Source: Bdellovibrio sp. (GTDB lineage Bacteria > Bdellovibrionota > Bdellovibrionia > Bdellovibrionales > Bdellovibrionaceae). From it: 64,000 nucleotides of DNA. Below the pieces are notes generated by a model, which was given only the letters and a program-made list of their open reading frames with translations, did no database searches and was not told where the DNA came from. The position numbers and the translations under genes are program-made. The stretch spans positions 1-64,000 of the forward strand of contig JACMRL010000039.1 of NCBI GenBank assembly GCA_014376435.1, written 5' to 3'. Below, one piece after another: positions 1 through 64,000 of this stretch (positions within the stretch are counted from its first letter, which is position 1; each line of letters opens with the position of its first letter).

Positions 1-588
1 GCCCGTAAAAAAGTCGAAGCGCCCGTACCCACGTATCGCACTGCCCGTGTCACGCACGATAAAATATCCCGCGTGCAAGGTAGCATCGGGTAATAATAAG
101 CCAACCAAGGCCGGTATAAAGATAACGGTTCCCGCTTTATAAATAGAAAGATCAGCCGCCACTGAATAATACGGATCAACGCAGGCTTTTTTTGTACCGT
201 AACCATAACGGCAAACGCTTTCATCTACTCTGGTAAAAATATATTCGTTATTTGAAACCTGACTGTAGTGAAGCAAAATAAAATTACTTCCCACTAGAAC
301 TTTGCAAGTTCCTTGCAGAATACAAAATTTTAAAAATGAAGGACAAACAGTCGCCAATAATCTACCGGTTTTATCCTTCATAGATTTCACATCAGTGGCC
401 GCACAACTGGCATTCACGCCGTCATGCTGAGGAATATAATAAATTGTGGGGGTAATTAATTTTTTCGCTTGCTCTTCGCTTAGTGGAACATAAACATTTT
501 CATCAATAATATCGTCCGAATCAATTTTCGCACGGCCGCAGCCAACACTAAAACTCAGAATAAGAATAAGACTTAAAATACGGCTCAT
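1..588 (-). CDS. 3D-domain lipoprotein, C-terminus outside the window
   Basis: The frame is open from the start to the window edge (196 codons), so the C-terminus is missing. A hydrophobic leader ends in SVGC, a slightly atypical lipobox, which suggests an envelope lipoprotein. The last visible part contains the pattern VIFIPALVG, then LHAGYFIVRDTGSAIRGYG, then RFDFF. This fits the 3D (three-aspartate) domain found in MltA-type lytic transglycosylases and resuscitation-factor-like proteins, where the Asp residues sit in a double-psi barrel. A second in-frame ATG lies at 594; neither start has a clear Shine-Dalgarno. A peptidoglycan-related role is inferred from the domain. Confidence 0.7.
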   Translation of the reverse strand, partial: MSRILSLILILSFSVGCGRAKIDSDDIIDENVYVPLSEEQAKKLITPTIYYIPQHDGVNASCAATDVKSMKDKTGRLLATVCPSFLKFCILQGTCKVLVGSNFILLHYSQVSNNEYIFTRVDESVCRYGYGTKKACVDPYYSVAADLSIYKAGTVIFIPALVGLLLPDATLHAGYFIVRDTGSAIRGYGRFDFFTG

Positions 589-653
589 CACCATGCAATT
601 TATTTTGTAAGCGCACCAGAGTCGAACCAAAATAGTTGAATTGTAAATTGAAC

Positions 654-1304
654 TTAGTTGTTCAGTGATTTGACACTGACAACTCGTCCCTGCTTTAGCT
701 CGACTACATGATGGGCTAAAGCCTGAATGTCGGCCTCGTCGTGGGTGATCAAATAGACCGGAATATCCAACTGTGCAATCAGATTTTTAACCAGCGCCCG
801 GGCCTCGCTACGCAGGTGCGGATCTAGTGCCGAGAACGGTTCATCTAATAAAAGTAAGCGTGGTTTACTGATCAATGCGCGCATTAAAGCTACTCGCTGT
901 TTTTCGCCGCCCGAAAGTTTTTGTGCTTGGGTATTCCAGCATTTATTAAGTCCTAATTTTTCTTTGTAAGATTCAATTAATTCTGTTGGGTAATGATCTT
1001 TATAGCGGGCTTCGGCAACGATACGAATATTTTCTTCGGCCGTCAGGTGCGGGAACAATTCAAAACTCTGAAACACCACGCCTAAGCGACGTTCGTTTAA
1101 AGGTAAATCACTTAACTTCACGCCGCTAAAATCCCAGCTCCAGTTTTTTGGTTTGTGAATACCGATCAAACTTTTAAAAAAAGTAGTTTTACCTGAACCA
1201 GAATGCCCCCAAAAAGCCGTAACCCCTTTTTCCGGAATAGAAAGTTCGGGTATATCTAACAAGAAATCGTCGAACTTAAGTTGAAGATTTTTTATTAATG
1301 ACAT
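654..1304 (-). CDS. thiQ: Thiamine ABC transporter ATP-binding protein ThiQ
   Basis: This is the cytoplasmic ATPase that powers thiamine or thiamine-phosphate import together with the two genes upstream. It has a Walker A motif GHSGSGKTT near residue 33, the signature LSGGEKQR, Walker B LLLLDEP and the switch His in LITHDEAD. About 216 residues is normal for ThiQ. The ATG at 1304 is preferred because GGAG lies 6 nt upstream; a TTG at 1307 precedes it. It overlaps the end of thiP by about 30 nt, so the three genes are probably co-translated. The thiamine assignment rests mainly on the binding protein. Confidence 0.85.
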   Translation of the reverse strand: MSLIKNLQLKFDDFLLDIPELSIPEKGVTAFWGHSGSGKTTFFKSLIGIHKPKNWSWDFSGVKLSDLPLNERRLGVVFQSFELFPHLTAEENIRIVAEARYKDHYPTELIESYKEKLGLNKCWNTQAQKLSGGEKQRVALMRALISKPRLLLLDEPFSALDPHLRSEARALVKNLIAQLDIPVYLITHDEADIQALAHHVVELKQGRVVSVKSLNN

Positions 1305-2748
1305 CAATTACTCCTGATACAAAATAGATAGCCGCCATCGTCACTAGCCACAAAAATAAAATATATAAACTAAGCAAATAAGCTAACGAAAGCCGGTAAC
1401 TACTTAAAAAACTTTCGGCCATCAGGCCAATCGTACTACGCTGCACACCTAAAGATTTTAAGATGGCAAAATCACTTAAAAACCAAACTACTAAAAAAGA
1501 GATCCATAAAAACAACGGGCGCTTTATTTGCCTTAACACAATGACCGAAATAATCTTAGTCGAGTCTATCCCATAAATTTGTGCAGTGAAAATCTGAGAT
1601 TTAATTTTTTCGAGAGGTTTCTCCAGAAAGCTCTTAAATAGCGAAGGGAAAAATAGAATCGACATCGCTAAAGTAATTTTAAAGTAGTCACCGTAATTAG
1701 ACGATGGAAATAATAAATAAAATGAAAAGCTGACCAAGATTGTGGAGCTTGAAATAAGATGAGACGAAATATTCTGACTGCCATTTTTAACAAAATCATA
1801 AATCCAAGCGTAAAGTAAAATAAAACAGGCGGCTAAATACACCGTTAGAATTTGAAAAGAGCGAATAGTCGCGGTTAAAATTTCGGCAGAGAAAGTGATT
1901 AGCTGGTCAAAGCCACTCAGTGACTTGAGCACCCCAAATGCATAACCGCCTAAATAGATAAGTAAATAAATACCGATACCGCATAAGCCTAATTTAGATC
2001 TGAGATAATTACCGGCAAAAAACTCCTGCGGTTCGTATTGACGGTTTTTTAAAATGGAAAAACTTAATATAAAAATAAACAAACTTTGAAATATATTTAA
2101 CGTCCAAGCCGCCGGCCAATTTTGTCCGATGAATATTTTCTCGAATATTAAAACTTCTAAATTAGTTCCGCGACCACCCCCCGCCACCAAAGGCACCGAA
2201 AAACTGGCAAAGCAAAAAACAAAAATCATTACAAAAGTAGCTAATAATTCGAATTTTAAGATTGGAAAATAGATTCGGCGAAAAAACTGTAAGCGACTGA
2301 TTCCGTAAATTTCGCTATTCATACTGTAACCACTCATCTTCTCTTGAGTAGCGCTATGAACCAGTACGGTAGCAAAACCTAAGTGAATTAATACAAAGAT
2401 GAAAATAATTCCCGCCGTACCCATCGGAAAAGGATTCAAAATAGAAAACGCAATCAGTATAGAAAATAAGGTTGGTAAAATCTGGGGAATCAACAAAAGC
2501 TTACTAGCCACCAAGGAGGCCGTTGGTTTCAACGCAAAAAGCCCCAAACTAAAAGGAATACTTAATAACGTGACCAACGCCGCCGTAATACTTGATTGAA
2601 TCAATGAGTTTTTAAAAGCCCAAGATAATTCTTGGTAATCTAAATTAAGATCTAAACTAAAATATTTTATAAATATAAAATACGGAATTAAAAAGTAAAA
2701 CAGCAAACCATATCTAACGATTTGCGGAAAACTTTTAAAGACCTTCAT
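1276..2748 (-). CDS. thiP: Thiamine ABC transporter permease ThiP
   Basis: The protein has 490 residues and about twelve hydrophobic segments, the fused double-permease layout of ThiP and FbpB proteins. A conserved EAA-type loop is visible in the first half (EIYGISRLQFFRRIYFPIL), and a second one in the C-terminal half (AQIYGIDSTKIISVIVLRQI). It forms the membrane channel for the thiB/thiQ system. Its start overlaps the end of thiB by 14 nt and its end overlaps thiQ. Iron (FbpB) permeases have the same architecture, so substrate is assigned from the neighbouring ThiB. Confidence 0.85.
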   Translation of the reverse strand: MKVFKSFPQIVRYGLLFYFLIPYFIFIKYFSLDLNLDYQELSWAFKNSLIQSSITAALVTLLSIPFSLGLFALKPTASLVASKLLLIPQILPTLFSILIAFSILNPFPMGTAGIIFIFVLIHLGFATVLVHSATQEKMSGYSMNSEIYGISRLQFFRRIYFPILKFELLATFVMIFVFCFASFSVPLVAGGGRGTNLEVLIFEKIFIGQNWPAAWTLNIFQSLFIFILSFSILKNRQYEPQEFFAGNYLRSKLGLCGIGIYLLIYLGGYAFGVLKSLSGFDQLITFSAEILTATIRSFQILTVYLAACFILLYAWIYDFVKNGSQNISSHLISSSTILVSFSFYLLFPSSNYGDYFKITLAMSILFFPSLFKSFLEKPLEKIKSQIFTAQIYGIDSTKIISVIVLRQIKRPLFLWISFLVVWFLSDFAILKSLGVQRSTIGLMAESFLSSYRLSLAYLLSLYILFLWLVTMAAIYFVSGVIDVINKKSST

Positions 2749-3772
2749 TCTTGCGAATTTCCGTCCATTGATTTATCCACTTATCTATTCTATCTTGATC
2801 ATAAAATTTTACTGGAACCGTACGATAAACTTTAATGGCATCAAATTCAGTGGCATCTTTTACGCGCTCTACAACCGGTAGCATATAATTTTTCGCCATA
2901 ATTATTTTTTGCGCTTCACGGGTTAACATAAATCTTAAAAACTGCTCGGCTCCCTGACAGTTCTTACAAGTTGCCGGAATACCTGCGAACTCAACCTGTA
3001 ACGGTAAAGCCTCTTTCATCTCAAGACTTACAAAGGTTGAATCTTTTTCTTCCACGACGTGATAAATCGGCGAAGTCACATAAGAAAATACTAAGTCAGC
3101 TTGTCGATTCTTAAATAAACCGTAAGCACCTGACCAACTTGATGAAAAGCTATGAGCTTGCTTCATTAAAGCTTTTAAAAAAACAATCGCTTGCTCGGTG
3201 GGTTTCGTTTCAAAAATCCAAATCAACATTTGTAAACCTGGCGAACTAGTGCGTGGATCTTGTAAAGCGATGCGGCCTTTAAGTTCTGGCTTTAATAAAT
3301 CTTCTAATTGATTTACTTGCACGGACATATCTTGTCGTCCCACAAAAGTCATTGGCGCCCAATCATAAGCCATGAAGCGCGTTTGGTTCTTTAATGCTCG
3401 CTCAATATCTGGAACATAATCAGCCGTGATCGTTTGCGTGATTGGCTGCCATTCAATTTTAGTGGCTTGACGCGAAAGATCGAATTGATCTAAACCTAAA
3501 ACTAAATCGGCCGTTGAATTTTTATTTTCAAAACTGATCTTTTGCAAAGTCATTGCAATATCTGGAGATTCTAAGAATTCAATTTTAAAAATATTTTGTT
3601 TTTCAAAAAGTTCTTTTAAAGCCGGGCCCGGACCCCATTTCGCAATAAATGAAGATGATGCATAGATTCGGATCGTGCGGTCTTCAATCATCTGCGCTTT
3701 ATCTTCTTTATGATAATAAAAAAATGACAGACCCGAAAAGATCAGAACCATAAAAATAATAAAATGTTTCAT
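2735..3772 (-). CDS. thiB: Thiamine-binding periplasmic protein ThiB
   Basis: The protein has 345 residues with an N-terminal signal peptide or anchor (about residues 1-20). The mature part matches E. coli ThiB/TbpA at several places recalled from the family: IYASSSFIAKWGPGPALK, ADLVLGLD, QDPRTSSPGLQ, SWSGAYGLF and SYVTSPIYHVVEEK. These blocks line the thiamine pocket, so thiamine, TMP or TPP is the likely ligand. Its stop is immediately followed by thiP and its ATG immediately follows the stop of the DoxX-like gene. No TPP riboswitch was found upstream of the operon. Confidence 0.92.
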   Translation of the reverse strand: MKHFIIFMVLIFSGLSFFYYHKEDKAQMIEDRTIRIYASSSFIAKWGPGPALKELFEKQNIFKIEFLESPDIAMTLQKISFENKNSTADLVLGLDQFDLSRQATKIEWQPITQTITADYVPDIERALKNQTRFMAYDWAPMTFVGRQDMSVQVNQLEDLLKPELKGRIALQDPRTSSPGLQMLIWIFETKPTEQAIVFLKALMKQAHSFSSSWSGAYGLFKNRQADLVFSYVTSPIYHVVEEKDSTFVSLEMKEALPLQVEFAGIPATCKNCQGAEQFLRFMLTREAQKIIMAKNYMLPVVERVKDATEFDAIKVYRTVPVKFYDQDRIDKWINQWTEIRKNEGL

Positions 3773-4255
3773 TTACCACCACAATCCACGGCGACGTTTA
3801 AAAAAGTAATAATCCAAACCCAAGCAGCGGCCTGCGCCAACCCAAGCTAATAAAATGTGACAAGCGATTAATAACTTAAAAAATATTTCGCGGTCTACGC
3901 TAGAAATTGACAAGTAATTTAAACATACAAACACCGCCAACAACGAAGTCGGACGCACGACGTAACCTAAAATATAAGAAATACCAACGGCAAATTGTAA
4001 ACCGATTAAAATAAATGCGTAAGTATGCCAATGAGGAATAATTTGTTCGCTTAATAAAAGACGATACCATGAAGGTAAAGCCGGTTTATTTAAAGCCTCC
4101 ACAAATAAATCCGCTAAGCCCCCGCTACCTATGCTGTAGAATTTCCAGTCCTTTAAAGCTAAGTCGATATAAAAATATCCTAAGAAAATTCTTAGAAAAG
4201 AAATTGGTAATAGATGGCCAACATATTTAATACTTTCGAAGTAAGCTTGAAACAT
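3773..4255 (-). CDS. DoxX/DoxD-like integral membrane protein
   Basis: This 160-residue protein has about four transmembrane helices and a basic C-terminus, as in DoxX/TQO small-subunit-like proteins. Residues such as LRIFLGYFYIDLALKDW near the N-terminus and VGAGRCLGLD near the end fit that family. The family is loosely linked to quinone or thiol redox chemistry in membranes, but no precise function can be given. It directly abuts thiB and lies 13 nt after nth, so it seems to be co-transcribed with both. Whether it belongs to thiamine uptake is unknown. Confidence 0.6.
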   Translation of the reverse strand: MFQAYFESIKYVGHLLPISFLRIFLGYFYIDLALKDWKFYSIGSGGLADLFVEALNKPALPSWYRLLLSEQIIPHWHTYAFILIGLQFAVGISYILGYVVRPTSLLAVFVCLNYLSISSVDREIFFKLLIACHILLAWVGAGRCLGLDYYFFKRRRGLWW

Positions 4256-4268
4256 AGATTAAGCCTAC

Positions 4269-4958
4269 CTAAACTCCTCGCTTCGGACAAGCGCTGTTCA
4301 GAAAACAAATTGAACAATCTGGGCTTCGGGCTTTGCAAATCGCACGACCATGACTAATCAAGTAGTGGGGAAGCATGACCCACTCTTTTTTCGGAGCCAT
4401 GACATTCAACACATTTTCAATACGGACGGCGTCTAGCGTCTTTACCCAACCAAAGCGGTTCGCTAAACGACCTACGTGCGTATCAACCACAACTCCCGAT
4501 GCAATTCCGTAAGCATTACCCATCACAACGTTTGCGGTTTTACGCCCCACTCCGGCTAATTCATAAAGCTCTTCCATTGTTTTTGGCACTTGGCCTTGGT
4601 ATTTCTGAACTAGTACTAAGCAGCATTCTTTAATATTTTTTGCTTTGTTTTTGTAAAAGCCCGCCGAGTGAATCAGTTCTTCGATTTGCGGCAAAGTGGC
4701 TTCACTCATGGCTTTAGCATCTGGAAATTTTTTGAAAAGTTCTTTGGTTACGATATTTACGCGGATATCAGTGCATTGAGCAGAAAGAATCGTGGCAATT
4801 AATAGTTGAAAAGGATTTTCGAAGTTAAGGGCACAATGTGCATCGGGATAACGTTTTTTTAAGGCCTTCAGTGTAGCCTTAAAATCCAAAGCCTGGATTT
4901 TAAGGCCGGCCGTCTTCGACAGGACTTTAGTCTTACTCTTCGTCGCCAAAATCGCCAA
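4269..4958 (-). CDS. nth: Endonuclease III (DNA glycosylase/AP lyase)
   Basis: This base-excision repair enzyme removes oxidised pyrimidines and cleaves AP sites. The helix-hairpin-helix ELAGVGRKTANVV carries the catalytic Lys, VDTHVGR carries the catalytic Asp, and the C-terminus has the iron-sulfur loop C-x6-C-x2-C-x5-C (CKARSPDCSICFLNSACP). The first roughly 25 residues are absent from E. coli Nth, so the real start may lie downstream of the TTG at 4958. As written the gene overlaps the upstream ferredoxin gene by 26 nt in another frame, which suggests coupling of two Fe-S proteins. Confidence 0.92.
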   Translation of the reverse strand: MAILATKSKTKVLSKTAGLKIQALDFKATLKALKKRYPDAHCALNFENPFQLLIATILSAQCTDIRVNIVTKELFKKFPDAKAMSEATLPQIEELIHSAGFYKNKAKNIKECCLVLVQKYQGQVPKTMEELYELAGVGRKTANVVMGNAYGIASGVVVDTHVGRLANRFGWVKTLDAVRIENVLNVMAPKKEWVMLPHYLISHGRAICKARSPDCSICFLNSACPKRGV

Positions 4959-5172
4959 TGGCTTCTACGGGACAACCTTCCATCGCTTCTTTGCAGGCGC
5001 TGATTTCTTCTGGAGATTCAGGCTGTTTAGAAACGTAAGCATGACCATCATCCTCATGCATTGCGAAGTTTTTCGGGGCCGCTAAAACGCAAGCGTCACA
5101 AGCAATACAAGACTGGTCTACAAATACTTTGCCAGCTTTATTTTCTTTCCATTTTTGCGACAGATCAGCCAA
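4933..5172 (-). CDS. [4Fe-4S] ferredoxin
   Basis: This 79-residue acidic protein has CIACDACVLAAP and, further on, EGCPVEAI. It therefore has four ligand cysteines in the C-x2-C-x2-C ... C-P order of single-cluster ferredoxins of the Bacillus or Thermotoga type. A fifth Cys (ISACKEA) is present as in those relatives. It should act as a small soluble electron carrier. Translation begins at TTG, supported by a GGAGG 5 nt upstream. It is the first gene of the run ending in thiQ and has about 115 bp of divergent intergenic DNA before it. Confidence 0.88.
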   Translation of the reverse strand: MADLSQKWKENKAGKVFVDQSCIACDACVLAAPKNFAMHEDDGHAYVSKQPESPEEISACKEAMEGCPVEAIGDFGDEE

Positions 5173-5288
5173 GGGGACCTCCGGGTGGATTGATTGTAAA
5201 AAACTTCTGGGCCTAAGTCAAATTCATCCTCTCAGGACGTATCAAGTTGCCTCTAAACCCATGTAAAATAAAGCTTTTAGGGGGAATA

Positions 5289-6380
5289 ATGCAGGGACCG
5301 CGCACACCTGAGTCACATGAACTCAAACAAGTTGTTGATTTTTTAAATAGCAATCTTCGCCAAGATAATAAGTGGCCGATCACCAGCGAATATCCAACCG
5401 CACTTTCCCAAAGCAATATTCATAATATGAGCATCATCTGTGAGGATGAAAAAATCATCGCCCACGCGGTTTTGAAAACGCTTGTTATTAAAACTCCGAT
5501 CGCAATTTTTAAAGTTGGCGCGATTGGTTCAGTGGTTACCGATCCCGATCACCGCCACCTTGGGTACAGTACTAAAAATATTGAAAAGTGCATCGAGCTC
5601 GCCAAAGAACAAGAATGCGATGTCGTGGTTCTATGGACAGATCAATTTGATTTTTACCGCAAAATGGGTTTTGAATTGGCGGGTTATGATTATAGTTACG
5701 TGATTGAAAATGAAACTCCGATTAAAAATAAAGATTTACGCTTCGTCACCGGCAACAACGTTGACCCCGCGGCTTTACAAAAACTTTATTCACAACATAC
5801 GGTTCACGCACTTCGTACAAACGAAGACTTCAAACAATTTCTAAAAATTCCTAATTCAAATCTTTATACGGCTTGGGATAAACAAAACCAAATCGTGGCT
5901 TACGCCGTTGAAGGTAAAGGTTTAGATTTAATTAATTACGTTCATGAATGGGCCGGCCAAACTCCCGCGTTGATTGATTTATTTAATTACATTCACCAGC
6001 AAAAGAAACAAACGTTAACGGTGATGACTCCGGCCCACTCTAAAAATTTACATCAGCAATTAGGCGCTCAGGCCGCGATGACCCATCAAGGTTATTTAGG
6101 AATGTTGAAGTTGATTAATAAAACTCAATTATTAGTTAAAATTAAAAAAGCTTTCCGCGCCGAAGGATTAGATCTGATTGTTTTTGAAGAACAAAATGGA
6201 AAAATTGTTTTTGGCTACGGCATGGATCTTTACACTTTAGATAATGAAGCCGATCTAATCCAAATTCTATTTGGCCCGCTTGATATCCATGCGCTTGATT
6301 TCATGTCAGCGGAAGCCAAAGAAAAACTATCAAAACTTCTTCCTATGCCATTATGGATTTGGGGTTGGGACTCTATATGA
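5289..6380 (+). CDS. GNAT-family N-acetyltransferase
   Basis: The N-terminal half is a GNAT fold: IGSVVTDPDHRHLGYSTKNIEKCIE holds the acetyl-CoA-binding loop (RHLGYS in place of the usual R/Q-x-x-G-x-G/A), followed by WTDQFDFYRKMGFE, the standard beta-5 to alpha-4 segment. The C-terminal half (about 200 residues) resembles the second GNAT or SCP2-like half of Eis-type proteins but is not clearly recognisable. The ATG at 5289 is chosen because AGGGGG lies about 5 nt upstream; an earlier ATG at 5247 lacks this. The acceptor substrate is unknown. It overlaps the next gene by 4 nt (ATGA). Confidence 0.75.
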   Translation: MQGPRTPESHELKQVVDFLNSNLRQDNKWPITSEYPTALSQSNIHNMSIICEDEKIIAHAVLKTLVIKTPIAIFKVGAIGSVVTDPDHRHLGYSTKNIEKCIELAKEQECDVVVLWTDQFDFYRKMGFELAGYDYSYVIENETPIKNKDLRFVTGNNVDPAALQKLYSQHTVHALRTNEDFKQFLKIPNSNLYTAWDKQNQIVAYAVEGKGLDLINYVHEWAGQTPALIDLFNYIHQQKKQTLTVMTPAHSKNLHQQLGAQAAMTHQGYLGMLKLINKTQLLVKIKKAFRAEGLDLIVFEEQNGKIVFGYGMDLYTLDNEADLIQILFGPLDIHALDFMSAEAKEKLSKLLPMPLWIWGWDSI

Positions 6381-7207
6381 AAAAAAATATCACCACGGCT
6401 TTGCTAATCGCCGCGATATTATCATTTAATATGTCGTGCATGAAAAAACAAAACTTAGACGACGATAATTTAGGTGATCCGATTAAACCCGCGGCCCTGC
6501 TCAGTGCAATTAGCGATGGCCTAGGAACTTACAGTTATGATATTAAACAAGATGAGTCGTCTAGTTATGTTTTATCTCAAAGCGTTCAAGCCGGAACCCC
6601 TTATAACTTGGAACAACAAGACTTAACCGTTACCGCTGTTGTCGCCACAAATACTTCTATTAAATTCGATAGCTTGGTAACAAAAACAATCTACAGCGAT
6701 AATCAAACCTCACAATCGATTCCCCGCTCGTGGAGTTATCAAATTGGTTCAGACCCAGCTACACAAAATAGCAAAAAAAGTGATGAAGAGGCAAAGCCAA
6801 ATGCAGAACTTGAGCCTCCTCTTTATCTATTCCGTATGCTTGAAAGCGTAGCTTACACATCCTGCGAAGCCGAAGGCGAAAATGCAGCCGCTTGCTACCA
6901 GTTACATTTTGTTGATTTTAAGTTACGCGTTTCTCCGTCTATGGCGACCCAGCATCAGTGTGCGAATGTAAATCAATGTTACATTGAAGCTCGTAAAATC
7001 GAATTTGATACCGTTAGTTACAAAGTTCTAGATAAAGATAATAAACCTTTACGTATTCACTACACGATGACGATTAGTAAAGATGTCCCGTTTTTATCTA
7101 AAATGTTACAGCTTTGTTATCGCCGTCTTTACACGATAACTAGCTCTCAGCAAAAAGTAATGGCCGATACGTGCTATTCGGTTAATAACTATACCTTCGG
7201 TAGATAA
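6377..7207 (+). CDS. Predicted lipoprotein, unknown function
   Basis: The protein has about 276 residues. It begins MKKN, followed by a hydrophobic segment and NMSC, a probable lipobox with Cys near residue 22. The rest is polar with a few Cys (SCEAEGENAAACYQ, QHQCANVNQCYIE), which would fit periplasmic disulfides. No known domain is recognised. The ATG at 6377 overlaps the stop of the acetyltransferase gene, so the pair is translationally coupled. The stop codon lies inside a 12-bp inverted repeat. Confidence 0.6.
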   Translation: MKKNITTALLIAAILSFNMSCMKKQNLDDDNLGDPIKPAALLSAISDGLGTYSYDIKQDESSSYVLSQSVQAGTPYNLEQQDLTVTAVVATNTSIKFDSLVTKTIYSDNQTSQSIPRSWSYQIGSDPATQNSKKSDEEAKPNAELEPPLYLFRMLESVAYTSCEAEGENAAACYQLHFVDFKLRVSPSMATQHQCANVNQCYIEARKIEFDTVSYKVLDKDNKPLRIHYTMTISKDVPFLSKMLQLCYRRLYTITSSQQKVMADTCYSVNNYTFGR

Positions 7208-7233
7208 ACTGAACTTGTCTGGTTCAGTTTATC
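7203..7233 (+). repeat. 12-bp perfect inverted repeat at the stop codon
   Basis: GATAAACTGAAC (7203-7214) and GTTCAGTTTATC (7222-7233) are perfect reverse complements around a 7-nt loop. The 5' arm contains the TAA of the lipoprotein gene, and the 3' arm ends 16 nt before the ATG of ddl. No T-run follows, so it is not a standard intrinsic terminator. It could limit read-through into ddl or mask its initiation region. Confidence 0.6.
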
Positions 7234-7249
7234 TTGGCATAATTTATTC

Positions 7250-8332
7250 ATGAAAAAGAAAATTGCGATTGTTTTTGGCGGCAAGTCAGCAGAACACGAA
7301 GTATCAATGAATTCGGCGCGTAACATCTGTAATGCAATTGATAAAAATAAATTTGAGATTTTATACATCGGAGTTTCTAAACAAGGCAGTTGGTACGAAT
7401 TTTCTAATGCAAACGTTTTCGATACCTACAAAGCTTTAAACGACCAAGAATTAAAAGAAGCCGATTTGATTACGCTCATTTCTTACCAGGAAAAACCTTA
7501 TATTTTCTCATTTAAAACCCAAGAAAAAAGAGCAATCGACTGCGCCTTCCCGATTATTCACGGAACGATGGGTGAAGACGGCACACTGCAAGGCTTTTTC
7601 CGTATCTTAAATTTGCCATTCGTTGGTTGCGGAGTATTAAGCGCCTCAGTTGGTATGGATAAAGAGTACATGAAGCGCCTGATGACTGAATCTGGAATTG
7701 CGAATTCAGCTTACATGATTTTAAAAAAATCCGTACCCGCCAATTACCATGAAATCGTTAAAAAATTAGGCTCACCATTTTTTATCAAACCTGCCAATGC
7801 CGGGTCATCAGTCGGTGTTCATAAAATTAAAAGTGCAGAAGATTTCGATCCTAAATTAAAAGATGCTTTCCAATACGATTTAAAAGTAATCGCCGAAGAA
7901 TTTATTGATGGCCGTGAAGTAGAGTGTTCCGTTTTAGGTTTAAATCAAAGCCCAAAAGCTTCGTTACCCGGCGAATTAATTGTTAAACATGAATTTTATT
8001 CTTACGAAGCGAAGTATTTGGATCCAAACGGTGCCGAAATTGTTATTCCGGCTAAATTAACTGATGAACAAGTAAAAGAAATTCAAAATTTAGCTATTAA
8101 AACTTTTCAATCTTTAAATTGCGACGGCTTAACCCGCGTTGATTTCTTTGTGCGTAAAGATGGCCGGGTCTTTGTGAACGAGATTAATACTTTACCCGGC
8201 TTTACTAAAATTTCGATGTATCCAAAAATGTGGGAAGCATCGGGTTTAAAATACTCTGATTTAATTACCGAGCTGGTGCAGTTAGCTTTTGAAAAGCACC
8301 AGCTTGATAACCAAATTAAAATGAGCTTTTAA
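7250..8332 (+). CDS. ddl: D-alanine--D-alanine ligase
   Basis: This ATP-grasp enzyme makes D-Ala-D-Ala for peptidoglycan precursors in the cytoplasm. Visible motifs are [11 protein letters not shown] at the N-terminus, [14 protein letters not shown], the ATP-binding loop [25 protein letters not shown], and the metal/substrate segment [13 protein letters not shown]. The length of 360 is normal. The ATG at 7250 has no evident Shine-Dalgarno and lies just after an inverted repeat. It is not embedded in a division and cell wall cluster. Its stop overlaps the convergent downstream gene by 4 nt. Confidence 0.95.
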
Positions 8333-9525
8333 TTTTCCGAAAGGTCTACTTTTTGCCCATTTAAAAATAACGAATTTTTTTGCGCTACGCCGTCTCGGCC
8401 ATCATCACCTTCGACTCCTTTTACACCTTCGCCACCGGGCTGGCCGTTTTTCATCAATCTGCAAGGGTCTCCGCCTGTTCCAAGTCCTGCCGCGCCGCCC
8501 GCTCCACCGCGACCACCAACCTGACCTAATCCTTTTAAACCTGCCAAATTAGGCGAACTTACTTTCAAATTTGCGTCCCATAATTTAATTGTTGCACGAC
8601 CCGAGTTACCACCATTTTTTCCGATTCCTCCAGGAAATCCTTGCGCGCCTCGGCTGCCGTCTTTACCCTCACTTCCTTCCTGCGCACAGACATTTTTGTA
8701 AAAAAGTTGGTTTGGCGATACTTCAAAAACAACAAGCGGCATACTTCCGTCATCACCTTTGGCACCACGCAAAGTATCATCTGGCTCACGCGCTGCTTTT
8801 CCGTGACCACCATTTTCGCCAACCATCGTCACATTTAATTCTCCGCTGGCGGTGAAAATTTCGATTTGTAATAAACCTCCCGCGCGGCCTTCTTGTTCAA
8901 ATCCAGCTCGTTGATTGAGTGGAAAAGTTTGAATTGTACCGGTTGAGGATTGTAGATTTTCGATTTTTACTGAACCTGAATAGTCTTCTAAGTAAAGATG
9001 AGTTTTTTCTTCCATCCGTAAACTTTGAATATAAATATGTTTTGTTTTAGCGTTTAATTTGAATTTTTGCGCTAAGTTAAAATCCTCACTTAATTGCAAA
9101 TTAAGTACGGGTAAAACTTCGACGTCTTCTAAAACTTCTTTTTGTGCATTTAGAAATTGATAGCTAATTTTTACCTCTCCCACTAATGACTCTTTCCACG
9201 TGCGTGAATCATCTAGGCGAATAATCGTTTGCATTGAATTTTTGTTTTCGCTTAGCTCAGTTTTTTTTAAAATGATTTCGTTTGGCCAGTGGCTAGGAAA
9301 ATGAAATTGAACTTCTTGAAATGATCGACCGTTTTGCACGACATACTCGTAGCTGAAAACTTTTACGATTGGCTTGTCTGCCTGTTGTTCAATCGCGGGC
9401 TGTTGCAACTCAACAACCTCAACCGGCTTTACTTCTGCGGGGGCGGCTTCGTCGCCCTTCTTTTTTACTTTCATGCACGACGATAAAATAATAAATACGC
9501 TGACTAACCAAATCTTATGTTTCAT
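8329..9525 (-). CDS. Lipoprotein with collagen-like glycine repeats
   Basis: The 398-residue protein has a signal peptide ending in LSSC (lipobox), then an Ala/Glu/Pro/Lys linker (residues about 20-50) and a beta-rich middle. The C-terminal third contains Gly-x-x runs such as [17 protein letters not shown] and [19 protein letters not shown]. These resemble short bacterial collagen-like tracts, with interruptions that contain two Cys. Collagen-like tracts form trimers in other bacteria; that is inferred here. It ends by overlapping ddl tail to tail. Surface location is likely but unproven. Confidence 0.6.
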
Positions 9526-9678
9526 GTTTTTTCTCCTGTTACGGAGGGCTTTGCAGAATGAAGACTACTTTGCAGAATAACAGGCGCTTTTTTAGATCCG
9601 TGCTCCGGACGTTGGTCTTGTGCCCTTATCTTGCACCGTATTTATTTACTTCGTTCGCACACTATTTTAGGAGCCTTC

Positions 9679-9876
9679 ATGAAAGATATTCAGTATTACG
9701 AAAAAGCCGATTCTTCGACCCAAAAAGCTTATTTAAAAATTCAGTGTAATTGTGTTTTATGTAATACCGCTTTAGAACTTAAATTCGAAAACTTAGGTCT
9801 GGGAGTTGTTAAAGAAGAAGCCCACTGCCCGCAATGTGAAATTCGTACTCGCGCCAAAATTCATTCACTTCAGTAG
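9679..9876 (+). CDS. Small zinc-ribbon protein
   Basis: This 65-residue protein has two CxxC knuckles, CNCVLC and HCPQC, separated by about 30 residues, as in a zinc ribbon. The ATG at 9679 is chosen because AGGAG lies 6 nt upstream; the frame is open further upstream but without a ribosome site. It is short, charged and probably cytoplasmic. No specific family is recognised, so function is unknown. It ends 2 nt before the convergent aldehyde-dehydrogenase-like gene. Confidence 0.6.
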   Translation: MKDIQYYEKADSSTQKAYLKIQCNCVLCNTALELKFENLGLGVVKEEAHCPQCEIRTRAKIHSLQ

Positions 9877-9878
9877 TT

Positions 9879-11258
9879 TTAAGTCAGTAATTTGACATTC
9901 GAAAAAAAATCGCCAAAAACCCGATCATCTTGAAGACCAAAACCCGATTGTTTTGTCGCTTTCACCGAACCGGGTAACTGAACTGACCATTTATTCTTAC
10001 AGATTAAGCCTACGTCCAACGAATCCGCCACTTTCGCTAACTTATCTTCGTCGCCGTATAAATGTGCCGCCATGCCGAAGTAGGAAACGTTCGAGTACTT
10101 TGCCACATCAAATGCATACTTTACCGTTGATAAAATAAATAACGGAGCCATCACCTGGTCTTGCTGCAAGGTTGAACAGTTCGACATGTCTTGGGTAAAA
10201 GTCATCGGTAAGAAATTTTTGTTCGCAGGTTTTGACGTTTGAATTAAACGAGCTTGGTCGGAAACGGCTAAGGCAGAAATTTCTGAGAATGTTTTAAAAG
10301 ATTCCTCTTTCAGGCAAGGCGTCCATAAAGATGAGTCATCGATTGATTCGCTAGGCTTTACGTTCATAAAGTAGTCAGCAATTTTTTCTTTCCACGCCGC
10401 TTCATTTTTTTCTAAAATGAAAAGCCTAGATGAATTCCAGCCTAACTGCCCTTGCCCTGTTACAAATGATGAAATAACTTTTTTAAATATTTCATCCGTG
10501 GGCTCACTCAGTGCCACCGCCGAATTTTTTGAACCCGATGAAATTTGCAATTTTTTAAAACGTTGCAAACTATTCGCCGAAGTTAATTTTAAAATTTCGG
10601 TCGCGTTCGTTAATTGCCCCACAAAAGAAATTGCTTTGATTCCTGGATGAGTCACCAAAAGTTTTTTTACATCCTCTTGATCAGAAGTGATAACTTGAAT
10701 CAAACCTGCAGGAGCCTGTGATAACTGAATAAGTTCAGCCATAATCATGGCGGTAACGGGCGATTGTGAAGAAACTTTGATAATAACGGCGTTGCCCGCC
10801 GCAATCGCTGGAAATAATCTTTCGCCAATCACGCGTAAAGATAAATTCCATGTACAAATAATTGAAACCACGCCAACCGGAGTAAATGTTTGATTGGCCT
10901 GTGGCCTATGGCCGCTTAATTCGCGCATCACTTTATCTAGACTAGTAATTAATGAGCCCATTCCGTTATCACGCACAAATTCAAATGGTAAACCTTGGTC
11001 AAGAGCTTCAAACCTGGCAAAACTATCTTTGCTCATGGCTAAATGATTATGAAAACTTTGTAGTAACTGTAAACGATTTTCTAGCGAACTTGTTTTCCAA
11101 TCCGCAAAAGCTTTTTGCGCGGCTTGGATCGACATTACAACTTCTAACATTCCGGCTGAATCAACCGTGTGCAAAACTTCTGAAGTATAAGGATTTTTTT
11201 TAGTAAATTGGGTTTCTAACGAGGTCGAAGTATTATTAATAAAGCTATGAATCTGCAT
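9879..11258 (-). CDS. Aldehyde dehydrogenase-fold protein lacking catalytic Cys and Glu
   Basis: The 459-residue length and overall pattern are those of the ALDH superfamily: TWNLSLRVIGERLFPAIAAGNAVIIKVSS (Asn138, Lys161), then ISFVGQLTNATEI, and a C-terminal QSGFGLQD. However, the catalytic block reads GQGQLGWNSSRLFI, with Gly273 where GQxC has the nucleophilic Cys. The LELGGK block reads QISSGSK, with Ser240 where the general-base Glu should be. It is therefore probably not an active dehydrogenase and may be a structural or regulatory pseudoenzyme. It lies 39 nt after the terminator of the structured RNA upstream and has no clear Shine-Dalgarno. Confidence 0.8.
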   Translation of the reverse strand: MQIHSFINNTSTSLETQFTKKNPYTSEVLHTVDSAGMLEVVMSIQAAQKAFADWKTSSLENRLQLLQSFHNHLAMSKDSFARFEALDQGLPFEFVRDNGMGSLITSLDKVMRELSGHRPQANQTFTPVGVVSIICTWNLSLRVIGERLFPAIAAGNAVIIKVSSQSPVTAMIMAELIQLSQAPAGLIQVITSDQEDVKKLLVTHPGIKAISFVGQLTNATEILKLTSANSLQRFKKLQISSGSKNSAVALSEPTDEIFKKVISSFVTGQGQLGWNSSRLFILEKNEAAWKEKIADYFMNVKPSESIDDSSLWTPCLKEESFKTFSEISALAVSDQARLIQTSKPANKNFLPMTFTQDMSNCSTLQQDQVMAPLFILSTVKYAFDVAKYSNVSYFGMAAHLYGDEDKLAKVADSLDVGLICKNKWSVQLPGSVKATKQSGFGLQDDRVFGDFFSNVKLLT

Positions 11259-11296
11259 TTGTTAAATTTAGGAGAATCTGACTGAATTACAAGGTG

Positions 11297-11346
11297 AAAA
11301 AAGAAAGGGCGACCGATGGATCCCTTGCGGGTGTTGTCGATCGCCC
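11297..11346 (-). terminator. Intrinsic terminator of the structured RNA
   Basis: On the minus strand GGGCGATCGA (11346-11337) pairs with TCGGTCGCCC (11316-11307) through ten pairs including one G-U. The apical part contains CCC-GCAA-GGG, a GNRA tetraloop. TTTCTTTTTT follows at once (11306-11297). On the plus strand the G-U becomes a C-A mismatch, which indicates minus-strand transcription. Confidence 0.85.
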
Positions 11347-11401
11347 CTATGACGCTACGGCGGAGGTTTAATTGGCCTCGTACCGCGTCTAGCTAGTGCG
11401 G

Positions 11402-11446
11402 CTAAAAAGCCGACACCTCCGCCATTGTTATGTCATATAAACTCAT
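11402..11446 (-). CDS. 14-residue micro-ORF inside the structured RNA
   Basis: ATG at 11446 is preceded by AAAGGAGGTG, nearly a full anti-Shine-Dalgarno complement, with GGAGG 7 nt from the start. The peptide is MSLYDITMAEVSAF, followed by TAG within a small CGGC/GCCG-type hairpin (GGCT-TTTT-AGCC). Such a strong site in front of such a short frame suggests a leader peptide or a functional micropeptide. No similarity to a known leader peptide (no run of one amino acid) is seen. Confidence 0.55.
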   Translation of the reverse strand: MSLYDITMAEVSAF

Positions 11447-11486
11447 AACACCACCTCCTTTCCAACCGTTAGAACGGCTTAGTAGA

Positions 11487-11515
11487 AGAATAATGGATAA
11501 ATACGGTTAGCACAA
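11487..11515 (-). promoter_or_regulatory. Sigma-70-like promoter of the structured RNA
   Basis: On the minus strand TTGTGC (11515-11510) and TATTCT (11492-11487) are separated by 17 nt. Transcription would start near 11480, exactly at the base of the first hairpin of the RNA. The elements are moderate matches; their position relative to the RNA structure is the main support. Confidence 0.5.
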
Positions 11516-11586
11516 AACGAAAATTTTTGTGGTTGGTATAACATTACATTATGAGACGGAGCGTAATAAAAAATTGGAAAAATGAC

Positions 11587-11979
11587 TCAGTCTAGAGCTT
11601 GAATAATTTTTTCTTTCAGCGAAAGCATTTCATTTTCAGGCAAGCGCTTTGCGCGCTTGAAGTCTAAGTCTGGAATGCTCCAGGCAGGAATTAGATGCAA
11701 ATGATAATGTGGAACTTCAAATCCCGCGACTAAAGTTCCGACGCGCGGGCAACCCGTTACTTTTTGAATCGCTTTGGCAATTTTTTGTGCGTTCAAACCA
11801 ACTCGTGTGTAGGCTTCCGCCGGAACGTCGAACCAGTGGTTTATTTCTTGTTTAGGAATTACGATCACGTGACCTGGATTAACTTGGTCTAAGGCTAAAA
11901 TCGCAATCGTTAAGTCATCTTCATGAATTTTGTAACTTGGTAAGTCGCCGGCAATAATTTTCGTGAAGATCGATGACAT
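11587..11979 (-). CDS. HIT-family protein (histidine triad nucleotide hydrolase)
   Basis: The 130-residue protein has the triad HYHLHLIP near residue 95, plus the N-terminal pattern SIFTKIIAGDLPSYKIHEDD common to Hint-type proteins. These cytoplasmic enzymes hydrolyse AMP-lysine or AMP-phosphoramidates. The length is slightly above E. coli HinT. It is the last gene of a minus-strand run after gltA and the LEA-like lipoprotein. The specific substrate cannot be told from sequence. The 328 bases between this gene and the ALDH-like gene hold the structured RNA. Confidence 0.9.
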   Translation of the reverse strand: MSSIFTKIIAGDLPSYKIHEDDLTIAILALDQVNPGHVIVIPKQEINHWFDVPAEAYTRVGLNAQKIAKAIQKVTGCPRVGTLVAGFEVPHYHLHLIPAWSIPDLDFKRAKRLPENEMLSLKEKIIQALD

Positions 11980-12002
11980 AAGCTGCCTCTGTTAGTTGAT
12001 TG

Positions 12003-12440
12003 CTACTGGGTAAGATTAACTTCGCCTTTTTTAGTGAAAGGAATACTTAAAATTCCTAGCTGCGCCGAACCTTTTAATTCGTACTCTTTTTCTAAAGTTT
12101 TTTTCATAAAACTACTAATTAGATTATTGACCATATTGTATTGAAAACGTAAGGGAACAATAACGTCGCCTTTACCATTCGCGGGAATTTCAACCGCCTG
12201 GTCAATCACCCAAGCCGTTACATCTTGCCCTGAAAATTTTAAAGCATAACTAACCTTGTCCAATTTCAAGGGGACTGAATTTGGATTATCGATATTTAAT
12301 TTTAGATTAAGAGTAATATCTTTAGCCGAAATATTTGCAACATCAACTGAAGTAATATTTACCTCGGGATCTTTCAAGGTCAAAGTTGAACAGGAAAGAA
12401 CGGAGGCCGTTAAAATAAGTAGAATTAGCTGCTTTAACAT
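12003..12440 (-). CDS. LEA14-like (WHy domain) lipoprotein
   Basis: This 145-residue protein has a signal peptide ending in VLSC (lipobox, Cys about 17). It is followed by a single LEA_2/WHy-type beta sandwich: ITLNLKLNIDNPNSVPLKLDKVSYAL is the characteristic NPNxxPL block. In bacteria such proteins are small envelope lipoproteins of uncertain role, sometimes linked to desiccation or membrane stress. The gene starts 3 nt after the stop of citrate synthase and lies in the same direction, so it is probably co-transcribed. Confidence 0.75.
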   Translation of the reverse strand: MLKQLILLILTASVLSCSTLTLKDPEVNITSVDVANISAKDITLNLKLNIDNPNSVPLKLDKVSYALKFSGQDVTAWVIDQAVEIPANGKGDVIVPLRFQYNMVNNLISSFMKKTLEKEYELKGSAQLGILSIPFTKKGEVNLTQ

Positions 12441-12443
12441 GAA

Positions 12444-13580
12444 TTAGCGTTGCTCCGCTGATTTCCAAGTCAGGTTTTCTTTTCCTTGCCATTTACCACG
12501 TGGACGATAAATACGATTTTTTTCGTATTGCTCGTTCGCATGTGCAATCCAACCGGCGATGCGCGATACGGCAAAGATTGGCGTGAAAATATCTGTCGGA
12601 ATTCCCATCGCATGGTAAACAGTTGCCGAATAGAAATCGACGTTTGGCATTAAACCCTTTTCTTTTTGCATTGTATCGTCGATCAACGCCGATATTTGGT
12701 AAAGTTCTGGCTTACCCATTTTTTTAGTTAATTGCTCAGAAAATTTTCTTAAAATCGCCGCACGTGGATCGCCGTCTTTGTAAACGCGGTGACCGATGCC
12801 CATTACTTTTTCTTTAGCATCCAGCGCATCTTTTACGAATTGCTGGGCTTTTTCGATGGTGCCGATTTTAGCTAACATCACCATCACTTGTTCATTTGCT
12901 CCACCATGCAATGAGCCCTTTAAGGCACCGATTGCCGATACCACTGCCGAGTGTAAATCAGATAATGAAGAAGTCGTTACGCGAGTTGCAAAAGCCGAAC
13001 AGTTTAATTCATGATCGGCGTGTAAGATTAAACAAGTATCAAAAAGTTTTACGATATCTGCTTCAGGCTCGGTGCCTTTTAACATATACATAAAATTCCA
13101 AGCGATTGATTTACCCGCTTGCGGAGTTAATATTTCACGCTTGTTACGAATTGCTTCGAATGCTGTAACAATCGAACCCATTTTCGCCGTTAAGCGAACT
13201 GCCTTACGCATATTTGCTTCGTGTGAATTATCATTTGCATCGGTATCCCAGTGAGACATCAATGAAACCGCCGAACGTAGCCACGCCATTGGGTGAACAT
13301 TTGTTGGTAAAGTTTTAAGAACGCTGACGTACGCTGGATCTAGCGTCATGTTTTTATTTAATTCAGCCGTGAAACTTTCTAATTCAGATTTGCTCGGCAT
13401 GCGGCCGTTCCAAAGCAAATAAGTCACTTCTTCAAACGTCGAGTTAGCGGCTAAATCTTCAATCGTGTAACCACGGTAGATTAATGTATTACCAACGATA
13501 AATGAAACAGCCGTTGTACAAGCCACAACGCCTTCTAAACCTTTATCAATCGCGCCTTCATAGATATTTACTTCTGCCAT
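12444..13580 (-). CDS. gltA: Citrate synthase
   Basis: This enzyme condenses oxaloacetate with acetyl-CoA at the entry of the TCA cycle. Motifs are GSLHGGANEQVM (catalytic His), GIGHRVYKDGDPRA (second His), and NVDFYSATVYHAMGIP with its catalytic Asp. The length of 378 fits the short, Gram-positive or archaeal-like type, which also includes 2-methylcitrate synthases. No other propionate genes are nearby, so citrate synthase is the better name. The ATG at 13580 has weak AGGAA-like spacing upstream. It heads the small run to the LEA lipoprotein and HIT gene. Confidence 0.9.
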   Translation of the reverse strand: MAEVNIYEGAIDKGLEGVVACTTAVSFIVGNTLIYRGYTIEDLAANSTFEEVTYLLWNGRMPSKSELESFTAELNKNMTLDPAYVSVLKTLPTNVHPMAWLRSAVSLMSHWDTDANDNSHEANMRKAVRLTAKMGSIVTAFEAIRNKREILTPQAGKSIAWNFMYMLKGTEPEADIVKLFDTCLILHADHELNCSAFATRVTTSSLSDLHSAVVSAIGALKGSLHGGANEQVMVMLAKIGTIEKAQQFVKDALDAKEKVMGIGHRVYKDGDPRAAILRKFSEQLTKKMGKPELYQISALIDDTMQKEKGLMPNVDFYSATVYHAMGIPTDIFTPIFAVSRIAGWIAHANEQYEKNRIYRPRGKWQGKENLTWKSAEQR

Positions 13581-13634
13581 AAAAATTCCTTTATTTGATT
13601 TGAAATCGAATATTTAAAATTAGCAAAAAGCTGA

Positions 13635-14504
13635 TTATTTGGCTAGCTTTATCACTCTGTCTTTGACGTCAATCACGACGACAGTCTGATCCCGCAAGGG
13701 TTCTGCTAGACCTGTTTTTTGTTGGGCTTGAAATAGTAATTCGTTGCGTAAGTCATGAACGCCGGCCTTAGCCGTATCATTCATGATTTTTACAATCGTA
13801 TCTGAACCTAAAACATCAGTTAAGCCATTCGTTACAATACAAACGCGTGAGCGAGGCTCAAGCTCTATGGCTGCGCATGCTAATTGTCCCGTGAATTGCT
13901 GGCCGAATGGGCTAAGCGTAGACTTCATACTCTGCAAAGGCTTTCCTCGCGCCATATAATACGCGCCGATATTTCCTGCGCTACAAAATTTTAAAGAGTA
14001 ATCGCGGCGGTCAATGACCGCATAAAATGCATGAGTCAAATCATTGGGGCCAGCCAAAGGTTTTAAATCTTCCGCAATTCCTTGTAGAATACGATCTGGT
14101 GGATTTCCTTTTTTCGCTTCTAAAACATGTGAAACTTTTAAAATTAGCGATAAAAAGGAAGCCGACATTGCATAGCCCGAAGAAGATGCCACTAAAAGTC
14201 CGAAGCGAAATTTATCTTCATGCTCAAAAACATCGAAGTAATCTCCGCCGGACTGCGTACCGTAAACAAATTTACGACTGATTTCAAATCCCGGAATATT
14301 GGGAAGTTCGGTTGGAGTTAATGCTTTTTGAACTTTTGCTAACATTTTCATATCGCCCGCAATTTGCGACATCAGGCTATCTAACTTTTGCGAAAATTTA
14401 GTCAGCTCTTGGCGATAGGTCATCACTTCAATATTTTTAATCTGCAGCATTTCTTCAAGCTCAGAAATTTTATTTTTCAGCTGTACCGATTCGTCTTGCG
14501 CCAT
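13635..14504 (-). CDS. Coiled-coil PP2C/SpoIIE-like domain protein with lost metal ligands
   Basis: Residues 5-60 form a coiled coil, followed by a RsbU/SpoIIE-type fold beginning SGGDYFDVF (Asp88 kept). The DVSGHG block reads ASSSGYAMSA, with Ser107 for the metal Asp. The TDGL block reads TNGLTDVLG, with Asn226 for Asp. The DDxT block reads RDQT, with Arg272 for the first Asp. Three of the usual metal-binding acids are thus absent, so this is probably a non-catalytic regulator, perhaps a partner-switching binding platform. It lies between a membrane protein and gltA on the same strand. Confidence 0.75.
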   Translation of the reverse strand: MAQDESVQLKNKISELEEMLQIKNIEVMTYRQELTKFSQKLDSLMSQIAGDMKMLAKVQKALTPTELPNIPGFEISRKFVYGTQSGGDYFDVFEHEDKFRFGLLVASSSGYAMSASFLSLILKVSHVLEAKKGNPPDRILQGIAEDLKPLAGPNDLTHAFYAVIDRRDYSLKFCSAGNIGAYYMARGKPLQSMKSTLSPFGQQFTGQLACAAIELEPRSRVCIVTNGLTDVLGSDTIVKIMNDTAKAGVHDLRNELLFQAQQKTGLAEPLRDQTVVVIDVKDRVIKLAK

Positions 14505-14524
14505 GTACGTATTCTGAGCTGAGC

Positions 14525-15463
14525 CTAATCGATGGTCAACCGGGAAGACGCCACTTGCAGATACGAAATCTCTTTATTTAAAGTGGTTAATAAATGATTC
14601 ATACCTAAACCTGGACTTTGATCTTTAATCTCGTTGAATTGCTTCACTGATTTTTTATGTTCGGCTAAGACGTGGCTCGTTTTTTCTAGAAGCAGCTTTT
14701 GCAAATAAGAACTCATATTAAAAAGTAAAATCCAATTCGAAGTAGAGAAATAAATTGGTAAAAAGCTGGGCTCAACTCGCCTACGCACATAAAAATGCCC
14801 CCAAGCTGATAAAAACAGTAATGGAACAGCATAAAATGCTACGACCATTGAAGTTAAAAATTCAAAACGATTTGCGCTGATTGAACCTGAAAAGTATTGG
14901 TTAGCTTGCAAGTAATCCAATGCATAAATCGAAGCCATTACCACAACGATCACGGCAATTAAATTTAAAGCTGTAGCAATGGTCCAGATTTTTCGGCTGC
15001 GACTTTCTAAGGTATTTTTAAGCCAAAACAAATAACATGCACGCGATAAGTAAACGCTTAAAACCGCCGCGGTTGCCAAGTGTAAATGTAAATCCGACTT
15101 AGCTAAAAAGTAGAATACAATTCCAACTAGCAAATATTCTTTTCTGAAGACCCATTCTGAAATAAAAAATATCCCGAACGTAACCAGCATCGCCGACAAA
15201 CTGCCATCTAATAAAAACAGACCTAAACTACGATTCTCGCCTAATAGTCTTTGTAATGTAAAAGCATACTTCGTTGGATCAATGTAGATCATTCCTAACA
15301 TGATGAAGAAGGGCCAGGCCGCTAATGGAGAAAAACACAGCTGCATAAGGTTTTTTCGGGGCGCATCGATTTTAAAATCATACTTCATCATTGCTTCCTG
15401 CATGTTGCGGCTGAACGAAAAACTTAATAGCGTCCCTTGAATCGCGGATAAAATCATTTTCAT
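14525..15463 (-). CDS. Multi-pass membrane protein, unknown function
   Basis: The protein has 312 residues and about six to seven hydrophobic helices, a basic loop FYVRRRVEPS, and a soluble C-terminal tail of about 65 residues rich in Lys, Glu and Leu that may form a coiled coil. No family is recognised. It overlaps rsmJ by 4 nt (ATGA) and ends 20 nt before the PP2C-like gene. The adjacent coiled-coil phosphatase-like protein could be its cytoplasmic partner, which is inference from order only. Confidence 0.55.
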   Translation of the reverse strand: MKMILSAIQGTLLSFSFSRNMQEAMMKYDFKIDAPRKNLMQLCFSPLAAWPFFIMLGMIYIDPTKYAFTLQRLLGENRSLGLFLLDGSLSAMLVTFGIFFISEWVFRKEYLLVGIVFYFLAKSDLHLHLATAAVLSVYLSRACYLFWLKNTLESRSRKIWTIATALNLIAVIVVVMASIYALDYLQANQYFSGSISANRFEFLTSMVVAFYAVPLLFLSAWGHFYVRRRVEPSFLPIYFSTSNWILLFNMSSYLQKLLLEKTSHVLAEHKKSVKQFNEIKDQSPGLGMNHLLTTLNKEISYLQVASSRLTID

Positions 15464-16185
15464 TTCTGAGCTCCGTATAAATCAAATCGAATTAATTTAC
15501 CCTGTACTTGCGAATGCGGCTTCAAACCTAAAATCGGCGCCTTAATTGGCCGCTTCACCACAACTCGCTGCACATTTTTATATTTTACAGCAGCCTGCAA
15601 AACTTCACCCGCATCGATGTCATCGCCGACCAAATGGCGGAATAAAACCATTTCCTGCCTTGGTAAGGCTGATTTTATTTTTTCGGGAAACATCGGATCA
15701 AAATAAATAACTTCAAATTCAGCTTGCGAAGTTTGTAGAAAGTCTAATGCGGACGAAAAAATAAATTTCAAAGACATCGGCTTATCAAGTTTTTCCCACG
15801 CATTTTCTAAGGCCAGATAGATGAGTGGATTGCGTTCTAATGCCGTCACCTCATAACCAAGCTGCGACAGAAAAATTGCATCGATGGCTAAGCCAGCACT
15901 CAGGTCTAAAATGCGGTTTCCCGCTTTACCTGCCCCCATCGCCCGGCTTAAAAGTTCAGTTTTAATTGAACCTTTTTTTTTATGATAATTTAATTTGTTC
16001 TCGTTAAAATCGATTGAGAATTTATTGCCCGCCGAATCGTATATGACCGGAGACGGTGCCGTGAAATCAATTTTTTCAAAATGACTTAGGTTGAATTTTT
16101 TTTGCTTTAAAAATTCAGACCATTTCAGAAACAGCTGTTCAGATGGGGAATCTTTTAAATAGATAAACTTTTCTAAAGAGTCCAA
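15460..16185 (-). CDS. rsmJ: 16S rRNA (guanine1516-N2)-methyltransferase RsmJ
   Basis: The SAM-binding core is ILDLSAGLAIDAIFLSQLGYEVTALERNP, and the catalytic region contains VIYFDPMFPEKIKSALPRQEM, followed by LVGDDIDA and RVVVKRP. These blocks match E. coli RsmJ (YhiQ) closely, including the DPMFP motif. It should methylate G1516 in 16S rRNA. At 241 residues it is of normal length. It overlaps the UbiA-like gene by 13 nt and the membrane protein by 4 nt, in a tightly packed minus-strand run. Confidence 0.9.
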   Translation of the reverse strand: MDSLEKFIYLKDSPSEQLFLKWSEFLKQKKFNLSHFEKIDFTAPSPVIYDSAGNKFSIDFNENKLNYHKKKGSIKTELLSRAMGAGKAGNRILDLSAGLAIDAIFLSQLGYEVTALERNPLIYLALENAWEKLDKPMSLKFIFSSALDFLQTSQAEFEVIYFDPMFPEKIKSALPRQEMVLFRHLVGDDIDAGEVLQAAVKYKNVQRVVVKRPIKAPILGLKPHSQVQGKLIRFDLYGAQK

Positions 16186-17264
16186 TCCAGTTTAACCCCT
16201 ATATACCAAAGATTTTCGACCACTAAGATAGCAACCATCATCAAAAATGTTTTTAGAGATTCTCGGCGAATTTCTTTTAAACTTGAGCCTATGGGGCTTT
16301 GAATTTTTGCAACTTTTAAAAATAAAGGCAATGACCAGAAAACTAATAACGCCGTTCCAAACAAGGTCCAAAACATCCCACCATAAAACCAGTGAAACAA
16401 AAACCATAAAACAAAATAAGTTGTCCACCAGGCAATTAAAAATTTTTTGGCTTTATCAAAACCCATTTTGGTCATGGTGTTTTTAATTTGTGCCTGCGAT
16501 GAAGTCAGCATGTGGCTAAAGTTATTAACGTGAATTAAAAATAAACAGGCAAAGCCCCATAAAACACCAAAAGCTAAACCTTCGGTATCAATTCCTGCCC
16601 CTAATGAAACTTGGTATCCCGAAACTAATGCCGGGCCCAGTAATAGAAATAATGTCCATTCGCCAAGCCAATTTTGCTTGTAAGAATTTTTCTCAAAAAA
16701 TTGTGATACTACTAACAATACAATAACCACAACCAGAATGCGAAAAAGCTCGATCTGCAAAATAAAAATGGGTAAAGAGATTAAAAAAGAAATTCCAATC
16801 AAGATCCACGAAATATGGGCCGCTTTCCAAGCAGTTACCCAACCACTCATGATCGGTTTTGCCGTAAACGCGATATTTACTCGGTCAAAGCCGGATAAGT
16901 GATCGACGACGTCATTACGGATATTTAAACCCGCAAATAAAAACAACATCGCGAACGCAGCTAACACGATACAAAACGGATCGCGAAAACGGTCATCAAC
17001 AAAGTTTTTTGTAAAAACAAAAAATAACGGCATTAAAATCAATAAAAATGTAGGTAGTTTAATCAAACGCGAAACAAATTCAAAAACGGAGGGCCGCTGA
17101 ATTTCTTTTTGCTCTAGCATTTCGAAAGTAACGGTCTCTTCCGGCGAACCTAAATTAAATGTTTCGACCGGAATAGGGCGAAGACCGTCAGCGGTTTTAC
17201 CTAATAAGTACTGCGAAAAAAGTGGATCCGCTTTTTTTACGCTGATAAAGCGATGGGATCTCAC
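16173..17264 (-). CDS. UbiA-like membrane prenyltransferase with altered second Asp motif
   Basis: The protein has 363 residues, a soluble N-terminus of about 65 residues and about eight transmembrane helices. The first metal motif is intact (LNIRNDVVDHLSGFD). The second, which in MenA of this window reads INNLRDINTDR, here aligns with VNNFSHMLTSS, so both Asp residues are lost (His and Ser). It overlaps the polyprenyl diphosphate synthase gene by 4 nt. It may be a divergent transferase or a non-catalytic paralogue. Quinone or other lipid prenylation is suggested only by its neighbours. Confidence 0.65.
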   Translation of the reverse strand: MRSHRFISVKKADPLFSQYLLGKTADGLRPIPVETFNLGSPEETVTFEMLEQKEIQRPSVFEFVSRLIKLPTFLLILMPLFFVFTKNFVDDRFRDPFCIVLAAFAMLFLFAGLNIRNDVVDHLSGFDRVNIAFTAKPIMSGWVTAWKAAHISWILIGISFLISLPIFILQIELFRILVVVIVLLVVSQFFEKNSYKQNWLGEWTLFLLLGPALVSGYQVSLGAGIDTEGLAFGVLWGFACLFLIHVNNFSHMLTSSQAQIKNTMTKMGFDKAKKFLIAWWTTYFVLWFLFHWFYGGMFWTLFGTALLVFWSLPLFLKVAKIQSPIGSSLKEIRRESLKTFLMMVAILVVENLWYIGVKLDWTL

Positions 17265-18220
17265 GCTTTCGGCTTTCTACGCCAGTATAAAATCTCCGTC
17301 AGAGGAGCTAAATTTTTAATAAGATCTTTTTCTTTACCCTTTAGCATTTGCTCTAACGTAGTTAAGTGATGTTCATACAATTCGATTAGCTTCGTATTTA
17401 ATTGATCGAAGTCAGAAACTTTTTTCAAAAACAACTGCTCAGCTTGGGCCGGATCATTTGAAAAAATTAATTTCATTTCCGTTAAATCATGTGCCTTGAT
17501 CATTTGGTCAATCTGGGCGCGGCTCATTTGATTTGTGATAAATGCGCCGAATGAATTAAGGTAACCTGATTTAAGGTCTCCTAAAACTGCTTTACCTTCT
17601 TGATTACGAATATCAAAGTCAAGTAGGTCATCACTGCGCTGAAATAGTTGACCTAAAATCGAACCCATCTCGTTTAAAATTTGGTGCAGATTAACGTCGT
17701 ACTTTTCTTGTGCGATAAATGGGGCACGTAAACACCATTTAAATAAAGAAGCGGTTTTTAAAAAGTGAACGCGGTCTAACTGCTCCATCGTAACAAAAAA
17801 ATCGCCCACGATTGAATCTTGTAACCACTCGCCTTCTAATAAGTCTGAGATAATTTCACTCGTGTACTGAACTAATTTAATATTGCCGTGGCTAGATAAG
17901 TTCACCATGACACGCGCTAATAAATAATCACCAGCTAAAACCGCGTACTCGGGCGTGTATTTTGCCCAAGCGGCTTTTTTGCCGCGACGAAGTTGCGAAC
18001 GGTCGACTAGGTCATCATGTAGAAGAGATGCATTGTGAATAAACTCGATCGTTTGCCCTAAAAGATTTTGGGCCGAAGTCGCTAAACTTAAAGGTTCGCT
18101 GACTAAACCTATCAATTGCGAACGAAAACCTTTACCACCCGAAAATAAGTCATCATAAAGCAAATTAAGCTTTGGTAGGTAGGCCGGAAAATCTTGGGGA
18201 GAATATATTTTATAGTCCAT
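17261..18220 (-). CDS. Trans-polyprenyl diphosphate synthase
   Basis: This IspB/HepT-type enzyme elongates isoprenoid diphosphates and would provide the quinone side chain. The two Asp-rich motifs are HDDLVDRSQLRRG (about residues 68-80) and QRSDDLLDFD. The length of 319 fits long-chain (C35-C45) synthases. Residues before the first motif are small or aliphatic, which does not allow a chain length to be fixed. It is divergent from the thioesterase gene, with a 19-bp palindrome in the shared upstream region, and is followed by the UbiA-like gene. Confidence 0.85.
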   Translation of the reverse strand: MDYKIYSPQDFPAYLPKLNLLYDDLFSGGKGFRSQLIGLVSEPLSLATSAQNLLGQTIEFIHNASLLHDDLVDRSQLRRGKKAAWAKYTPEYAVLAGDYLLARVMVNLSSHGNIKLVQYTSEIISDLLEGEWLQDSIVGDFFVTMEQLDRVHFLKTASLFKWCLRAPFIAQEKYDVNLHQILNEMGSILGQLFQRSDDLLDFDIRNQEGKAVLGDLKSGYLNSFGAFITNQMSRAQIDQMIKAHDLTEMKLIFSNDPAQAEQLFLKKVSDFDQLNTKLIELYEHHLTTLEQMLKGKEKDLIKNLAPLTEILYWRRKPKA

Positions 18221-18246
18221 GACGCCATCGTAGTTTTGTTAATTCT

Positions 18247-18265
18247 TTGCCTTGAGTCAAGGCAA
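18247..18265. promoter_or_regulatory. 19-bp perfect palindrome between divergent genes
   Basis: TTGCCTTGA (18247-18255), a central G, and TCAAGGCAA (18257-18265) form an odd-length perfect palindrome in the 66-bp gap between the polyprenyl synthase and the thioesterase. Its position is that of an operator shared by divergent promoters. No regulator gene is adjacent. Confidence 0.5.
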
Positions 18266-18286
18266 GCTAAGGCATACACTTGGTCC

Positions 18287-18709
18287 ATGGCCGAAGTCTA
18301 CAAATCTCAAGCGAACATCAAATTCCACCAAGCTGATCCTGCGGGCATTATGTTTTTTGCGAATGTATTTACATTGGCACACGACGCTTACGAAGCCTTT
18401 ATTCAAACCTGTGGCTTTACGTGGAAAGAATGGTTTTTAGATAACAAATATCTGATCCCGATTCGCCATACCGAAGCTGATTATTTACGCCCTTTTCTTG
18501 CCGGCGAAACCTACGAAATTCAGGTGCGCGTGATTGAATTTTCATCATCTTCTTTCAGGCTTCAGTATGATTTTTTGCAAGGTGCGCATAAACACGCCGT
18601 AGTTCGGATGGTTCACACTTGCATTGATCCAAAAACTTTTCAAAAATCAAACTTACCCGATGTCGTAAAAACAAAACTTCAACCTTTTCATCACGAGACA
18701 ACCACATGA
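18287..18709 (+). CDS. Hotdog-fold acyl-CoA thioesterase, possible DHNA-CoA hydrolase
   Basis: The protein has about 140 residues of the 4-hydroxybenzoyl-CoA thioesterase type. HQADPAGIMFFANVFTLAHDAYE contains the catalytic Asp and the His/Tyr positions of YbgC and MenI relatives. The men genes next door lack an evident DHNA-CoA thioesterase, so this is a good candidate for that step (menI-like); this is inference. The ATG at 18287 is chosen because it begins the conserved region; the frame extends upstream into the divergent gene. It overlaps the next gene by 4 nt. Confidence 0.75.
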   Translation: MAEVYKSQANIKFHQADPAGIMFFANVFTLAHDAYEAFIQTCGFTWKEWFLDNKYLIPIRHTEADYLRPFLAGETYEIQVRVIEFSSSSFRLQYDFLQGAHKHAVVRMVHTCIDPKTFQKSNLPDVVKTKLQPFHHETTT

Positions 18710-19158
18710 GTAATGAAGCTATCCCTGAAAAATTTTATCAAAATGGTTTACGCTTCGAATGCCAAGGCTCGGGTAAATGCTGTACTTCACACGGTGAATA
18801 CGGTTACGTTTTTCTAACTTTAGAAGACCGCCGGCGTTTTGCAAAACACATGAATATGCGCGTCGGTGAATTTACAAAAAAATATTGCGAACAAACCGGA
18901 AAAGTTTGGCATTTAAAAGAAGATCCTAAACGCCTCGACTGTATGTTTTTAGAAAATAAACGCTGCTCGGTTTACGAAGGGCGCCCTTCCCAATGCCGCA
19001 CTTGGCCTTTTTGGCCCGACGTGATGAACGCAAAATCTTGGAAGACAGACGTAGAAAGCTTTTGCCCCGGAGTCGGCAAAGGTAAGCTATGGAAGGCCGA
19101 CGAGATTGAAAAAATCATGAATGAAGAATTGGCTAGCGAAAAAAGAATGGGTACTTAG
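18706..19158 (+). CDS. YkgJ-type cysteine-cluster protein
   Basis: The 150-residue protein has the ordered cysteines of the YkgJ (zinc/iron-chelating) family: CQGSGKCC near residue 20, LDCMFLENKRCSVYEGRPSQCRTWPFWP in the middle and SFCPGVG at the end. The family probably binds a metal or an iron-sulfur cluster in the cytoplasm; the cellular role is unsettled. ATGA overlap with the thioesterase gene suggests coupling. Its end overlaps the convergent ferredoxin-like gene by 4 nt. Confidence 0.85.
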   Translation: MSNEAIPEKFYQNGLRFECQGSGKCCTSHGEYGYVFLTLEDRRRFAKHMNMRVGEFTKKYCEQTGKVWHLKEDPKRLDCMFLENKRCSVYEGRPSQCRTWPFWPDVMNAKSWKTDVESFCPGVGKGKLWKADEIEKIMNEELASEKRMGT

Positions 19159-19457
19159 ATTTTCTTTTTCAAAAACTTAGTAATGTCTTCGTAAGCTTCT
19201 TTATCATCTAATTTTGTCGTGTAAACTTCGGTTTCACCACGGCTGGGCATGAAGGCAAAAGTTTGCTCTTCCGGATAACAAATATTCAAACAACCCGAAG
19301 TTATCACGCGTACTTTTTTGTTCGCATCTTGCTCTTTTAAGTCTTTGCGAATTTGTTTTTTTACATTTTCAGCTAATTCGGGCTCGTTATATTTTGCTCC
19401 GCATTTTGTGCAGATAAAAAGTGAACCGACTTCCCAAGGTACTTGATATTTTTTCAT
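19155..19457 (-). CDS. (2Fe-2S) ferredoxin-like, thioredoxin-fold protein
   Basis: The 100-residue protein has CTKCGAKYNE near residue 16 and SGCLNICYPEEQTF near residue 55. The second block is the typical C-x3-C of thioredoxin-like [2Fe-2S] proteins (NuoE-like family), where the other ligands lie N-terminally. A small cytosolic electron-transfer role is likely. The gene overlaps menE by 4 nt, so it may be expressed with the menaquinone genes, although a biochemical link is unproven. Confidence 0.7.
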   Translation of the reverse strand: MKKYQVPWEVGSLFICTKCGAKYNEPELAENVKKQIRKDLKEQDANKKVRVITSGCLNICYPEEQTFAFMPSRGETEVYTTKLDDKEAYEDITKFLKKKI

Positions 19458-20563
19458 GATGATTCCGCCTTTAGTTTCTTTAGAACAATTTCTTTTAGTT
19501 CTTGCGTTCTAATTTTGCCAAGATCTGATAAAGGAATTTTCTCAAGCCTGATTGTTTTTTTAATCTTCTCGTAAGGTCTAGAGCTTTGATTAAATTCCGC
19601 TAGCAACCGTTTTATTATCTCAGAATTTACAGAGTTTTCTACAGCTAAAATTAACTGATGCCCCGACCTTGGGTCTTCCATATCTAGCAAAGCGACTGCG
19701 CCATGCGAAATTTGGTGCTTAATCGAAAGGGCGGCTAGACGGTCTTTGAGTTCGGCTAACGAGACCCCTTCGCCCAGAATCTTAATATAGTCTGATGATC
19801 GGCCTAATAGATTTATCTGATCGCCGTTTACTGCAGCTTGGTCTTCCGTTTGATACCAACCGCCTTGAACCGGCTGAGTAATGAAAATTTGCGAATCTTT
19901 TTTTTGCAAATAACAAGTCAGTAAAGAATTACATTTGATTTTAAGTTGCTGGTTTTCAGTCTGTACTTCGACATTTGGTAAAGTATGCAGGATATTTTTT
20001 TCTTTTACCGCAATCATCGAAGCCGTTTCGCTCATTCCGTAAGTTTCGACTAGCGGCCAGCCCAAACTAACCGCTTTCCCTTTGATTTCCGCATTTAAAA
20101 CTCCGGCCCCGACTAAAACCGTTTGTAAATTTTTTGGAGCATTTTGATTTTGATTAACAAAGTCATATAGCTGCGCAGGTACAATCGATAGAAATTTAAT
20201 TTGTGAATCACTCCAGGTATTTTCAAATACTTGGCTACCCGCTAAATAAGCACGCGCGTAAGTACCAAGCCCTGCCACATGAAAACTTGGCAGCACTAAA
20301 CCCCAATGATGCTCTGCACTTGCTCTAAAGTAATCATTAAAGCGTTTGGCCGAGTTTAAAACGGCATCTCGGTGAAGCGCGATCAACTTCACACTTTCAT
20401 TCATTTTTTTTGATGAACCCGAACTGGGAACTAGAAAATAATTCTTCACGCCAAATTGGTCGGCAAAGGCTTCGTGTAACTCTAAGAAAATATTTTTCTC
20501 TTCATCTGACAAGCGCGGATTGATTAATAACTGGTTGTAAGCGCCTTCGCTAAAATCAAACAT
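19454..20563 (-). CDS. menE: o-Succinylbenzoate--CoA ligase
   Basis: This is an ANL-superfamily adenylating enzyme of 369 residues, short like MenE. It has the phosphate loop VPSSGSSKK, the AMP-binding YGMSETASM, then WYQTEDQA (ribose Asp), the hinge GRSSDYIKILGEGVS, and the catalytic Lys region LGKIRTQEL. With MenC and MenA immediately upstream, CoA ligation of o-succinylbenzoate in menaquinone synthesis is the natural reading. It overlaps menC by 8 nt and the ferredoxin-like gene by 4 nt. Confidence 0.85.
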   Translation of the reverse strand: MFDFSEGAYNQLLINPRLSDEEKNIFLELHEAFADQFGVKNYFLVPSSGSSKKMNESVKLIALHRDAVLNSAKRFNDYFRASAEHHWGLVLPSFHVAGLGTYARAYLAGSQVFENTWSDSQIKFLSIVPAQLYDFVNQNQNAPKNLQTVLVGAGVLNAEIKGKAVSLGWPLVETYGMSETASMIAVKEKNILHTLPNVEVQTENQQLKIKCNSLLTCYLQKKDSQIFITQPVQGGWYQTEDQAAVNGDQINLLGRSSDYIKILGEGVSLAELKDRLAALSIKHQISHGAVALLDMEDPRSGHQLILAVENSVNSEIIKRLLAEFNQSSRPYEKIKKTIRLEKIPLSDLGKIRTQELKEIVLKKLKAESS

Positions 20564-21455
20564 AATCTAACCAGTCTAGGTGGTTTAGCTCTTCGGCCAT
20601 GCCGATACCCGTATCTTTTAAAGCTGCGACAGAGAAATTTAATTGATTTTCAGTTTTTACAAAGTATTTATGAAATGCAGTTTCTTCAAATAAGTCTAAA
20701 GTTAAAAACCCCGAAGGATTTAACGCAAAATTCTGGGCGATTCTTAATCCGTGCGCCAAACCAACCGGATGGCTCATATCTGAAGTTAGGGTGTAATCGA
20801 CTTTGACCGGAATTTCGGTACGCGTCGGTTTTACAATGCGGTAACTGTAGCTGTGGGGTGCCGGGCTTACAGTTTGAAAATCCCATGCCAGCGGAATCAT
20901 TTGATTCCAACCTGACCATAATTCAATTTCGTAAGCTACTGGGTCTTCGATGTATTCAATGCGATCGACCGCTAGAAATATTTTACCTAAAAAACTTTCG
21001 AAAGATTCTGAATCTAAACTATTATTAAAATCGATGCGAAGTTTCGCCGTTACCGGTAAAGCATGAATAAAGCGCGCTAAGCTTTGAATATCAGCATCAC
21101 CCTTAATTTTCAATGTTTGCCCGATGAATTGCGGATTTTTTGTGTCCGTATTTTTATAATCGGTAATTAAAATATTATTAGTGACGGTTTGGTCTTTAAG
21201 TAAAGATCGATTTTCTTTGCGGGCCGCTAAATCCTCTTTTGCTAAATTTAGCGCGCGTTGGAACAAAGCTCCCTTGGTTTTTAACTCTTCTTGCCAAGTT
21301 AAATCCCCTAATTCCGGCCAAGTCGCTAAATCAGCCACTCCCCAGAATTCTTGGTCGATGACTTTTAGCAGAACACCTTCGCGCGTCGACGAAGAATCTT
21401 TCGCATTCACTTTATTTTTTTTAACTAAAGAATAAACTGAATATTGAATTTTCAT
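20556..21455 (-). CDS. menC: o-Succinylbenzoate synthase
   Basis: This enolase-superfamily dehydratase converts SHCHC to o-succinylbenzoate. Recognisable elements are LKIKGDAD (KxK catalytic lysine), RIDFNNSLD (metal Asp), EYIEDPVAYE (metal Glu) and YRIVKPTRTE (second catalytic Lys). The sequence is otherwise divergent, and the 299-residue length is near that of E. coli MenC (about 320). Its position between menA and menE makes the assignment firm. The stop of menA and its start are adjacent, which indicates co-translation. Confidence 0.85.
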   Translation of the reverse strand: MKIQYSVYSLVKKNKVNAKDSSSTREGVLLKVIDQEFWGVADLATWPELGDLTWQEELKTKGALFQRALNLAKEDLAARKENRSLLKDQTVTNNILITDYKNTDTKNPQFIGQTLKIKGDADIQSLARFIHALPVTAKLRIDFNNSLDSESFESFLGKIFLAVDRIEYIEDPVAYEIELWSGWNQMIPLAWDFQTVSPAPHSYSYRIVKPTRTEIPVKVDYTLTSDMSHPVGLAHGLRIAQNFALNPSGFLTLDLFEETAFHKYFVKTENQLNFSVAALKDTGIGMAEELNHLDWLDYV

Positions 21456-22334
21456 TTAAATATGAAACCCAATCGCTAATAAAATACTAAAAAGTAAACT
21501 ATAAGCTGAAGACATTGCTAAATAGCGATTGTAAGCCGCACTAGGCTCGGTACGGAAAACTTTTTTACCGATTGATAATCCTAGTGGAAACGCAAACATC
21601 GGTATGATGTACACCCACCAGCGCTCTAAATACAACCAGTAGTAACCGGCAAAGAACGGAGCTAATAATAAAAAGCCAATCCAAATGCGTCCGCCCGTTA
21701 AACCCAAACGAACTGCCAAAGTTTTTTTATTTACTAAACGATCCGTATTGATATCGCGCAAATTATTAATCGCAATCAGCACCGTACTTAAAAAACCAAT
21801 TTGTAAACCCACGATAAAGGCCGCAAAGGTATATGTTCCCGTCAGTAAAAAGAAAAGCCCACCTACCGCAACCAATCCAAAAAAGATAATCACGAATAAA
21901 TCACCTAAGCTATGATATGCCAAAGGCGCCGGGCCCGCAGTATACGCATAACCCATCGCAATCGAAATAAATCCGATCACGAAAATCGGTACCCCGCCCA
22001 ATAAAACTAATGGAATTCCAAAAACCGCCGCCAAAATAAAAAATAACGAAGCAAAAGTCATCACCTGCTTAAAAGTAAAATGCCCCTGCTGAGTCACGCG
22101 CAGCGGCCCGACGCGAGTTTCAGTATCTGCGCCCTTTTTAAAATCCATCGCATCGTTTACAAAATTAGTTCCGATTTGAATGCAAAAGCTAGCTAACAAT
22201 GCACAGGTTACAACCCACCATAAAATGGGATAGCCCATGCCGTGTGCTAAGCCAGTCGCGGCGATAACTGGCACCAAAGATGCGGATAAAGTTTTGGGAC
22301 GCGCTGCTGAAAACCATGCATTTGTCTTTGTCAT
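21456..22334 (-). CDS. menA: 1,4-dihydroxy-2-naphthoate polyprenyltransferase
   Basis: This integral membrane enzyme attaches the polyprenyl tail to DHNA. It has about nine transmembrane segments, the first motif NFVNDAMDFKKGAD and the second INNLRDINTDRLVNKKTL, both intact. The N-terminal AARPKTLSASLVPV is typical for MenA. At 292 residues it is of normal length. It is the first gene of a menA-menC-menE run and is divergent from rmuC across a 56-bp gap. Confidence 0.93.
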   Translation of the reverse strand: MTKTNAWFSAARPKTLSASLVPVIAATGLAHGMGYPILWWVVTCALLASFCIQIGTNFVNDAMDFKKGADTETRVGPLRVTQQGHFTFKQVMTFASLFFILAAVFGIPLVLLGGVPIFVIGFISIAMGYAYTAGPAPLAYHSLGDLFVIIFFGLVAVGGLFFLLTGTYTFAAFIVGLQIGFLSTVLIAINNLRDINTDRLVNKKTLAVRLGLTGGRIWIGFLLLAPFFAGYYWLYLERWWVYIIPMFAFPLGLSIGKKVFRTEPSAAYNRYLAMSSAYSLLFSILLAIGFHI

Positions 22335-22390
22335 GAGGACATTCTAGCAAAATTTTGTTAGCCTGAGTATGTCTTTTCTAAGGAGCATAT

Positions 22391-23551
22391 ATGTTAATCG
22401 TCGCAGCTGTTTTAGGATTTTTAGCCGGGGGCTTACTTGTTGGCTTTCTGGTCTATTCACGCTTAAGAATCGAAACCAATACCTGGAAAACAAAATACGA
22501 ACTAACTGAAGCTTCTTCCGAACAACAAAAATCACAAACCGGCGACATGCAAAAGCAGCTAACTATGCAATTCGAAAACTTAGCGCAAAAGATCTTCGAC
22601 GAAAAATCAACCAAGATGACGGATCAAAACTTCCGTCAATTAACGGGAATCTTAGAGCCATTAAAAGAACGCATTAAAGACTTCGAGAAGAAAGTAGAAG
22701 ACACCTACTCAAACGAAAGATCTGAACGCAGCCATTTAAAAGGAGAGATCTCAAAATTAATCGAACTAAATCAAACCATGTCAAAAGAAGCATCTAACTT
22801 AGCCTTAGCCCTTAAAGGCGAAAATAAAACCCAAGGTAACTGGGGTGAGATGATTCTAGAAAATATTTTAGAACGCTCTGGCTTACGTAAAGGCGAAGAA
22901 TTTTTCACCCAAGAAACTTTGAGAGGCATGGGCGGAGAAATGTTACGCCCCGACGTCATTGTTAAACTTCCGGACGGAAAACATCTGATCGTAGATTCTA
23001 AAATGACTTTAACGGCTTACGAAGCTTCGGTGAATGCTCCAGAAGGCGAACGCGAAAAATTCGCAATGGCCCACGTTGAATCTTTAAAACGTCACGTAAA
23101 TGATCTTTCGAGTAAAAAATATCATTTAGCCGAGAAAATTATTTCTCCAGACTTCGTGATGTTATTTATGCCTTTAGAACCTGCGTTTGCATTAGCCTTT
23201 CGCTTGAAACCAGAATTATTTGAACAAGCTTGGGATAAAAATATCGCGATCGTTAGCCCCACCACGCTACTTTCAACTTTAAGAACCGTTTCTTCTTTGT
23301 GGAAACAAGAACGCCAACAGCAAAATGCTTTAGATATCGCGAAACGCGGCGGCGAACTTTACGATAAATTTGCGGGAATTATAAAAGACTTAGAAGATCT
23401 AGGCAAAAAAATGACTTCAGCGCAAACGGCGCACTCAGATATCATGGGTAAGATGTCACAAGGTCGCGGAAACTTAATTTCACAAGTGGAAAAATTAAAA
23501 GAACTGGGTGCTAAAGCAGAAAAGTCGCTACCAGCCGCTTTAATCGATTAA
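22391..23551 (+). CDS. rmuC: DNA recombination protein RmuC
   Basis: An N-terminal membrane anchor (residues 1-22) is followed by a long coiled coil (about 30-140) and the RmuC nuclease-like core. The core includes LKGENKTQGNWGEMILENILERSGL, PDVIVKLPDGKHLIVDSKMTLTAYE and PLEPAFALAF. The family limits inversions or rearrangements in E. coli, probably as a PD-(D/E)xK nuclease (the Asp and DSK residues are present). AGGAG lies 6-7 nt before the ATG. It is convergent with the ABC exporter. Confidence 0.9.
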   Translation: MLIVAAVLGFLAGGLLVGFLVYSRLRIETNTWKTKYELTEASSEQQKSQTGDMQKQLTMQFENLAQKIFDEKSTKMTDQNFRQLTGILEPLKERIKDFEKKVEDTYSNERSERSHLKGEISKLIELNQTMSKEASNLALALKGENKTQGNWGEMILENILERSGLRKGEEFFTQETLRGMGGEMLRPDVIVKLPDGKHLIVDSKMTLTAYEASVNAPEGEREKFAMAHVESLKRHVNDLSSKKYHLAEKIISPDFVMLFMPLEPAFALAFRLKPELFEQAWDKNIAIVSPTTLLSTLRTVSSLWKQERQQQNALDIAKRGGELYDKFAGIIKDLEDLGKKMTSAQTAHSDIMGKMSQGRGNLISQVEKLKELGAKAEKSLPAALID

Positions 23552-23579
23552 TTTAAGAATCACTTGAAAGCCTCTTCAC

Positions 23580-23624
23580 CCCGATGTTTACCGTTGGTAC
23601 AGCGTGCCAACAGTAAACATCGGG
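23580..23624. repeat. Long hairpin between convergent genes
   Basis: CCCGATGTTTAC (23580-23591) pairs perfectly with GTAAACATCGGG (23613-23624). The stem continues inward with one mismatch through GTTGG/CCAAC towards an AGC loop, about 20 pairs in total. It lies between the ends of rmuC and the exporter gene. No T-run follows on either strand, so it may act as a two-way RNA 3'-end structure rather than a classical terminator. Confidence 0.6.
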
Positions 23625-23663
23625 AACAAAAGAGATTCACTACAATATTATTTTCATAAAATT

Positions 23664-26600
23664 CTAAACGACTTGGCCGTTACGAAGTTCGATCATCATA
23701 TCGTAGTTATCTAATGTTGATAAACGATGCGCGATTGTTACTAAAGTCATTCCGTCTAATGAATCACGCATCACTTTTTGTACGATCGCATCTGTTTCCA
23801 CATCTACGCTGGCGGTAGCTTCGTCTAAGAAAATAATTTTTACTTTCATTAATAAAGCGCGCGCTAAGCAAATCAGCTGACGCTGTCCTTGTGATAAGTT
23901 CGCGCCGTTTTCGGCAACTTTGAATTGAAGTTGATTTGGAAGCCCACGCACAAAAGCTTCTAGTGAAACTTTTTTCAGTACAGCCCAAATCACTTCGTCA
24001 CTGGCTTCATTGTAGCGATCAATATTACCGCGCAAACTTCCCATGAATAGCGCCGGATCTTGCGGGATCACCGCTAAATTTTTTCTTAATCGCTCAAGCG
24101 GAACTTGATGAACTGAAACTCCGTCTAATAAAATTTGTCCTTTTTCGATATCTACAAAGCGGTATACACTTTGGAAAATAGTCGATTTACCTGAACCTGT
24201 GCGCCCAACTAAACCCGAACGCGCGCCCGAAGGAATTTTAAAACTTACGTTTTTTAAAACCTGCGGTAAGTGCGGAGCATATCTTAAAGAAACGCCGCTG
24301 AATTCAAGTTCGCCTGATTGCGGCCATGAATCTGAAATCAAGGCTAACTGACCAGTTACATTTTTCTCGGCTTCAATATTTGCGTAAAAATGTAAACGTT
24401 CGACCGAAGTCATACGTGATTCTAAGTCAGAAAAAATACGTACTCCCCAATTTAAGTGGCGCCAGAAATCAATCGCGTAAACCGTAACTAAACCCGCTGT
24501 GCCCGCCCCGATCCAACCATGATAACTAGAAAATACGATCATTAAGCCCGTCACAGTCGATATACCCGCCCCGATCATCGGCAAGCGCGCCGAGAACCAA
24601 CGATTAATTACGTAATGCGTGTGAAAAATTTCGGTCGAGTATTTAATCTTTGCGTAGAATTGATTCATCGCCCAGGGCGTTTGATTGAACGCACGAATCA
24701 CGTGAAGGCCTTGCAGGGTTTCTTTAAAATGCGCGTAACGTGGTGATCGTGCTAGTGAATCAAGGCGTTTAATTTCGCGTGCGACCCGGCGGTAATCATT
24801 TTGTATTCGGTAATACATCCACAAAATCGGAATCATAAAAAAGATCACCAGTGGTAAAACTAAAATAATTAATAAGAATGACATCATCACGTGAAAGAAT
24901 GAGTGAATCGTGCTGACAAAACTCCACTGTAGATGAATATCGACCGATTCCATATCGCGTGAGAATCTTTGTAAAACGCGACCTACGGGCGTACTATCGA
25001 AAAAGCGAATCGGGGCGGCTAAGACCGCACGAAGCATTTGATCATGAAAAGTTTTTCCCGCTTCGATTCCGCGATTGGTCCAGATCAAACTATTCAAGTA
25101 ACTAACAATCATCGTAAGTAATCCTAAAGCTCCGTAAACCCAAATAATTTGTACCGGAGTTAATGAAATCATCTTGTTAGATTGCGATAACCAAAGTTTT
25201 TGCATGAGCGGAGTCGCTACGGCCGCAATCGCTGCGGCGAAAAGTAAAATCAAAATCCACCGTCGCTGCGGTTTAGGTCCACCCAGCGCATTCACGTAAT
25301 CTAAGTAAACAGTTTTCTCAACCGCGCCAACCGCGCGATCTTCGTCTTCCGTAATACGTGTGGTGTCACCACTTTCACTAGCTACGGCCAGTGACTGCGA
25401 CATTTGATGAGTCGAATTTAATTCTTTTACAATATTTTCATGATGAGTTTTTAAAAACTTCTGAAAACTTGTCGAACTTTGTAACAATTCTTTATACGTG
25501 CCTAAGAAGTGCTGGCCATTCTCTAAAAATAAAATTTGATCGAAGCTTTCTAACGATGCGAGTCGATGGGTCACTACGACACGCGTTTTATCTTTCCAAG
25601 CGCCGAAGATTAATTCATCGCAAAGCCATTTTTCAGTATTGGGATCAACCGCCGATAAAGGATCATCTAATAGAAATAAATCTGCATCTGATAAAATAGC
25701 GCGAGCTAAACTAACCCGCTGCTTTTGGCCTCCAGAAAGGTTTACACCCTTCTCGCCAATTTCAGTATCTAAGCCCGCGGGCCAAGAAACTAAATCGTAC
25801 TTTAAAGCTGACAAGCGTAAGGCCTCTTGAATTTGTGCTTCAGTGACATGTTGTTTACCAAAGATGATATTTTCTTTTAAAGTCGAATTAATAATATACG
25901 CATCCTGCGGAACATAGGCTTTTGCTTTTAAAGCCGTCGAAAATAAAACACTGCCTTCAGTGGGCTTTAACTCAGATAACAACAAATGCAGTAAAGTTGA
26001 TTTTCCGCTGCCAACTGGGCCGACAATTGCTAATGATTTACCGGGTTTAATTTCTAAGTTTAATTTTTGAATCAACGGCTGTTCAGGCGAAAAAGCAAAT
26101 GAAAGCTGTTCTAGCTTTAAAAAATCAACTTGATTAATCTTTGCTTCGAAACTAACGACGGTATCTGATTGCAAAAACTTTGTGATACGGTCGGTACTGA
26201 CTAAAATATTGATAAAGCGGCTGATAAATTTAGATAAACCACCAAAGTGATCCTCCATAATCGCAAAAATAGAAATACACGTAAAAATTAAAGCTAAATC
26301 GACGGTTTTACCGCGTAGAACATGCGTTAATAATGCCGAGAATAAGACCACCGAAGAAATCGATGTATAGATTAGTCCCCAGAAAATCTCCGCGCGAGCT
26401 AATTGATAGCGCGAGTGAATTTCTTGCTTACGCACTTCAGCCACTTCGGCTAAAACACTTTTCTCCCACACAAAATATTTAACCACGCGAATGGCATTCA
26501 ACACCTGAGTCATCAACGTCATACGTTGATCACGGTAAGCCATCATTTTATCTTCCAGATGCATAAAGCTTTTCGACAAGTGATGCGTCATCGGAATAAG

Positions 26601-27263
26601 TAAGCCCATCACAACCAATGCCACCGCGGCTGACCAACCCAAGTAAATAAATAACGTGATTGTACAACCCACTAATAAAACAACCGCGTTCGATAAATCG
26701 ATGACGGTAATACTTGAGTCCGCAATCGCATCCGAATCAGAACTCATGTAATTGACGATGTCGCCCACTTGATATTTATTTTTTGCGCTGTTCGAAAGTT
26801 TCAGCGCATGAGAAAATATTTTTTTATTCACCAAGTTGGTCGCGATTTGGTTGAACTGTAAAGTTTGATAGAAATAATGTTGGATCGTTAAACCATTACC
26901 TACTCCGCATAAACCAAAACTAACGGCAATAATACATAGTTCATACAAATCTTGCGTGCTGAAAATACCTTTTTGTAAACGCGTGATAAATGCATGTAAT
27001 AAAAATGGAGTCGCAAAAGAAAATAGACTGGCCACAATCTGGAAAGTAATCGCGCGACGAGTATTTTTTTTAGAAACTTTTAGTAGTGAAAGTAAAAAAA
27101 AATTTCGTCCGGTCCAATCAACGGCGGACTCATCCCACGGAATTGTTTCGGGCTCTAGATCACGAGGCAGCTGTAAGCGGTCGCTGGCTTGTAAAACGCG
27201 GGTACGCCCAAGTGCGATCAGCCCTTGAGCTTTTGAGAAAAATACTTTTTGCAGCAATGACAT
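23664..27263 (-). CDS. Full-length ABCC-type (MRP-like) ABC exporter
   Basis: One 1199-residue chain holds two membrane domains and two ATPase domains. NBD1 has Walker A GPVGSGKST (415-423), signature LSGGQKQR (509-516) and Walker B LFLLDDP, where Asp534 replaces the catalytic Glu. NBD2 has GRTGSGKST (1020-1028), LSQGQRQLICLARALL (from 1123) and IIFLDEATASVD. A degenerate NBD1 plus canonical NBD2, and the wording of both motifs, are hallmarks of the ABCC (MRP/CFTR) subfamily. Most bacterial exporters are half-size. Organic anion or conjugate export is possible, but the substrate is unknown. It starts 18 nt after the fliW stop. Confidence 0.88.
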   Translation of the reverse strand: MSLLQKVFFSKAQGLIALGRTRVLQASDRLQLPRDLEPETIPWDESAVDWTGRNFFLLSLLKVSKKNTRRAITFQIVASLFSFATPFLLHAFITRLQKGIFSTQDLYELCIIAVSFGLCGVGNGLTIQHYFYQTLQFNQIATNLVNKKIFSHALKLSNSAKNKYQVGDIVNYMSSDSDAIADSSITVIDLSNAVVLLVGCTITLFIYLGWSAAVALVVMGLLIPMTHHLSKSFMHLEDKMMAYRDQRMTLMTQVLNAIRVVKYFVWEKSVLAEVAEVRKQEIHSRYQLARAEIFWGLIYTSISSVVLFSALLTHVLRGKTVDLALIFTCISIFAIMEDHFGGLSKFISRFINILVSTDRITKFLQSDTVVSFEAKINQVDFLKLEQLSFAFSPEQPLIQKLNLEIKPGKSLAIVGPVGSGKSTLLHLLLSELKPTEGSVLFSTALKAKAYVPQDAYIINSTLKENIIFGKQHVTEAQIQEALRLSALKYDLVSWPAGLDTEIGEKGVNLSGGQKQRVSLARAILSDADLFLLDDPLSAVDPNTEKWLCDELIFGAWKDKTRVVVTHRLASLESFDQILFLENGQHFLGTYKELLQSSTSFQKFLKTHHENIVKELNSTHQMSQSLAVASESGDTTRITEDEDRAVGAVEKTVYLDYVNALGGPKPQRRWILILLFAAAIAAVATPLMQKLWLSQSNKMISLTPVQIIWVYGALGLLTMIVSYLNSLIWTNRGIEAGKTFHDQMLRAVLAAPIRFFDSTPVGRVLQRFSRDMESVDIHLQWSFVSTIHSFFHVMMSFLLIILVLPLVIFFMIPILWMYYRIQNDYRRVAREIKRLDSLARSPRYAHFKETLQGLHVIRAFNQTPWAMNQFYAKIKYSTEIFHTHYVINRWFSARLPMIGAGISTVTGLMIVFSSYHGWIGAGTAGLVTVYAIDFWRHLNWGVRIFSDLESRMTSVERLHFYANIEAEKNVTGQLALISDSWPQSGELEFSGVSLRYAPHLPQVLKNVSFKIPSGARSGLVGRTGSGKSTIFQSVYRFVDIEKGQILLDGVSVHQVPLERLRKNLAVIPQDPALFMGSLRGNIDRYNEASDEVIWAVLKKVSLEAFVRGLPNQLQFKVAENGANLSQGQRQLICLARALLMKVKIIFLDEATASVDVETDAIVQKVMRDSLDGMTLVTIAHRLSTLDNYDMMIELRNGQVV

Positions 27264-27281
27264 TAAGGCAGGATCAAATAA

Positions 27282-27821
27282 TTAGATGTCTTGGTCAACC
27301 GAACCTTTATTTGTTTCGCCAATTTTAACAGTGATATCAAACTGACGCCCTTGGCTTTTAATCGGTGTCAGTGGATTTTGCACCACGCGACTTTGTAGCT
27401 TCGTAAAAATAGGCTCTTTAATCGCTAAGTGGTTGTCTTGTAGAACAACTTGTCGGGCGATTTTTTGCTCAAGATTAATAATGATCGGCGCTTTAATATT
27501 TGCCGTCATTTGAGTTGGATCATCTGGAATTGTGATGATCGTTAAAAAAGCCGGAGTTTGACTAGCTTGAAGTTTTAAAGACTCAAGATCGTTACGGTTT
27601 AAAGAGATATTATATTTGTGTCCGAAAAGCTCGGGCTCAAGAACTGGAAATGCGACCGAAGGAAGTTCACAGCTTTGCAGCCACGCAAAAATATCGTCAT
27701 GTGGATCATCTAGTAAAACGAATTGTCGTAAATCCTGAAAGCCCAATAAGCCTTCGGTTAAGGTCAAAACGTCTTCGGCTTTTAGCTCAACTAAGCCAAA
27801 ACGAGATGTTTTTATAACCAC
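27282..27821 (-). CDS. fliW: Flagellar assembly factor FliW
   Basis: FliW binds flagellin and CsrA so that flagellin synthesis follows secretion. Family patterns are visible: GLLGFQDLRQFVLLDDP, FAWLQSCELPSVAFPVLEP, FLTIITIPDDP, ANIKAPIIINLEQKIARQVVL. It has 179 residues, somewhat longer than usual (about 150), with an extra polar C-terminus. It lies directly downstream of csrA, its known antagonist target, and downstream of the csrA terminator, so it may be expressed partly independently. Confidence 0.92.
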   Translation of the reverse strand: MVIKTSRFGLVELKAEDVLTLTEGLLGFQDLRQFVLLDDPHDDIFAWLQSCELPSVAFPVLEPELFGHKYNISLNRNDLESLKLQASQTPAFLTIITIPDDPTQMTANIKAPIIINLEQKIARQVVLQDNHLAIKEPIFTKLQSRVVQNPLTPIKSQGRQFDITVKIGETNKGSVDQDI

Positions 27822-27947
27822 ACTGACCTCCTGCTGATAAATAAGACAAACGTAAATTAAAGAAAGGTTAATAAAATTCTGGACCTAAATCGAGGTCCTT
27901 GCAATTTTAATTGATAATGATGCGGGTGCTAACTTAAGAGAGCCTAC

Positions 27948-27980
27948 AAAAAGCCCTCGAGTTGAAACTACTCGGGCTTT
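27948..27980 (-). terminator. Intrinsic terminator overlapping the end of csrA
   Basis: On the minus strand AAAGCCCGAG (27980-27971) pairs with CTC-GA-GGGCTTT, where GA is a bulge, and ends in TTTTT (27952-27948). The 5' arm contains the last codons and stop of csrA. It should reduce transcription into fliW. Confidence 0.65.
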
Positions 27981-28198
27981 AAAAGTTTTGAAATATTCTT
28001 CACTTTATCTGAGCTAACTTGAACGGATTGATGATTTTGATCTTGAATGGCCATGTAGACCTCTTCACGATGAATTTTTGTATCTTTGGGGGCTTCAATG
28101 CCTAAGCGGACTTGCTTCCCTTTAATCTGCACCACGCGAATCTTGATGTGATCATCGATCGCGATGCTTTCTCCCAACTTCCTTGTAAGAACGAGCAT
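27968..28198 (-). CDS. csrA: Carbon storage regulator CsrA
   Basis: This RNA-binding dimer acts on GGA-containing leaders. It begins MLVLTRKLGESIAIDDHIKI, has VRLGIEAPKDTKIHREEVY, and keeps the key Arg residues (Leu-Thr-Arg near the N-terminus and Arg44 equivalent). At 76 residues it has a somewhat long tail. Its own leader carries ACAAGGAG (28212-28205 on the minus strand), a good CsrA site that overlaps the ribosome site, so autoregulation is likely. A sigma-28 promoter lies about 50 nt upstream. It is grouped with fliW as in many flagellated bacteria. Confidence 0.95.
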   Translation of the reverse strand: MLVLTRKLGESIAIDDHIKIRVVQIKGKQVRLGIEAPKDTKIHREEVYMAIQDQNHQSVQVSSDKVKNISKLLKPE

Positions 28199-28255
28199 GA
28201 CTGACTCCTTGTCATTTCACTTTGCCTTTTGTCAATTTGCACAAAGCTCATTGAT

Positions 28256-28283
28256 ATATCGGCAAACACTAAAAAGAAGTTTA
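28256..28283 (-). promoter_or_regulatory. Sigma-28 (FliA) promoter for csrA
   Basis: On the minus strand TAAA (28283-28280), a 16-nt spacer and GCCGATAT (28263-28256) match the consensus TAAA-N14-16-GCCGATA(A/T). The predicted start is near 28249, giving a 50-nt leader. It ties csrA to late flagellar expression. Confidence 0.75.
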
Positions 28284-28293
28284 GTTATTTCTT

Positions 28294-29373
28294 CTACTTC
28301 AGAAAGTCAAGAAGGCTCATGTTTAGGATTTTGTTGGAAGTCTCCAAAGAGCCCTTCAGGGCCGCGTCGGAGCGGTTCAAATCTGTCATAACCTGAAATA
28401 AATCTGCATCTTCAAGTTGCGAAGTTACAGTTTTGTTATCAATAATTGTCTTCTGAATACCTTCTGATGAGGCATTCAGCTGATTAACACGACCACCGAT
28501 TTCGGCGCGAGCCATATTGATCTGATTCAAGGCCTGGTCTAAAGGCTCTAAGGCATCTTGGATTCCGTATTTATCATTCGTCTTCATTGCGGCCTCTAAA
28601 CCACTGATCAAATTAAAAATATTTACGCCACTGCCGCCCGTTACCGGATCTTTTGTGCCTAGAGTTTGGATACGGCCCACCGAAGCGGGTCCACGAGTTT
28701 CTAATTTATTTTCTTCCAATTGTTCATTTTGAAACTGGCGATCGGCTTCCGCTAATTTTTGCTGCTGTAACTGATCCACCGTCGTCGGAGTTTCTGAAGA
28801 AGGTCGGATGCTTCCATCTTTACCCACTCCATTACCTAAGAAAACACGATCTCCCGTTAAATTTAGCGCAACGAAGTTACCTTTTTGATTTTCAATCCTA
28901 ATTTCATTATCGTCACCCGCGTACTCACCTTCACGGTTGAATGGCTGAGTTAAAGTTTTTTGTCCAGCGAATAAAAATCTTTCGCCTAAACGACGATTTG
29001 AAATTTCAACTACCGAATTATAAATTTGCGCAACTTCGGTTGATAACATTTCGCGTGGCAAACCACCGTTGGTATCACTGGCTGCTTGCACGGCTAATTC
29101 TTTTGCACGTACGACGGCTTCACCTAGCTGAGCTAACGTAGATTCAGTTGTTTCAAGAAAATTTTTGGCAAAGAAAATGTTTTTTTCGTATTGATCTAAG
29201 TTTTTATTCTCAGTGCGGTTTGTTAAAATTTTCGATGAGGCCACTGGGTCATCTGAAGGCTTGGTCACCCGCTTCATCGTTGCCGCTTGATTCTGCAACT
29301 GCGACAGCTCAGAACGATTCTTCTGAATATTGGTTAAAACTTGGCTTTGGTTCATTTTATCAGTTACGCGCAC
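28294..29373 (-). CDS. flgL: Flagellar hook-filament junction protein FlgL
   Basis: The 359-residue protein starts MRVTDKMNQSQVLTNIQKNR and has the flagellin-like N-terminal helix with KPSDDPVASSKIL. The C-terminal helix (SQLEDADLFQVMTDLNRSDAAL, then LLDFLK) matches FlgL/flagellin D0-D1 domains. It forms the second ring of the hook-filament junction and is exported by the flagellar type III system. It follows flgK by 17 nt. The csrA sigma-28 promoter begins just after its stop. Confidence 0.93.
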   Translation of the reverse strand: MRVTDKMNQSQVLTNIQKNRSELSQLQNQAATMKRVTKPSDDPVASSKILTNRTENKNLDQYEKNIFFAKNFLETTESTLAQLGEAVVRAKELAVQAASDTNGGLPREMLSTEVAQIYNSVVEISNRRLGERFLFAGQKTLTQPFNREGEYAGDDNEIRIENQKGNFVALNLTGDRVFLGNGVGKDGSIRPSSETPTTVDQLQQQKLAEADRQFQNEQLEENKLETRGPASVGRIQTLGTKDPVTGGSGVNIFNLISGLEAAMKTNDKYGIQDALEPLDQALNQINMARAEIGGRVNQLNASSEGIQKTIIDNKTVTSQLEDADLFQVMTDLNRSDAALKGSLETSNKILNMSLLDFLK

Positions 29374-29389
29374 TTACTGAACCTTTCTA

Positions 29390-30802
29390 TTACAATCTTT
29401 TTAAGTTTAAAACTGTATCGAACATTTCATCGGCCATACGGATGATACGAGCAGAAGCTTCAAAAGATTTTTGAAACTCAATCATTTTTGCGGCTTCTTC
29501 ATCTAAACTTACGCCGCTGGTTGCTTCGCGCATGTTTTTCAACTGATCAACAATATTTTTTTGTGATTCTAAACCGCTGTTCGCTCTTTGTGCCATAATC
29601 CCGATTTCGCCAACTTTTGCATTGTAAAATGAATCAAATGTAAATTGGCCCTCGCCCATGACGGGTTTAAACTGTAACGAGTGAATAACATTAGCTGTAG
29701 CGTTATCGCCCGGCGCATTGGGTTTAGAACCCGCCGCAATTTTACCAACGTCATCGTTGATCGCTTTATTAATTTTAAGTTGATCTAAACTAAAATTGCC
29801 ATCAGCGGGAATATTAAAGAATTGCACGCCTTCTTTATTGTAACGATCAAAACCCTCGGCATGCGCTTTATTAACTTCGTTGGCGATATTGTAAGATAAT
29901 TCTTCTAACTGAGTTTTTAAATCCGTAACCATACCATCACGTAAATCAATCGCGCCGCCAAGGGCTCCGCGCTTGAACTGATCAGTAATATCAACGCGAG
30001 TTCCACCCTGACTTAATTCGTACAAGATTTGTGTTTGGTTATTTTCATTTGTCGATGTTTTTAATGCCGTCGAAGAAGTACCCGCCACTAAAATTCCGGT
30101 TTTACCCGCCGTAATATTTAACATCCCTGAAACATTATCTTCCGCGTAAGAGATGTCTAATTTTTCAGATAGTTTTTTAACTAATAAATCACGACGATCG
30201 CGCTCGTCATTCGCCGATGCACCCGTCATTTCAACTTGTTGAATTTTTTCATTCAAAGTAGAAATTTCTTTCGTGAAACCATTTACTTCGCCAATGCCTG
30301 ATTCGATTGTTTTATTTAAATCTGTCTTAACAGCGTCAATTTGACGATCCATATCTTGGAAATTTTTAACCATCGCGTTTGCATTATCCTTAACCACGGT
30401 ACGAGAAGTTAAACTTTCCGGATTATTTGCTAATTCGCGAAAGCCATTAAAGAAATCAGTCATCGAGTTGTTTAAGCCTTTAACCGTTTGTTCATTGAAC
30501 GCTGACTCTAAACGGCTTAATGCGCCGGAACGACCGTCTAAGTAAGCAAAGTTAGAACCTTCTTTTTCAATTTGTTTTTCAATCCAAGGATTATTTGTAC
30601 GATTAATTGCGCCCGTCATTGAACCGGTACCGATGCGATATTTACCTTCATCGACTGCGGGATTAGAAAGAACATCTACGCGCTGTCTAGAATAACCTTC
30701 AGTCGATTTGTTCGCGATATTGTGTGACGTTGTTTGCAAAGCCGATTGGCTGACTTGCATCCCACGACGACCCATATCTAACAAACCATGTATTTTGGCC
30801 AT
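29390..30802 (-). CDS. flgK: Flagellar hook-associated protein FlgK
   Basis: The N-terminal motif ALQTTSHNIANKSTEGYSRQRV is the classic rod/hook-associated signature. The C-terminus TSGVSLDEEAAKMIEFQKSFEASARIIRMADEMFDTVLNL is typical for FlgK. At 470 residues it is of normal length. It joins the hook to the filament together with FlgL. It lies between flgN (its export chaperone) and flgL. Confidence 0.95.
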   Translation of the reverse strand: MAKIHGLLDMGRRGMQVSQSALQTTSHNIANKSTEGYSRQRVDVLSNPAVDEGKYRIGTGSMTGAINRTNNPWIEKQIEKEGSNFAYLDGRSGALSRLESAFNEQTVKGLNNSMTDFFNGFRELANNPESLTSRTVVKDNANAMVKNFQDMDRQIDAVKTDLNKTIESGIGEVNGFTKEISTLNEKIQQVEMTGASANDERDRRDLLVKKLSEKLDISYAEDNVSGMLNITAGKTGILVAGTSSTALKTSTNENNQTQILYELSQGGTRVDITDQFKRGALGGAIDLRDGMVTDLKTQLEELSYNIANEVNKAHAEGFDRYNKEGVQFFNIPADGNFSLDQLKINKAINDDVGKIAAGSKPNAPGDNATANVIHSLQFKPVMGEGQFTFDSFYNAKVGEIGIMAQRANSGLESQKNIVDQLKNMREATSGVSLDEEAAKMIEFQKSFEASARIIRMADEMFDTVLNLKRL

Positions 30803-30847
30803 CCTAGCCTTTCTTTGCCCTATTCAGGCGAATAACAAAAATTTAGT

Positions 30848-31357
30848 TTAAGCTTCCTTGCTTACTAAATGTCCCGCTTTATCAAAACTTGGTTGGTAAG
30901 CGCCTTTTTTCTGATAAGTTTTTTGGCTTCCCATCAGAGTATCTTTAATATTTTGCATGGCTGAATTCACGTTATTTAAAGCTGATTCAGCGTACTGGGC
31001 ATTATCTTTATTAATATCAACAAGTCTTTTTGTTAAGATTTCCAAAGTTGAATGAATGGATCTTAGACGATCCGCTTCCGCACCACCAATTTTTTGTGCA
31101 ATTTCTAACAATCGAGGTTCGACGGTATCGGCCCCCACGTGTTGTGCTAATTCAACGGCGTAATTTAAACGTAAGCCATCAAGGCCACGAATTTTAAATA
31201 AGATCGTTTCTTTCAACGAATTATTTTCATTTAATTTAATAATTTGAGTTTGAATTAGAAATTCTTTTTCTTTACGAACACAGTCTAATAACAAACGATA
31301 CTGCTTCGTAAGCTCTTCTAAATTTCCAACTAATTTTGTAAAAATCTTTTCTTTCAT
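30848..31357 (-). CDS. flgN: FlgN-family flagellar chaperone
   Basis: The 169-residue largely helical protein has long heptad-rich helices (about residues 1-130) and a polar, disordered C-terminus. Position between flgM and flgK is the strongest argument: FlgN binds FlgK and FlgL before export. The pattern LYRLLLDCVRKEKEFL-like near the N-terminus fits the FlgN family, although sequence conservation in this family is weak. It should be cytoplasmic. Confidence 0.75.
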   Translation of the reverse strand: MKEKIFTKLVGNLEELTKQYRLLLDCVRKEKEFLIQTQIIKLNENNSLKETILFKIRGLDGLRLNYAVELAQHVGADTVEPRLLEIAQKIGGAEADRLRSIHSTLEILTKRLVDINKDNAQYAESALNNVNSAMQNIKDTLMGSQKTYQKKGAYQPSFDKAGHLVSKEA

Positions 31358-31396
31358 CTAAGTCCTCATCCTTGAACTTATTAATTAACTAACTAC

Positions 31397-31744
31397 TTAC
31401 TCGTTTGAAGCATTTCCAGACGAGAACATCTGTTCATCGACTAACCGGTCGGCAACCGCTTTAGAATCAACTTTGTATTTTCCAGCATCGATTAGCTTTT
31501 GAAATTTATCAACTTTAGCTTGGTCAACATCAGGAACTGAATTCGCTAAATCCTTAATTTGTTGTAAATCTTGTGCACGAGCAGATAGATTAACTTTTGT
31601 TGCATCAATTCCCGCAGGTTGCACGGCAGCCGCATTTTTTGAATCTTGCAGCGTACTGGCTTTACCTTTTTCGGCTGCTTTTTCTGCTTTCGAAGAATCA
31701 GAAAGATTTAAATTTTGTCCGACTTTATTATGTGTAATCTTCAT
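31397..31744 (-). CDS. flgM: Anti-sigma-28 factor FlgM
   Basis: The 115-residue polar protein has a disordered N-terminal half and the conserved C-terminal sigma-28-binding region (LSARAQDLQQIKDLANSVPDVDQAKVDKFQKLIDAGKYKVD, seen here as consecutive short motifs ending in SKAVADRLVDE). Secretion of FlgM through the completed hook-basal body releases sigma-28. A sigma-28-type promoter is present further downstream at csrA, which fits. It precedes flgN by 39 nt. Confidence 0.9.
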   Translation of the reverse strand: MKITHNKVGQNLNLSDSSKAEKAAEKGKASTLQDSKNAAAVQPAGIDATKVNLSARAQDLQQIKDLANSVPDVDQAKVDKFQKLIDAGKYKVDSKAVADRLVDEQMFSSGNASNE

Positions 31745-31796
31745 CGTAAACCTCCAACGTTTTCATAGTGTATCACAGAGAGACGTTTGCACCAAA

Positions 31797-32495
31797 TCAT
31801 TCTGAGACATTCGGCTTAACAGTCCAAAACAAAGGGCTGGATGAACTAACCCAACCTAGCTGTTGTCCGGCCTGAATTTTGTCTCCCGGTGACAATTGCT
31901 GGTCGGGTCCAAGCCCTGTTCCGCGTGTCAGAATGAGACTTTCTAGCCCATTGTCGTGCTGAATCTGATACTGCATCTGGTCCATCTCTAAGTACTTTTT
32001 ATCTAGCAAAGTTCCGACCCAAGGATTTTTAAGTTCGGCACGTTGGTCCGGTGCTGTTTGAAATTTATATGTCGTGGAATTAATTTTTTCTGATGGATTC
32101 TGTGAAACCGCACCCGAAAAATTTGTTTTACTCGTTAGCTCGATCGGTCCCACCGGCTTATCAATCTTCGGTTTTAAGCCAAGTTGAGTTCCGTATTTTT
32201 GCATCAGCTGATCGTGAATAATGTTCGAAAGCCCGATCCCGCCCGACTTTCCCCATTTTTCTGCATACTGATCATCTAACTGATCTTGAAATATTTTTTC
32301 AGCGTTATTTTGTTTGATGAATCCACTTTCGTGAACGGTAGCACGCATCTGCTTCATCATTTCACGGATGAAATGTTTTTCGTACATATCCGAAACTTCA
32401 CGAAACTTTTCTTCTGTAACCACGTTCTTCTTTTCGGCCATAGGCCCAGCGTTTAACGGATTCAGGGTATTATTGAGTTTAGGTATTTCACTCAT
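31797..32495 (-). CDS. flgJ: FlgJ-like rod-binding protein with degenerate LytM-like tail
   Basis: Residues 30-101 match the FlgJ N-terminal rod-binding domain: VSDMYEKHFIREMMKQMRAT and FQDQLDDQYAEKWGKSGGIGL. Instead of the beta-N-acetylglucosaminidase of enterobacterial FlgJ, residues 158-226 resemble an M23/LytM fold (NPWVG..., LSPGDKIQAGQQLGWV). The metal ligands HxxxD and HxH are missing: the final strand reads SPLFWTV. It is likely a rod cap with a non-catalytic peptidoglycan-contacting tail. It follows flgI after a gap of about 290 bp. Confidence 0.8.
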   Translation of the reverse strand: MSEIPKLNNTLNPLNAGPMAEKKNVVTEEKFREVSDMYEKHFIREMMKQMRATVHESGFIKQNNAEKIFQDQLDDQYAEKWGKSGGIGLSNIIHDQLMQKYGTQLGLKPKIDKPVGPIELTSKTNFSGAVSQNPSEKINSTTYKFQTAPDQRAELKNPWVGTLLDKKYLEMDQMQYQIQHDNGLESLILTRGTGLGPDQQLSPGDKIQAGQQLGWVSSSSPLFWTVKPNVSE

Positions 32496-32700
32496 GTTTA
32501 TTTTCGCCTTCTTGGCTGATGGTGGATAAAAAAAGTCGGGAGATTCCTGTCATTTCATTTGCGCCTTTGACTGCGCGATCGCATCCGTGCGATCTTTTTC
32601 GAGTGCAAGCGACCACAATAACAATCATCCTTGATTTATTATTGCTTAAGCTGATGTGAAAATTTTCCTGCGAGGGATATTCTAACATTTTTTGCAGCAC
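32488..32700 (-). CDS. Uncertain small ORF between flgI and flgJ
   Basis: A 70-codon frame starts with GTG at 32700. AAGGAAGG lies 5 nt upstream, and the stop overlaps the flgJ start by 8 nt. The product has an internal hydrophobic stretch (SRMIVIVVACT) but no recognisable domain. Good initiation context and overlap with flgJ favour translation coupling; the unusual composition argues against it. The 287-base gap here otherwise holds only a hairpin. Confidence 0.3.
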   Translation of the reverse strand: MLQKMLEYPSQENFHISLSNNKSRMIVIVVACTRKRSHGCDRAVKGANEMTGISRLFLSTISQEGENKHE

Positions 32701-32741
32701 CCGAACCTTCCTTGGTTATGAAACTTGAGGACCCTCCCCGT

Positions 32742-32770
32742 TCACTTATTCACATCCTGTGAGTAAGTGA
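32742..32770. repeat. 13-bp hairpin downstream of flgI
   Basis: TCACTTATTCACA (32742-32754) pairs with TGTGAGTAAGTGA (32758-32770), with one G-U on the plus strand, around a TCC loop. It lies 13 nt after the flgI stop. No T-run follows on the minus strand, so processing or partial attenuation between flgI and flgJ is possible. Confidence 0.5.
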
Positions 32771-32782
32771 GTAAAAAATAAA

Positions 32783-33790
32783 TTACATCGTCTCGAGCTC
32801 ACCGTGTAGAGCTCCTGCAGCCTTCACAGATTGTAGAATCGAGATTAAATCTTTTGGTGATACGCCCAGCTTGTTCAATGCTTGAACTAGGTCACCAACG
32901 TTTGCACCCGTATCTAAAACGGTTATTTTATCGTCAGCAGATTCTTTTGATTTTTTATTTTTATCATCTGAAACTTTTAAAGTTAAACTTCCGTGGCTTA
33001 AACCAACTTTAGAAATTTTAACTCTTTCACCGATCACGATCGTTCCCGTTTTTTCATTAATAACCACTCGCGCTTTTTGATCGGGATTAATTTCGATGGC
33101 TTCGATCGTTGCCATTAACTCGACGCCTTTGTTTTCATAAGAAGCCGGAGTAATGATATCAATCGTGCCGGCATCTTTAGCTGATGCATACTGTCCACCT
33201 AATTCGCGATTGATCGTTAGAATTGTGCGTGCCGCCGTCGTAAAATCAGGATTATGTAAAGTCATACGGTACATTTTGCGTGATGAAAAATCCGCTTGGA
33301 TATCGCGTTCGATCATCGCGCCGTTTGGAATGCGACCGGCAGTGGTATGAACATCTTTACCATCACCCGTCACGGAAACGGCACCTTGCGCCACTGCGAA
33401 GACTTCGTCATTCGCCGCGCGCAAAGGAGCTTGCAATAAAGTTCCGCCGACTAGCGAAGATGAATCACCTACGCTACTGACCGTAATATCTAAAGGATTT
33501 CCCGCTTTAGCAAAGGCCGGCAATGTAGCCGTAATAATAACGGCCGCAACATTTTTACTTTGAATATCAGCTTTATCTAACTTGACGCCTAATTTTTCAA
33601 TTAAACGACCGAAAGATTTACTGGTAAATTCAGCCTGCGTATCGCCCGTACCCTTTAGGCCCACAACTAGTCCGTAACCGATGAGTTGGTTCTCACGAAC
33701 TCCACGAATGCTAGCAATATCTTTTAAACGAGCTGCTTCAGAAGTAACTGAGAAAAAGATTAGTCCGCTAATCAATAATTTGGTCATCAT
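32783..33790 (-). CDS. flgI: Flagellar P-ring protein FlgI
   Basis: This periplasmic P-ring subunit has a signal peptide (about residues 1-19), then ARLKDIASIRGVRENQLIGYGLVVGLKGTGD, the diagnostic N-terminal block. ARVVINEKTGTIVIGERVKIS and VGDLVQALNKLGVSPKDLISILQSVKAAGALH form the conserved C-terminus. It has 335 residues, at the short end for the family. It overlaps flgH by 4 nt. The P-ring sits in the peptidoglycan layer, and FlgA is its chaperone. Confidence 0.95.
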   Translation of the reverse strand: MMTKLLISGLIFFSVTSEAARLKDIASIRGVRENQLIGYGLVVGLKGTGDTQAEFTSKSFGRLIEKLGVKLDKADIQSKNVAAVIITATLPAFAKAGNPLDITVSSVGDSSSLVGGTLLQAPLRAANDEVFAVAQGAVSVTGDGKDVHTTAGRIPNGAMIERDIQADFSSRKMYRMTLHNPDFTTAARTILTINRELGGQYASAKDAGTIDIITPASYENKGVELMATIEAIEINPDQKARVVINEKTGTIVIGERVKISKVGLSHGSLTLKVSDDKNKKSKESADDKITVLDTGANVGDLVQALNKLGVSPKDLISILQSVKAAGALHGELETM

Positions 33791-34662
33791 TCCGCAGTCC
33801 TTTTAACGTGAATTACATCATACTGTGCATCTAATAATTTATTGGAACTAACTCCGGCATCATTGAAATCTTCCGCGCGCACTAAAGCCGTCGCGATGAC
33901 TTTATAAGGTTTCTTTTTGATGGTTAAAAACTGTTGGCCACGGATGCGGTACAAACCATCATCCATTTTTTCAACGATTCTAGATGGAACCATTTCGATA
34001 TCCTTAAGATCGATTTTTTCTTCTTTTTCTGCGACGACCGGTTTTTTCTCTTGCGCAGGCTCACGCTTAGCTTCTGGTTCTGGCGCGTACATGTCTGCAC
34101 TTAGCGCCGGAACTATTTCACCTTTAGCCACACGCTCAGCTTGTAACTTTTTTTCTTCTTCCACTTGAGCTAAGCGAATTTTTTCTGCATCGGCTTTTTT
34201 AGAATCTTCGTCAGCTTGCTTTTTTTGCTCGTCTAATTGCTTCATTAAGTCTTGAATAACCGCAACTTTACTTTCCACCATCTTTAGAGCAGAACCTTCC
34301 ATCTTAATCGATGTTGGGTCACCTTCACGACGGTGCTTGTTTTCGGCAAATAGATAGCTTGATTGACCTTCCATTTTCCATAAAGAGCCGGCTGAGCCGT
34401 AAAGCTCAGACTCTTCTTCCATTTTTAGGCGAGTCATACGTTTATATTGGCGATCTGAAGGTGGCGCCATATTATTTAATTCTGAAAATTTAGTTAATGG
34501 TTCTTCATCATTTTCCGATATTGTTTCAGTTTTTACGTCTGACTTAGCTTCAACCTGGGCCGGTTCTTCTAAGGGTGCCACCGGTGGTTCATTTTTAGTT
34601 AACCAGCTAGCACAGCTTTGTAAAATAATCGCGGTACAAATAATAGATACCAGTTTTCTCAT
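33787..34662 (-). CDS. flgH: Divergent flagellar L-ring lipoprotein FlgH
   Basis: A lipobox LQSC (Cys17) is followed by a linker. Recognisable FlgH elements are GSAGSLWKMEGQSSYLFAENKHRREGD (about 90-115) and, at the C-terminus, RIRGQQFLTIKKKPYKVIATALVRAEDF then SSNKLLDAQYDV. Between them (about residues 130-215) lies a strongly charged Lys/Glu/Ala segment predicted to be coiled coil or disordered, in place of much of the usual beta core. Position between flgA and flgI supports the identity. The outer-membrane ring may be modified in this lineage. Confidence 0.8.
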   Translation of the reverse strand: MRKLVSIICTAIILQSCASWLTKNEPPVAPLEEPAQVEAKSDVKTETISENDEEPLTKFSELNNMAPPSDRQYKRMTRLKMEEESELYGSAGSLWKMEGQSSYLFAENKHRREGDPTSIKMEGSALKMVESKVAVIQDLMKQLDEQKKQADEDSKKADAEKIRLAQVEEEKKLQAERVAKGEIVPALSADMYAPEPEAKREPAQEKKPVVAEKEEKIDLKDIEMVPSRIVEKMDDGLYRIRGQQFLTIKKKPYKVIATALVRAEDFNDAGVSSNKLLDAQYDVIHVKRTAE

Positions 34663-35549
34663 TACTCAATCCTCACAAGTCCACGTTCAACAACTTTAGC
34701 CGCAAATACTTTTTGCGAATCTATATTCTTAATTCGAATGACATCACCGATTGATCCGCCCTCTTCAACGAGGGCTGACATTGAAACTTCAAATGAACTA
34801 TTGCCGGAAATAGCTTTAACCATTTGGCCTTTTTTCATCACTTGTTCTTTTTTAAGGTCAGAAAATAAAATTGTTTGGCCGGCATTCATAAAACGCACAG
34901 CCTGCATTCCCATAATCGAATCTGCATTTTGCGCGGTCTCTCGCAAATTAGTGATTTGCCGTTTTTCTAATGCCAGCATATCTTCCGTAATCACGTCGCC
35001 CACTTTAACCGAGCGGTTTAAAACCGGAATTTTTTGATATCTTTTGATTTCGGCAACAACCCAACCTTTGCGATCAGGTTGGCGGCTTGAATAAATAGGA
35101 ATCATCGTTGAAGTTTTACTCATGTCCACGTTTAAATCTAAATTCCAGTCACTCGGTAAATTTGAAGGAACCGAAGAAACTTGAATTTGCACGTCACAAG
35201 TTGCGCAGTTCATATGGATATGATTTTTAATTTTTCTTTCAACTTCCATACGTGAAACGGCATTTTTACTACGTAAAATCTTCAGTTCACTCGGTAAGAT
35301 AAAGTGAGCTCTGAGTGGTCTTAACATTTTAGCTAAAGCCATTTTTTCAATGCGGTTTGTTTTACTATCACCAATGTGAATTTGTTTTAACTCAGAAACC
35401 ATATCTTCATCTAAATTTTTAGCTTCAACGATATCGTAGGCAGAAATTTCCGCCCGGGGCGAGACTTCAATCGCCGAAGAAAAAGTTAACTCAGGCTGAG
35501 CTTTCGCAAAACTAATTAAAGGGAATAATACAATTAAAAACTTTATCAT
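34662..35549 (-). CDS. flgA: P-ring assembly chaperone FlgA
   Basis: The 295-residue exported protein has a signal peptide ending near SFAKA. The C-terminal SAF-type region is clear: VLNRSVKVGDVITEDMLALEKRQI, then AVRFMNAGQTILFSDLKKEQVMKKGQMVKA, and EGGSIGDVIRIKNIDSQKVFAAKV. These are the typical FlgA blocks. FlgA aids P-ring formation in the periplasm. The gene overlaps flgG by 4 nt and flgH by 1 nt. Confidence 0.9.
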   Translation of the reverse strand: MIKFLIVLFPLISFAKAQPELTFSSAIEVSPRAEISAYDIVEAKNLDEDMVSELKQIHIGDSKTNRIEKMALAKMLRPLRAHFILPSELKILRSKNAVSRMEVERKIKNHIHMNCATCDVQIQVSSVPSNLPSDWNLDLNVDMSKTSTMIPIYSSRQPDRKGWVVAEIKRYQKIPVLNRSVKVGDVITEDMLALEKRQITNLRETAQNADSIMGMQAVRFMNAGQTILFSDLKKEQVMKKGQMVKAISGNSSFEVSMSALVEEGGSIGDVIRIKNIDSQKVFAAKVVERGLVRIE

Positions 35550-36331
35550 TTTACGTTTACCGCTGTTTGTAACATTTGATCGGAAGTTTGAATCACTTTT
35601 GAATTTGTTTCGTATGCACGTTGCGCAGTAATCATATTCACCATTTCATCAACGATATTCACATTACTTGTTTCAATTTCACCTTGCGCTAAAAAGCCCA
35701 TGCCGCTAGTCCCCGGGCGCGCGGTATTGGCTTGTCCGCTGGCTGGCGTAGATAGAAATAAGTTCTTACCCACATTTTTTAAACCCGCTGGATTAATAAA
35801 TCCCACGATATCAATTTGCCCTAGTACTTGCGTTGCAGAATCTTTATCTTGCATGTAACGCACTTCACCCGTCGGTGAAATTTCTAAAGAAACCGCCGTT
35901 TGCGGAACGATAATTTCTGGAATTAAAGAATTACCATTTTTATCGACGATACGGCCGCTGCCATCTTTTTTGAATGAACCATCTCGCGTATAAGCCACAT
36001 CACCATCCGGAGTTTTCACTTGGAAAAATCCAGAGCCTTCGATGCTTAGATCAAGCGGATTTTTAGTAATAATAGTTTGGCCCATGGTAAAATCTTTTTG
36101 AATCGCCGCCGTGCGCACGCCTAAACCGGTTTGTACACCATTCGGACTTACGGAATTTAATCCTGAAGCTTGTCCGGGTTCTTTAATATTGTGGTAAACC
36201 AAGTCTTCAAATTCAGCCCGGCCTTTTTTAAAACCGTAGGTATTTACGTTCGCAATATTATTAGCGATCGTATCCATATTATTTTGTTGTGCTAACATAC
36301 CAGTTGCCGCTGTATTTAAACTTTTAATCAT
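35546..36331 (-). CDS. flgG: Flagellar distal rod protein FlgG
   Basis: The protein of 261 residues begins MIKSLNTAATGMLAQQNNMDTIANNIANVNTYGFKKGRAEFEDL, the standard FlgG N-terminus (given here as known blocks). It ends with VNIVDEMVNMITAQRAYETNSKVIQTSDQMLQTAVN. The central DLSIEGSGFFQVK is also typical. It forms the distal rod. It lies 6 nt after flgF. Confidence 0.96.
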   Translation of the reverse strand: MIKSLNTAATGMLAQQNNMDTIANNIANVNTYGFKKGRAEFEDLVYHNIKEPGQASGLNSVSPNGVQTGLGVRTAAIQKDFTMGQTIITKNPLDLSIEGSGFFQVKTPDGDVAYTRDGSFKKDGSGRIVDKNGNSLIPEIIVPQTAVSLEISPTGEVRYMQDKDSATQVLGQIDIVGFINPAGLKNVGKNLFLSTPASGQANTARPGTSGMGFLAQGEIETSNVNIVDEMVNMITAQRAYETNSKVIQTSDQMLQTAVNVK

Positions 36332-36337
36332 CGGGTA

Positions 36338-37156
36338 CTATCCTTTTGTATTTCCAACAACATTAATTAATTTATCTGACATTGCATCGTAGGCCTGAAT
36401 AGCTTTTTGTGTTCCTTCGAAAACCCTTTGCGCCATAATCATCTCAGTCATTTCGTTGACGATGTTTACGTTGCTGGTTTCGATAAAACCTTGTTTTAAA
36501 TTAGGTGTTTTGGTCGCCACCACGTCTGGAGCCATATTCGACTTGAAAGCATAATTATTGCTGCCGACCTTTTGTAAAGCATCTGGGTTATTCACTTGCA
36601 CTAAAGAGATTTTGCCTAAATTTCTTTCGCCATCGAATACTTCGCCGCCGTCAGAAATATAAGCTTGCGACTGCCCAGAAAAACGAACCGTTCTTTGATC
36701 TGCGGATTGTTCGTTTGAACCTTCCATTAATACAGGATGTCCATCTTTAGTAACTAACTGGCCGTTGCCATCAATTGAAAAATTACCCGCACGAGTTAAC
36801 TGCACGCCCGATGGAGTTGCTACTTCAAAAAAACCTTTACCATCGATGGCAACGTCTAACTTACCACCCGTTGGTTTTAAACTACCTTGTTCAAAATTTG
36901 TAAATGTACCGGCAGCATCAACGTAACCTTTATCGCCGCCATTAATATCGTAGAAACTTTCGATGGAAGCCGGAACGCGCGGAACTTGAATAACTTGCGG
37001 TTCTTTTTCCATCGCCGTCATGTACTCGCTAAAGGTCTGCTGGTCGCGCTTGAACCCCGTCGTATTTACGTTCGCAATATTATTGGCGATCGTATCGATC
37101 TTTAAAGTTTGAGCGAGTGAACCACTTAAAGCTGTGTAGATACCTTTTAAACTCAT
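36338..37156 (-). CDS. flgF: Flagellar proximal rod protein FlgF
   Basis: This 272-residue FlgG-family protein has IDTIANNIANVNTTGFKRDQ at the N-terminus and SNVNIVNEMTEMIMAQRVFEGTQKAIQAYD at the C-terminus. As the first of two tandem flgG-like genes it is best called FlgF. Start at 37156 is supported by AGGAGA 8 nt upstream. It is the first gene of the flagellar operon, preceded by a sigma-54 promoter. Confidence 0.92.
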   Translation of the reverse strand: MSLKGIYTALSGSLAQTLKIDTIANNIANVNTTGFKRDQQTFSEYMTAMEKEPQVIQVPRVPASIESFYDINGGDKGYVDAAGTFTNFEQGSLKPTGGKLDVAIDGKGFFEVATPSGVQLTRAGNFSIDGNGQLVTKDGHPVLMEGSNEQSADQRTVRFSGQSQAYISDGGEVFDGERNLGKISLVQVNNPDALQKVGSNNYAFKSNMAPDVVATKTPNLKQGFIETSNVNIVNEMTEMIMAQRVFEGTQKAIQAYDAMSDKLINVVGNTKG

Positions 37157-37184
37157 CGCGCTAGTCTCCTAGTTATTACAATTT

Positions 37185-37200
37185 AGCAACGCAGGTGCCA
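37185..37200 (-). promoter_or_regulatory. Sigma-54 promoter of the flgF operon
   Basis: On the minus strand TGGCAC (37200-37195), 5 nt, then TTGCT (37189-37185) is a full match to TGGCAC-N5-TTGCW. The predicted start lies near 37174, about 18 nt before the flgF ATG, with the AGGAGA ribosome site inside this short leader. Confidence 0.88.
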
Positions 37201-37212
37201 TCAGGACTTAGC

Positions 37213-37359
37213 CTCGACCATTGAATAGTTTAAAAAATCTCGACTACATGGATTGAGTTTGACAACCGAAAAGGTGCTTTCATGGCTAGACTATTCACTA
37301 GGTCCTGTCAGTAAATTGTCGTCAAGTTAAAACTCGACTGTCAAAAATGTCCTCTCGAC
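37213..37359. promoter_or_regulatory. Four CTCGAC hexamers, candidate activator sites
   Basis: CTCGAC occurs at 37213-37218, 37239-37244, 37333-37338 and 37354-37359, all in one orientation and in two pairs spaced 26 and 21 bp. They lie about 40-185 bp upstream of the sigma-54 start, where an enhancer-binding activator (FleQ/FlgR/FlrC type) would sit. The region is also the upstream of the divergent transglycosylase gene. Confidence 0.5.
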
Positions 37360-37395
37360 CAAACACCTTTTTTTTTGTGATACTAATAGAACTTT

Positions 37396-38385
37396 ATGAA
37401 GATCTTTTTGAACAAATCCCTATTCATTTTCTGCGTGCTTTGCCTGAACTGTGTCAGCCAAGCCAGCGTTACGCAACCCGCGATGATTGCTTATACTAAA
37501 ACGGCGCAAGTGGCTCCGGCTAATTTAACTTTAAAAGAAAAATTAAAACTTCTCGAAAAAAAACAAACAAATCAAACGGATCATTTCATCTTTGATTTAC
37601 CCGTTACCTATAATCCAAAAGTAGGTAAGTGGATTTCGTTTTTTCAAACTCGTGGAAAAACTTTTTTTAGAGACTGGTTAGAAAAATCGACTAAGTACAT
37701 GCCGCTATTACAAAGCGAATTAAAAAAGGCCGGCTTACCAACTGATTTGGCCTACATGGTGATGATCGAAAGCGGATTCTCAGCACAAGCAGTAAGCACA
37801 GCTTCTGCTGTAGGACCTTGGCAATTTATTGAAAGTACGGGAAAAAACTATGGTCTTAAAAAACTATGGTGGATTGATGAACGTCGCGATATTAAAAAAA
37901 GCACCTTAGCCGCTATTAAATACTTAAAAGATCTGCATGCAGAGTTTGGCTCGTGGTATTTAGTTGCCGCAAGTTACAACATGGGCGAAGGCGGATTACG
38001 TAACCGAATTAAAAAGTATGGCACCAATGATTACTGGCAATTAGTGAAAGCGGGCGCTTTACCGCAAGAGACTCAAGACTACGTTCCTAAAATTTTAGCC
38101 GCATTGATGATTTCAAAAGCCCCCAATTTATATGGTTTTCGTAATATTGAAGCGCAATATCCTTTACAATATGAAGTGATGTGGGCACCGTCCGGAACAG
38201 ATTTAGACATGTTGGCTGATTATCTGAACATCACTCGTAAAGCGATGAAAGATATGAATGCCGAAATATTGCTTGGCTACATTCCTAAACAAGTTGATGG
38301 ACATCACATTCGTATTCCCTTGGGATCATTCACGATGGCCCGTCAGTTTTTCCGTGATCAAAACAAAAAATTCGCGTTAGACTAA
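37396..38385 (+). CDS. Lytic transglycosylase (MltD-like SLT domain)
   Basis: After a signal peptide (cleavage near SQA-SV) the SLT catalytic domain covers about residues 90-230. LAYMVMIESGFSAQAVSTASAVGPWQFI holds the catalytic Glu, ASYNMGEGGLRNRI and PQETQDYVPKILAALMI follow. The C-terminal part, LDMLADYLNI... GYIPKQVDGHHIRIPLG, resembles a LysM-like segment as in MltD. It cleaves peptidoglycan in the periplasm. Divergent orientation from the flagellar operon suggests a role in opening the wall for rods, though it may be general. Confidence 0.88.
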   Translation: MKIFLNKSLFIFCVLCLNCVSQASVTQPAMIAYTKTAQVAPANLTLKEKLKLLEKKQTNQTDHFIFDLPVTYNPKVGKWISFFQTRGKTFFRDWLEKSTKYMPLLQSELKKAGLPTDLAYMVMIESGFSAQAVSTASAVGPWQFIESTGKNYGLKKLWWIDERRDIKKSTLAAIKYLKDLHAEFGSWYLVAASYNMGEGGLRNRIKKYGTNDYWQLVKAGALPQETQDYVPKILAALMISKAPNLYGFRNIEAQYPLQYEVMWAPSGTDLDMLADYLNITRKAMKDMNAEILLGYIPKQVDGHHIRIPLGSFTMARQFFRDQNKKFALD

Positions 38386-38389
38386 TTCT

Positions 38390-39571
38390 ATGACGATAAA
38401 AAAGCTGATTGTGCAAAAATACGGTGGCGCTACTTTAGCGGATCCTGAAAAAATCAAACACGCCGCAAAGCGAATTTTTGAATTACACCAATCCGGCATT
38501 CAAGTCGTCGTGGTCGTTAGCGCGATGGGGCAAACGACCAATCAACTGATTGACCTAGCGAAACAAGTTTCAATCCGCCCGCAATTGCGCGAACTAGATA
38601 TGCTGCTAACGGTTGGCGAACGCATTAGTATGTCGCTAGTTAGCATGGCCTTAAATGACCTCGGTTGCCCCGCCATTAGCTTTACGGGCAGCCAAGCCGG
38701 TATTCTTACCGACGAGTCTCACGTGAACGCCAATATCATCGACGTTAAAGCATTTCGCGTGGAAGAAGCACTTAAAGAAAATAAAGTTGTGATCTTAGCA
38801 GGCTTTCAAGGGGTATCTCCCATCACCAAAGAAATTACTACACTAGGCCGCGGAGGTTCAGATACTTCGGCGGTGGCGATGGCCGGGTACTTAAATGCCG
38901 ATCGTTGTGAAATTTTAAAAGACGTTGATTGTATTTACACGGCCGACCCAAAGTTAGTTAGCAATGCAAAACCGATTAAACATTTAAATTACCGCCAGCT
39001 AATTGAAATGACTTCCTGGGGAGCAAAAGTTCTGCATCATCGCTCGGTCGAAATGGCCCAACAAAAAAAAGTAATTCTTTATGTTGGGCCTGCATCCAAT
39101 TCTTTATCTGACGGAACGATTGTCACCAGTGATTTTGAATTCACGCAGCAGCAAGCCATCGCGATTAATTCCTTCGACCAAGTTTTTCAATTAGAAATGC
39201 ACGCACCGATCAGCGAAGCCGCAAAAGATTTAAACGAGGTTCTACAAAAAAACCAAATTGGTCGTCCCCAATTTCTATATTCCGAATCAACCACTCATTT
39301 AATCACGGGCCCACAAGAAATTCTAAATGCGATTGAAACGTTTGAGTCCAAACAAGATACTTACAAAATAAAAAATAAAAGATATTCATCCGTATCTGTC
39401 ACGTATTCTCAAACCGTATCAGATGCTGAAATGCAAACCAGCGAAGCTTTGCTTAATAAAAATAATATTAAAATATTTAAAAGTTTTTCAATGCTAAACA
39501 GTCTTCACTTTTTTGTCTCTACCGACCAAAAAAATGAAGCCATTCAGATTTTACATTCACAGATAACTTAA
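38390..39571 (+). CDS. lysC: Aspartate kinase
   Basis: This enzyme catalyses the first step of Lys/Thr/Met and diaminopimelate synthesis. It has the N-terminal VQKYGGATLADPEKIKHAAKR, the aspartate/ATP block ITTLGRGGSDTSAVAMAGYLNAD, VDCIYTADPKLV, and EMTSWGAKVLHHRSVEMA. Two C-terminal ACT domains (from about residue 255) are present but divergent. The KFGG of most relatives reads KYGG. It lies 4 nt after the transglycosylase gene. Aspartate-semialdehyde dehydrogenase is encoded 20 kb away. Confidence 0.9.
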   Translation: MTIKKLIVQKYGGATLADPEKIKHAAKRIFELHQSGIQVVVVVSAMGQTTNQLIDLAKQVSIRPQLRELDMLLTVGERISMSLVSMALNDLGCPAISFTGSQAGILTDESHVNANIIDVKAFRVEEALKENKVVILAGFQGVSPITKEITTLGRGGSDTSAVAMAGYLNADRCEILKDVDCIYTADPKLVSNAKPIKHLNYRQLIEMTSWGAKVLHHRSVEMAQQKKVILYVGPASNSLSDGTIVTSDFEFTQQQAIAINSFDQVFQLEMHAPISEAAKDLNEVLQKNQIGRPQFLYSESTTHLITGPQEILNAIETFESKQDTYKIKNKRYSSVSVTYSQTVSDAEMQTSEALLNKNNIKIFKSFSMLNSLHFFVSTDQKNEAIQILHSQIT

Positions 39572-39575
39572 AAAA

Positions 39576-41471
39576 CTATTTCGGATTATAAGACGGATCA
39601 AAAAATTGCCCGCCTTTATCTTGATCTAAATGCCGAGTATTAATCATTTTAAAAATATCGCCGTGCTTTAAACCAAAACCGCTACGGTTACCCGCCAAAC
39701 CACGCACTCCACTTGGATTATTATATTTTAAACCAAAATCAGCGTTGGGATTATTTTTCGAATTTCCATTGCCCGAACTTTTACCGCCACCGAACATAGA
39801 GCCCACCATCGATTTCAAACTACTAAATGCTCCGCCCAATGCCGACTTATCTTCCTCACCCGGCGCACCCGCTGCTGCCGCACCACTTCCGCCGCTTCCG
39901 CCGCCAGGCCCACCACCGCCAGGCCCATTCACATTACCGCCACCAATGCTAAGCCCCGCATCTTTTTTAGAAAGATCACCAGACACCGCCGCACGTGACG
40001 CATTTAAATTCGTATCCCAATTCGTATTTCCCGGAGTAATTGAAGCACCACCACCGGCAAAATTAGAACTACCCGATCCGCCCGATTTAATATCAGAGCC
40101 TTGCGCATTGGTAATACCCGCCGCCAACGCCGACTTGCAACTAATCGAACTAGAATCACGCAAACAAGCACAAGCCGGAGTACTGTAATCACCCGCGCCC
40201 AGCGCACAATTAATCGCGTAAGGATTCGTCGAACAACCCGCTAAAGAAGGATTCGCCAAACAGGCCGCCGTGCTTGGCCCGCAAGTACTTGTTCCATCCG
40301 TCGAGTACGAACAAGCACAATCTTGCGCAGCTTTTTGCGAGTTTTGAACATCACCTAATATTTTAGCTAACATATCATTTTCTGCCGGCGCAGTTATATT
40401 ACAATATTCATTAGCTGGAGCTAGTTTCTTAGAAAATACGCCTTGATTATAATCTAAATATTCTTGATCGCTTTTACTGATAGCCGAGTTACCATTCAAA
40501 ACACGAGCTTCTTTTTCACAGACTTCTTCTAAACGCTTTGAAGTATATTCAGAGCAAGTTTCAGTACACTTAAACTTATCTGCCGAACAATCATCCTTGA
40601 AAGCATTTAACAAAGACGCACTTCCGCTTGTTGCTAAACTCAAAACGGCACATGTTTCCTGCGCACTATTCGTATCAGCCATACCAGCCTTTGCTTCTTG
40701 CGCCGTTTTCTTTCTCAAACCAGAAAAAACGGATTGAGCCGCTGACGAAAGACCGTCCATTGTTTGATTTGATTCTTTGTATTTCTCACAGATTTTTTTA
40801 GTTTCATCAGCTTTCGTTACACAAGCCTGCGCCGCCGCGATTCGATCTTGCACGCACTGATGTAATGCGGGCGTGGCATCTTTCGCTGGAGCAGGAGTGT
40901 TTGTAGCACTTGGTTTACATCCACCACTTCCGTCATCTCTGTAAGTTGGTGCATCACAAATGCAATCATTCTGACCATTATCTTTTGTGTAATTCGGATT
41001 AGAAAAACGACCTTCTCCTGAACAAACTTTACGGGTGTCTGCTACCTCATGCGCTAAATCACCAAAATCACATTTGTCTGGCTCTTTACTATCCGTTTGC
41101 CAGCAGCTTCCATCACTATCATTATTTCCGGATGGTACCCATTTAAGCTTGTATGCAGCAGCTCTGGTTGGGTCAGAGCAAATTTTCATTTTAGAAAGAC
41201 TGTTTGAACACATCCAGATATTCGTAGTTGCTCCAACACCGTAAACTGGATTTCTTAAATCCCATGCCGAAGTTGCGCCTGGACACAAAGACAAAGCTTC
41301 AGTCAAACTATTTGCCTTAACGCATTTACTGGCTTGAATATTATCTATGAAACAATAACTCAAAGTTTGTCTTGGACATGCAACATCATTAGGCCCAGCC
41401 CACGCACTGGGAGCAAACATTAACGCAACCATCATTATAATAGGTAAAGAAAAAGTGATCTTCGTTCCCAT
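39576..41471 (-). CDS. Large Cys-rich exported protein with Gly-rich segment
   Basis: The protein has about 631 residues and a signal peptide cleaved near SAWA-GP. Residues 30-470 contain many Cys, often in short pairs (CSYSTDGTSTC, CACLRDSSSISC), suggesting disulfide-rich modules with some coiled coil in the middle. Residues about 475-575 are Gly/Ser/Ala-rich, and the C-terminus is compact (GVRGLAGNRSGFGLKHGDIF). No family is recognised. ATG 41471 is favoured by GAGG 5 nt upstream; a GTG lies at 41477. Surface or periplasmic location is likely. Confidence 0.55.
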   Translation of the reverse strand: MGTKITFSLPIIMMVALMFAPSAWAGPNDVACPRQTLSYCFIDNIQASKCVKANSLTEALSLCPGATSAWDLRNPVYGVGATTNIWMCSNSLSKMKICSDPTRAAAYKLKWVPSGNNDSDGSCWQTDSKEPDKCDFGDLAHEVADTRKVCSGEGRFSNPNYTKDNGQNDCICDAPTYRDDGSGGCKPSATNTPAPAKDATPALHQCVQDRIAAAQACVTKADETKKICEKYKESNQTMDGLSSAAQSVFSGLRKKTAQEAKAGMADTNSAQETCAVLSLATSGSASLLNAFKDDCSADKFKCTETCSEYTSKRLEEVCEKEARVLNGNSAISKSDQEYLDYNQGVFSKKLAPANEYCNITAPAENDMLAKILGDVQNSQKAAQDCACSYSTDGTSTCGPSTAACLANPSLAGCSTNPYAINCALGAGDYSTPACACLRDSSSISCKSALAAGITNAQGSDIKSGGSGSSNFAGGGASITPGNTNWDTNLNASRAAVSGDLSKKDAGLSIGGGNVNGPGGGGPGGGSGGSGAAAAGAPGEEDKSALGGAFSSLKSMVGSMFGGGKSSGNGNSKNNPNADFGLKYNNPSGVRGLAGNRSGFGLKHGDIFKMINTRHLDQDKGGQFFDPSYNPK

Positions 41472-41559
41472 AGACACCTCACATTTACTTATCGGTATCT
41501 CACAACAAGACTTGAGTCCGTTAGGCTAAACTGTCTCATAAAAATACGCATATTATTTT

Positions 41560-41830
41560 TTAGCCGCTGTTCTCTAAGTCAGAGGGTAAAACTTCCGAAC
41601 TAGGCTGGGTCGACTTTATCGACTGCTCATCGTAAATATCTTCATTATCAGCGTCGGCTTTCGACACTCCTAAGCTTCTTGACTAGTCTAAGATATTTTT
41701 TTCAAGCACGATAATTTGATTATCGAAAGCTTCGATTTTGGCGTTAAGGTCAGCACAACTAACCGCTACGTCTAAAACTAGTTGGCTATTTTTTAGTGGA
41801 GTTGATTTTTTTGGATTTAAGCTACCCAGC
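41560..41830 (-). pseudogene. Gene remnant with in-frame amber codon
   Basis: One reading frame runs through from about 41830 to a TAA at 41560-41562, broken once by TAG at 41683-41685. The product before the stop (ADLNAKIEAFDNQIIVLEKNILD) looks like coiled coil. After it comes an acidic, Ser-rich tail (SKADADNEDIYDEQSIKST). Continuity of frame and composition suggest a decayed gene whose 5' end is lost at the inverted repeats upstream. A transposase-accessory coiled coil (IS66-like) was considered, but the similarity is too weak. The 450-base stretch 41478-41930 holds only this and the repeats. Confidence 0.4.
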
Positions 41831-41855
41831 TTGCGCTGGCTCACTAAATCACAGT

Positions 41856-41926
41856 GTATGTACTTTTTTGGATACTTGTCCAAAAAAGTACATACTTTAT
41901 TTGACACCCCTCCAAAAAAGTACATA
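41856..41926. repeat. Inverted repeat plus third half-site upstream of the AAA ATPase
   Basis: GTATGTACTTTTTTGGA (41856-41872) and TCCAAAAAAGTACATAC (41879-41895) are perfect 17-bp arms around a 6-nt loop. A third copy, TCCAAAAAAGTACATA, lies at 41911-41926 between the -35 and -10 elements. The arrangement fits an operator with extra half-site, or the end of a mobile cassette. Confidence 0.75.
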
Positions 41927-41930
41927 TACT
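41901..41930 (+). promoter_or_regulatory. Promoter of the first AAA ATPase, probably leaderless
   Basis: TTGACA (41901-41906) and TATACT (41925-41930) are separated by 18 nt. Transcription would begin about 7 nt downstream, at or next to the ATG at 41937. The third repeat copy overlaps this promoter, so a bound repressor would block it. Confidence 0.65.
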
Positions 41931-41936
41931 ATGCAC

Positions 41937-43043
41937 ATGGACCGTTTCATTAAAAAACAAATTTTATTAGATCTTGATGAAAAAATGGTGTTTCTTGCTG
42001 GGCCACGCCAAGTTGGTAAGACGACTCTATCGAAATCACTTTATAAAAAATTTGATTACTTAAATTGGGACAACGATTCAGATCGAAGTCGAATTCTTGC
42101 AAAAGAGTTTTCTCAAGAAAATTTAATTATTTTCGACGAAATTCATAAGTATAAAACCTGGCGAAATTATTTAAAGGGTATTTATGATAAAAAAAACATT
42201 ACGCAAAAAATTCTAGTCACGGGAAGTGCTAAGCTTGACACACTTCGCAAAGGTGGCGATAGCCTGCAAGGTCGGTATCATTTTTTACGCTTGATGCCAC
42301 TAACATTCAATGAATTGAATATGAAATCTGTTAGTGATGCTAAAAATTTATTTGAGCTTTCAGGCTTTCCGGAACCCTATTCGTTTCAGTCAAAAATTAA
42401 AGCCAACCGCTGGTCAAGGCAGTACCGCGAACGGATCGTGCGGCAAGAGGTCTCGTCAAATGAAATGATTCAAGATCTAGCCAATATGGAGATATTATAC
42501 AATCGTATTCCCGACCTGGTCGGCGGGACTCTGTCGATTAATTCTTTAAGTGAAGATATTCAGATTAGCCATAAAACGATTAGTAATTGGATTAATATTT
42601 TCGAAAGACTGTATGGTTTATTTAGATTGGCCCCGTTTGGTTCACCAAAAATAAAGGCATTAAAAAAAACGCAAAAAGTATTTCTATATGATTGGAATGC
42701 AGTTACAGATAATGGCGCCCGCTTCGAAAACTTTCTAGCTGTCCATATTTTAAAATGGGTCTTTTACCAGCAAGACTGCTTCGGACGTAATATCGAACTA
42801 CGCTATTACCGTGATAAATATCACCGTGAAGTGGACTTTGTAATTACTGAAAATAATAAGCCGATTTTTTTTATCGAAGCAAAATATTCAGACGCTGAAG
42901 TATCACCAGCGCTTATTTATTTAAAAAATAAATTTCCTCATGTTAATTCAATGCAATTACATATGAATGGAAAAAAAGATTACGTAAGTCAGCATGGAAT
43001 TAGAGTCACCAATGTCATAAATTACCTGGCAGAGCTTATTTAA
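41937..43043 (+). CDS. AAA ATPase with DUF4143 domain
   Basis: This is a 368-residue ATPase. Walker A is AGPRQVGKTTL (from about residue 21), Walker B is LIIFDEIHKYKTWRNYLK, and a sensor-like VTGSAKLD follows. A helix-turn-helix-like middle (DIQISHKTISNWINIFERL) leads to the DUF4143 C-terminus, where REVDFVI...FFIEAKYSD has the D-x-E-x-K spacing of PD-(D/E)xK-like folds. Another ATG lies at 41931. There is no Shine-Dalgarno, in agreement with a leaderless message. The function of this widespread family is not established; defence, toxin-antitoxin and mobile-element links have been suggested. Confidence 0.85.
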   Translation: MDRFIKKQILLDLDEKMVFLAGPRQVGKTTLSKSLYKKFDYLNWDNDSDRSRILAKEFSQENLIIFDEIHKYKTWRNYLKGIYDKKNITQKILVTGSAKLDTLRKGGDSLQGRYHFLRLMPLTFNELNMKSVSDAKNLFELSGFPEPYSFQSKIKANRWSRQYRERIVRQEVSSNEMIQDLANMEILYNRIPDLVGGTLSINSLSEDIQISHKTISNWINIFERLYGLFRLAPFGSPKIKALKKTQKVFLYDWNAVTDNGARFENFLAVHILKWVFYQQDCFGRNIELRYYRDKYHREVDFVITENNKPIFFIEAKYSDAEVSPALIYLKNKFPHVNSMQLHMNGKKDYVSQHGIRVTNVINYLAELI

Positions 43044-43049
43044 CATTTA

Positions 43050-43072
43050 CATAAATGAAGAAGTCATTTATG
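43050..43072. repeat. 9-bp inverted repeat upstream of gpx
   Basis: CATAAATGA (43050-43058) and TCATTTATG (43064-43072) are perfect complements around AGAAG, ending 8 nt before the gpx ATG. It may be an operator or an RNA hairpin that blocks the gpx start; no T-run follows. Confidence 0.5.
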
Positions 43073-43080
43073 GTTACGGC

Positions 43081-43578
43081 ATGGCAAAAGAAAAAAACTC
43101 ATTCTTCGATTACACAGTAAAAGCAACCAACGGCTCTTCATACGAACTAGGCCAACATAAAGATAAAGTTGTCTTAGTGGTTAACGTCGCAAGTAAATGC
43201 GGATTCACTCCTCAATATGCTGGTTTAGAAGAAGTCTACCAAATGGAGAAAGGGAAGCCTTTTACAATTCTGGGTTTTCCATGCAACCAGTTTGGTTCAC
43301 AAGAACCAGGCTCTAATGAAGAAATTCAAAGTTTTTGCTCTTTAAACTACGGTGTCACATTTCCCGTTTTGGGAAAAGTAGATGTAAACGGAGAAAATGC
43401 AGACCCGCTTTACAAACATTTAAAAGAAAATGCGCCCGGTTTATTAGGTACCGAGATGATTAAATGGAATTTTACCAAATTTTTGGTCGGGCGCGATGGT
43501 CAGGTAATAAAACGTTATGCGCCCACAACTGACCCAAAAGATATCGTTAGCGATATCGAACAAGCTTTAAAGGCTTAA
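43081..43578 (+). CDS. gpx: Glutathione peroxidase-family thiol peroxidase
   Basis: The 165-residue cytoplasmic peroxidase has VNVASKCGFTPQYAGLE with the peroxidatic Cys, ILGFPCNQFGSQEPG with the resolving-Cys region and Gln, and KWNFTKFLV with the catalytic Trp/Asn. It is a Cys type, likely thioredoxin-dependent rather than glutathione-dependent, as for most bacterial members. It sits between two convergent AAA/DUF4143 genes. No ribosome site is evident, and a 9-bp inverted repeat precedes the start. Confidence 0.93.
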   Translation: MAKEKNSFFDYTVKATNGSSYELGQHKDKVVLVVNVASKCGFTPQYAGLEEVYQMEKGKPFTILGFPCNQFGSQEPGSNEEIQSFCSLNYGVTFPVLGKVDVNGENADPLYKHLKENAPGLLGTEMIKWNFTKFLVGRDGQVIKRYAPTTDPKDIVSDIEQALKA

Positions 43579-43601
43579 TAAAAATATTTGATATCAGTTT
43601 T

Positions 43602-44771
43602 TTAAGTTAAACCAATTTCAGCAAGTCCGCGCTGCCACGGTAAAAAAGAAATACCATCTTTGATAAATGCAGCGCTGTCTTGGCTTAAAATATAATACTC
43701 AGATTTTAAGCCCGTCTCTTTTGCAAAGCGCGAAAGGCCCACAAAACTTTCATTTGAGATATTATTCGTAGATTTAATTTCAATAAAAACCCTCGGTAAC
43801 CCCGGGCGGTCGATAATAACATCGATTTCAAAATCATCTTTCGTTCTTAAATAAAATATTTGCCAGTCCGGCTGATTATACTGAATAAGCCTTGTGATTT
43901 CTTGAATAATAAACGATTCAAATAACTGCCCATACTCATAGTTTGCTTCAGTAATCCGAATAGAAAGTCTTCTCGATAGCGCCCGGACAACGCCATTATC
44001 GAAAAAATAGAACTTTGGATTTTGATTTTGTCTTTTACGTAAAGATTCATGAAAAGGTAAAAGCCTGAAGCCAACATATGTTTCTTCAAGGATATCAAAA
44101 TAACTTTTAATAGTTGGTGACTCAACTCCGATATCTTTTGCGATTTTTGAGTAGTTAATAATTTTTCCATTTGTCTGTGCAGCAACTTCTAAAAAATTTG
44201 TGAACGGTTGTAAATTTCTAACAAGTTGCTCAGCAACGATTTCTTCTTTTAAATATGTATTTGCATAGCTTCGTAAGTATTTAGTTTTTTCATCATCAGC
44301 TAAATTCAAATTTTTAGGAAGAGTACCCCACTGCAATGCTGACATCAGGTCAAAATTGCTACCTAGCTCTTGTGACGTAAACGGGAATAAATTATAAACG
44401 AAAGCACGTCCAGCTAGTAAGTTAGCCTGACCACGCTTTAGTTTTCGCGCACTTGAACCCGTTAGCGCAAACAGAAAATGCCCATTCTCAATTTCAGAGT
44501 GAATAACATCTAGCAGTTTGGGTACTTTTTGTATTTCATCAATAATGACCCATTTTTTAAACGGCGTATCTTTTTTGATTTTCAATAAAATATGAGATAA
44601 TTGATCTGGGTTTTTCGCAAACTGGTATTCCGTTTGCGAACTCAACAAATTGAAATAAGTATGCTCATCAGGGCTAAAAAAGCTCTTTAAAAGAGTTGAT
44701 TTGCCTGTTCCTCGCGCGCCAAATACAAAAAAGCTGTTTGATTTCGATAGTTTACATATTCTTGATATCAT
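43602..44771 (-). CDS. Second AAA ATPase with DUF4143 domain
   Basis: This 389-residue relative of the gene at 41937 has Walker A FGARGTGKSTLL (about 18-28), Walker B KWVIIDEIQKVPKLLD, the sensor LTGSSARKLKRG, and AGRAFVYNLFPFTSQELG. The DUF4143 C-terminus contains DFEIDVIID... VFIEIKSTN, again a D-x-E-x-K pattern. The two copies differ strongly, so they are not a recent duplication. It is convergent with gpx and has its own operator-like promoter. Function is not established. Confidence 0.85.
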   Translation of the reverse strand: MISRICKLSKSNSFFVFGARGTGKSTLLKSFFSPDEHTYFNLLSSQTEYQFAKNPDQLSHILLKIKKDTPFKKWVIIDEIQKVPKLLDVIHSEIENGHFLFALTGSSARKLKRGQANLLAGRAFVYNLFPFTSQELGSNFDLMSALQWGTLPKNLNLADDEKTKYLRSYANTYLKEEIVAEQLVRNLQPFTNFLEVAAQTNGKIINYSKIAKDIGVESPTIKSYFDILEETYVGFRLLPFHESLRKRQNQNPKFYFFDNGVVRALSRRLSIRITEANYEYGQLFESFIIQEITRLIQYNQPDWQIFYLRTKDDFEIDVIIDRPGLPRVFIEIKSTNNISNESFVGLSRFAKETGLKSEYYILSQDSAAFIKDGISFLPWQRGLAEIGLT

Positions 44772-44779
44772 ACTTTAAA

Positions 44780-44817
44780 ATAGTACGACATATTTATAGT
44801 ATAGTCAATATATGTCG
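44780..44817 (-). promoter_or_regulatory. Promoter with flanking inverted repeat for the second AAA ATPase
   Basis: On the minus strand TTGACT (44808-44803) and TACTAT (44785-44780) are 17 nt apart, placing the start 2-3 nt before the ATG. CGACATAT (44786-44793) and ATATGTCG (44810-44817) are perfect arms that flank the -35 box and abut the -10 box. The layout mirrors that at 41856-41930. Confidence 0.65.
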
Positions 44818-45009
44818 CCCTTGCTTGACGAAGTTCGCTCCCTGTTTAGATCCACGTGAACAATGTTTCTTCGCACCAAAGTGAAACAAATAACGTATTT
44901 TTAACGATCGAAGAAGCTTTAAAAGCATAAGTATCTCACTTTAGTACGCGAAGCGTTTCAAGTTAAGACATGGTTCGCTTTTTGAATATCTCTGTTACAA
45001 GAGGTGTTT

Positions 45010-45495
45010 ATGAAATCGATTAATTTATATGTTTTGTCTGCAGTTGTTTCTTTCACGGTTGCCCAGGTTGCCACGGCAGCTTCAACAACTCGATCAGACA
45101 TCAAAGATTTCAATTACGTGTGTATGCACATCACCAAGCCTGAAGCCTTAGTTTTTAAAACAACTTCTCCGCAAAAAATCTGGAGAACATCTATTAATGC
45201 GAACGGCGAAATCAAAAAAGACCGCGCAATGCAATTAGGCCAAATTCAAATCAACGCTCAAAACTTAAAAGATAAAAGTAAAGTAGCTACATTCAAAGCT
45301 GATATGGCCGTAGGTTACCAAATCAAAGGTTTATTCGAGCAAGACACTGACGGCGAACTTCCATTAACAGTGGTATCAAGCTATTTACCAGACGGAATCA
45401 CTGGATCAATCAAAGACCACTACAACTGTGAACTACAACAAGAAAAAACAACCCATTTAGGTTCTGCAGCGACTGTAAAATCTAACGAAAACTAA
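45010..45495 (+). CDS. Exported protein, unknown function
   Basis: The 161-residue protein has a signal peptide (MKSINLYVLSAVVSFTVAQ, cleavage near ATAA) and a beta-rich mature part with two Cys (YVCMH and YNCEL) that could form a disulfide. ATG 45010 is supported by GAGGTG 4 nt upstream; a GTG is in frame at 45004. No family is recognised. It ends with a strong terminator and is convergent with recA. The 238 bases before it carry the ATPase promoter and a short open stretch (44860-44930) with no good start. Confidence 0.55.
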   Translation: MKSINLYVLSAVVSFTVAQVATAASTTRSDIKDFNYVCMHITKPEALVFKTTSPQKIWRTSINANGEIKKDRAMQLGQIQINAQNLKDKSKVATFKADMAVGYQIKGLFEQDTDGELPLTVVSSYLPDGITGSIKDHYNCELQQEKTTHLGSAATVKSNEN

Positions 45496-45517
45496 ATTAA
45501 AAATTTATTTCAAACAT

Positions 45518-45553
45518 AAAAAAACCCGAGTAGCCAAAACTACCCGGGTTTTT
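45518..45553. terminator. Bidirectional intrinsic terminator
   Basis: AAAAACCCG-A-GTAG pairs with CTAC-C-CGGGTTTTT around CCAAAA. A-runs and T-runs flank both sides, so it can terminate both the exported-protein gene (plus) and recA transcripts (minus, where the mismatch becomes G-U). Confidence 0.85.
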
Positions 45554-45570
45554 AATTTCTACCGCATGAA

Positions 45571-45595
45571 TCTGACGGACACGATGTCCGTCAGA
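45571..45595. repeat. 11-bp perfect hairpin downstream of recA
   Basis: TCTGACGGACA (45571-45581) and TGTCCGTCAGA (45585-45595) are perfect arms around CGA. It lies between the recA stop and the terminator. It lacks a T-run and may protect the recA 3' end. Confidence 0.55.
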
Positions 45596-45658
45596 AGCGA
45601 GAGTATGAAAGCAGCAGCTCTACTAGGCACGAAGCCTGTGCCACCAACTTCGCAACTA

Positions 45659-46807
45659 CTAATTCAGCTCTTCCTTACCAGCCTTAGTCGGAGCAGCTTT
45701 CTTAGACTTCTTTGGAACATCAAGCTCAATCGATGCATCGCCCGCAACAGATTCAGAAACAGCGTCAGTCATTAATAACTTACCGATTCCATTTTTAGCT
45801 AAAATCGCCGCGCGAAGTTCTTCCATTATCGCTGGATTTGCCTTGAAATATTCTTTTGCTTGATCGCGACCTTGCCCTAAGCGCTCACCTTTGTATGAGT
45901 ACCAAGAACCTGATTTTTCAACCATGTTTGCAGTGGTCGCTAAATCTAAGATATCGCCTTCAGCCGAAATACCTTCACCGTACATTAAGTCGAATTCGAC
46001 TTTAGTGAATGGCGCTGCCATTTTATTTTTCACAACTTTTACAGTTGTTCTGTTACCCGTTACTTCTTCACCATTTTTGATGGCGCCGATACGACGAACA
46101 TCTAAACGAACTGAAGCGTAGAACTTTAACGCGTTACCGCCGGTAGTTGTTTCAGGATTACCGAACATCACACCAATTTTCATACGGATCTGATTGATAA
46201 AAATAACTAAAGTTTTTGAACGATTGATCGACGCAGTTAATTTACGTAAAGCTTGAGACATTAAACGAGCTTGTAGGCCCATGTGAGAATCTCCCATCTC
46301 GCCTTCGATTTCTGCACGCGGAGTTAGAGCCGCCACTGAATCGATCACTAATACGTCGATTGCGCCCGAACGAACAAGTGTTTCAGTGATTTCTAAAGCT
46401 TGCTCACCATTATCTGGTTGAGAGATTAAAAGATCTTCTGTGTTCACACCTAATTTACGAGCGTAATTTACGTCAAGTGCGTGTTCTGCATCGATGAATG
46501 CTACAACACCACCTTTTTTCTGCGCTTGCGCGATTGCAGATAAGGCTAAAGTTGTTTTACCAGAAGACTCTGGGCCAAAAATTTCAATGATGCGTCCTTT
46601 TGGGTAACCACCAATGCCCAAAGCGATATCTAATGATAATGCGCCTGAGGGAATTACTTCGACTTCGCCGTGCATTTGTTCGCCGGCATTCAATCGCATG
46701 ATTGAACCTTTACCGAATTGCTTTTCGATCGTGCTTAAAGCTAGATCGAGAGCTTTCATTCTTTCGCCTTGGACTTTTGCTTCTGCTTGCGTTTGATTTA
46801 CTGCCAT
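45659..46807 (-). CDS. recA: Recombinase RecA
   Basis: RecA forms filaments on single-stranded DNA for strand exchange and SOS activation. The motifs [13 protein letters not shown] (Walker A), [10 protein letters not shown] (Walker B), [16 protein letters not shown] and [30 protein letters not shown] are as expected. The C-terminal tail is long and ends in a Lys-rich stretch ([17 protein letters not shown]) rather than the usual acidic one. AGGAG lies 6 nt before the ATG. No TTACN3GTAA-type LexA box, reported for Bdellovibrio, was seen immediately upstream. pncC precedes it. Confidence 0.98.
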
Positions 46808-46852
46808 GTTCTCTCCTATTTTTTTCTACGTTTATTTTCTGTTTTAAATTTT

Positions 46853-47350
46853 CTAATGTTTCACATTAATAAAACTTGTTAAATGTTTCACAGCTTCGGC
46901 ACATGCCTGCAGCTGCACTTGTTTCCGATCACCACTCAAGTGATGTTCAAAAACTTTTGTTTCACTTCCTAAGCCAGCCACTGAAATGAAAACCGTGCCC
47001 ACTGGTTTCATCACTGATCCACCATTCGGACCCGCGATCCCTGTGATGGCTATAGCTACTGAAACTTCTAAAGCTTTTACAGCTCCTTCAGCCATCTGCC
47101 ACGCAACCGCTGAACTAACTGCTCCATCTGTTTTTAAAGACTCTTCCGAAACCCCTAAAAACTTCTGTTTTACTTTATTGTCGTAGCTAATAACTGAACC
47201 CATGAAGACATCAGAGACGCCCGCAAGCTCAGTGAAAAGACTAGACAAAAGTCCACCCGTGCAGCTTTCAGCAAAACCCACCGTAAGTTTCTTGTCACGC
47301 AGTACTGTCGTGGCTTTTACGATAAATGTTGATAAGGTCAGATGATTCAT
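46853..47350 (-). CDS. pncC: CinA C-terminal (PncC) nicotinamide-nucleotide amidase
   Basis: The 165-residue protein is the stand-alone CinA C-terminal domain. GFAESCTGGLLSSLFTELAGVSDVF and VAIAITGIAGPNGGSVMKPVGTVFI contain the catalytic Ser/Lys and glycine-rich blocks. It deamidates NMN in pyridine-nucleotide recycling. It lies between pgpA and recA, the classic cinA-recA order, 46 nt upstream of recA. The short TACATATGTA palindrome in the pgpA-pncC gap may be regulatory. Confidence 0.92.
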   Translation of the reverse strand: MNHLTLSTFIVKATTVLRDKKLTVGFAESCTGGLLSSLFTELAGVSDVFMGSVISYDNKVKQKFLGVSEESLKTDGAVSSAVAWQMAEGAVKALEVSVAIAITGIAGPNGGSVMKPVGTVFISVAGLGSETKVFEHHLSGDRKQVQLQACAEAVKHLTSFINVKH

Positions 47351-47396
47351 TTCTGCTCTACTTTCATATAACTTACATATGTATAATGTGTGTAAA

Positions 47397-47888
47397 TTAC
47401 CCGGCTGTCAAAGTAGTAATTTGCACACCTAGCCAATTAGTCTGGGTATAGAGTAACTGCATTATAACGCTGCCTATTATTCCGGCGGCGATGTCATCAA
47501 TCATGACGCCAAAACCACCTTTTACTTTGCGATCTAGGTTTCTAATGGGAGGCGGCTTCAAGATATCTAAAAATCTGAAAACTACAAATCCAATCACGGC
47601 GCTTTGCCAAGTCAGCGGAAGCCAAACCATCGTAATTAAATATCCAACGACTTCATCAATCACAATTTCTTGCGCATCATGCGTATTTGAATAGGTAACG
47701 TACGCCTGCGCGGCCGCAACTCCCACCGGAATTAATAACAAAGTGATCGCCATGTAAGTAAATGAACCCAACTGCGAAAGTAAATACCACAGCGGAATTG
47801 TGGCCAAAGTGCCCATCGTGCCCGGAGCGTATTTTGATTTACCGATATTAAAAAAAGTAGCTGTAAGAAGAAGTATTTTTTGCATCAT
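47397..47888 (-). CDS. pgpA: Phosphatidylglycerophosphatase A
   Basis: This integral membrane enzyme removes phosphate from phosphatidylglycerol phosphate. Diagnostic blocks are YAPGTMGTLATIPLW, VIDEVVGYLI, FRFLDILKPPPIRNLDRKVKGGFGVMIDDIAAG. It has about four helices and 163 residues. It heads a pgpA-pncC-recA run and is divergent from the lipoprotein at 47991. The window also encodes PssA, another phospholipid step. Confidence 0.93.
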   Translation of the reverse strand: MMQKILLLTATFFNIGKSKYAPGTMGTLATIPLWYLLSQLGSFTYMAITLLLIPVGVAAAQAYVTYSNTHDAQEIVIDEVVGYLITMVWLPLTWQSAVIGFVVFRFLDILKPPPIRNLDRKVKGGFGVMIDDIAAGIIGSVIMQLLYTQTNWLGVQITTLTAG

Positions 47889-47990
47889 AAGGGCTCTAGC
47901 TTAGTCCTCAGCTCGAGTGACGCACAAGAATTAATTTTTAAATTGTTCTTCTTCATAATATAGGCAAGGTTAACCAAAAAGAGGCGAAAT

Positions 47991-48920
47991 ATGAAAAAAT
48001 TAATTCTTAAAAATCTATTTGTTTTTGCATTAATCTTAGCCAGCAGTGCTTGCGCAAAAATTGAAGACGCCACAAAAGAAGATGCCCTAATTAATGTAGT
48101 TAAATCAGCTCTTTTTGAAGCCAACCGAACGGCGGCGGCAGATGAAAACGGAGCCGTCGGCGCAAACGCAATGATGAGCATGGCCGTAACAATCGATTCA
48201 TCTGTGCGCTCCCTAGCAGCCTGCAGTCACACCGGTTTTACGTGTGTCGGTACGCTTCGAGATGTTTTATGGAATGGTTGCACAACGGCCACTGCAGCCT
48301 TAACTGGTGGATGGAAAGAAGAATACAATACAAATGCTTGTTGTACTTCTTTTGGTAACAGTTGTTTCGTAAAACGCGTCAGCGCAACTAGCGGAAGCAC
48401 CACAACTTTTGCAGGTGGAAATTATCTTATTACTTCATCAGAAAATCACACCACTTATTCTCCGAGTAACGTGACGATCACGGGCAGTAATGGCGTAACG
48501 ACGGTCAAGGGCGCCATCGGCGATCGCTCGGTTACAATCAACGGTTTACACCGCATCGCTAAGACCAAAGAAGGTGAAGTTATTTTTGATCACTCATTAC
48601 GTTCCACCGTTGCACTAACATTAGCAGGTTCACGCGCAAGTGGAACACGAGTTGTTACCAGCGGAGCAATCGAAGTATTTCATAACACTGCCGCTTACAC
48701 TGCGCTTTCAACTTTCAGTAACCTTGATCCAGTTAAATGGGAAACCCCATCTTGCTGTTACCCAACGAATGGTACAATTTCTACGATTTACACGGGAACT
48801 CAAAGTGGTGCGACAACTATCAAATTTTCACCAGTGACAGTAGCGACCCCTTGCGGATCGGCCGTATTTACAGATTTAGATAATAGAAGCTCTCCGATTT
48901 CTTTGACTCAATGTGAATAA
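47991..48920 (+). CDS. Lipoprotein with pseudopilin-like serine/threonine-rich body
   Basis: The 309-residue protein has a lipobox LASSAC (Cys about 21) and a body rich in Thr, Ser and Gly with several Cys (SHTGFTCVG, NACCTSFGNSC, CCYPTNG), likely paired by disulfides in the periplasm. No family is recognised. GAGGCG lies 6 nt upstream of the ATG. It is divergent from pgpA and convergent with the SPFH gene. The many beta-type repeats of TSGS character suggest a surface role, which is unproven. Confidence 0.55.
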   Translation: MKKLILKNLFVFALILASSACAKIEDATKEDALINVVKSALFEANRTAAADENGAVGANAMMSMAVTIDSSVRSLAACSHTGFTCVGTLRDVLWNGCTTATAALTGGWKEEYNTNACCTSFGNSCFVKRVSATSGSTTTFAGGNYLITSSENHTTYSPSNVTITGSNGVTTVKGAIGDRSVTINGLHRIAKTKEGEVIFDHSLRSTVALTLAGSRASGTRVVTSGAIEVFHNTAAYTALSTFSNLDPVKWETPSCCYPTNGTISTIYTGTQSGATTIKFSPVTVATPCGSAVFTDLDNRSSPISLTQCE

Positions 48921-48942
48921 CCGAGCCAAAGAAATTTAAGAA

Positions 48943-49887
48943 TTATTTTTTTTGCGTAAGGATCGTTTCGGTTTTGCTTAACGCCATCATTTGTTTCATC
49001 GTGCGATCTAAACCTTCATTTGAACCATCTAAGAAAATAACATTTCCTTTTCCTTGTTCGGCAAAATGTTTAATGGCATCAGTCCACATTGAAAATAAAA
49101 TAAATGAGCTATCTAAACCCGCTAAACGCATTTCTTCGGCCGCTAAATGCATACCTTTCGCCACTTCTTGACGAAAAAGCGAAATACCTTGCCCACGTAA
49201 TTGCGAAGCTTGTTTTTCAGCTTCTGCCGAAATCTTAATAGCTAAACCATCTGCTTCGGCCGAACGTGTTTTACGAATCATCATTGCCTGCGCTTCATTT
49301 TCAGCGGCCGCTTTTAAATTGCTTGAGGCTACAACTTGCGCCATCGATTGAATAATTGTTTCATCAAAACTGATATCATTTAATTGAATATCGATTAGGT
49401 GATAGCCCCAGCTTTTTAGATCTTCATCTAATTGATCTTTTACGGCACTGACGATATCGCGGCGTAAACCCAGAATTTCATTCTGACGCTTGGTCGCCAC
49501 GAAACCGCGCACGCTACCTTCAACCGTACGATTTAAAGTCTGCATGAAGCTTCCGAAATCGATAAATTTAAAAGCCACGTCTTTAACTGTTTCTTCCGTT
49601 TGATTAATCACTGAGTATAACAGCATCGCTTTAAAATTAACATTTGCCTGATCTTGCGTAATCGCTTGAAACTGCAATTCGATCGATTGATTCTGAATAG
49701 AAATTTTACGAAATACCACTTCCAAGAACGGGATTTTAAAATTCAGTCCCGGGTAAAGTACACGTCGGTATTTTCCGAACATGGTTAAAACAGCCACGGT
49801 TCCCTGCTGTACCGTTACAAATGCGCCGCCGATGACCGAAAAGATAACGATCAAAACAGCGATTGATATAATTGCGAATGATTCCAT
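48943..49887 (-). CDS. SPFH/Band 7 (stomatin-like) membrane protein
   Basis: The 314-residue protein has one N-terminal membrane helix (about residues 5-26) and a Band 7 domain: TVQQGTVAVLTMFGKYRRVLYPGLNFKIPFLE, then SYHLIDIQLNDISFDE-like strand and a helical ASSNLKAAAENEAQAMMIRKTRSAEADGLAIKISAEAEKQASQLRGQGI tail. These proteins form oligomeric membrane scaffolds. No NfeD partner lies next to it; instead the small one-helix protein directly upstream may act with it. Confidence 0.88.
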   Translation of the reverse strand: MESFAIISIAVLIVIFSVIGGAFVTVQQGTVAVLTMFGKYRRVLYPGLNFKIPFLEVVFRKISIQNQSIELQFQAITQDQANVNFKAMLLYSVINQTEETVKDVAFKFIDFGSFMQTLNRTVEGSVRGFVATKRQNEILGLRRDIVSAVKDQLDEDLKSWGYHLIDIQLNDISFDETIIQSMAQVVASSNLKAAAENEAQAMMIRKTRSAEADGLAIKISAEAEKQASQLRGQGISLFRQEVAKGMHLAAEEMRLAGLDSSFILFSMWTDAIKHFAEQGKGNVIFLDGSNEGLDRTMKQMMALSKTETILTQKK

Positions 49888-50334
49888 TTAAGACTCCTTT
49901 GAAACTATGTTGTATAAAACAATTAAAATTTGCACCACGATCACCACGGCTAATAGTGCAGCCCAGCCGCGTTTTTTAAATTTATTTTTTAAACTGCTAG
50001 AGTGTAAGACCGCTTCGTCATTTTGAATTTCAGACTGCTTACGATGCGGGAAACTTTCTGCCTTCAACGTAAATTTCATTTCAAATTCTTGGCGCTGCAA
50101 ATCGGTTGCCGTGGGTAAGCTGATGTAAAAAATCTGCGCTAAATAAATACCCGTCCGTAAGTCGGCTAAGTTTACTAAGTTCTGTCCGTCATTCATTAAT
50201 GATTCGCGTGCCTCTTGATCATTACGAATAATTTCGAATTGAGTGCCTTGGGCTTGTAACCATTTACTAGCCCGATCTAATTCCTGTGGAGAATACGGAC
50301 CATACTGACTTTGGTTTTCATTTGCTGTGTTCAT
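49888..50334 (-). CDS. Small C-tail-anchored membrane protein
   Basis: About 148 residues from the ATG at 50334 (an alternative GTG at 50373 is in frame). The N-terminal part is soluble, polar and Gln/Asn-rich. A single hydrophobic helix, WAALLAVVIVVQILIVLYNIV, sits at the C-terminus after a basic stretch. It looks like a tail-anchored protein. Its stop directly abuts the ATG of the SPFH gene, so the two are co-expressed. No family is recognised. Neither start has a good Shine-Dalgarno. Confidence 0.5.
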   Translation of the reverse strand: MNTANENQSQYGPYSPQELDRASKWLQAQGTQFEIIRNDQEARESLMNDGQNLVNLADLRTGIYLAQIFYISLPTATDLQRQEFEMKFTLKAESFPHRKQSEIQNDEAVLHSSSLKNKFKKRGWAALLAVVIVVQILIVLYNIVSKES

Positions 50335-50460
50335 AAAGCGTATCGTATACCTAAGTGAACCCGATTTCTTCACCTACTGAGTCATAGAGTAAAGGTTTAG
50401 ATTTAAAAATTACGCACCTCTATTGATTGTCATCTTGACGCAGATTCGTTAGCATAGGAA

Positions 50461-50637
50461 ATGTCTTTCAACGAGCCCAATTCTTACAGCCAAAGCCCTT
50501 CCCAGCTAAGCCTAAGCGAAGCTAAAAGCAGGGTAATGGGTTGCGTTGCAATCTGCGATCACTCAGAAAAAGAAGTAAGTAAAAAACTTGCAGGTCGTTG
50601 CGATGAAGAAATAATTGAATTAAAAGCAGGAGCTTGA
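50461..50637 (+). pseudogene. Truncated RecX-like ORF upstream of alaS
   Basis: A 58-codon frame starts at ATG 50461 and ends in TGA 50635-50637, 4 nt before the alaS start. Its AKSRVMGCVAICDHSEKEVSKKL block matches the first helices of RecX (E. coli [20 protein letters not shown]). RecX is normally about 150 residues with three such repeats; here the frame stops after the first. The usual gene order recA-recX-alaS also holds nearby. It is therefore a recX remnant or a miniature RecX. The in-frame stop before the ATG excludes a longer 5' end. Confidence 0.65.
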
Positions 50638-50641
50638 TCCC

Positions 50642-53380
50642 ATGATGACGAATACTGAAATCCGAAATAGTTTTATTAATTATTTTAAAAAAAATGATCA
50701 CACTTATGTCAACAGTTCTAGTTTGATTCCCGAAAATGATCCGACATTGCTATTTGCCAATGCGGGTATGAATCAATTTAAAAATTCATTTTTAGGTTTA
50801 GAAAATCGCGGCTACACCCGCGCCGTTAGTTCACAAAAATGTGTTCGCGCAGGCGGGAAGCATAATGACTTAGACAACGTCGGCTTCACGGCACGTCACC
50901 ACACATTTTTTGAAATGCTCGGTAACTTTTCATTCGGAGATTATTTTAAAAAAGATGCAATCCACTACGCGTGGGATTTTTTAACCAACGAACTTAAAAT
51001 TCCAAAAGATAAATTATACGTTACGGTTTTTGAAACCGATGATGAAGCAGCCGATATTTGGCATAAACAAGAAGGCGTACCCGCAAACCGCATCTTCCGT
51101 TTAGATGAGAAAGATAACTTTTGGAGAATGGGCGACGTCGGACCTTGCGGCCCGTGCAGCGAAATCTTCTACGACCACGGTCCTGACTTTGGAAAAATTA
51201 GCGATCCTTTTGAATCAATCAAGGCCGGTGAAGACCGCTACGTAGAAATTTGGAATCTAGTATTCATGCAGTTCTACGAAGAAGCTCCGGGCAAGATGAC
51301 TCCGCTGCCAAAGCCTTCGGTCGACACCGGAGCGGGTTTTGAGCGCTTAACGGCTGCCGTACAAAATTGTTGGAATAACTACAATACAGATTTATTTCAA
51401 AAAATTATTACTACGGGTTTGAAAAAAGCCGAATCAACTTTGGATTACCCAAGTATGATTACCTGGGAGCGTAGCAATATTCGCGAATTTAATGCGGGCA
51501 CGTCTCATAAAAATCTATCGGCTGAACAAAAACAAAAATTCGACGAGCTAACCGCTATTCGTGTTATAGCTGACCACTGTCGATCAACTTCATTTTTACT
51601 TGCGGACGGAGCACTACCTTCAAACGAAGGGCGCGGTTACGTTTTACGTCGCATCATGCGTCGAGCAATTCGCTATGGTCGAAAGCTTTCGGCTCAGCAT
51701 TCATTATTACCAGCGATGAGCGAAGCTTTAATTGAAGTGATGAGTGATGCTTACCCCGAACTTAAAAATCGTAAAGAGCATATCTTATCGACCATTCGCG
51801 ATGAAGAAGCGCGCTTTTTGCAAACTCTTGATAACGGTAGTGTTATTTTGAACGAAGAACTTGCTTTGATGAAAAAGAAAAATCAGCAGATGGTTTCGGG
51901 TGAAACTTTATTCAAGCTTTATGATACCTACGGTTTTCCGACAGACTTAACGGCGGTTATTGCGGCCGAACAAGGTTTACAAATTGACGAAGCCGGTTTT
52001 GAAAAAGTGATGCAAGCCTCAAAAGAAAAAGCGAAGTCATCTTGGAAAGGTAAAGGCCTTCAGTCCGATGAGAAACATTTACTTGAGCTTTCACAAAAAT
52101 TTGCATCACAAGCCACAAAATTTTCTGGCTACGACGGTTTGATGTCGTCGACAAATATTTTAGCTTTGTCAAACGGCAGCGTCGAAACTGTGTCGCTTAA
52201 AGCGGGCCAAGCTGGATTTGCAATTTTGAAAGAAACTTCGTTTTACGCGGAAGGCGGCGGGCAAGTCGGTGATCAAGGTGCACTAAAAGCAAAAAATGGC
52301 GAAGCGCGCGTTTTAAATTGTACGAAACAAAATGATTTATATATTCACCATATCGAAATAATTTCGGGCGAATTAAAAGTTAACGAAAGTGTAGAAACTC
52401 ATGTTGAAGTTTCTGAACGTCGTCAAACGACGACAAATCACTCAGCGACTCATCTGATGCATTCGGCTTTGCGCAAAGTTTTAGGTACCCATGTATCGCA
52501 AGCAGGTTCATTGGTTGATAGTTCGAAAACTCGTTTTGACTTCACCCATAATAAGCCGATGACGACAGAAGAGATTAAAAAAGTTGAAGCTTTGGTAAAT
52601 AACGAGATTTCTGAAGCCAACCCCGTACAAGCGGAAGTAATGCCACACGCAAAAGCGATTGAAAAAGGTGCGATGGCCTTATTCGGCGAAAAATATGGAG
52701 ACCAAGTACGAGTCTTAACGATGGGGAAATTTTCGTCTGAACTTTGTGGCGGAACTCACGTCAAAAACACGGCCGAAATTCGCGCCTTTAAAGTTTTATC
52801 TGAATCAGGCGTAAGCGCCGGCGTTCGCCGCATCGAAGCCATCACTGGCACGGCGGCGATTAATTATTTAATGAAAAATACCGATGAATTATTAATGGCC
52901 CGCCAAAGCACGGGCATCACTCCGGATAAACCAATTACGGCGTGGATCGAAGAGAAAAAAGAAGACATCAAAGATTTACAAAAGCAGATCAAAAAAATTC
53001 AATCTGGCCAAGTGAATGTGGATGACATCATTAAAAATTCAAAAGAGTTTCAATCACAGTCGGGACCTGCTCAATTAATTTTTGCTGATCTGGATTTAGA
53101 TGATCGCGACGTTCTTTCGCAAATCTCGGATCAAATTCGCAGTAAAGTTCCACGCGGAATCGTAGTGGTAATTGGGCAAAGCGAAAATTCGCATCCGGTG
53201 ATTATCTCGGTTAGTAAAGAAATGAATGCGCAATTTAAGGCCGGCGATTTATTAAAAGATTTTGCGCAAGTTTTAGGTGGCAAAGGTGGAGGCCGTCCAG
53301 ACTTTGCCCAAGGCGCTGTACCTGACCGCAGTAAATTAAAAGAAGCATTTGATGTGATTTGTAAGAAAGTTCTGCTATAG
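50642..53380 (+). CDS. alaS: Alanyl-tRNA synthetase
   Basis: The 912-residue enzyme begins with the class II catalytic domain (LIPENDPTLLFANAGMNQFK; FFEMLGNFSFGDYFK; VDTGAGFERL). The tRNA-recognition and editing domains (HSATHLMHSALRKVLG; and the zinc-like SSELCGGTHVK) and the C-terminal C-Ala region follow. Start 50642 (ATGATG) has AGGAG about 11 nt upstream. It follows the RecX remnant so closely that translational coupling is likely. Confidence 0.97.
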   Translation: MMTNTEIRNSFINYFKKNDHTYVNSSSLIPENDPTLLFANAGMNQFKNSFLGLENRGYTRAVSSQKCVRAGGKHNDLDNVGFTARHHTFFEMLGNFSFGDYFKKDAIHYAWDFLTNELKIPKDKLYVTVFETDDEAADIWHKQEGVPANRIFRLDEKDNFWRMGDVGPCGPCSEIFYDHGPDFGKISDPFESIKAGEDRYVEIWNLVFMQFYEEAPGKMTPLPKPSVDTGAGFERLTAAVQNCWNNYNTDLFQKIITTGLKKAESTLDYPSMITWERSNIREFNAGTSHKNLSAEQKQKFDELTAIRVIADHCRSTSFLLADGALPSNEGRGYVLRRIMRRAIRYGRKLSAQHSLLPAMSEALIEVMSDAYPELKNRKEHILSTIRDEEARFLQTLDNGSVILNEELALMKKKNQQMVSGETLFKLYDTYGFPTDLTAVIAAEQGLQIDEAGFEKVMQASKEKAKSSWKGKGLQSDEKHLLELSQKFASQATKFSGYDGLMSSTNILALSNGSVETVSLKAGQAGFAILKETSFYAEGGGQVGDQGALKAKNGEARVLNCTKQNDLYIHHIEIISGELKVNESVETHVEVSERRQTTTNHSATHLMHSALRKVLGTHVSQAGSLVDSSKTRFDFTHNKPMTTEEIKKVEALVNNEISEANPVQAEVMPHAKAIEKGAMALFGEKYGDQVRVLTMGKFSSELCGGTHVKNTAEIRAFKVLSESGVSAGVRRIEAITGTAAINYLMKNTDELLMARQSTGITPDKPITAWIEEKKEDIKDLQKQIKKIQSGQVNVDDIIKNSKEFQSQSGPAQLIFADLDLDDRDVLSQISDQIRSKVPRGIVVVIGQSENSHPVIISVSKEMNAQFKAGDLLKDFAQVLGGKGGGRPDFAQGAVPDRSKLKEAFDVICKKVLL

Positions 53381-53422
53381 AACTTTCTTCTGATTGATTT
53401 GTAGATTAGAAATTATTTAAAA

Positions 53423-54001
53423 TTAGGGGCAGCTTAAAGATTTGTACTGAGTTTTTAAGGCTGCCACATAGCCCTTCAGCATATCTGCTTGCGACCCACA
53501 TAAATCTTGTGCTCCAGAACCACAACTATCCGTTGCCGAGCCTAAATCATATTGATCAATGTCTGTTAGAATTTGTGCGTAAGGAAGCTTAATAACTTGC
53601 GCGCACACTTGCCCGGCTGGCTCATCCGGTGCAATACAAATTTGTGAACTTTTTAAAATAGATAATAATTCATGCCTTAAGCTTTCGGTTAAGCAGTACG
53701 GAACCAAACCCTCGCCTAAGTCAGAAACAACCTGAAATACGCCCGACGATAAACTGATTTGCAAAGTTTTATTAACCATTAGATCAAAAGTATGCGAACC
53801 ACGCGTGACAGTTTCTTTTTCAGTGATAACAAAATCAACCTGATTTAATTTTTCATCTTTTAAATCAATTTTTGAATTATTTAGCTGAGCCACTGAAGGC
53901 AACGCTGCAACATCATTAGCTAATGGAACCTTCTGGCAATTCTGAAAAGAGAAAATCATAATGAAACCCGCACAAGTTAGGCCCAATAGTTTTTTTGTCA
54001 T
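53423..54001 (-). CDS. FQNC-type lipoprotein, unknown function
   Basis: The 192-residue protein has a signal peptide ending in FSFQNC, the Bdellovibrio-type lipobox with Cys about 22. It has a polar mature part with several Cys in the C-terminal third (PYCLTES, SQICIAP, GQVCAQ, DSCGSGAQDLCG). No domain is recognised. The start overlaps the end of the cyclic-nucleotide-binding gene by 4 nt (ATGA), so the two are co-translated. It is convergent with alaS. Confidence 0.55.
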   Translation of the reverse strand: MTKKLLGLTCAGFIMIFSFQNCQKVPLANDVAALPSVAQLNNSKIDLKDEKLNQVDFVITEKETVTRGSHTFDLMVNKTLQISLSSGVFQVVSDLGEGLVPYCLTESLRHELLSILKSSQICIAPDEPAGQVCAQVIKLPYAQILTDIDQYDLGSATDSCGSGAQDLCGSQADMLKGYVAALKTQYKSLSCP

Positions 54002-55173
54002 GCAGCCTTCTTGATTGCGTTTGAAGGCAAGCTTACGGAAGCAAATTTAGCTCCGCATTCACTGCAGAATTTGCTTTGCAGTACCATCACAAACTTACAA
54101 TCTGTACATTCAATACCATCGATAACTTGTTTTTTCTTAGGCCCTTCATCGACATCGGCGATATCAACAAAACCTTTTTCGTTCCACTTGTCGATTTCTT
54201 TAAGTACTTTCCAAATATCCATTTGCGTACGAAACTCTTTAATTTCAAATTGTAAAAGAACTTTGGCATCTGAAGTATTTTTGCGTTTACAAAATAAACC
54301 CTTCGACTCAAGAGAAGTAAAGTGACCCGCCGCTAAGCCAATGCCATAGTCTTTAAATAGATTTGTCACTTCGCTAAAATCTTTCGAGACAATACCGTAT
54401 TTATCAGACTCAACACCTTCGTAAGCCAATAGCAAAATGCGTAAAGTATTATAATTTTGCTCATCGAATTTAAGTAATTCGCCCTTACCACCTTTGTAGT
54501 AATAGTACTGATAAAATTCGAAAAACGATTCTAATGCCACTAAGTCTTTAACCAAGAAACCTTGAATCTCTTCTTTTTCGGGATCATCAATACTTTTACC
54601 GTAGATATATTCTGCTAATTTTAATTTTACTAAAATTTGTGTCGCAGACTCTAAACGTTTAAATGATTCACCAAAAATACGCTGTGCGTACTGACGCAGC
54701 GTCAGCCAATCTACTTTTGCGCTGTTACCATCTTTTAAGCCTTTGTGATTAACCACGTGAAAAATAATTCCGAATACTTTGGGAACTGCATCATCTGCAC
54801 AGGGCGCGGGGCTTTTTTCTAAGCGTGAAGTTTTAACTTCGTTCAGTGTCCACTTAAGCTTTTCCGCCATTGTCTTAATAAAACTTTTATAAATTTGATG
54901 TAGACCTTCGTACTGTTGTTTGAATCCATCGATCGGAATTTCTACAACTTTGGTCTCTTGAATTGCCAGACCCGAGTAAGTGTATTGGTTAGTTCCTAAC
55001 ACAACTTGATCGGCAAAAACGTAACCCGCACCCACATTCATGATATCGATATTCTTTTTACCTTTTTGTAGACAGACACTGACCTGACCCGCTTGTAAAA
55101 TGAAAACGGTTTGGATTTTGTCGCCTTCTTTAAAAAGATACTCGCCTTTTTTTAAAATTTTTACGTTCGACAT
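53998..55173 (-). CDS. Cyclic-nucleotide-binding-domain protein with C-terminal zinc ribbon
   Basis: Residues 5-110 form a CRP-like sensor domain (YLFKEGDKIQTVFILQAGQVSVCL; VGAGYVFADQVVLG). The middle (about 130-340) is helical with no recognised fold. The C-terminus has ECTDC then FCSECGAKF, a double-CxxC zinc ribbon. No HTH follows the sensor, so it is not a standard CRP. It may sense cAMP, c-di-GMP or c-GMP and act through protein or RNA contacts. AGAT-type context precedes the ATG; it is coupled to the FQNC lipoprotein. Confidence 0.75.
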   Translation of the reverse strand: MSNVKILKKGEYLFKEGDKIQTVFILQAGQVSVCLQKGKKNIDIMNVGAGYVFADQVVLGTNQYTYSGLAIQETKVVEIPIDGFKQQYEGLHQIYKSFIKTMAEKLKWTLNEVKTSRLEKSPAPCADDAVPKVFGIIFHVVNHKGLKDGNSAKVDWLTLRQYAQRIFGESFKRLESATQILVKLKLAEYIYGKSIDDPEKEEIQGFLVKDLVALESFFEFYQYYYYKGGKGELLKFDEQNYNTLRILLLAYEGVESDKYGIVSKDFSEVTNLFKDYGIGLAAGHFTSLESKGLFCKRKNTSDAKVLLQFEIKEFRTQMDIWKVLKEIDKWNEKGFVDIADVDEGPKKKQVIDGIECTDCKFVMVLQSKFCSECGAKFASVSLPSNAIKKAA

Positions 55174-55274
55174 ATATCTCCAGATTGATAAGTTCTTTTC
55201 GTCCTGTTAAGAACCGAACTGAAGAGGCTATGCAAAGTAATTTGTACCAATTTGAGATTTTTGAGGGTCTTTAT

Positions 55275-55318
55275 AAAGCAAAAGGCAGCTGATCTTGCGA
55301 TCAGCTTCCTTTTGCTTT
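55275..55318. terminator. 20-bp stem terminator
   Basis: AAAGCAAAAGGCAGCTGATC (55275-55294) pairs with GATCAGCTTCCTTTTGCTTT (55299-55318), with one mismatch, around TTGC. It lies just after the stop of the XRE gene on the minus strand and is a bidirectional-type terminator. Confidence 0.75.
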
Positions 55319-55336
55319 ATTTAGCTATATAAAATT

Positions 55337-55618
55337 CTAAACGGCTTCGTTTTCTGAATAGAATTTTTTCTTTAATTCCTCTTGAACTTGGATCATCGTA
55401 TTCTCTAGTAACACCTGAAACATTTGTTCGGCTCCGACATTGTACATTTGTGCCAAAGTTCTTAACGTATGAATCGGCGGTTGAGAAATACCTCTCTCCC
55501 AATTTGAAATAAATTGTGAGGTGCTGTAGCCAAGCTTCGTCGCGACGTCTTTTTGCGATAGGCCGGACTGAGATCGTTTTTCTTTAAGGAAAGAAGCAAG
55601 CTTGTTGTCATTTTTCAT
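55337..55618 (-). CDS. XRE-family HTH regulator
   Basis: The 93-residue protein has an N-terminal HTH (SQKDVATKLGYSTSQFISNWERGISQPPIHTLRTLAQMYNV), as in Cro/C1-type repressors. A short C-terminal amphipathic region may mediate dimerisation. The ATG at 55618 has AAGGA 8 nt upstream; the ORF could be read from 55627. No target or partner toxin is next to it. It is monocistronic, with a strong terminator. DNA target unknown. Confidence 0.85.
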   Translation of the reverse strand: MKNDNKLASFLKEKRSQSGLSQKDVATKLGYSTSQFISNWERGISQPPIHTLRTLAQMYNVGAEQMFQVLLENTMIQVQEELKKKFYSENEAV

Positions 55619-55753
55619 CTGGAACATCCTTATCGTAAACTTTAAGGGCTTTGTTTACTAAACAAGAATAACACAGATCAAGAAATATTAAAAGGTTTTT
55701 AACAGGATTTTAACTGAAAGCTAAACGAGACAAACCTGAGTCAAAGGATTTAT

Positions 55754-55784
55754 ATAAAAAAAGGGGGATTTTGCGATCCCCCTT
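55754..55784 (-). terminator. Intrinsic terminator after rpsI
   Basis: On the minus strand AAGGGGGA pairs with TCCCCCTT around TCGCAAAA, followed by seven T (55760-55754). It ends the truA-rplM-rpsI run. Confidence 0.9.
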
Positions 55785-55826
55785 GTAAACAATAATTTGT
55801 AAAACTTTAATATTAACGTTTGAAAG

Positions 55827-56225
55827 CTATCGCTTCGAGTACTGACCAGAACGACGCGCACCGTGTTTGCCGTACTTTTTACGTTCAACCATGCGTGGAT
55901 CACGAGTAACGAATCCAGCTTTTTTCAATTCACCCTTAAATTCAGGATTGAAAAGAATTAAAGCGCGAGTAACACCGTGACGGATTGCTCCGGCTTGGCC
56001 TGACTCTCCGCCGCCAGTTACAACAATGCGAAAATCAAATTTATCAGTTTGAGCTAATAATTCGATTGGCTGCATGATTACCATGCGAGATTGAAGGCGC
56101 GTTAAATAGCCTTCAGCCGTTTTTCCGTTAATAGAAACTTCACCCTTACCTGGCTTCATGTAAACGCGAGCAGAACTCGTTTTTCTTCTTCCAGTTGCAT
56201 AAAATAATTTTTCAGCTGCAGCCAT
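55827..56225 (-). CDS. rpsI: 30S ribosomal protein S9
   Basis: The 132-residue protein starts with AEKLFYATGRRKTSSARVYMKPGKGEVSINGK and ends in DPRMVERKKYGKHGARRSGQYSKR, both standard for S9. It lies 2 nt after rplM in the universal L13-S9 operon and is followed by a strong terminator. Confidence 0.98.
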   Translation of the reverse strand: MAAAEKLFYATGRRKTSSARVYMKPGKGEVSINGKTAEGYLTRLQSRMVIMQPIELLAQTDKFDFRIVVTGGGESGQAGAIRHGVTRALILFNPEFKGELKKAGFVTRDPRMVERKKYGKHGARRSGQYSKR

Positions 56226-56227
56226 TT

Positions 56228-56671
56228 CTAGTACCCTTTTTTAGTGATTACGTAAGCCTCAGGACGTTGAGCTGAATGCGGATGCTCAGGACCTTTGTAG
56301 ACTTTAAGTTTAGTGATTAATGTTTTAGAAAGTTTATTTACTGGAAGCATTCCGCGGACCGCTTCAGAAATTAAAAATTCTGAATCGTTTTCTTTGATTT
56401 GCTCAGCAGTTTTTTCTTTCAAAGAACCAAACCAACGAGAATGGCGGTAGTACTTTTTAGAGTTCCACTTGTCGCCCGTCATTTCAATTTTGTCTGAATT
56501 GATAATTACAACAAATCCACCCGCGTCAGCGTGCGGTGTGAAAGTTGGTAAATTTTTACCACGTAAGATGTTTGCTACGTGTGTAGCTAAGCGACCTAAT
56601 CTAAAGCCAGCAGCGTCTACGACGAACCACTTGCGATCAGTTTCTTCAGTTTTTGCGTTCCAAGTCTTCAT
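56228..56671 (-). CDS. rplM: 50S ribosomal protein L13
   Basis: The ATG at 56671 gives a 147-residue protein starting MKTWNAKTEETDRKWFVVDA, matching L13. Conserved parts are GRLATHVANILRGKNLPTFTPHADAGGFVVIIN and YRHSRWFGSLKE. GGAG lies 5 nt upstream of this ATG; a longer frame to 56716 adds 15 unlikely residues. It is coupled to rpsI and follows truA by 29 nt. Confidence 0.97.
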   Translation of the reverse strand: MKTWNAKTEETDRKWFVVDAAGFRLGRLATHVANILRGKNLPTFTPHADAGGFVVIINSDKIEMTGDKWNSKKYYRHSRWFGSLKEKTAEQIKENDSEFLISEAVRGMLPVNKLSKTLITKLKVYKGPEHPHSAQRPEAYVITKKGY

Positions 56672-56700
56672 AATTACTCCGATAGAGATGAATGAGTGTT

Positions 56701-57486
56701 TTAAAGTTCTAGGCACCTATTGTCAAGGTCCAGAGGATAGTAAACTCGCATTAAATATAAACCCTGTGGAACTGCGGGTGGACCGGCCACTTTTCGATCC
56801 TTTGCCTCAAGGATTTCTTTCATTATAGTTGCCGGTAAATGCTTTCTTTCTAAGAGAAGCTGAGTCCCAACGATATTACGAACCATCTGCTTCAAAAAAC
56901 CCGAACCAGTGATTGTAAACTGTGCAATGTTCGGACGGCGCCATTCCCATTTCGCATCGAAGACTTCCCGAACCGTATGCGGCACTTCCGTTCCCACCGA
57001 TTGAAAACTCTTAAAGTCTTGATTTCCCACGACAAATTTTGAACATTCATTTAAAAAATCTAAGTTCAAGGGATGATAAACCCAATCCGCGTAACGAGTT
57101 AAAAAAACACTTGGCTGCGGCGCGTTTAAAATGAGGTAACGATAGGTTTTTTTATCCGGAGAAATGGTCGAATGAAAGTCATCGGGCGCTAACCACGCTT
57201 TTTTTACAACGATCGATGAGGGCAGTTGAGTTTTCATCGCGCGACTTAAATTAAAGCCCTTTAGGCGTTCAATAGGACGTGTTGTATCGAAGTGGCAAAC
57301 CTGATTCAGCGCGTGTACTCCGGCGTCCGTTCTACCTGAGGCGAAGAGTGAAATTTCTTGATCGAAGATTTTTTTTAGACCTTGGGTAATGGTCGCACTC
57401 AAGCTTGGTTTATCTCCGTGATTTTGTCTTTGCCACCCGCAAAAATCAGTACCGTCGTATGAAACTGTAAATTTTATTCGTGGCAT
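56701..57486 (-). CDS. truA: tRNA pseudouridine(38-40) synthase TruA
   Basis: The 261-residue enzyme has FASGRTDAGVHALNQVCHFDT, with the catalytic Asp. It also has YRYLILNAPQPSVFLTRYADWVYHP and GSGFLKQMVRNIVGTQL, all typical of TruA. It modifies U38-U40 of tRNA anticodon arms. It precedes rplM and rpsI on the same strand. Confidence 0.93.
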   Translation of the reverse strand: MPRIKFTVSYDGTDFCGWQRQNHGDKPSLSATITQGLKKIFDQEISLFASGRTDAGVHALNQVCHFDTTRPIERLKGFNLSRAMKTQLPSSIVVKKAWLAPDDFHSTISPDKKTYRYLILNAPQPSVFLTRYADWVYHPLNLDFLNECSKFVVGNQDFKSFQSVGTEVPHTVREVFDAKWEWRRPNIAQFTITGSGFLKQMVRNIVGTQLLLERKHLPATIMKEILEAKDRKVAGPPAVPQGLYLMRVYYPLDLDNRCLEL

Positions 57487-57513
57487 AGGTCCTCAAGTGA
57501 TATTGGAACCTAA

Positions 57514-59655
57514 CTAAAAATCGAAAGAAAGACCAGCATTGAAATACTGATTTGAAAAACCAAATGCCGAAGCTTGCACTTCGACCACTTTAAACTCTAA
57601 CGACAACCACATATTACTGATTCCATATTCAGAATCCAAAGTCAGACTAGATTCTGGATCGATAAAACCTAAATTAATCATCATCCCGCCCGATCCGTAA
57701 AAACCAAACCCGCCCGCAAAATGAGGATTTGATTTATCTTCACGTTTTTCTGAAAGTAATAAATAAGTTCCGCCACCCGAAACATACGGCGCCAGTAATT
57801 GTTTATCTTTTAATTCAAGACGATAAACCGCACCTAAAGTAAATGGCACCGTAACGAAAGTAAATTTTTCTTCAGAAGCATCATTTGGCACGGCCACTAG
57901 ACGCCCATGCCCCGAAGCCATCATCGCAGAAAAGCCACCTTGCAAGCCAAGTTTTCCGTGTTCGATAAATGGAAACCATTCGTAGTCGTAGCCTAAAATT
58001 AATTTTGAAGCACCTTCGTAGAAATCATCAAACTTAAAATTTTTTGTTCCCGAAGGATTCCCGCTGGCATCGCGCTGTTCGATATCAATTGTAATATTAG
58101 GCTGATTCGCTTGGCCCACGCGCAAATGACCGGATTGATTCCGCAATTTGCGTTTTAAATCGTAGATATAAGTTCCATCTTTTTTAATTCGAATCAAACC
58201 CTCGGCTGCGCCCGGATGCTCGACTGATTTTGTCGACGGCTTTTGCTGTGCCCGCAGCAACGGAGTTAATAAAACAATCAAAAGCATGACGGCAATTTTT
58301 TTATTACCAAATAAAAAATATCGAACCTGTGAAAGTAAAATTAATAATACCGCAGAAACAAATAAGGCCATTAAAATTCCGTAGTTTAAAGATAAATAAA
58401 CAAAGCCAAGCACCGGATACAAAGCGGCTCGCACAGCACCCCGTAAAATTTCACTTTGCGAAATAAATTCAGCCGCGGGCGGACCCGCTTGATAATAAAA
58501 TTTAATAAATTCTCTGCCTAGAGTATTCGAAAGTAAAAATTGATTTCTAAATTCGCGAAACGTTTGAACTTCGGGAGCCATATCAGAACCGAATGCTGCC
58601 GTAGAGATAAAACAATGTTTATCATCCAGTACTCCAACAACCTTTGAAGGCGTAACACAAGCCGTGGCTGCCGCGGCGCCCGCACCAGGAACTCCGCCGA
58701 CAAAACGGTAAATGTTTCCGGCTAAATTTCTTGAACCGTAAACAAAACAATAACGGTGGTAGTTTTCGATTCCACCACCCGTAATATAATTATCAGTTGT
58801 TTCTAGGCTATTATTTGTTCCGATTGCTAAGTCTTTTACAATCGGCGATACGGAGCCACGGTTGAAAGAAGTAAAGGCTAAAGTATCACCACTCATATTA
58901 CCCGCTACTTCAATCGGAAAAAAAGCTAACCCATTCCACAAAATACCTGATGGATCTGTACCAATTAAAACTGGGATATTTGTGATAATTGCTTTTTGAT
59001 CACCGGACTTCAAAGTAACGTTACAAGCTCCTATTTGCGCTGTTGCCGGACAGAAACTTTGAGAGGTCGCCGCCGAACCAACTGCAATATTTTGAAATTT
59101 AAGAGGCAAAGACTTTACCTCATCCGCATCAACTGTACCTGAAGCATTATAATCAATTCCGAAAGAAATCTTTTTTGATAAAGTAATGTCTGAACTTGAA
59201 TTACAGCTTGCTCCACAAATCGATGACCACGGAGCTGAAATACTGATTGTCGTCGCACTTGCCGTCGGACTATTAAAAGTAGCCGTACCAATTTGCGTTC
59301 CTATACCTGAGTCACCATCATTTGCCATGTAGATCGCGGCAATAGCTGATGAGGCTGCTATATCTTTAGAAATACGAAATGTTACGGTGAAGTTTAAAGC
59401 TGGATACACACTGGTTTGGTTACACGCTGTTAAAGTTACATTTGGTGTACAACTATTACAGGTTACCGAGCCATCTCCCACGCAGGCAAGACCGGCCGTT
59501 CCACCGTAAATATTTGTGATGAGATTAGCTGCGTCAGCAACAACCTTGGAAGCACCAGAAATAGTAATTGAGGCAGGAACCACAACAACTTCACTAGCCG
59601 CAAAAGCAGTGATCACGCAGAAAAATGTAAGTAGGAAGTAATTAAATTTAAACAC
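57514..59655 (-). CDS. CFI-box exported protein fused to an outer-membrane barrel
   Basis: The 713-residue protein has a signal peptide (about 1-19) and a Cys-containing beta-rich region to about 345. The CFI-box module follows: CFISTAAFGSDMAPEVQTFREFR (348-370) and GREFIKFYYQAGPPAAEFI, and then a membrane helix at about 413-443. A second signal-peptide-like segment (NKKIAVMLLIVLLTPLLRAQ, 451-470) then leads to a barrel-type domain of about 240 residues ending in aromatic-rich strands and SFDF, as outer-membrane barrels do. It looks like a head-to-tail fusion of two exported proteins. Function unknown. Confidence 0.65.
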   Translation of the reverse strand: MFKFNYFLLTFFCVITAFAASEVVVVPASITISGASKVVADAANLITNIYGGTAGLACVGDGSVTCNSCTPNVTLTACNQTSVYPALNFTVTFRISKDIAASSAIAAIYMANDGDSGIGTQIGTATFNSPTASATTISISAPWSSICGASCNSSSDITLSKKISFGIDYNASGTVDADEVKSLPLKFQNIAVGSAATSQSFCPATAQIGACNVTLKSGDQKAIITNIPVLIGTDPSGILWNGLAFFPIEVAGNMSGDTLAFTSFNRGSVSPIVKDLAIGTNNSLETTDNYITGGGIENYHRYCFVYGSRNLAGNIYRFVGGVPGAGAAAATACVTPSKVVGVLDDKHCFISTAAFGSDMAPEVQTFREFRNQFLLSNTLGREFIKFYYQAGPPAAEFISQSEILRGAVRAALYPVLGFVYLSLNYGILMALFVSAVLLILLSQVRYFLFGNKKIAVMLLIVLLTPLLRAQQKPSTKSVEHPGAAEGLIRIKKDGTYIYDLKRKLRNQSGHLRVGQANQPNITIDIEQRDASGNPSGTKNFKFDDFYEGASKLILGYDYEWFPFIEHGKLGLQGGFSAMMASGHGRLVAVPNDASEEKFTFVTVPFTLGAVYRLELKDKQLLAPYVSGGGTYLLLSEKREDKSNPHFAGGFGFYGSGGMMINLGFIDPESSLTLDSEYGISNMWLSLEFKVVEVQASAFGFSNQYFNAGLSFDF

Positions 59656-59662
59656 ACTTTAA

Positions 59663-59681
59663 TTGCATCACGCGGATGCAA
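59663..59681. repeat. 7-bp hairpin between asd and the CFI-box gene
   Basis: TTGCATC (59663-59669) and GATGCAA (59675-59681) are perfect arms around ACGCG. On the minus strand it follows the asd stop by about 35 nt and is followed by TTAAAG only, so it is a weak terminator or processing site. Confidence 0.45.
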
Positions 59682-59715
59682 CACTGTCTAGACTTTAGAG
59701 TGGGTTACCGAATTA

Positions 59716-60720
59716 TTAACAAAAAATTGTTTCGGCGATCTGCAATCCGTTAAGGGCTGCCCCTTTTTTAAGATTGTCAGATACAACCCACATTAACCAA
59801 CGCTTTTTATTATGAAGATCTTGATGGATGCGGCCAACAAAAACGGGTTCTTCGCCAGAAATTTCTAACGGAGTTGGGTAATCTTCGGTAAAGATCGCCA
59901 AACCTTCGAAACTGCCCATGGCATTGATCAATTCTTCTTTGGTAACTTCTTTTTTCAACGTGACCCATACCGCTTCAGAATGTGAATTCAATGCTGGAAT
60001 TCGAACGGTGAACGCGGACACTTTTAAATCGGGAGCCGCTAAAATTTTTACGCTTTCGTTCATGATTTTAGTTTCTTCTGAACAAAAGCCGTCCTCTGTA
60101 AAACCACCGATTTGTGGAATACAGTTAAATAGAATTTGTTTTGGGAAAATTTTTGCCGCGTGATCCATCTCTTGGAAGTTTTGTGTTTGATGCAAAAGTT
60201 CTTCGTAGCCCGGAAGGCCTGCGCCGCTAACCGCTTGGTAAGTTGCAACTGTTACTTCGTCGATACCGAAATTATCTAGTAATGGTTTTAAAGCCACCAC
60301 TAATTGAATCGTTGAACAATTTGGGTTCGCGATGATTTGTGGCTTGGAAAACTCGTTTAACAATTTGCCGTTCACTTCTGGAACCATTAGGTGCACGTCT
60401 GAATTCATACGGAAGGCGTTAGAGTTATCAATCGCGAAGGCGCCGGCCTTGACCGCTAATGGAGCCCACTCTTTAGAAATTTCGTCACCCGAAGAAAAGA
60501 AAACCATATCTAAGCCGTCGAAGCAGTTTGGTTTTAAAATTTGTACGGGCCATTCTTTTCCGGCTAGTTCGATTTTCACACCCAGGGAGTTTTGACTGGC
60601 GAAAGGGCGAAGCTCAGCGATAGGTTGAGCGTACTCTTCTAAAATATTAATAAATGTTTCGCCCACCACTCCCGTGGCGCCAACTAATCCGACCTTCAGA
60701 GATTTTTTCCAAATTTTCAT
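59716..60720 (-). CDS. asd: Aspartate-semialdehyde dehydrogenase
   Basis: This NADPH enzyme reduces aspartyl phosphate and leads to diaminopimelate, Lys, Met and Thr. It has VGLVGATGVVGETFINILEE (NADP loop), PNCSTIQLVVAL (catalytic Cys) and NSHSEAVWVTL-type region with the catalytic His. The length of 334 is normal. It works after aspartokinase (encoded at 38390). Its start overlaps the pssA end by 1 nt. Confidence 0.95.
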   Translation of the reverse strand: MKIWKKSLKVGLVGATGVVGETFINILEEYAQPIAELRPFASQNSLGVKIELAGKEWPVQILKPNCFDGLDMVFFSSGDEISKEWAPLAVKAGAFAIDNSNAFRMNSDVHLMVPEVNGKLLNEFSKPQIIANPNCSTIQLVVALKPLLDNFGIDEVTVATYQAVSGAGLPGYEELLHQTQNFQEMDHAAKIFPKQILFNCIPQIGGFTEDGFCSEETKIMNESVKILAAPDLKVSAFTVRIPALNSHSEAVWVTLKKEVTKEELINAMGSFEGLAIFTEDYPTPLEISGEEPVFVGRIHQDLHNKKRWLMWVVSDNLKKGAALNGLQIAETIFC

Positions 60721-61550
60721 TAATTCTCGTCCTGCTCTTCTTGCAAATCATGTTCAGCTGTAGGTTCTGGTGCGTAAACACTGGCTTTGATTTGTCTTTG
60801 TTTTTTACCGATACGTAAAACTCCGAAAACGGCGCCTAAAGTTGCGTACGATAAGAATAATACGAACAGCATAACTTCTGGATGTAACGCGACAATTACT
60901 AAGATCACAATACCCAGGAGTAAATATTTAAAGGGCAAACGCTCTTTCAAATCTAAATCTTTGAATGAACGGTATCTGAAATTTGAAACCATCACGATCG
61001 CAAGCAAAATCACCATTCCTAGTAACAGAAGACCGCGCCACTCCATGGGGTCCCAGCCTAAATCATTAAATGCCATAAATGACGAGGCCACGATACCGGC
61101 CGCCATTGGAATTGGTAAACCTTGAAAAAAGTTTTTCTCTACGACTCCGACTTGCACATTGAAACGCGCTAAACGCAAAGCTCCGCAAGCAGCAAATAAA
61201 AATGCAGCCATCATGCCGACGCGTCCAAAAGGTTGCAATACCCACAGGTACATTAACATTGCAGGAGCTACGCCAAAGCTGACTAGGTCACAAAGTGAAT
61301 CGTACTCAGCACCAAACTTACTAGTGGCATGAGTTAGACGTGCTAGACGCCCATCAAGTAAATCAAAAATAGCCGCAATCACGATGGCGATGGCGGCTGA
61401 TTTAAATTCTCCTTGAATTGAAAAAATCAGTGAGTAGAAACCGCAAAATAAATTTGCTGTGGTCATTAAATTAGGAAGAACGTAAATATACATTCCTAAT
61501 TTTTTGCCAGATTTTGAATAACCTTCTGCAGGTTCGTTAGAATCAGCCAT
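60720..61550 (-). CDS. pssA: CDP-diacylglycerol--serine O-phosphatidyltransferase
   Basis: This multi-pass enzyme of 276 residues makes phosphatidylserine. DLLDGRLARLTHATSKFGAEYDSLCDLVSFG contains the CDP-alcohol phosphatidyltransferase motif DGxxAR(x8)Gxx(x3)D. About seven helices precede an acidic tail (TAEHDLQEEQDEN). It overlaps asd by one base and lies 18 nt after the dolichol-kinase-like gene. PSS type II (membrane) is the likely subclass. Confidence 0.92.
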   Translation of the reverse strand: MADSNEPAEGYSKSGKKLGMYIYVLPNLMTTANLFCGFYSLIFSIQGEFKSAAIAIVIAAIFDLLDGRLARLTHATSKFGAEYDSLCDLVSFGVAPAMLMYLWVLQPFGRVGMMAAFLFAACGALRLARFNVQVGVVEKNFFQGLPIPMAAGIVASSFMAFNDLGWDPMEWRGLLLLGMVILLAIVMVSNFRYRSFKDLDLKERLPFKYLLLGIVILVIVALHPEVMLFVLFLSYATLGAVFGVLRIGKKQRQIKASVYAPEPTAEHDLQEEQDEN

Positions 61551-61568
61551 GGGACCTCTTTGTTAAAA

Positions 61569-62237
61569 CTATAATGGCGGAAAAAAAGAATAAAAACCAA
61601 AGAAATAAAAAAGAATCGAAAGCCCAACGCTGCTAAGCACAGGCATCGTGAAGTTATCATCTAATTTAGCCAGAGGAATTAGCTCCGAAACGGCGCCAAC
61701 CATGCCCGCTAACAAGCTGGCGATTATTAAATGCTGCGTAATATGATTGTAAGATAAGAAAAAATAACAAACCGTCGCACAAACTACGAATGCCGCCATA
61801 AAACCTTGGACTGACTTGTGACCAAAAATTTTATCTTTACCGTATTTGATTCCGATGTAGCTTGCTAATGGATCGGCGAAGGCTAAAAATAAAAGACTGA
61901 TCGAAACAATACCGCGATTAAAAATAAGTGCGATTAAAATTACACCCGTTAAAAGATAAGTTGTTCCCGCTAAACGGTTTAATTCACTACTGCGCATGAT
62001 CGGGCGAAACATTTGAGTTAAATTTTTATTAACTAGTTTATTATTTTGGCGAATGATGTCGACCGGAACAAACATCACCCACAATAATCCAAGTATGGTC
62101 ATTGCTAGCCAGTAAGGCAGGAAAATCCAACCTGTAAAAATCGCAAATACGCCAGCCATATGCCAAACTTTACGCGCAACATGAAGGTCTGATCTATTTT
62201 TGAATCCGCTATGCGTTACATTGGTTTCTGTCATCAC
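61569..62237 (-). CDS. Dolichol kinase/phytol kinase-like CTP-dependent membrane protein
   Basis: The protein of 222 residues has about six helices. HVARKVWHMAGVFAIF and LAFADPLASYIGIKYGKDKIFGHKSVQGFMA match the SEC59/VTE5/DGK1 family of CTP-dependent lipid kinases, and DDNFTMPVLSSVG is the late conserved block. It may phosphorylate a polyprenol, phytol or diacylglycerol. It lies next to pssA, consistent with lipid metabolism. The substrate cannot be decided from sequence. Confidence 0.8.
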   Translation of the reverse strand: MMTETNVTHSGFKNRSDLHVARKVWHMAGVFAIFTGWIFLPYWLAMTILGLLWVMFVPVDIIRQNNKLVNKNLTQMFRPIMRSSELNRLAGTTYLLTGVILIALIFNRGIVSISLLFLAFADPLASYIGIKYGKDKIFGHKSVQGFMAAFVVCATVCYFFLSYNHITQHLIIASLLAGMVGAVSELIPLAKLDDNFTMPVLSSVGLSILFYFFGFYSFFPPL

Positions 62238-62303
62238 AGCAGGTGAACTTATGGAATGCGCCCTAGTGTGTCTATTGAATTCACCAGAAATTACTGCTTT
62301 GAG

Positions 62304-62804
62304 TTAAGATCCTGATAATATTTCAAGCGTTTGGACCTTTTTGTGCCCATCTTTTAGGACTGACTCTATCAGTAGGATATTGGTGCCTTTACTTAGCTGA
62401 ATAAAATCTGTTCGATAATTTTTTGCACTCATTTTAAAAATCTGCGCTTTAAAACCATTTGTAACATTGGTCATTGCGATCGAACTGATTAATTTGAATT
62501 CTTCGCAAATAGTTAAACTTAACATAACCAGTTGATCATTTGTGCTTTTTTGAATTTTTTTATTTGCGTCTTCGCAATTTAAACTAACGTTCATCACGGC
62601 GCTTTTATTTTCCGCACTGGATGCCGGCTGACGTTTACTTTCAAAAGCTTTTTCCAGCACCTGTGGATTTGCTCTGATCATTTCAGCGGGGTTATGAGCG
62701 GCAGGCTGATCGGTCTCAGTATCCGCAATGCTAAATACGGTCGCCGTTGATAAGGCGAAGAAAAAAATCATGACATATTTGTTATCGAAAAAAAACTTTT
62801 TCAT
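62304..62804 (-). CDS. Exported or membrane-anchored protein, unknown function
   Basis: The 166-residue protein starts with MKKFFFDNKY and a hydrophobic segment ending near FSIAD. The mature part is polar with a single Cys pair (LNCEDANKK, ITICEEFKL-like), and beta strands at the end (KVQTLEIL). No domain is recognised. It is divergent from the TIGR02147-like regulator across a 200-bp gap that contains inverted and direct repeats. Confidence 0.5.
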   Translation of the reverse strand: MKKFFFDNKYVMIFFFALSTATVFSIADTETDQPAAHNPAEMIRANPQVLEKAFESKRQPASSAENKSAVMNVSLNCEDANKKIQKSTNDQLVMLSLTICEEFKLISSIAMTNVTNGFKAQIFKMSAKNYRTDFIQLSKGTNILLIESVLKDGHKKVQTLEILSGS

Positions 62805-62884
62805 TATCTTGTTTTCGGTGTTTTTGAGGGCAACATGTAGTTAGTTGTGCGCGCTATTTTGATACGTTTCACTCTGGTACACTC

Positions 62885-62979
62885 GTTGTCGATCGAATTG
62901 ACAACTGACCAGCGCTAGAAATTTTAAATACTCCAGCTGGGATCTGAAGAGTTTTTACCTGGCGCTAAATTTGATAGAT
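62885..62979 (+). promoter_or_regulatory. Repeats in the upstream region of the TIGR02147-like gene
   Basis: GTTGTC (62885-62890) and GACAAC (62900-62905) form an inverted repeat overlapping TTGACA (62898-62903). GCGCTAGAAATTT and GCGCTAAATTT are near-direct repeats about 50 bp apart, and CCAGCTGG (62933-62940) is a palindrome between them. Together they suggest operator sites, perhaps for autoregulation. Confidence 0.4.
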
Positions 62980-63004
62980 AGAACGTAGAACCCAGGAGGT
63001 CCAT

Positions 63005-63541
63005 GTGGCTGCTTTGACTTTGCGAGATGCCTTAACTGAAGAATTAGCTGTACGTGCTGCCCAAGATCCCGCATATTCGCTAAGAAAATTTGCCGCAGAA
63101 ATCGAAATCTCTCCGGCCCAGCTTTCTAAAGTCTTATCTGGCAAAGCAAATTTGTCGGTTGAAACCATCGCCAAAATTTCTACTATCTTAAAATGGCCCG
63201 ATTACTTAACGAACCACGCCATTACCCAAGCTGCGCCCGCGAAAGCTTTGACTAAAATTTCTATTTTGAAAAAGAAAAACCAAATTGTTTCAATTTCAGA
63301 TATTGAAAAAGAAAGCGTTTTAGTTGCCACGCAATCTTACCACACCGCTATACTAGATATGACTCAGTTAAAAAACTTTGTTCCAGATACCAAACGAATT
63401 GCCGATAAACTTCAAATTGAAGTCTCTGTAGCACAAGAAGCAATTCACCGTTTGATTGATTTGAAATATTTAAAAATTAACGTAAATGGATCTTGGGAAG
63501 ACACGACTCGCCCAGTGGCGAATCGTAAAATGACTGAATAA
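63005..63541 (+). CDS. TIGR02147-like regulator, short form
   Basis: The 178-residue protein starts at GTG 63005, with GGAGG 5 nt upstream. Residues 20-60 (YSLRKFAAEIEISPAQLSKVLSGKANLSVETIAKIS) match the N-terminal HTH of the TIGR02147 family, which is expanded in Bdellovibrio and Fibrobacter. Residues about 90-170 (TAILDMTQLKNFVPDTKRIADKLQI...) match the family's C-terminal winged domain. The usual length is about 270, so this is a shortened member. An overlapping ATG two bases upstream opens a 4-codon frame that shares the same ribosome site. Confidence 0.75.
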   Translation: MAALTLRDALTEELAVRAAQDPAYSLRKFAAEIEISPAQLSKVLSGKANLSVETIAKISTILKWPDYLTNHAITQAAPAKALTKISILKKKNQIVSISDIEKESVLVATQSYHTAILDMTQLKNFVPDTKRIADKLQIEVSVAQEAIHRLIDLKYLKINVNGSWEDTTRPVANRKMTE

Positions 63542-63946
63542 TTATTTTTTATCGATGCTGATGGCGAATTTTTTTACGCCGGCGCCTTTAACGATATCTA
63601 AAACTGAAACCACTCGACCGTGCGGCACATCTTTGTCGGCCGCAATAATCGCCTGAATGTCTGGATTTTTTTTCACTTCTTCCAGTGCCGTACTTTGCAC
63701 ATCTTGATCTTCGACCGGTTTACCGTCCAGGTTCAATTTTCCGTCGCTGCTGATTGTGATATTTAATTTGCTTGGCGTCGTCGCTTCTCCAGAAGCGGCT
63801 TTCGGCAAGTTTACATTGATCGATGGTTTCATAATCATCGGGGCCGTTACCATAAAGATAATCAATACAACCAAGATGACATCAACCAGCGGAACAACGT
63901 TAATTTCTGCTAAAACGTCATCGCCAGAATCTGCTTTGAAAGCCAT
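63542..63946 (-). CDS. exbD: ExbD/TolR-type biopolymer transport protein
   Basis: The 134-residue protein has one membrane helix (VVPLVDVILVVLIIFMVTAPMI, about 15-36) carrying the conserved Asp of the proton channel. It has a periplasmic domain with LNLDGKPVEDQDVQ and VLDIVKGAGVKKFAIS. It energises TonB- or Tol-type systems with its ExbB partner, whose gene ends 2 nt upstream. Its stop is adjacent to that of the convergent regulator. TolR and ExbD cannot be told apart here. Confidence 0.9.
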   Translation of the reverse strand: MAFKADSGDDVLAEINVVPLVDVILVVLIIFMVTAPMIMKPSINVNLPKAASGEATTPSKLNITISSDGKLNLDGKPVEDQDVQSTALEEVKKNPDIQAIIAADKDVPHGRVVSVLDIVKGAGVKKFAISIDKK

Positions 63947-63948
63947 TA

Positions 63949-64000
63949 TTAAAGACCTTTCTTTTTCGCGTAAGCGATACCCAATTCTTTTACGCTATCT
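63949..64000 (-). CDS. C-terminal end of ExbB/TolQ-type protein (partial)
   Basis: The frame ends DSVKELGIAYAKKKGL before TAA at 63951-63949, 2 nt before the exbD ATG. Only the last 16 codons lie in the window. The identity is inferred from the position directly upstream of exbD and the basic tail; the gene continues past the window edge. Confidence 0.6.
   Translation of the reverse strand, partial: DSVKELGIAYAKKKGL

Follow-up and report, generated by a model that had tools for sequence, protein, structure and literature searches.

Location and layout of the element

The window, by which we mean the whole 64,000-nucleotide stretch of DNA analyzed here, carries on its minus strand, at positions 11297-11480, a compact RNA with a promoter, a 5' hairpin, a near-perfect Shine-Dalgarno site (SD1), an open reading frame (ORF) of 14 codons, a long stem and a terminator. 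It is flanked by a HIT-domain gene and an aldehyde dehydrogenase gene (Aldedh, Pfam), both on the same strand, and is present as a single copy in its own 2.76-Mb assembly, where the other matches to our covariance model R2 (described below) have E values of at least 0.88. The promoter boxes, start hairpin, ribosome site, ORF, stem and terminator listed in a first-pass annotation can each be read in the sequence, as can the two occurrences of GGAGGT and the one of ACCTCC that it reported: the former lie at SD1 and at 11420-11414, and the latter, the complement of GGAGGT, at 11367-11362 (-). The features are as follows.

11487..11515 (-): sigma-70-like promoter, read directly (TTGTGC 11515-11510, 17-nt spacer, TATTCT 11492-11487)
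A11480 (-): probable transcription start, placed by visual alignment with the HD100 start 535,188 (APsRNA2, PMC3627812 Table 2)
11464..11479 (-): H1, 5'-terminal hairpin; 96% of cells paired and two-sided changes at 6/6 pairs in 25 copies
11452..11461 (-): SD1, AAAGGAGGTG, complementary to the 16S tail over an extended stretch, assessed by duplex energy against background starts
11427..11449 (-): H2, start-codon hairpin, GUUAUG 11449-11444 with CAUAAC 11432-11427, assessed by partner-swap tests
11402..11446 (-): 14-codon ORF, MSLYDITMAEVSAF, ATG 11446-11444 and TAG 11404-11402, frame conserved
11414..11420 (-): SD2, GGAGGTG, beginning 16 nt ahead of the stop, with GGAGG 8 nt away from the last sense codon
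11357..11425 (-): H3, SD2 arm 11425-11415 with downstream arm 11367-11357, enclosing the stop; minimum-energy fold and swap test
11399..11412 (-): H4, CGGCU-UUUU-AGCCG around the stop codon; two-sided changes at 3/5 pairs, 75% of cells paired
11297..11347 (-): intrinsic terminator, hairpin 11347-11306 with GCAA loop and T-rich tail 11305-11297

Boxes resembling the -10 element were seen by eye at a similar distance in many relatives, and in 48 of 68 elements a T-rich tail downstream was detected with a simple pattern. Folded as RNA, the 184 nt reach -76.1 kcal/mol, compared with -54.5 (sd 4.55) in 200 dinucleotide shuffles (z -4.75), none of which folds as well. This minimum-energy fold has the start hairpin in another register, and another inner stem, than the versions supported by relatives, which are GUUAUG/CAUAAC and CGGCU-UUUU-AGCCG; H4 is absent from it.

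Distribution of the element and its homologue in HD100

By plain blastn (E <= 1e-3), the element was detected in 24 of 98 other genomes, most strongly within the same genus. Likewise by blastn, 17 of 36 loci fetched via relatives of the neighboring HIT gene carry it; these are labeled Bdellovibrio, Pseudobdellovibrio, Bdellovibrionaceae, Pseudobdellovibrionaceae or Bdellovibrionales, with one 'Oligoflexia bacterium' and one 'bacterium'. The covariance search against relatives that had been proposed as a check recovered homologues in which the helices and the frame are kept. For this we used two covariance models, R1, built from 25 aligned copies (alignment A1), and R2, built from 69 copies. 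R1 has matches in 50 of the 66 genomes of the family and in 63 of 290 from the phylum, and R2 matches 131 of 368 phylum genomes, an upper figure given that matches were inspected in part and that L116 (in a repeat), L205 and L210 are false by eye. Each matched genome has one R2 match except for two (G031, G139), which have two each. When the 16 family genomes missed by R1 were searched with R2 at lax settings, one (G005) gave no match and 15 gave weak matches (best E 0.0038); the best weak match was viewed by eye in 14 of these 15, that of G042 lying outside the sequence viewed, and none had the layout of the element. Three nearly complete genomes from the same genus or family (G003, G047 and G060) have no convincing copy, and going by these searches they are probable losses of the element.

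In the genome of B. bacteriovorus HD100 (G045), R1 and R2 place the element at 535,185-535,280(+), with 85.8 bits for R2. Karunker et al. (2013) list a small RNA, APsRNA2, at 535,188-535,321(+), with a length of 134 nt (PMC3627812 Table 2), and base 535,188, its published start, directly precedes the first pair of H1. That the coordinates of G045 correspond to those published for HD100 is supported by a c-di-GMP-I riboswitch at 1,073,868-1,073,951(-) in G045 (L134:5869-5952), which falls inside the published merRNA at 1,073,741-1,074,185(-) (PMC3627812). Judged by its position, strand and start site and by the covariance-model match, APsRNA2 is the same RNA gene. The minus-strand RNA proposed earlier, with a promoter, an ORF and a terminator of its own, is strongly supported, and its HD100 homologue begins at a published start site.

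In attack phase APsRNA2 was reported at 8,869 RPKM, 43-fold above the 204 of growth phase, and it was described as a non-coding sRNA for which genomes beyond B. bacteriovorus gave no significant homology (PMC3627812). This attack-phase-specific expression is published for HD100 alone. The available text of that paper describes no ORF, SD pair or family, all three of which were found here, and our search of the literature on APsRNA2 turned up only PMC3627812 as naming it and nothing on its function.

At gathering thresholds, Rfam 15 yielded no matches in the window; permissive searches gave mcrA for the window (14.5 bits, on the opposite strand, where 57.6 are needed) and MicX as the best hit for the HD100 copy (22.4 bits, where 75 are needed). 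The first-pass statement that no matching family is known thus stands for Rfam, but the HD100 homologue had been listed as APsRNA2 in 2013. Apparently, then, this is an undescribed RNA family that is common to many related bacteria. What had been seen before is the gene in one species; our searches of the literature and of Rfam showed neither the family nor its ORF, its double SD or the covariation of its hairpins at start and stop. An attack-phase sRNA from 2013, regarded as non-coding and as restricted to a single species, thereby becomes a family spread over the phylum, with an anatomy that is clear and open to testing.

The SD1 site and its accessibility

For the following comparisons the false match L116 was removed and near-identical rows were merged, leaving 70 distinct elements; L121 and L132 were further removed from the analyses of H2, H3 and H4 and of SD1 strength and accessibility. 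The 16S tail, GGATCACCTCCTTTCT, was read in three relatives, a search of the window's own assembly for 16S having given no match. Pairing of SD1 with this tail is predicted to yield -19.2 to -26.0 kcal/mol in 68 elements, compared with -17.4 for the best of 297 background ORF starts taken from the same stretches as the elements. The spacing between SD1 and the start varies from 6 to 10 nt, GGAGG lying 7 or 8 nt from the start codon in 58 of 70 elements.

SD1 reads GGAGGTG in 48 elements, GGGGGTG in 21 and GGTGGTG in one (n=70), and these variants bear on the idea, raised in the first-pass annotation, of a CsrA-binding RNA. A CsrA-titrating RNA with two GGA sites would agree with the two such sites in the window RNA and with the csrA genes present in the window's genome and in HD100. 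However, the GGA of SD1 is not conserved, being GGG in 21/70 and GGT in 1/70; the change from A to G is one that anti-SD pairing tolerates, and the GGAGGTG context and the spacing to start and stop are kept as for anti-SD pairing. We regard CsrA titration as extremely unlikely. The csrA gene of the window itself lies at 28043-28198 (-) (PF02599, 89.9 bits).

A free and a paired SD1 had both been envisaged from the repeated GGAGGT and its complement, and a two-state site is possible. In the 5' part alone the site is predicted to be about half open (0.56). For the longer transcript the prediction over 68 elements is a mostly paired site, its mean unpaired probability being 0.27 in the whole RNA and 0.29 in slightly shorter stretches. 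Pairing of SD1 with the terminator tail was seen in predicted folds, and its advantage is slight: -9.29 kcal/mol compared with -8.72 for dinucleotide-shuffled tails, 31 of 48 tails being better than the shuffled mean.

The mini-ORF and a second SD-like block before its stop codon

The homologous ORFs have 11-17 codons, apart from one of 21 (70 distinct elements). In a larger set of 107 distinct elements, from which L205 and L210 were left out, a start followed by a second GG[AG]GGT or GGAGG block was found in 85 with no frame condition imposed; the remaining 22 had no start or no block by this pattern, several of them having GAGGTG. The distance from start to block takes eight lengths between 20 and 41 nt and is 2 mod 3 in 83 of the 85, and in 78 of the 85 the block is followed 16 nt later by the first in-frame stop. 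As judged from these distances, the reading frame is conserved.

The second block, SD2, is rare at the ends of other ORFs. GG[AG]GG stands 16 nt before the stop in 65 of 70 elements and in none of 84 background ORFs, and among 297 ends of background ORFs a single one carries an SD-like site that matches the median strength of SD2. The glutamate at codon -5, which SD2 overlies, is encoded by GAG in 62 of 62 cases, while the ORFs of the window use 208 GAG and 840 GAA. Since the spacing of SD2 to the stop equals that of SD1 to the start, a ribosome that has the stop codon in its A site would be placed opposite SD2 just as it is opposite SD1 at initiation. The last codon lies 33-48 nt from the start in 68 of 70 elements, a distance that leaves space for a second ribosome at the start.

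As held-out material we fetched 40 of the R2-only matches, that is, elements absent from the building of R1 and R2 yet found with R2; L205 and L210, which look false, and L206, which the pattern misses, gave no SD1 with ORF by our pattern, and merging of repeats left 33 distinct ORFs. SD2 occupies its standard place in 21 of these (some with GAGG), is one codon nearer the stop in four and is missing from eight, counts to be read knowing that model matches are selected by similarity to a core that includes SD2. Five of the eight belong to families f17 and f27. On this evidence SD2 is common in the family and not essential to it, some distant members appearing to be without it.

Four members of f17 and f27 with no clear SD2 (L197, L198, L201 and L204) were seen by eye to keep strong start and stop hairpins, and the start hairpin of L197 covers part of SD1. 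In genus g62 (L187, L188, L190, L193 and L194), also by eye, a T-tract directly follows the hairpin that holds SD2 and the stop; there the SD2 hairpin may serve as a terminator in its own right, to be disrupted by a ribosome translating through it.

Two further ideas about the stop were set aside. Exclusive use of RF1, suggested by the lack of TGA stops in the first 70 elements, was dropped when 5 of the 33 held-out ORFs proved to have TGA, and programmed frameshifting at the stop was considered, the 8-nt spacing of SD2 being one that fits initiation.

Covariation in the start and stop hairpins

The sequences of the helices differ widely among relatives. By eye, H2 takes the form GUUAUG/CAUAAC in the window's genus, CUUGGU/ACCAAG in some relatives, GUGGG/CCCAC in f17 and GUACUA/UAGUAC in f13, and in H3 the four bases before SD2 (e.g., AGGC, CGGU, AGCC, AGAU, UAGA, AACA) covary with the downstream strand. 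When partners were exchanged between elements in 5000 permutations, none was as good as the true pairing for H2 (-7.13 vs -4.65 kcal/mol, 54 distinct pairs), H3 (-14.86 vs -13.49, 68 elements) or H4 (-5.46 vs -3.41, 67 elements), results that are inflated by relatedness, one inherited change being counted many times. The same test on the 33 held-out ORFs also gave 0/5000 for each helix (H2 -8.68 vs -5.00, H3 -9.90 vs -8.68, H4 -4.66 vs -2.77).

Other measures are less clear-cut. H2 has no two-sided change among the 25 close copies, and on average 31% of foreign H2 partners outpair an element's own; for H3, the true stem outdoes all 20 shuffles of the downstream sequence in only 31 of 68 elements. 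Among five whole-structure measures on the 25-copy alignment, the number of pairs with two-sided changes was reached by 17 of 500 shuffles and the number of pair types by 178 of 500. Support from covariation is uneven. The H1 loop was also considered by eye as a pseudoknot partner and was unconvincing.

The downstream strand of H3 is C/U-rich, reading ACCUCCGCC in the window and ACCUUCGCC in HD100, and raises the possibility of a dual-function or translation-gated sRNA acting in trans, in which translation would open H3 and the freed strand would pair with the SD sites of other mRNAs. The strand is a mimic of the anti-SD, paired to SD2 in most elements, and the attack-phase-specific expression of APsRNA2 in HD100 (PMC3627812) would suit such a regulator. 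However, it covaries with its partner around SD2, and no further conservation was seen by eye. We consider a role in trans unlikely.

The encoded peptide

Since the frame is conserved, we asked about the peptide. Across 18 independent close pairs we counted 35 nonsynonymous and 9 synonymous single changes, a ratio of 3.9 to 1 where 3.14 is neutral, in addition to 21 multi-hit nonsynonymous codons; the variable codons -14 to -11 have 16 nonsynonymous and 2 synonymous changes. L110, L114, L120, L121 and L132 were left out of this test, in which RNA constraint on third positions could hide some selection. There is no detectable purifying selection on the peptide, within the limits that RNA constraints set to the test.

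These counts weigh on the first-pass suggestion of a micropeptide mRNA, according to which the peptide, mostly of 12-17 residues, would be the product (a signal, a regulator or a small inhibitor) and the RNA structure would only set its expression. Start, frame (83/85 distances) and stop are conserved as this would require, close relatives share the recognizable core DITKAEV, and 44 of 70 elements end in Ser, a preference suggesting that the C-terminus of the peptide may matter. But the lack of purifying selection (35 vs 9) argues against it; moreover, DITK and AEV fall on an arm of H2 and on SD2, residues shift with their pairing partner, and distant peptides, such as MTSFPSTEVRPT, have almost only EV in common. 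The mRNA part of the suggestion has thus fared better than the peptide part, and a micropeptide as the product strikes us as improbable.

Neighboring genes and control in cis

The genes that follow the element bear on whether it is the leader or attenuator of a downstream gene. A same-strand gene of the aldehyde dehydrogenase cluster comes next in the window's genus and in many relatives, a CheA-like gene (a label from sequence reading) comes next in most loci of the HD100 genus, and in g62 the SD2 stem directly precedes a T-tract, all of which speak for a leader. On the other hand, the window and HD100 copies end at their own terminators, downstream neighbors vary among families, and the nearest downstream ORF of at least 80 aa is on the opposite strand in 5/5 loci of f13, 2/4 of f17 and 4/11 of f4. 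Because neighbors vary among families and 11 of these 20 downstream ORFs are on the opposite strand, a leader function is very unlikely. The switch acting on a neighboring gene in cis that the first-pass annotation had offered is likewise disfavored, by the element's own terminator and the lack of synteny across families.

Ribosome engagement as the proposed conserved task

In our best reading, to which we give somewhat less than an even chance, the element is a stand-alone mini-mRNA of the Bdellovibrio lineage for which being engaged by ribosomes would be the conserved task, the peptide being mainly a by-product. We arrive at it because the ribosome contacts and the frame are conserved while the peptide is not. 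The transcript would arise from its own promoter, with H1 at its start and its own terminator at its end; the very strong SD1 would capture a 30S subunit, H2 would open, and the mini-ORF, mostly of 12-17 codons, would be read. In most members the ribosome would then melt H3 and, once at the stop, have its anti-SD opposite SD2, spaced as in an initiation complex, and SD2 could hold, or re-clamp, the terminating ribosome on the RNA. Such a clamp at the stop is physically plausible, because in E. coli depleted of the recycling factor unrecycled ribosomes are reported to stay bound at stop codons, where they block those that follow (PMC7538156).

The purpose would most likely be the sensing or holding of ribosomes in the non-growing attack phase or, alternatively, the keeping of the RNA or its released strand in a translation-dependent state. 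Going by figures in PMC3627812, APsRNA2 of HD100 reaches 8,869 RPKM and the SRP RNA about 340,000. Bulk storage of ribosomes is unlikely, as the published RPKM is too low to hold many of them, and because of this low abundance we would favor sensing or a translation-dependent RNA state over mass storage.

More doubtful is the broadest form of the proposal, namely that the family represents a new bacterial RNA class across the phylum, a ribosome dock with a maximal SD at the start and, at the stop, a second SD that re-clamps the same ribosome, both SDs being guarded by covarying hairpins; translation of an otherwise arbitrary peptide would be the signal through which the cell reads or holds its ribosomes in attack phase. 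An ORF whose frame and ribosome contacts are conserved, and whose peptide is not, is in itself an unusual case. Should SD2 indeed hold terminating ribosomes, the element would offer a natural system for anti-SD contacts at termination, as well as a way to ask how a predator that is not growing deals with its ribosomes ahead of prey entry.

Comparison with known systems

The lambda bar minigene is a very short ORF that exerts its effect via translation rather than via its product. The axe-txe mini-ORF, which has two codons, acts in cis (PMC8708949). With both of these the element shares a very short ORF of which translation, rather than the product, is proposed to act; unlike axe-txe, it has mostly 12-17 codons, its own terminator, a second SD at the stop, and a start and a stop that are both paired. 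SgrS/SgrT, RNAIII and other dual-function sRNAs that contain a small ORF resemble it in being small structured transcripts with an ORF, whereas the ORF of the element fills the conserved core and its peptide is not conserved. Finally, attenuator leader peptides such as those of tnaC and the erm leaders are likewise encoded by a short ORF with hairpins around start and stop, but the element, in contrast to these, has no conserved downstream gene across families and no conserved peptide.
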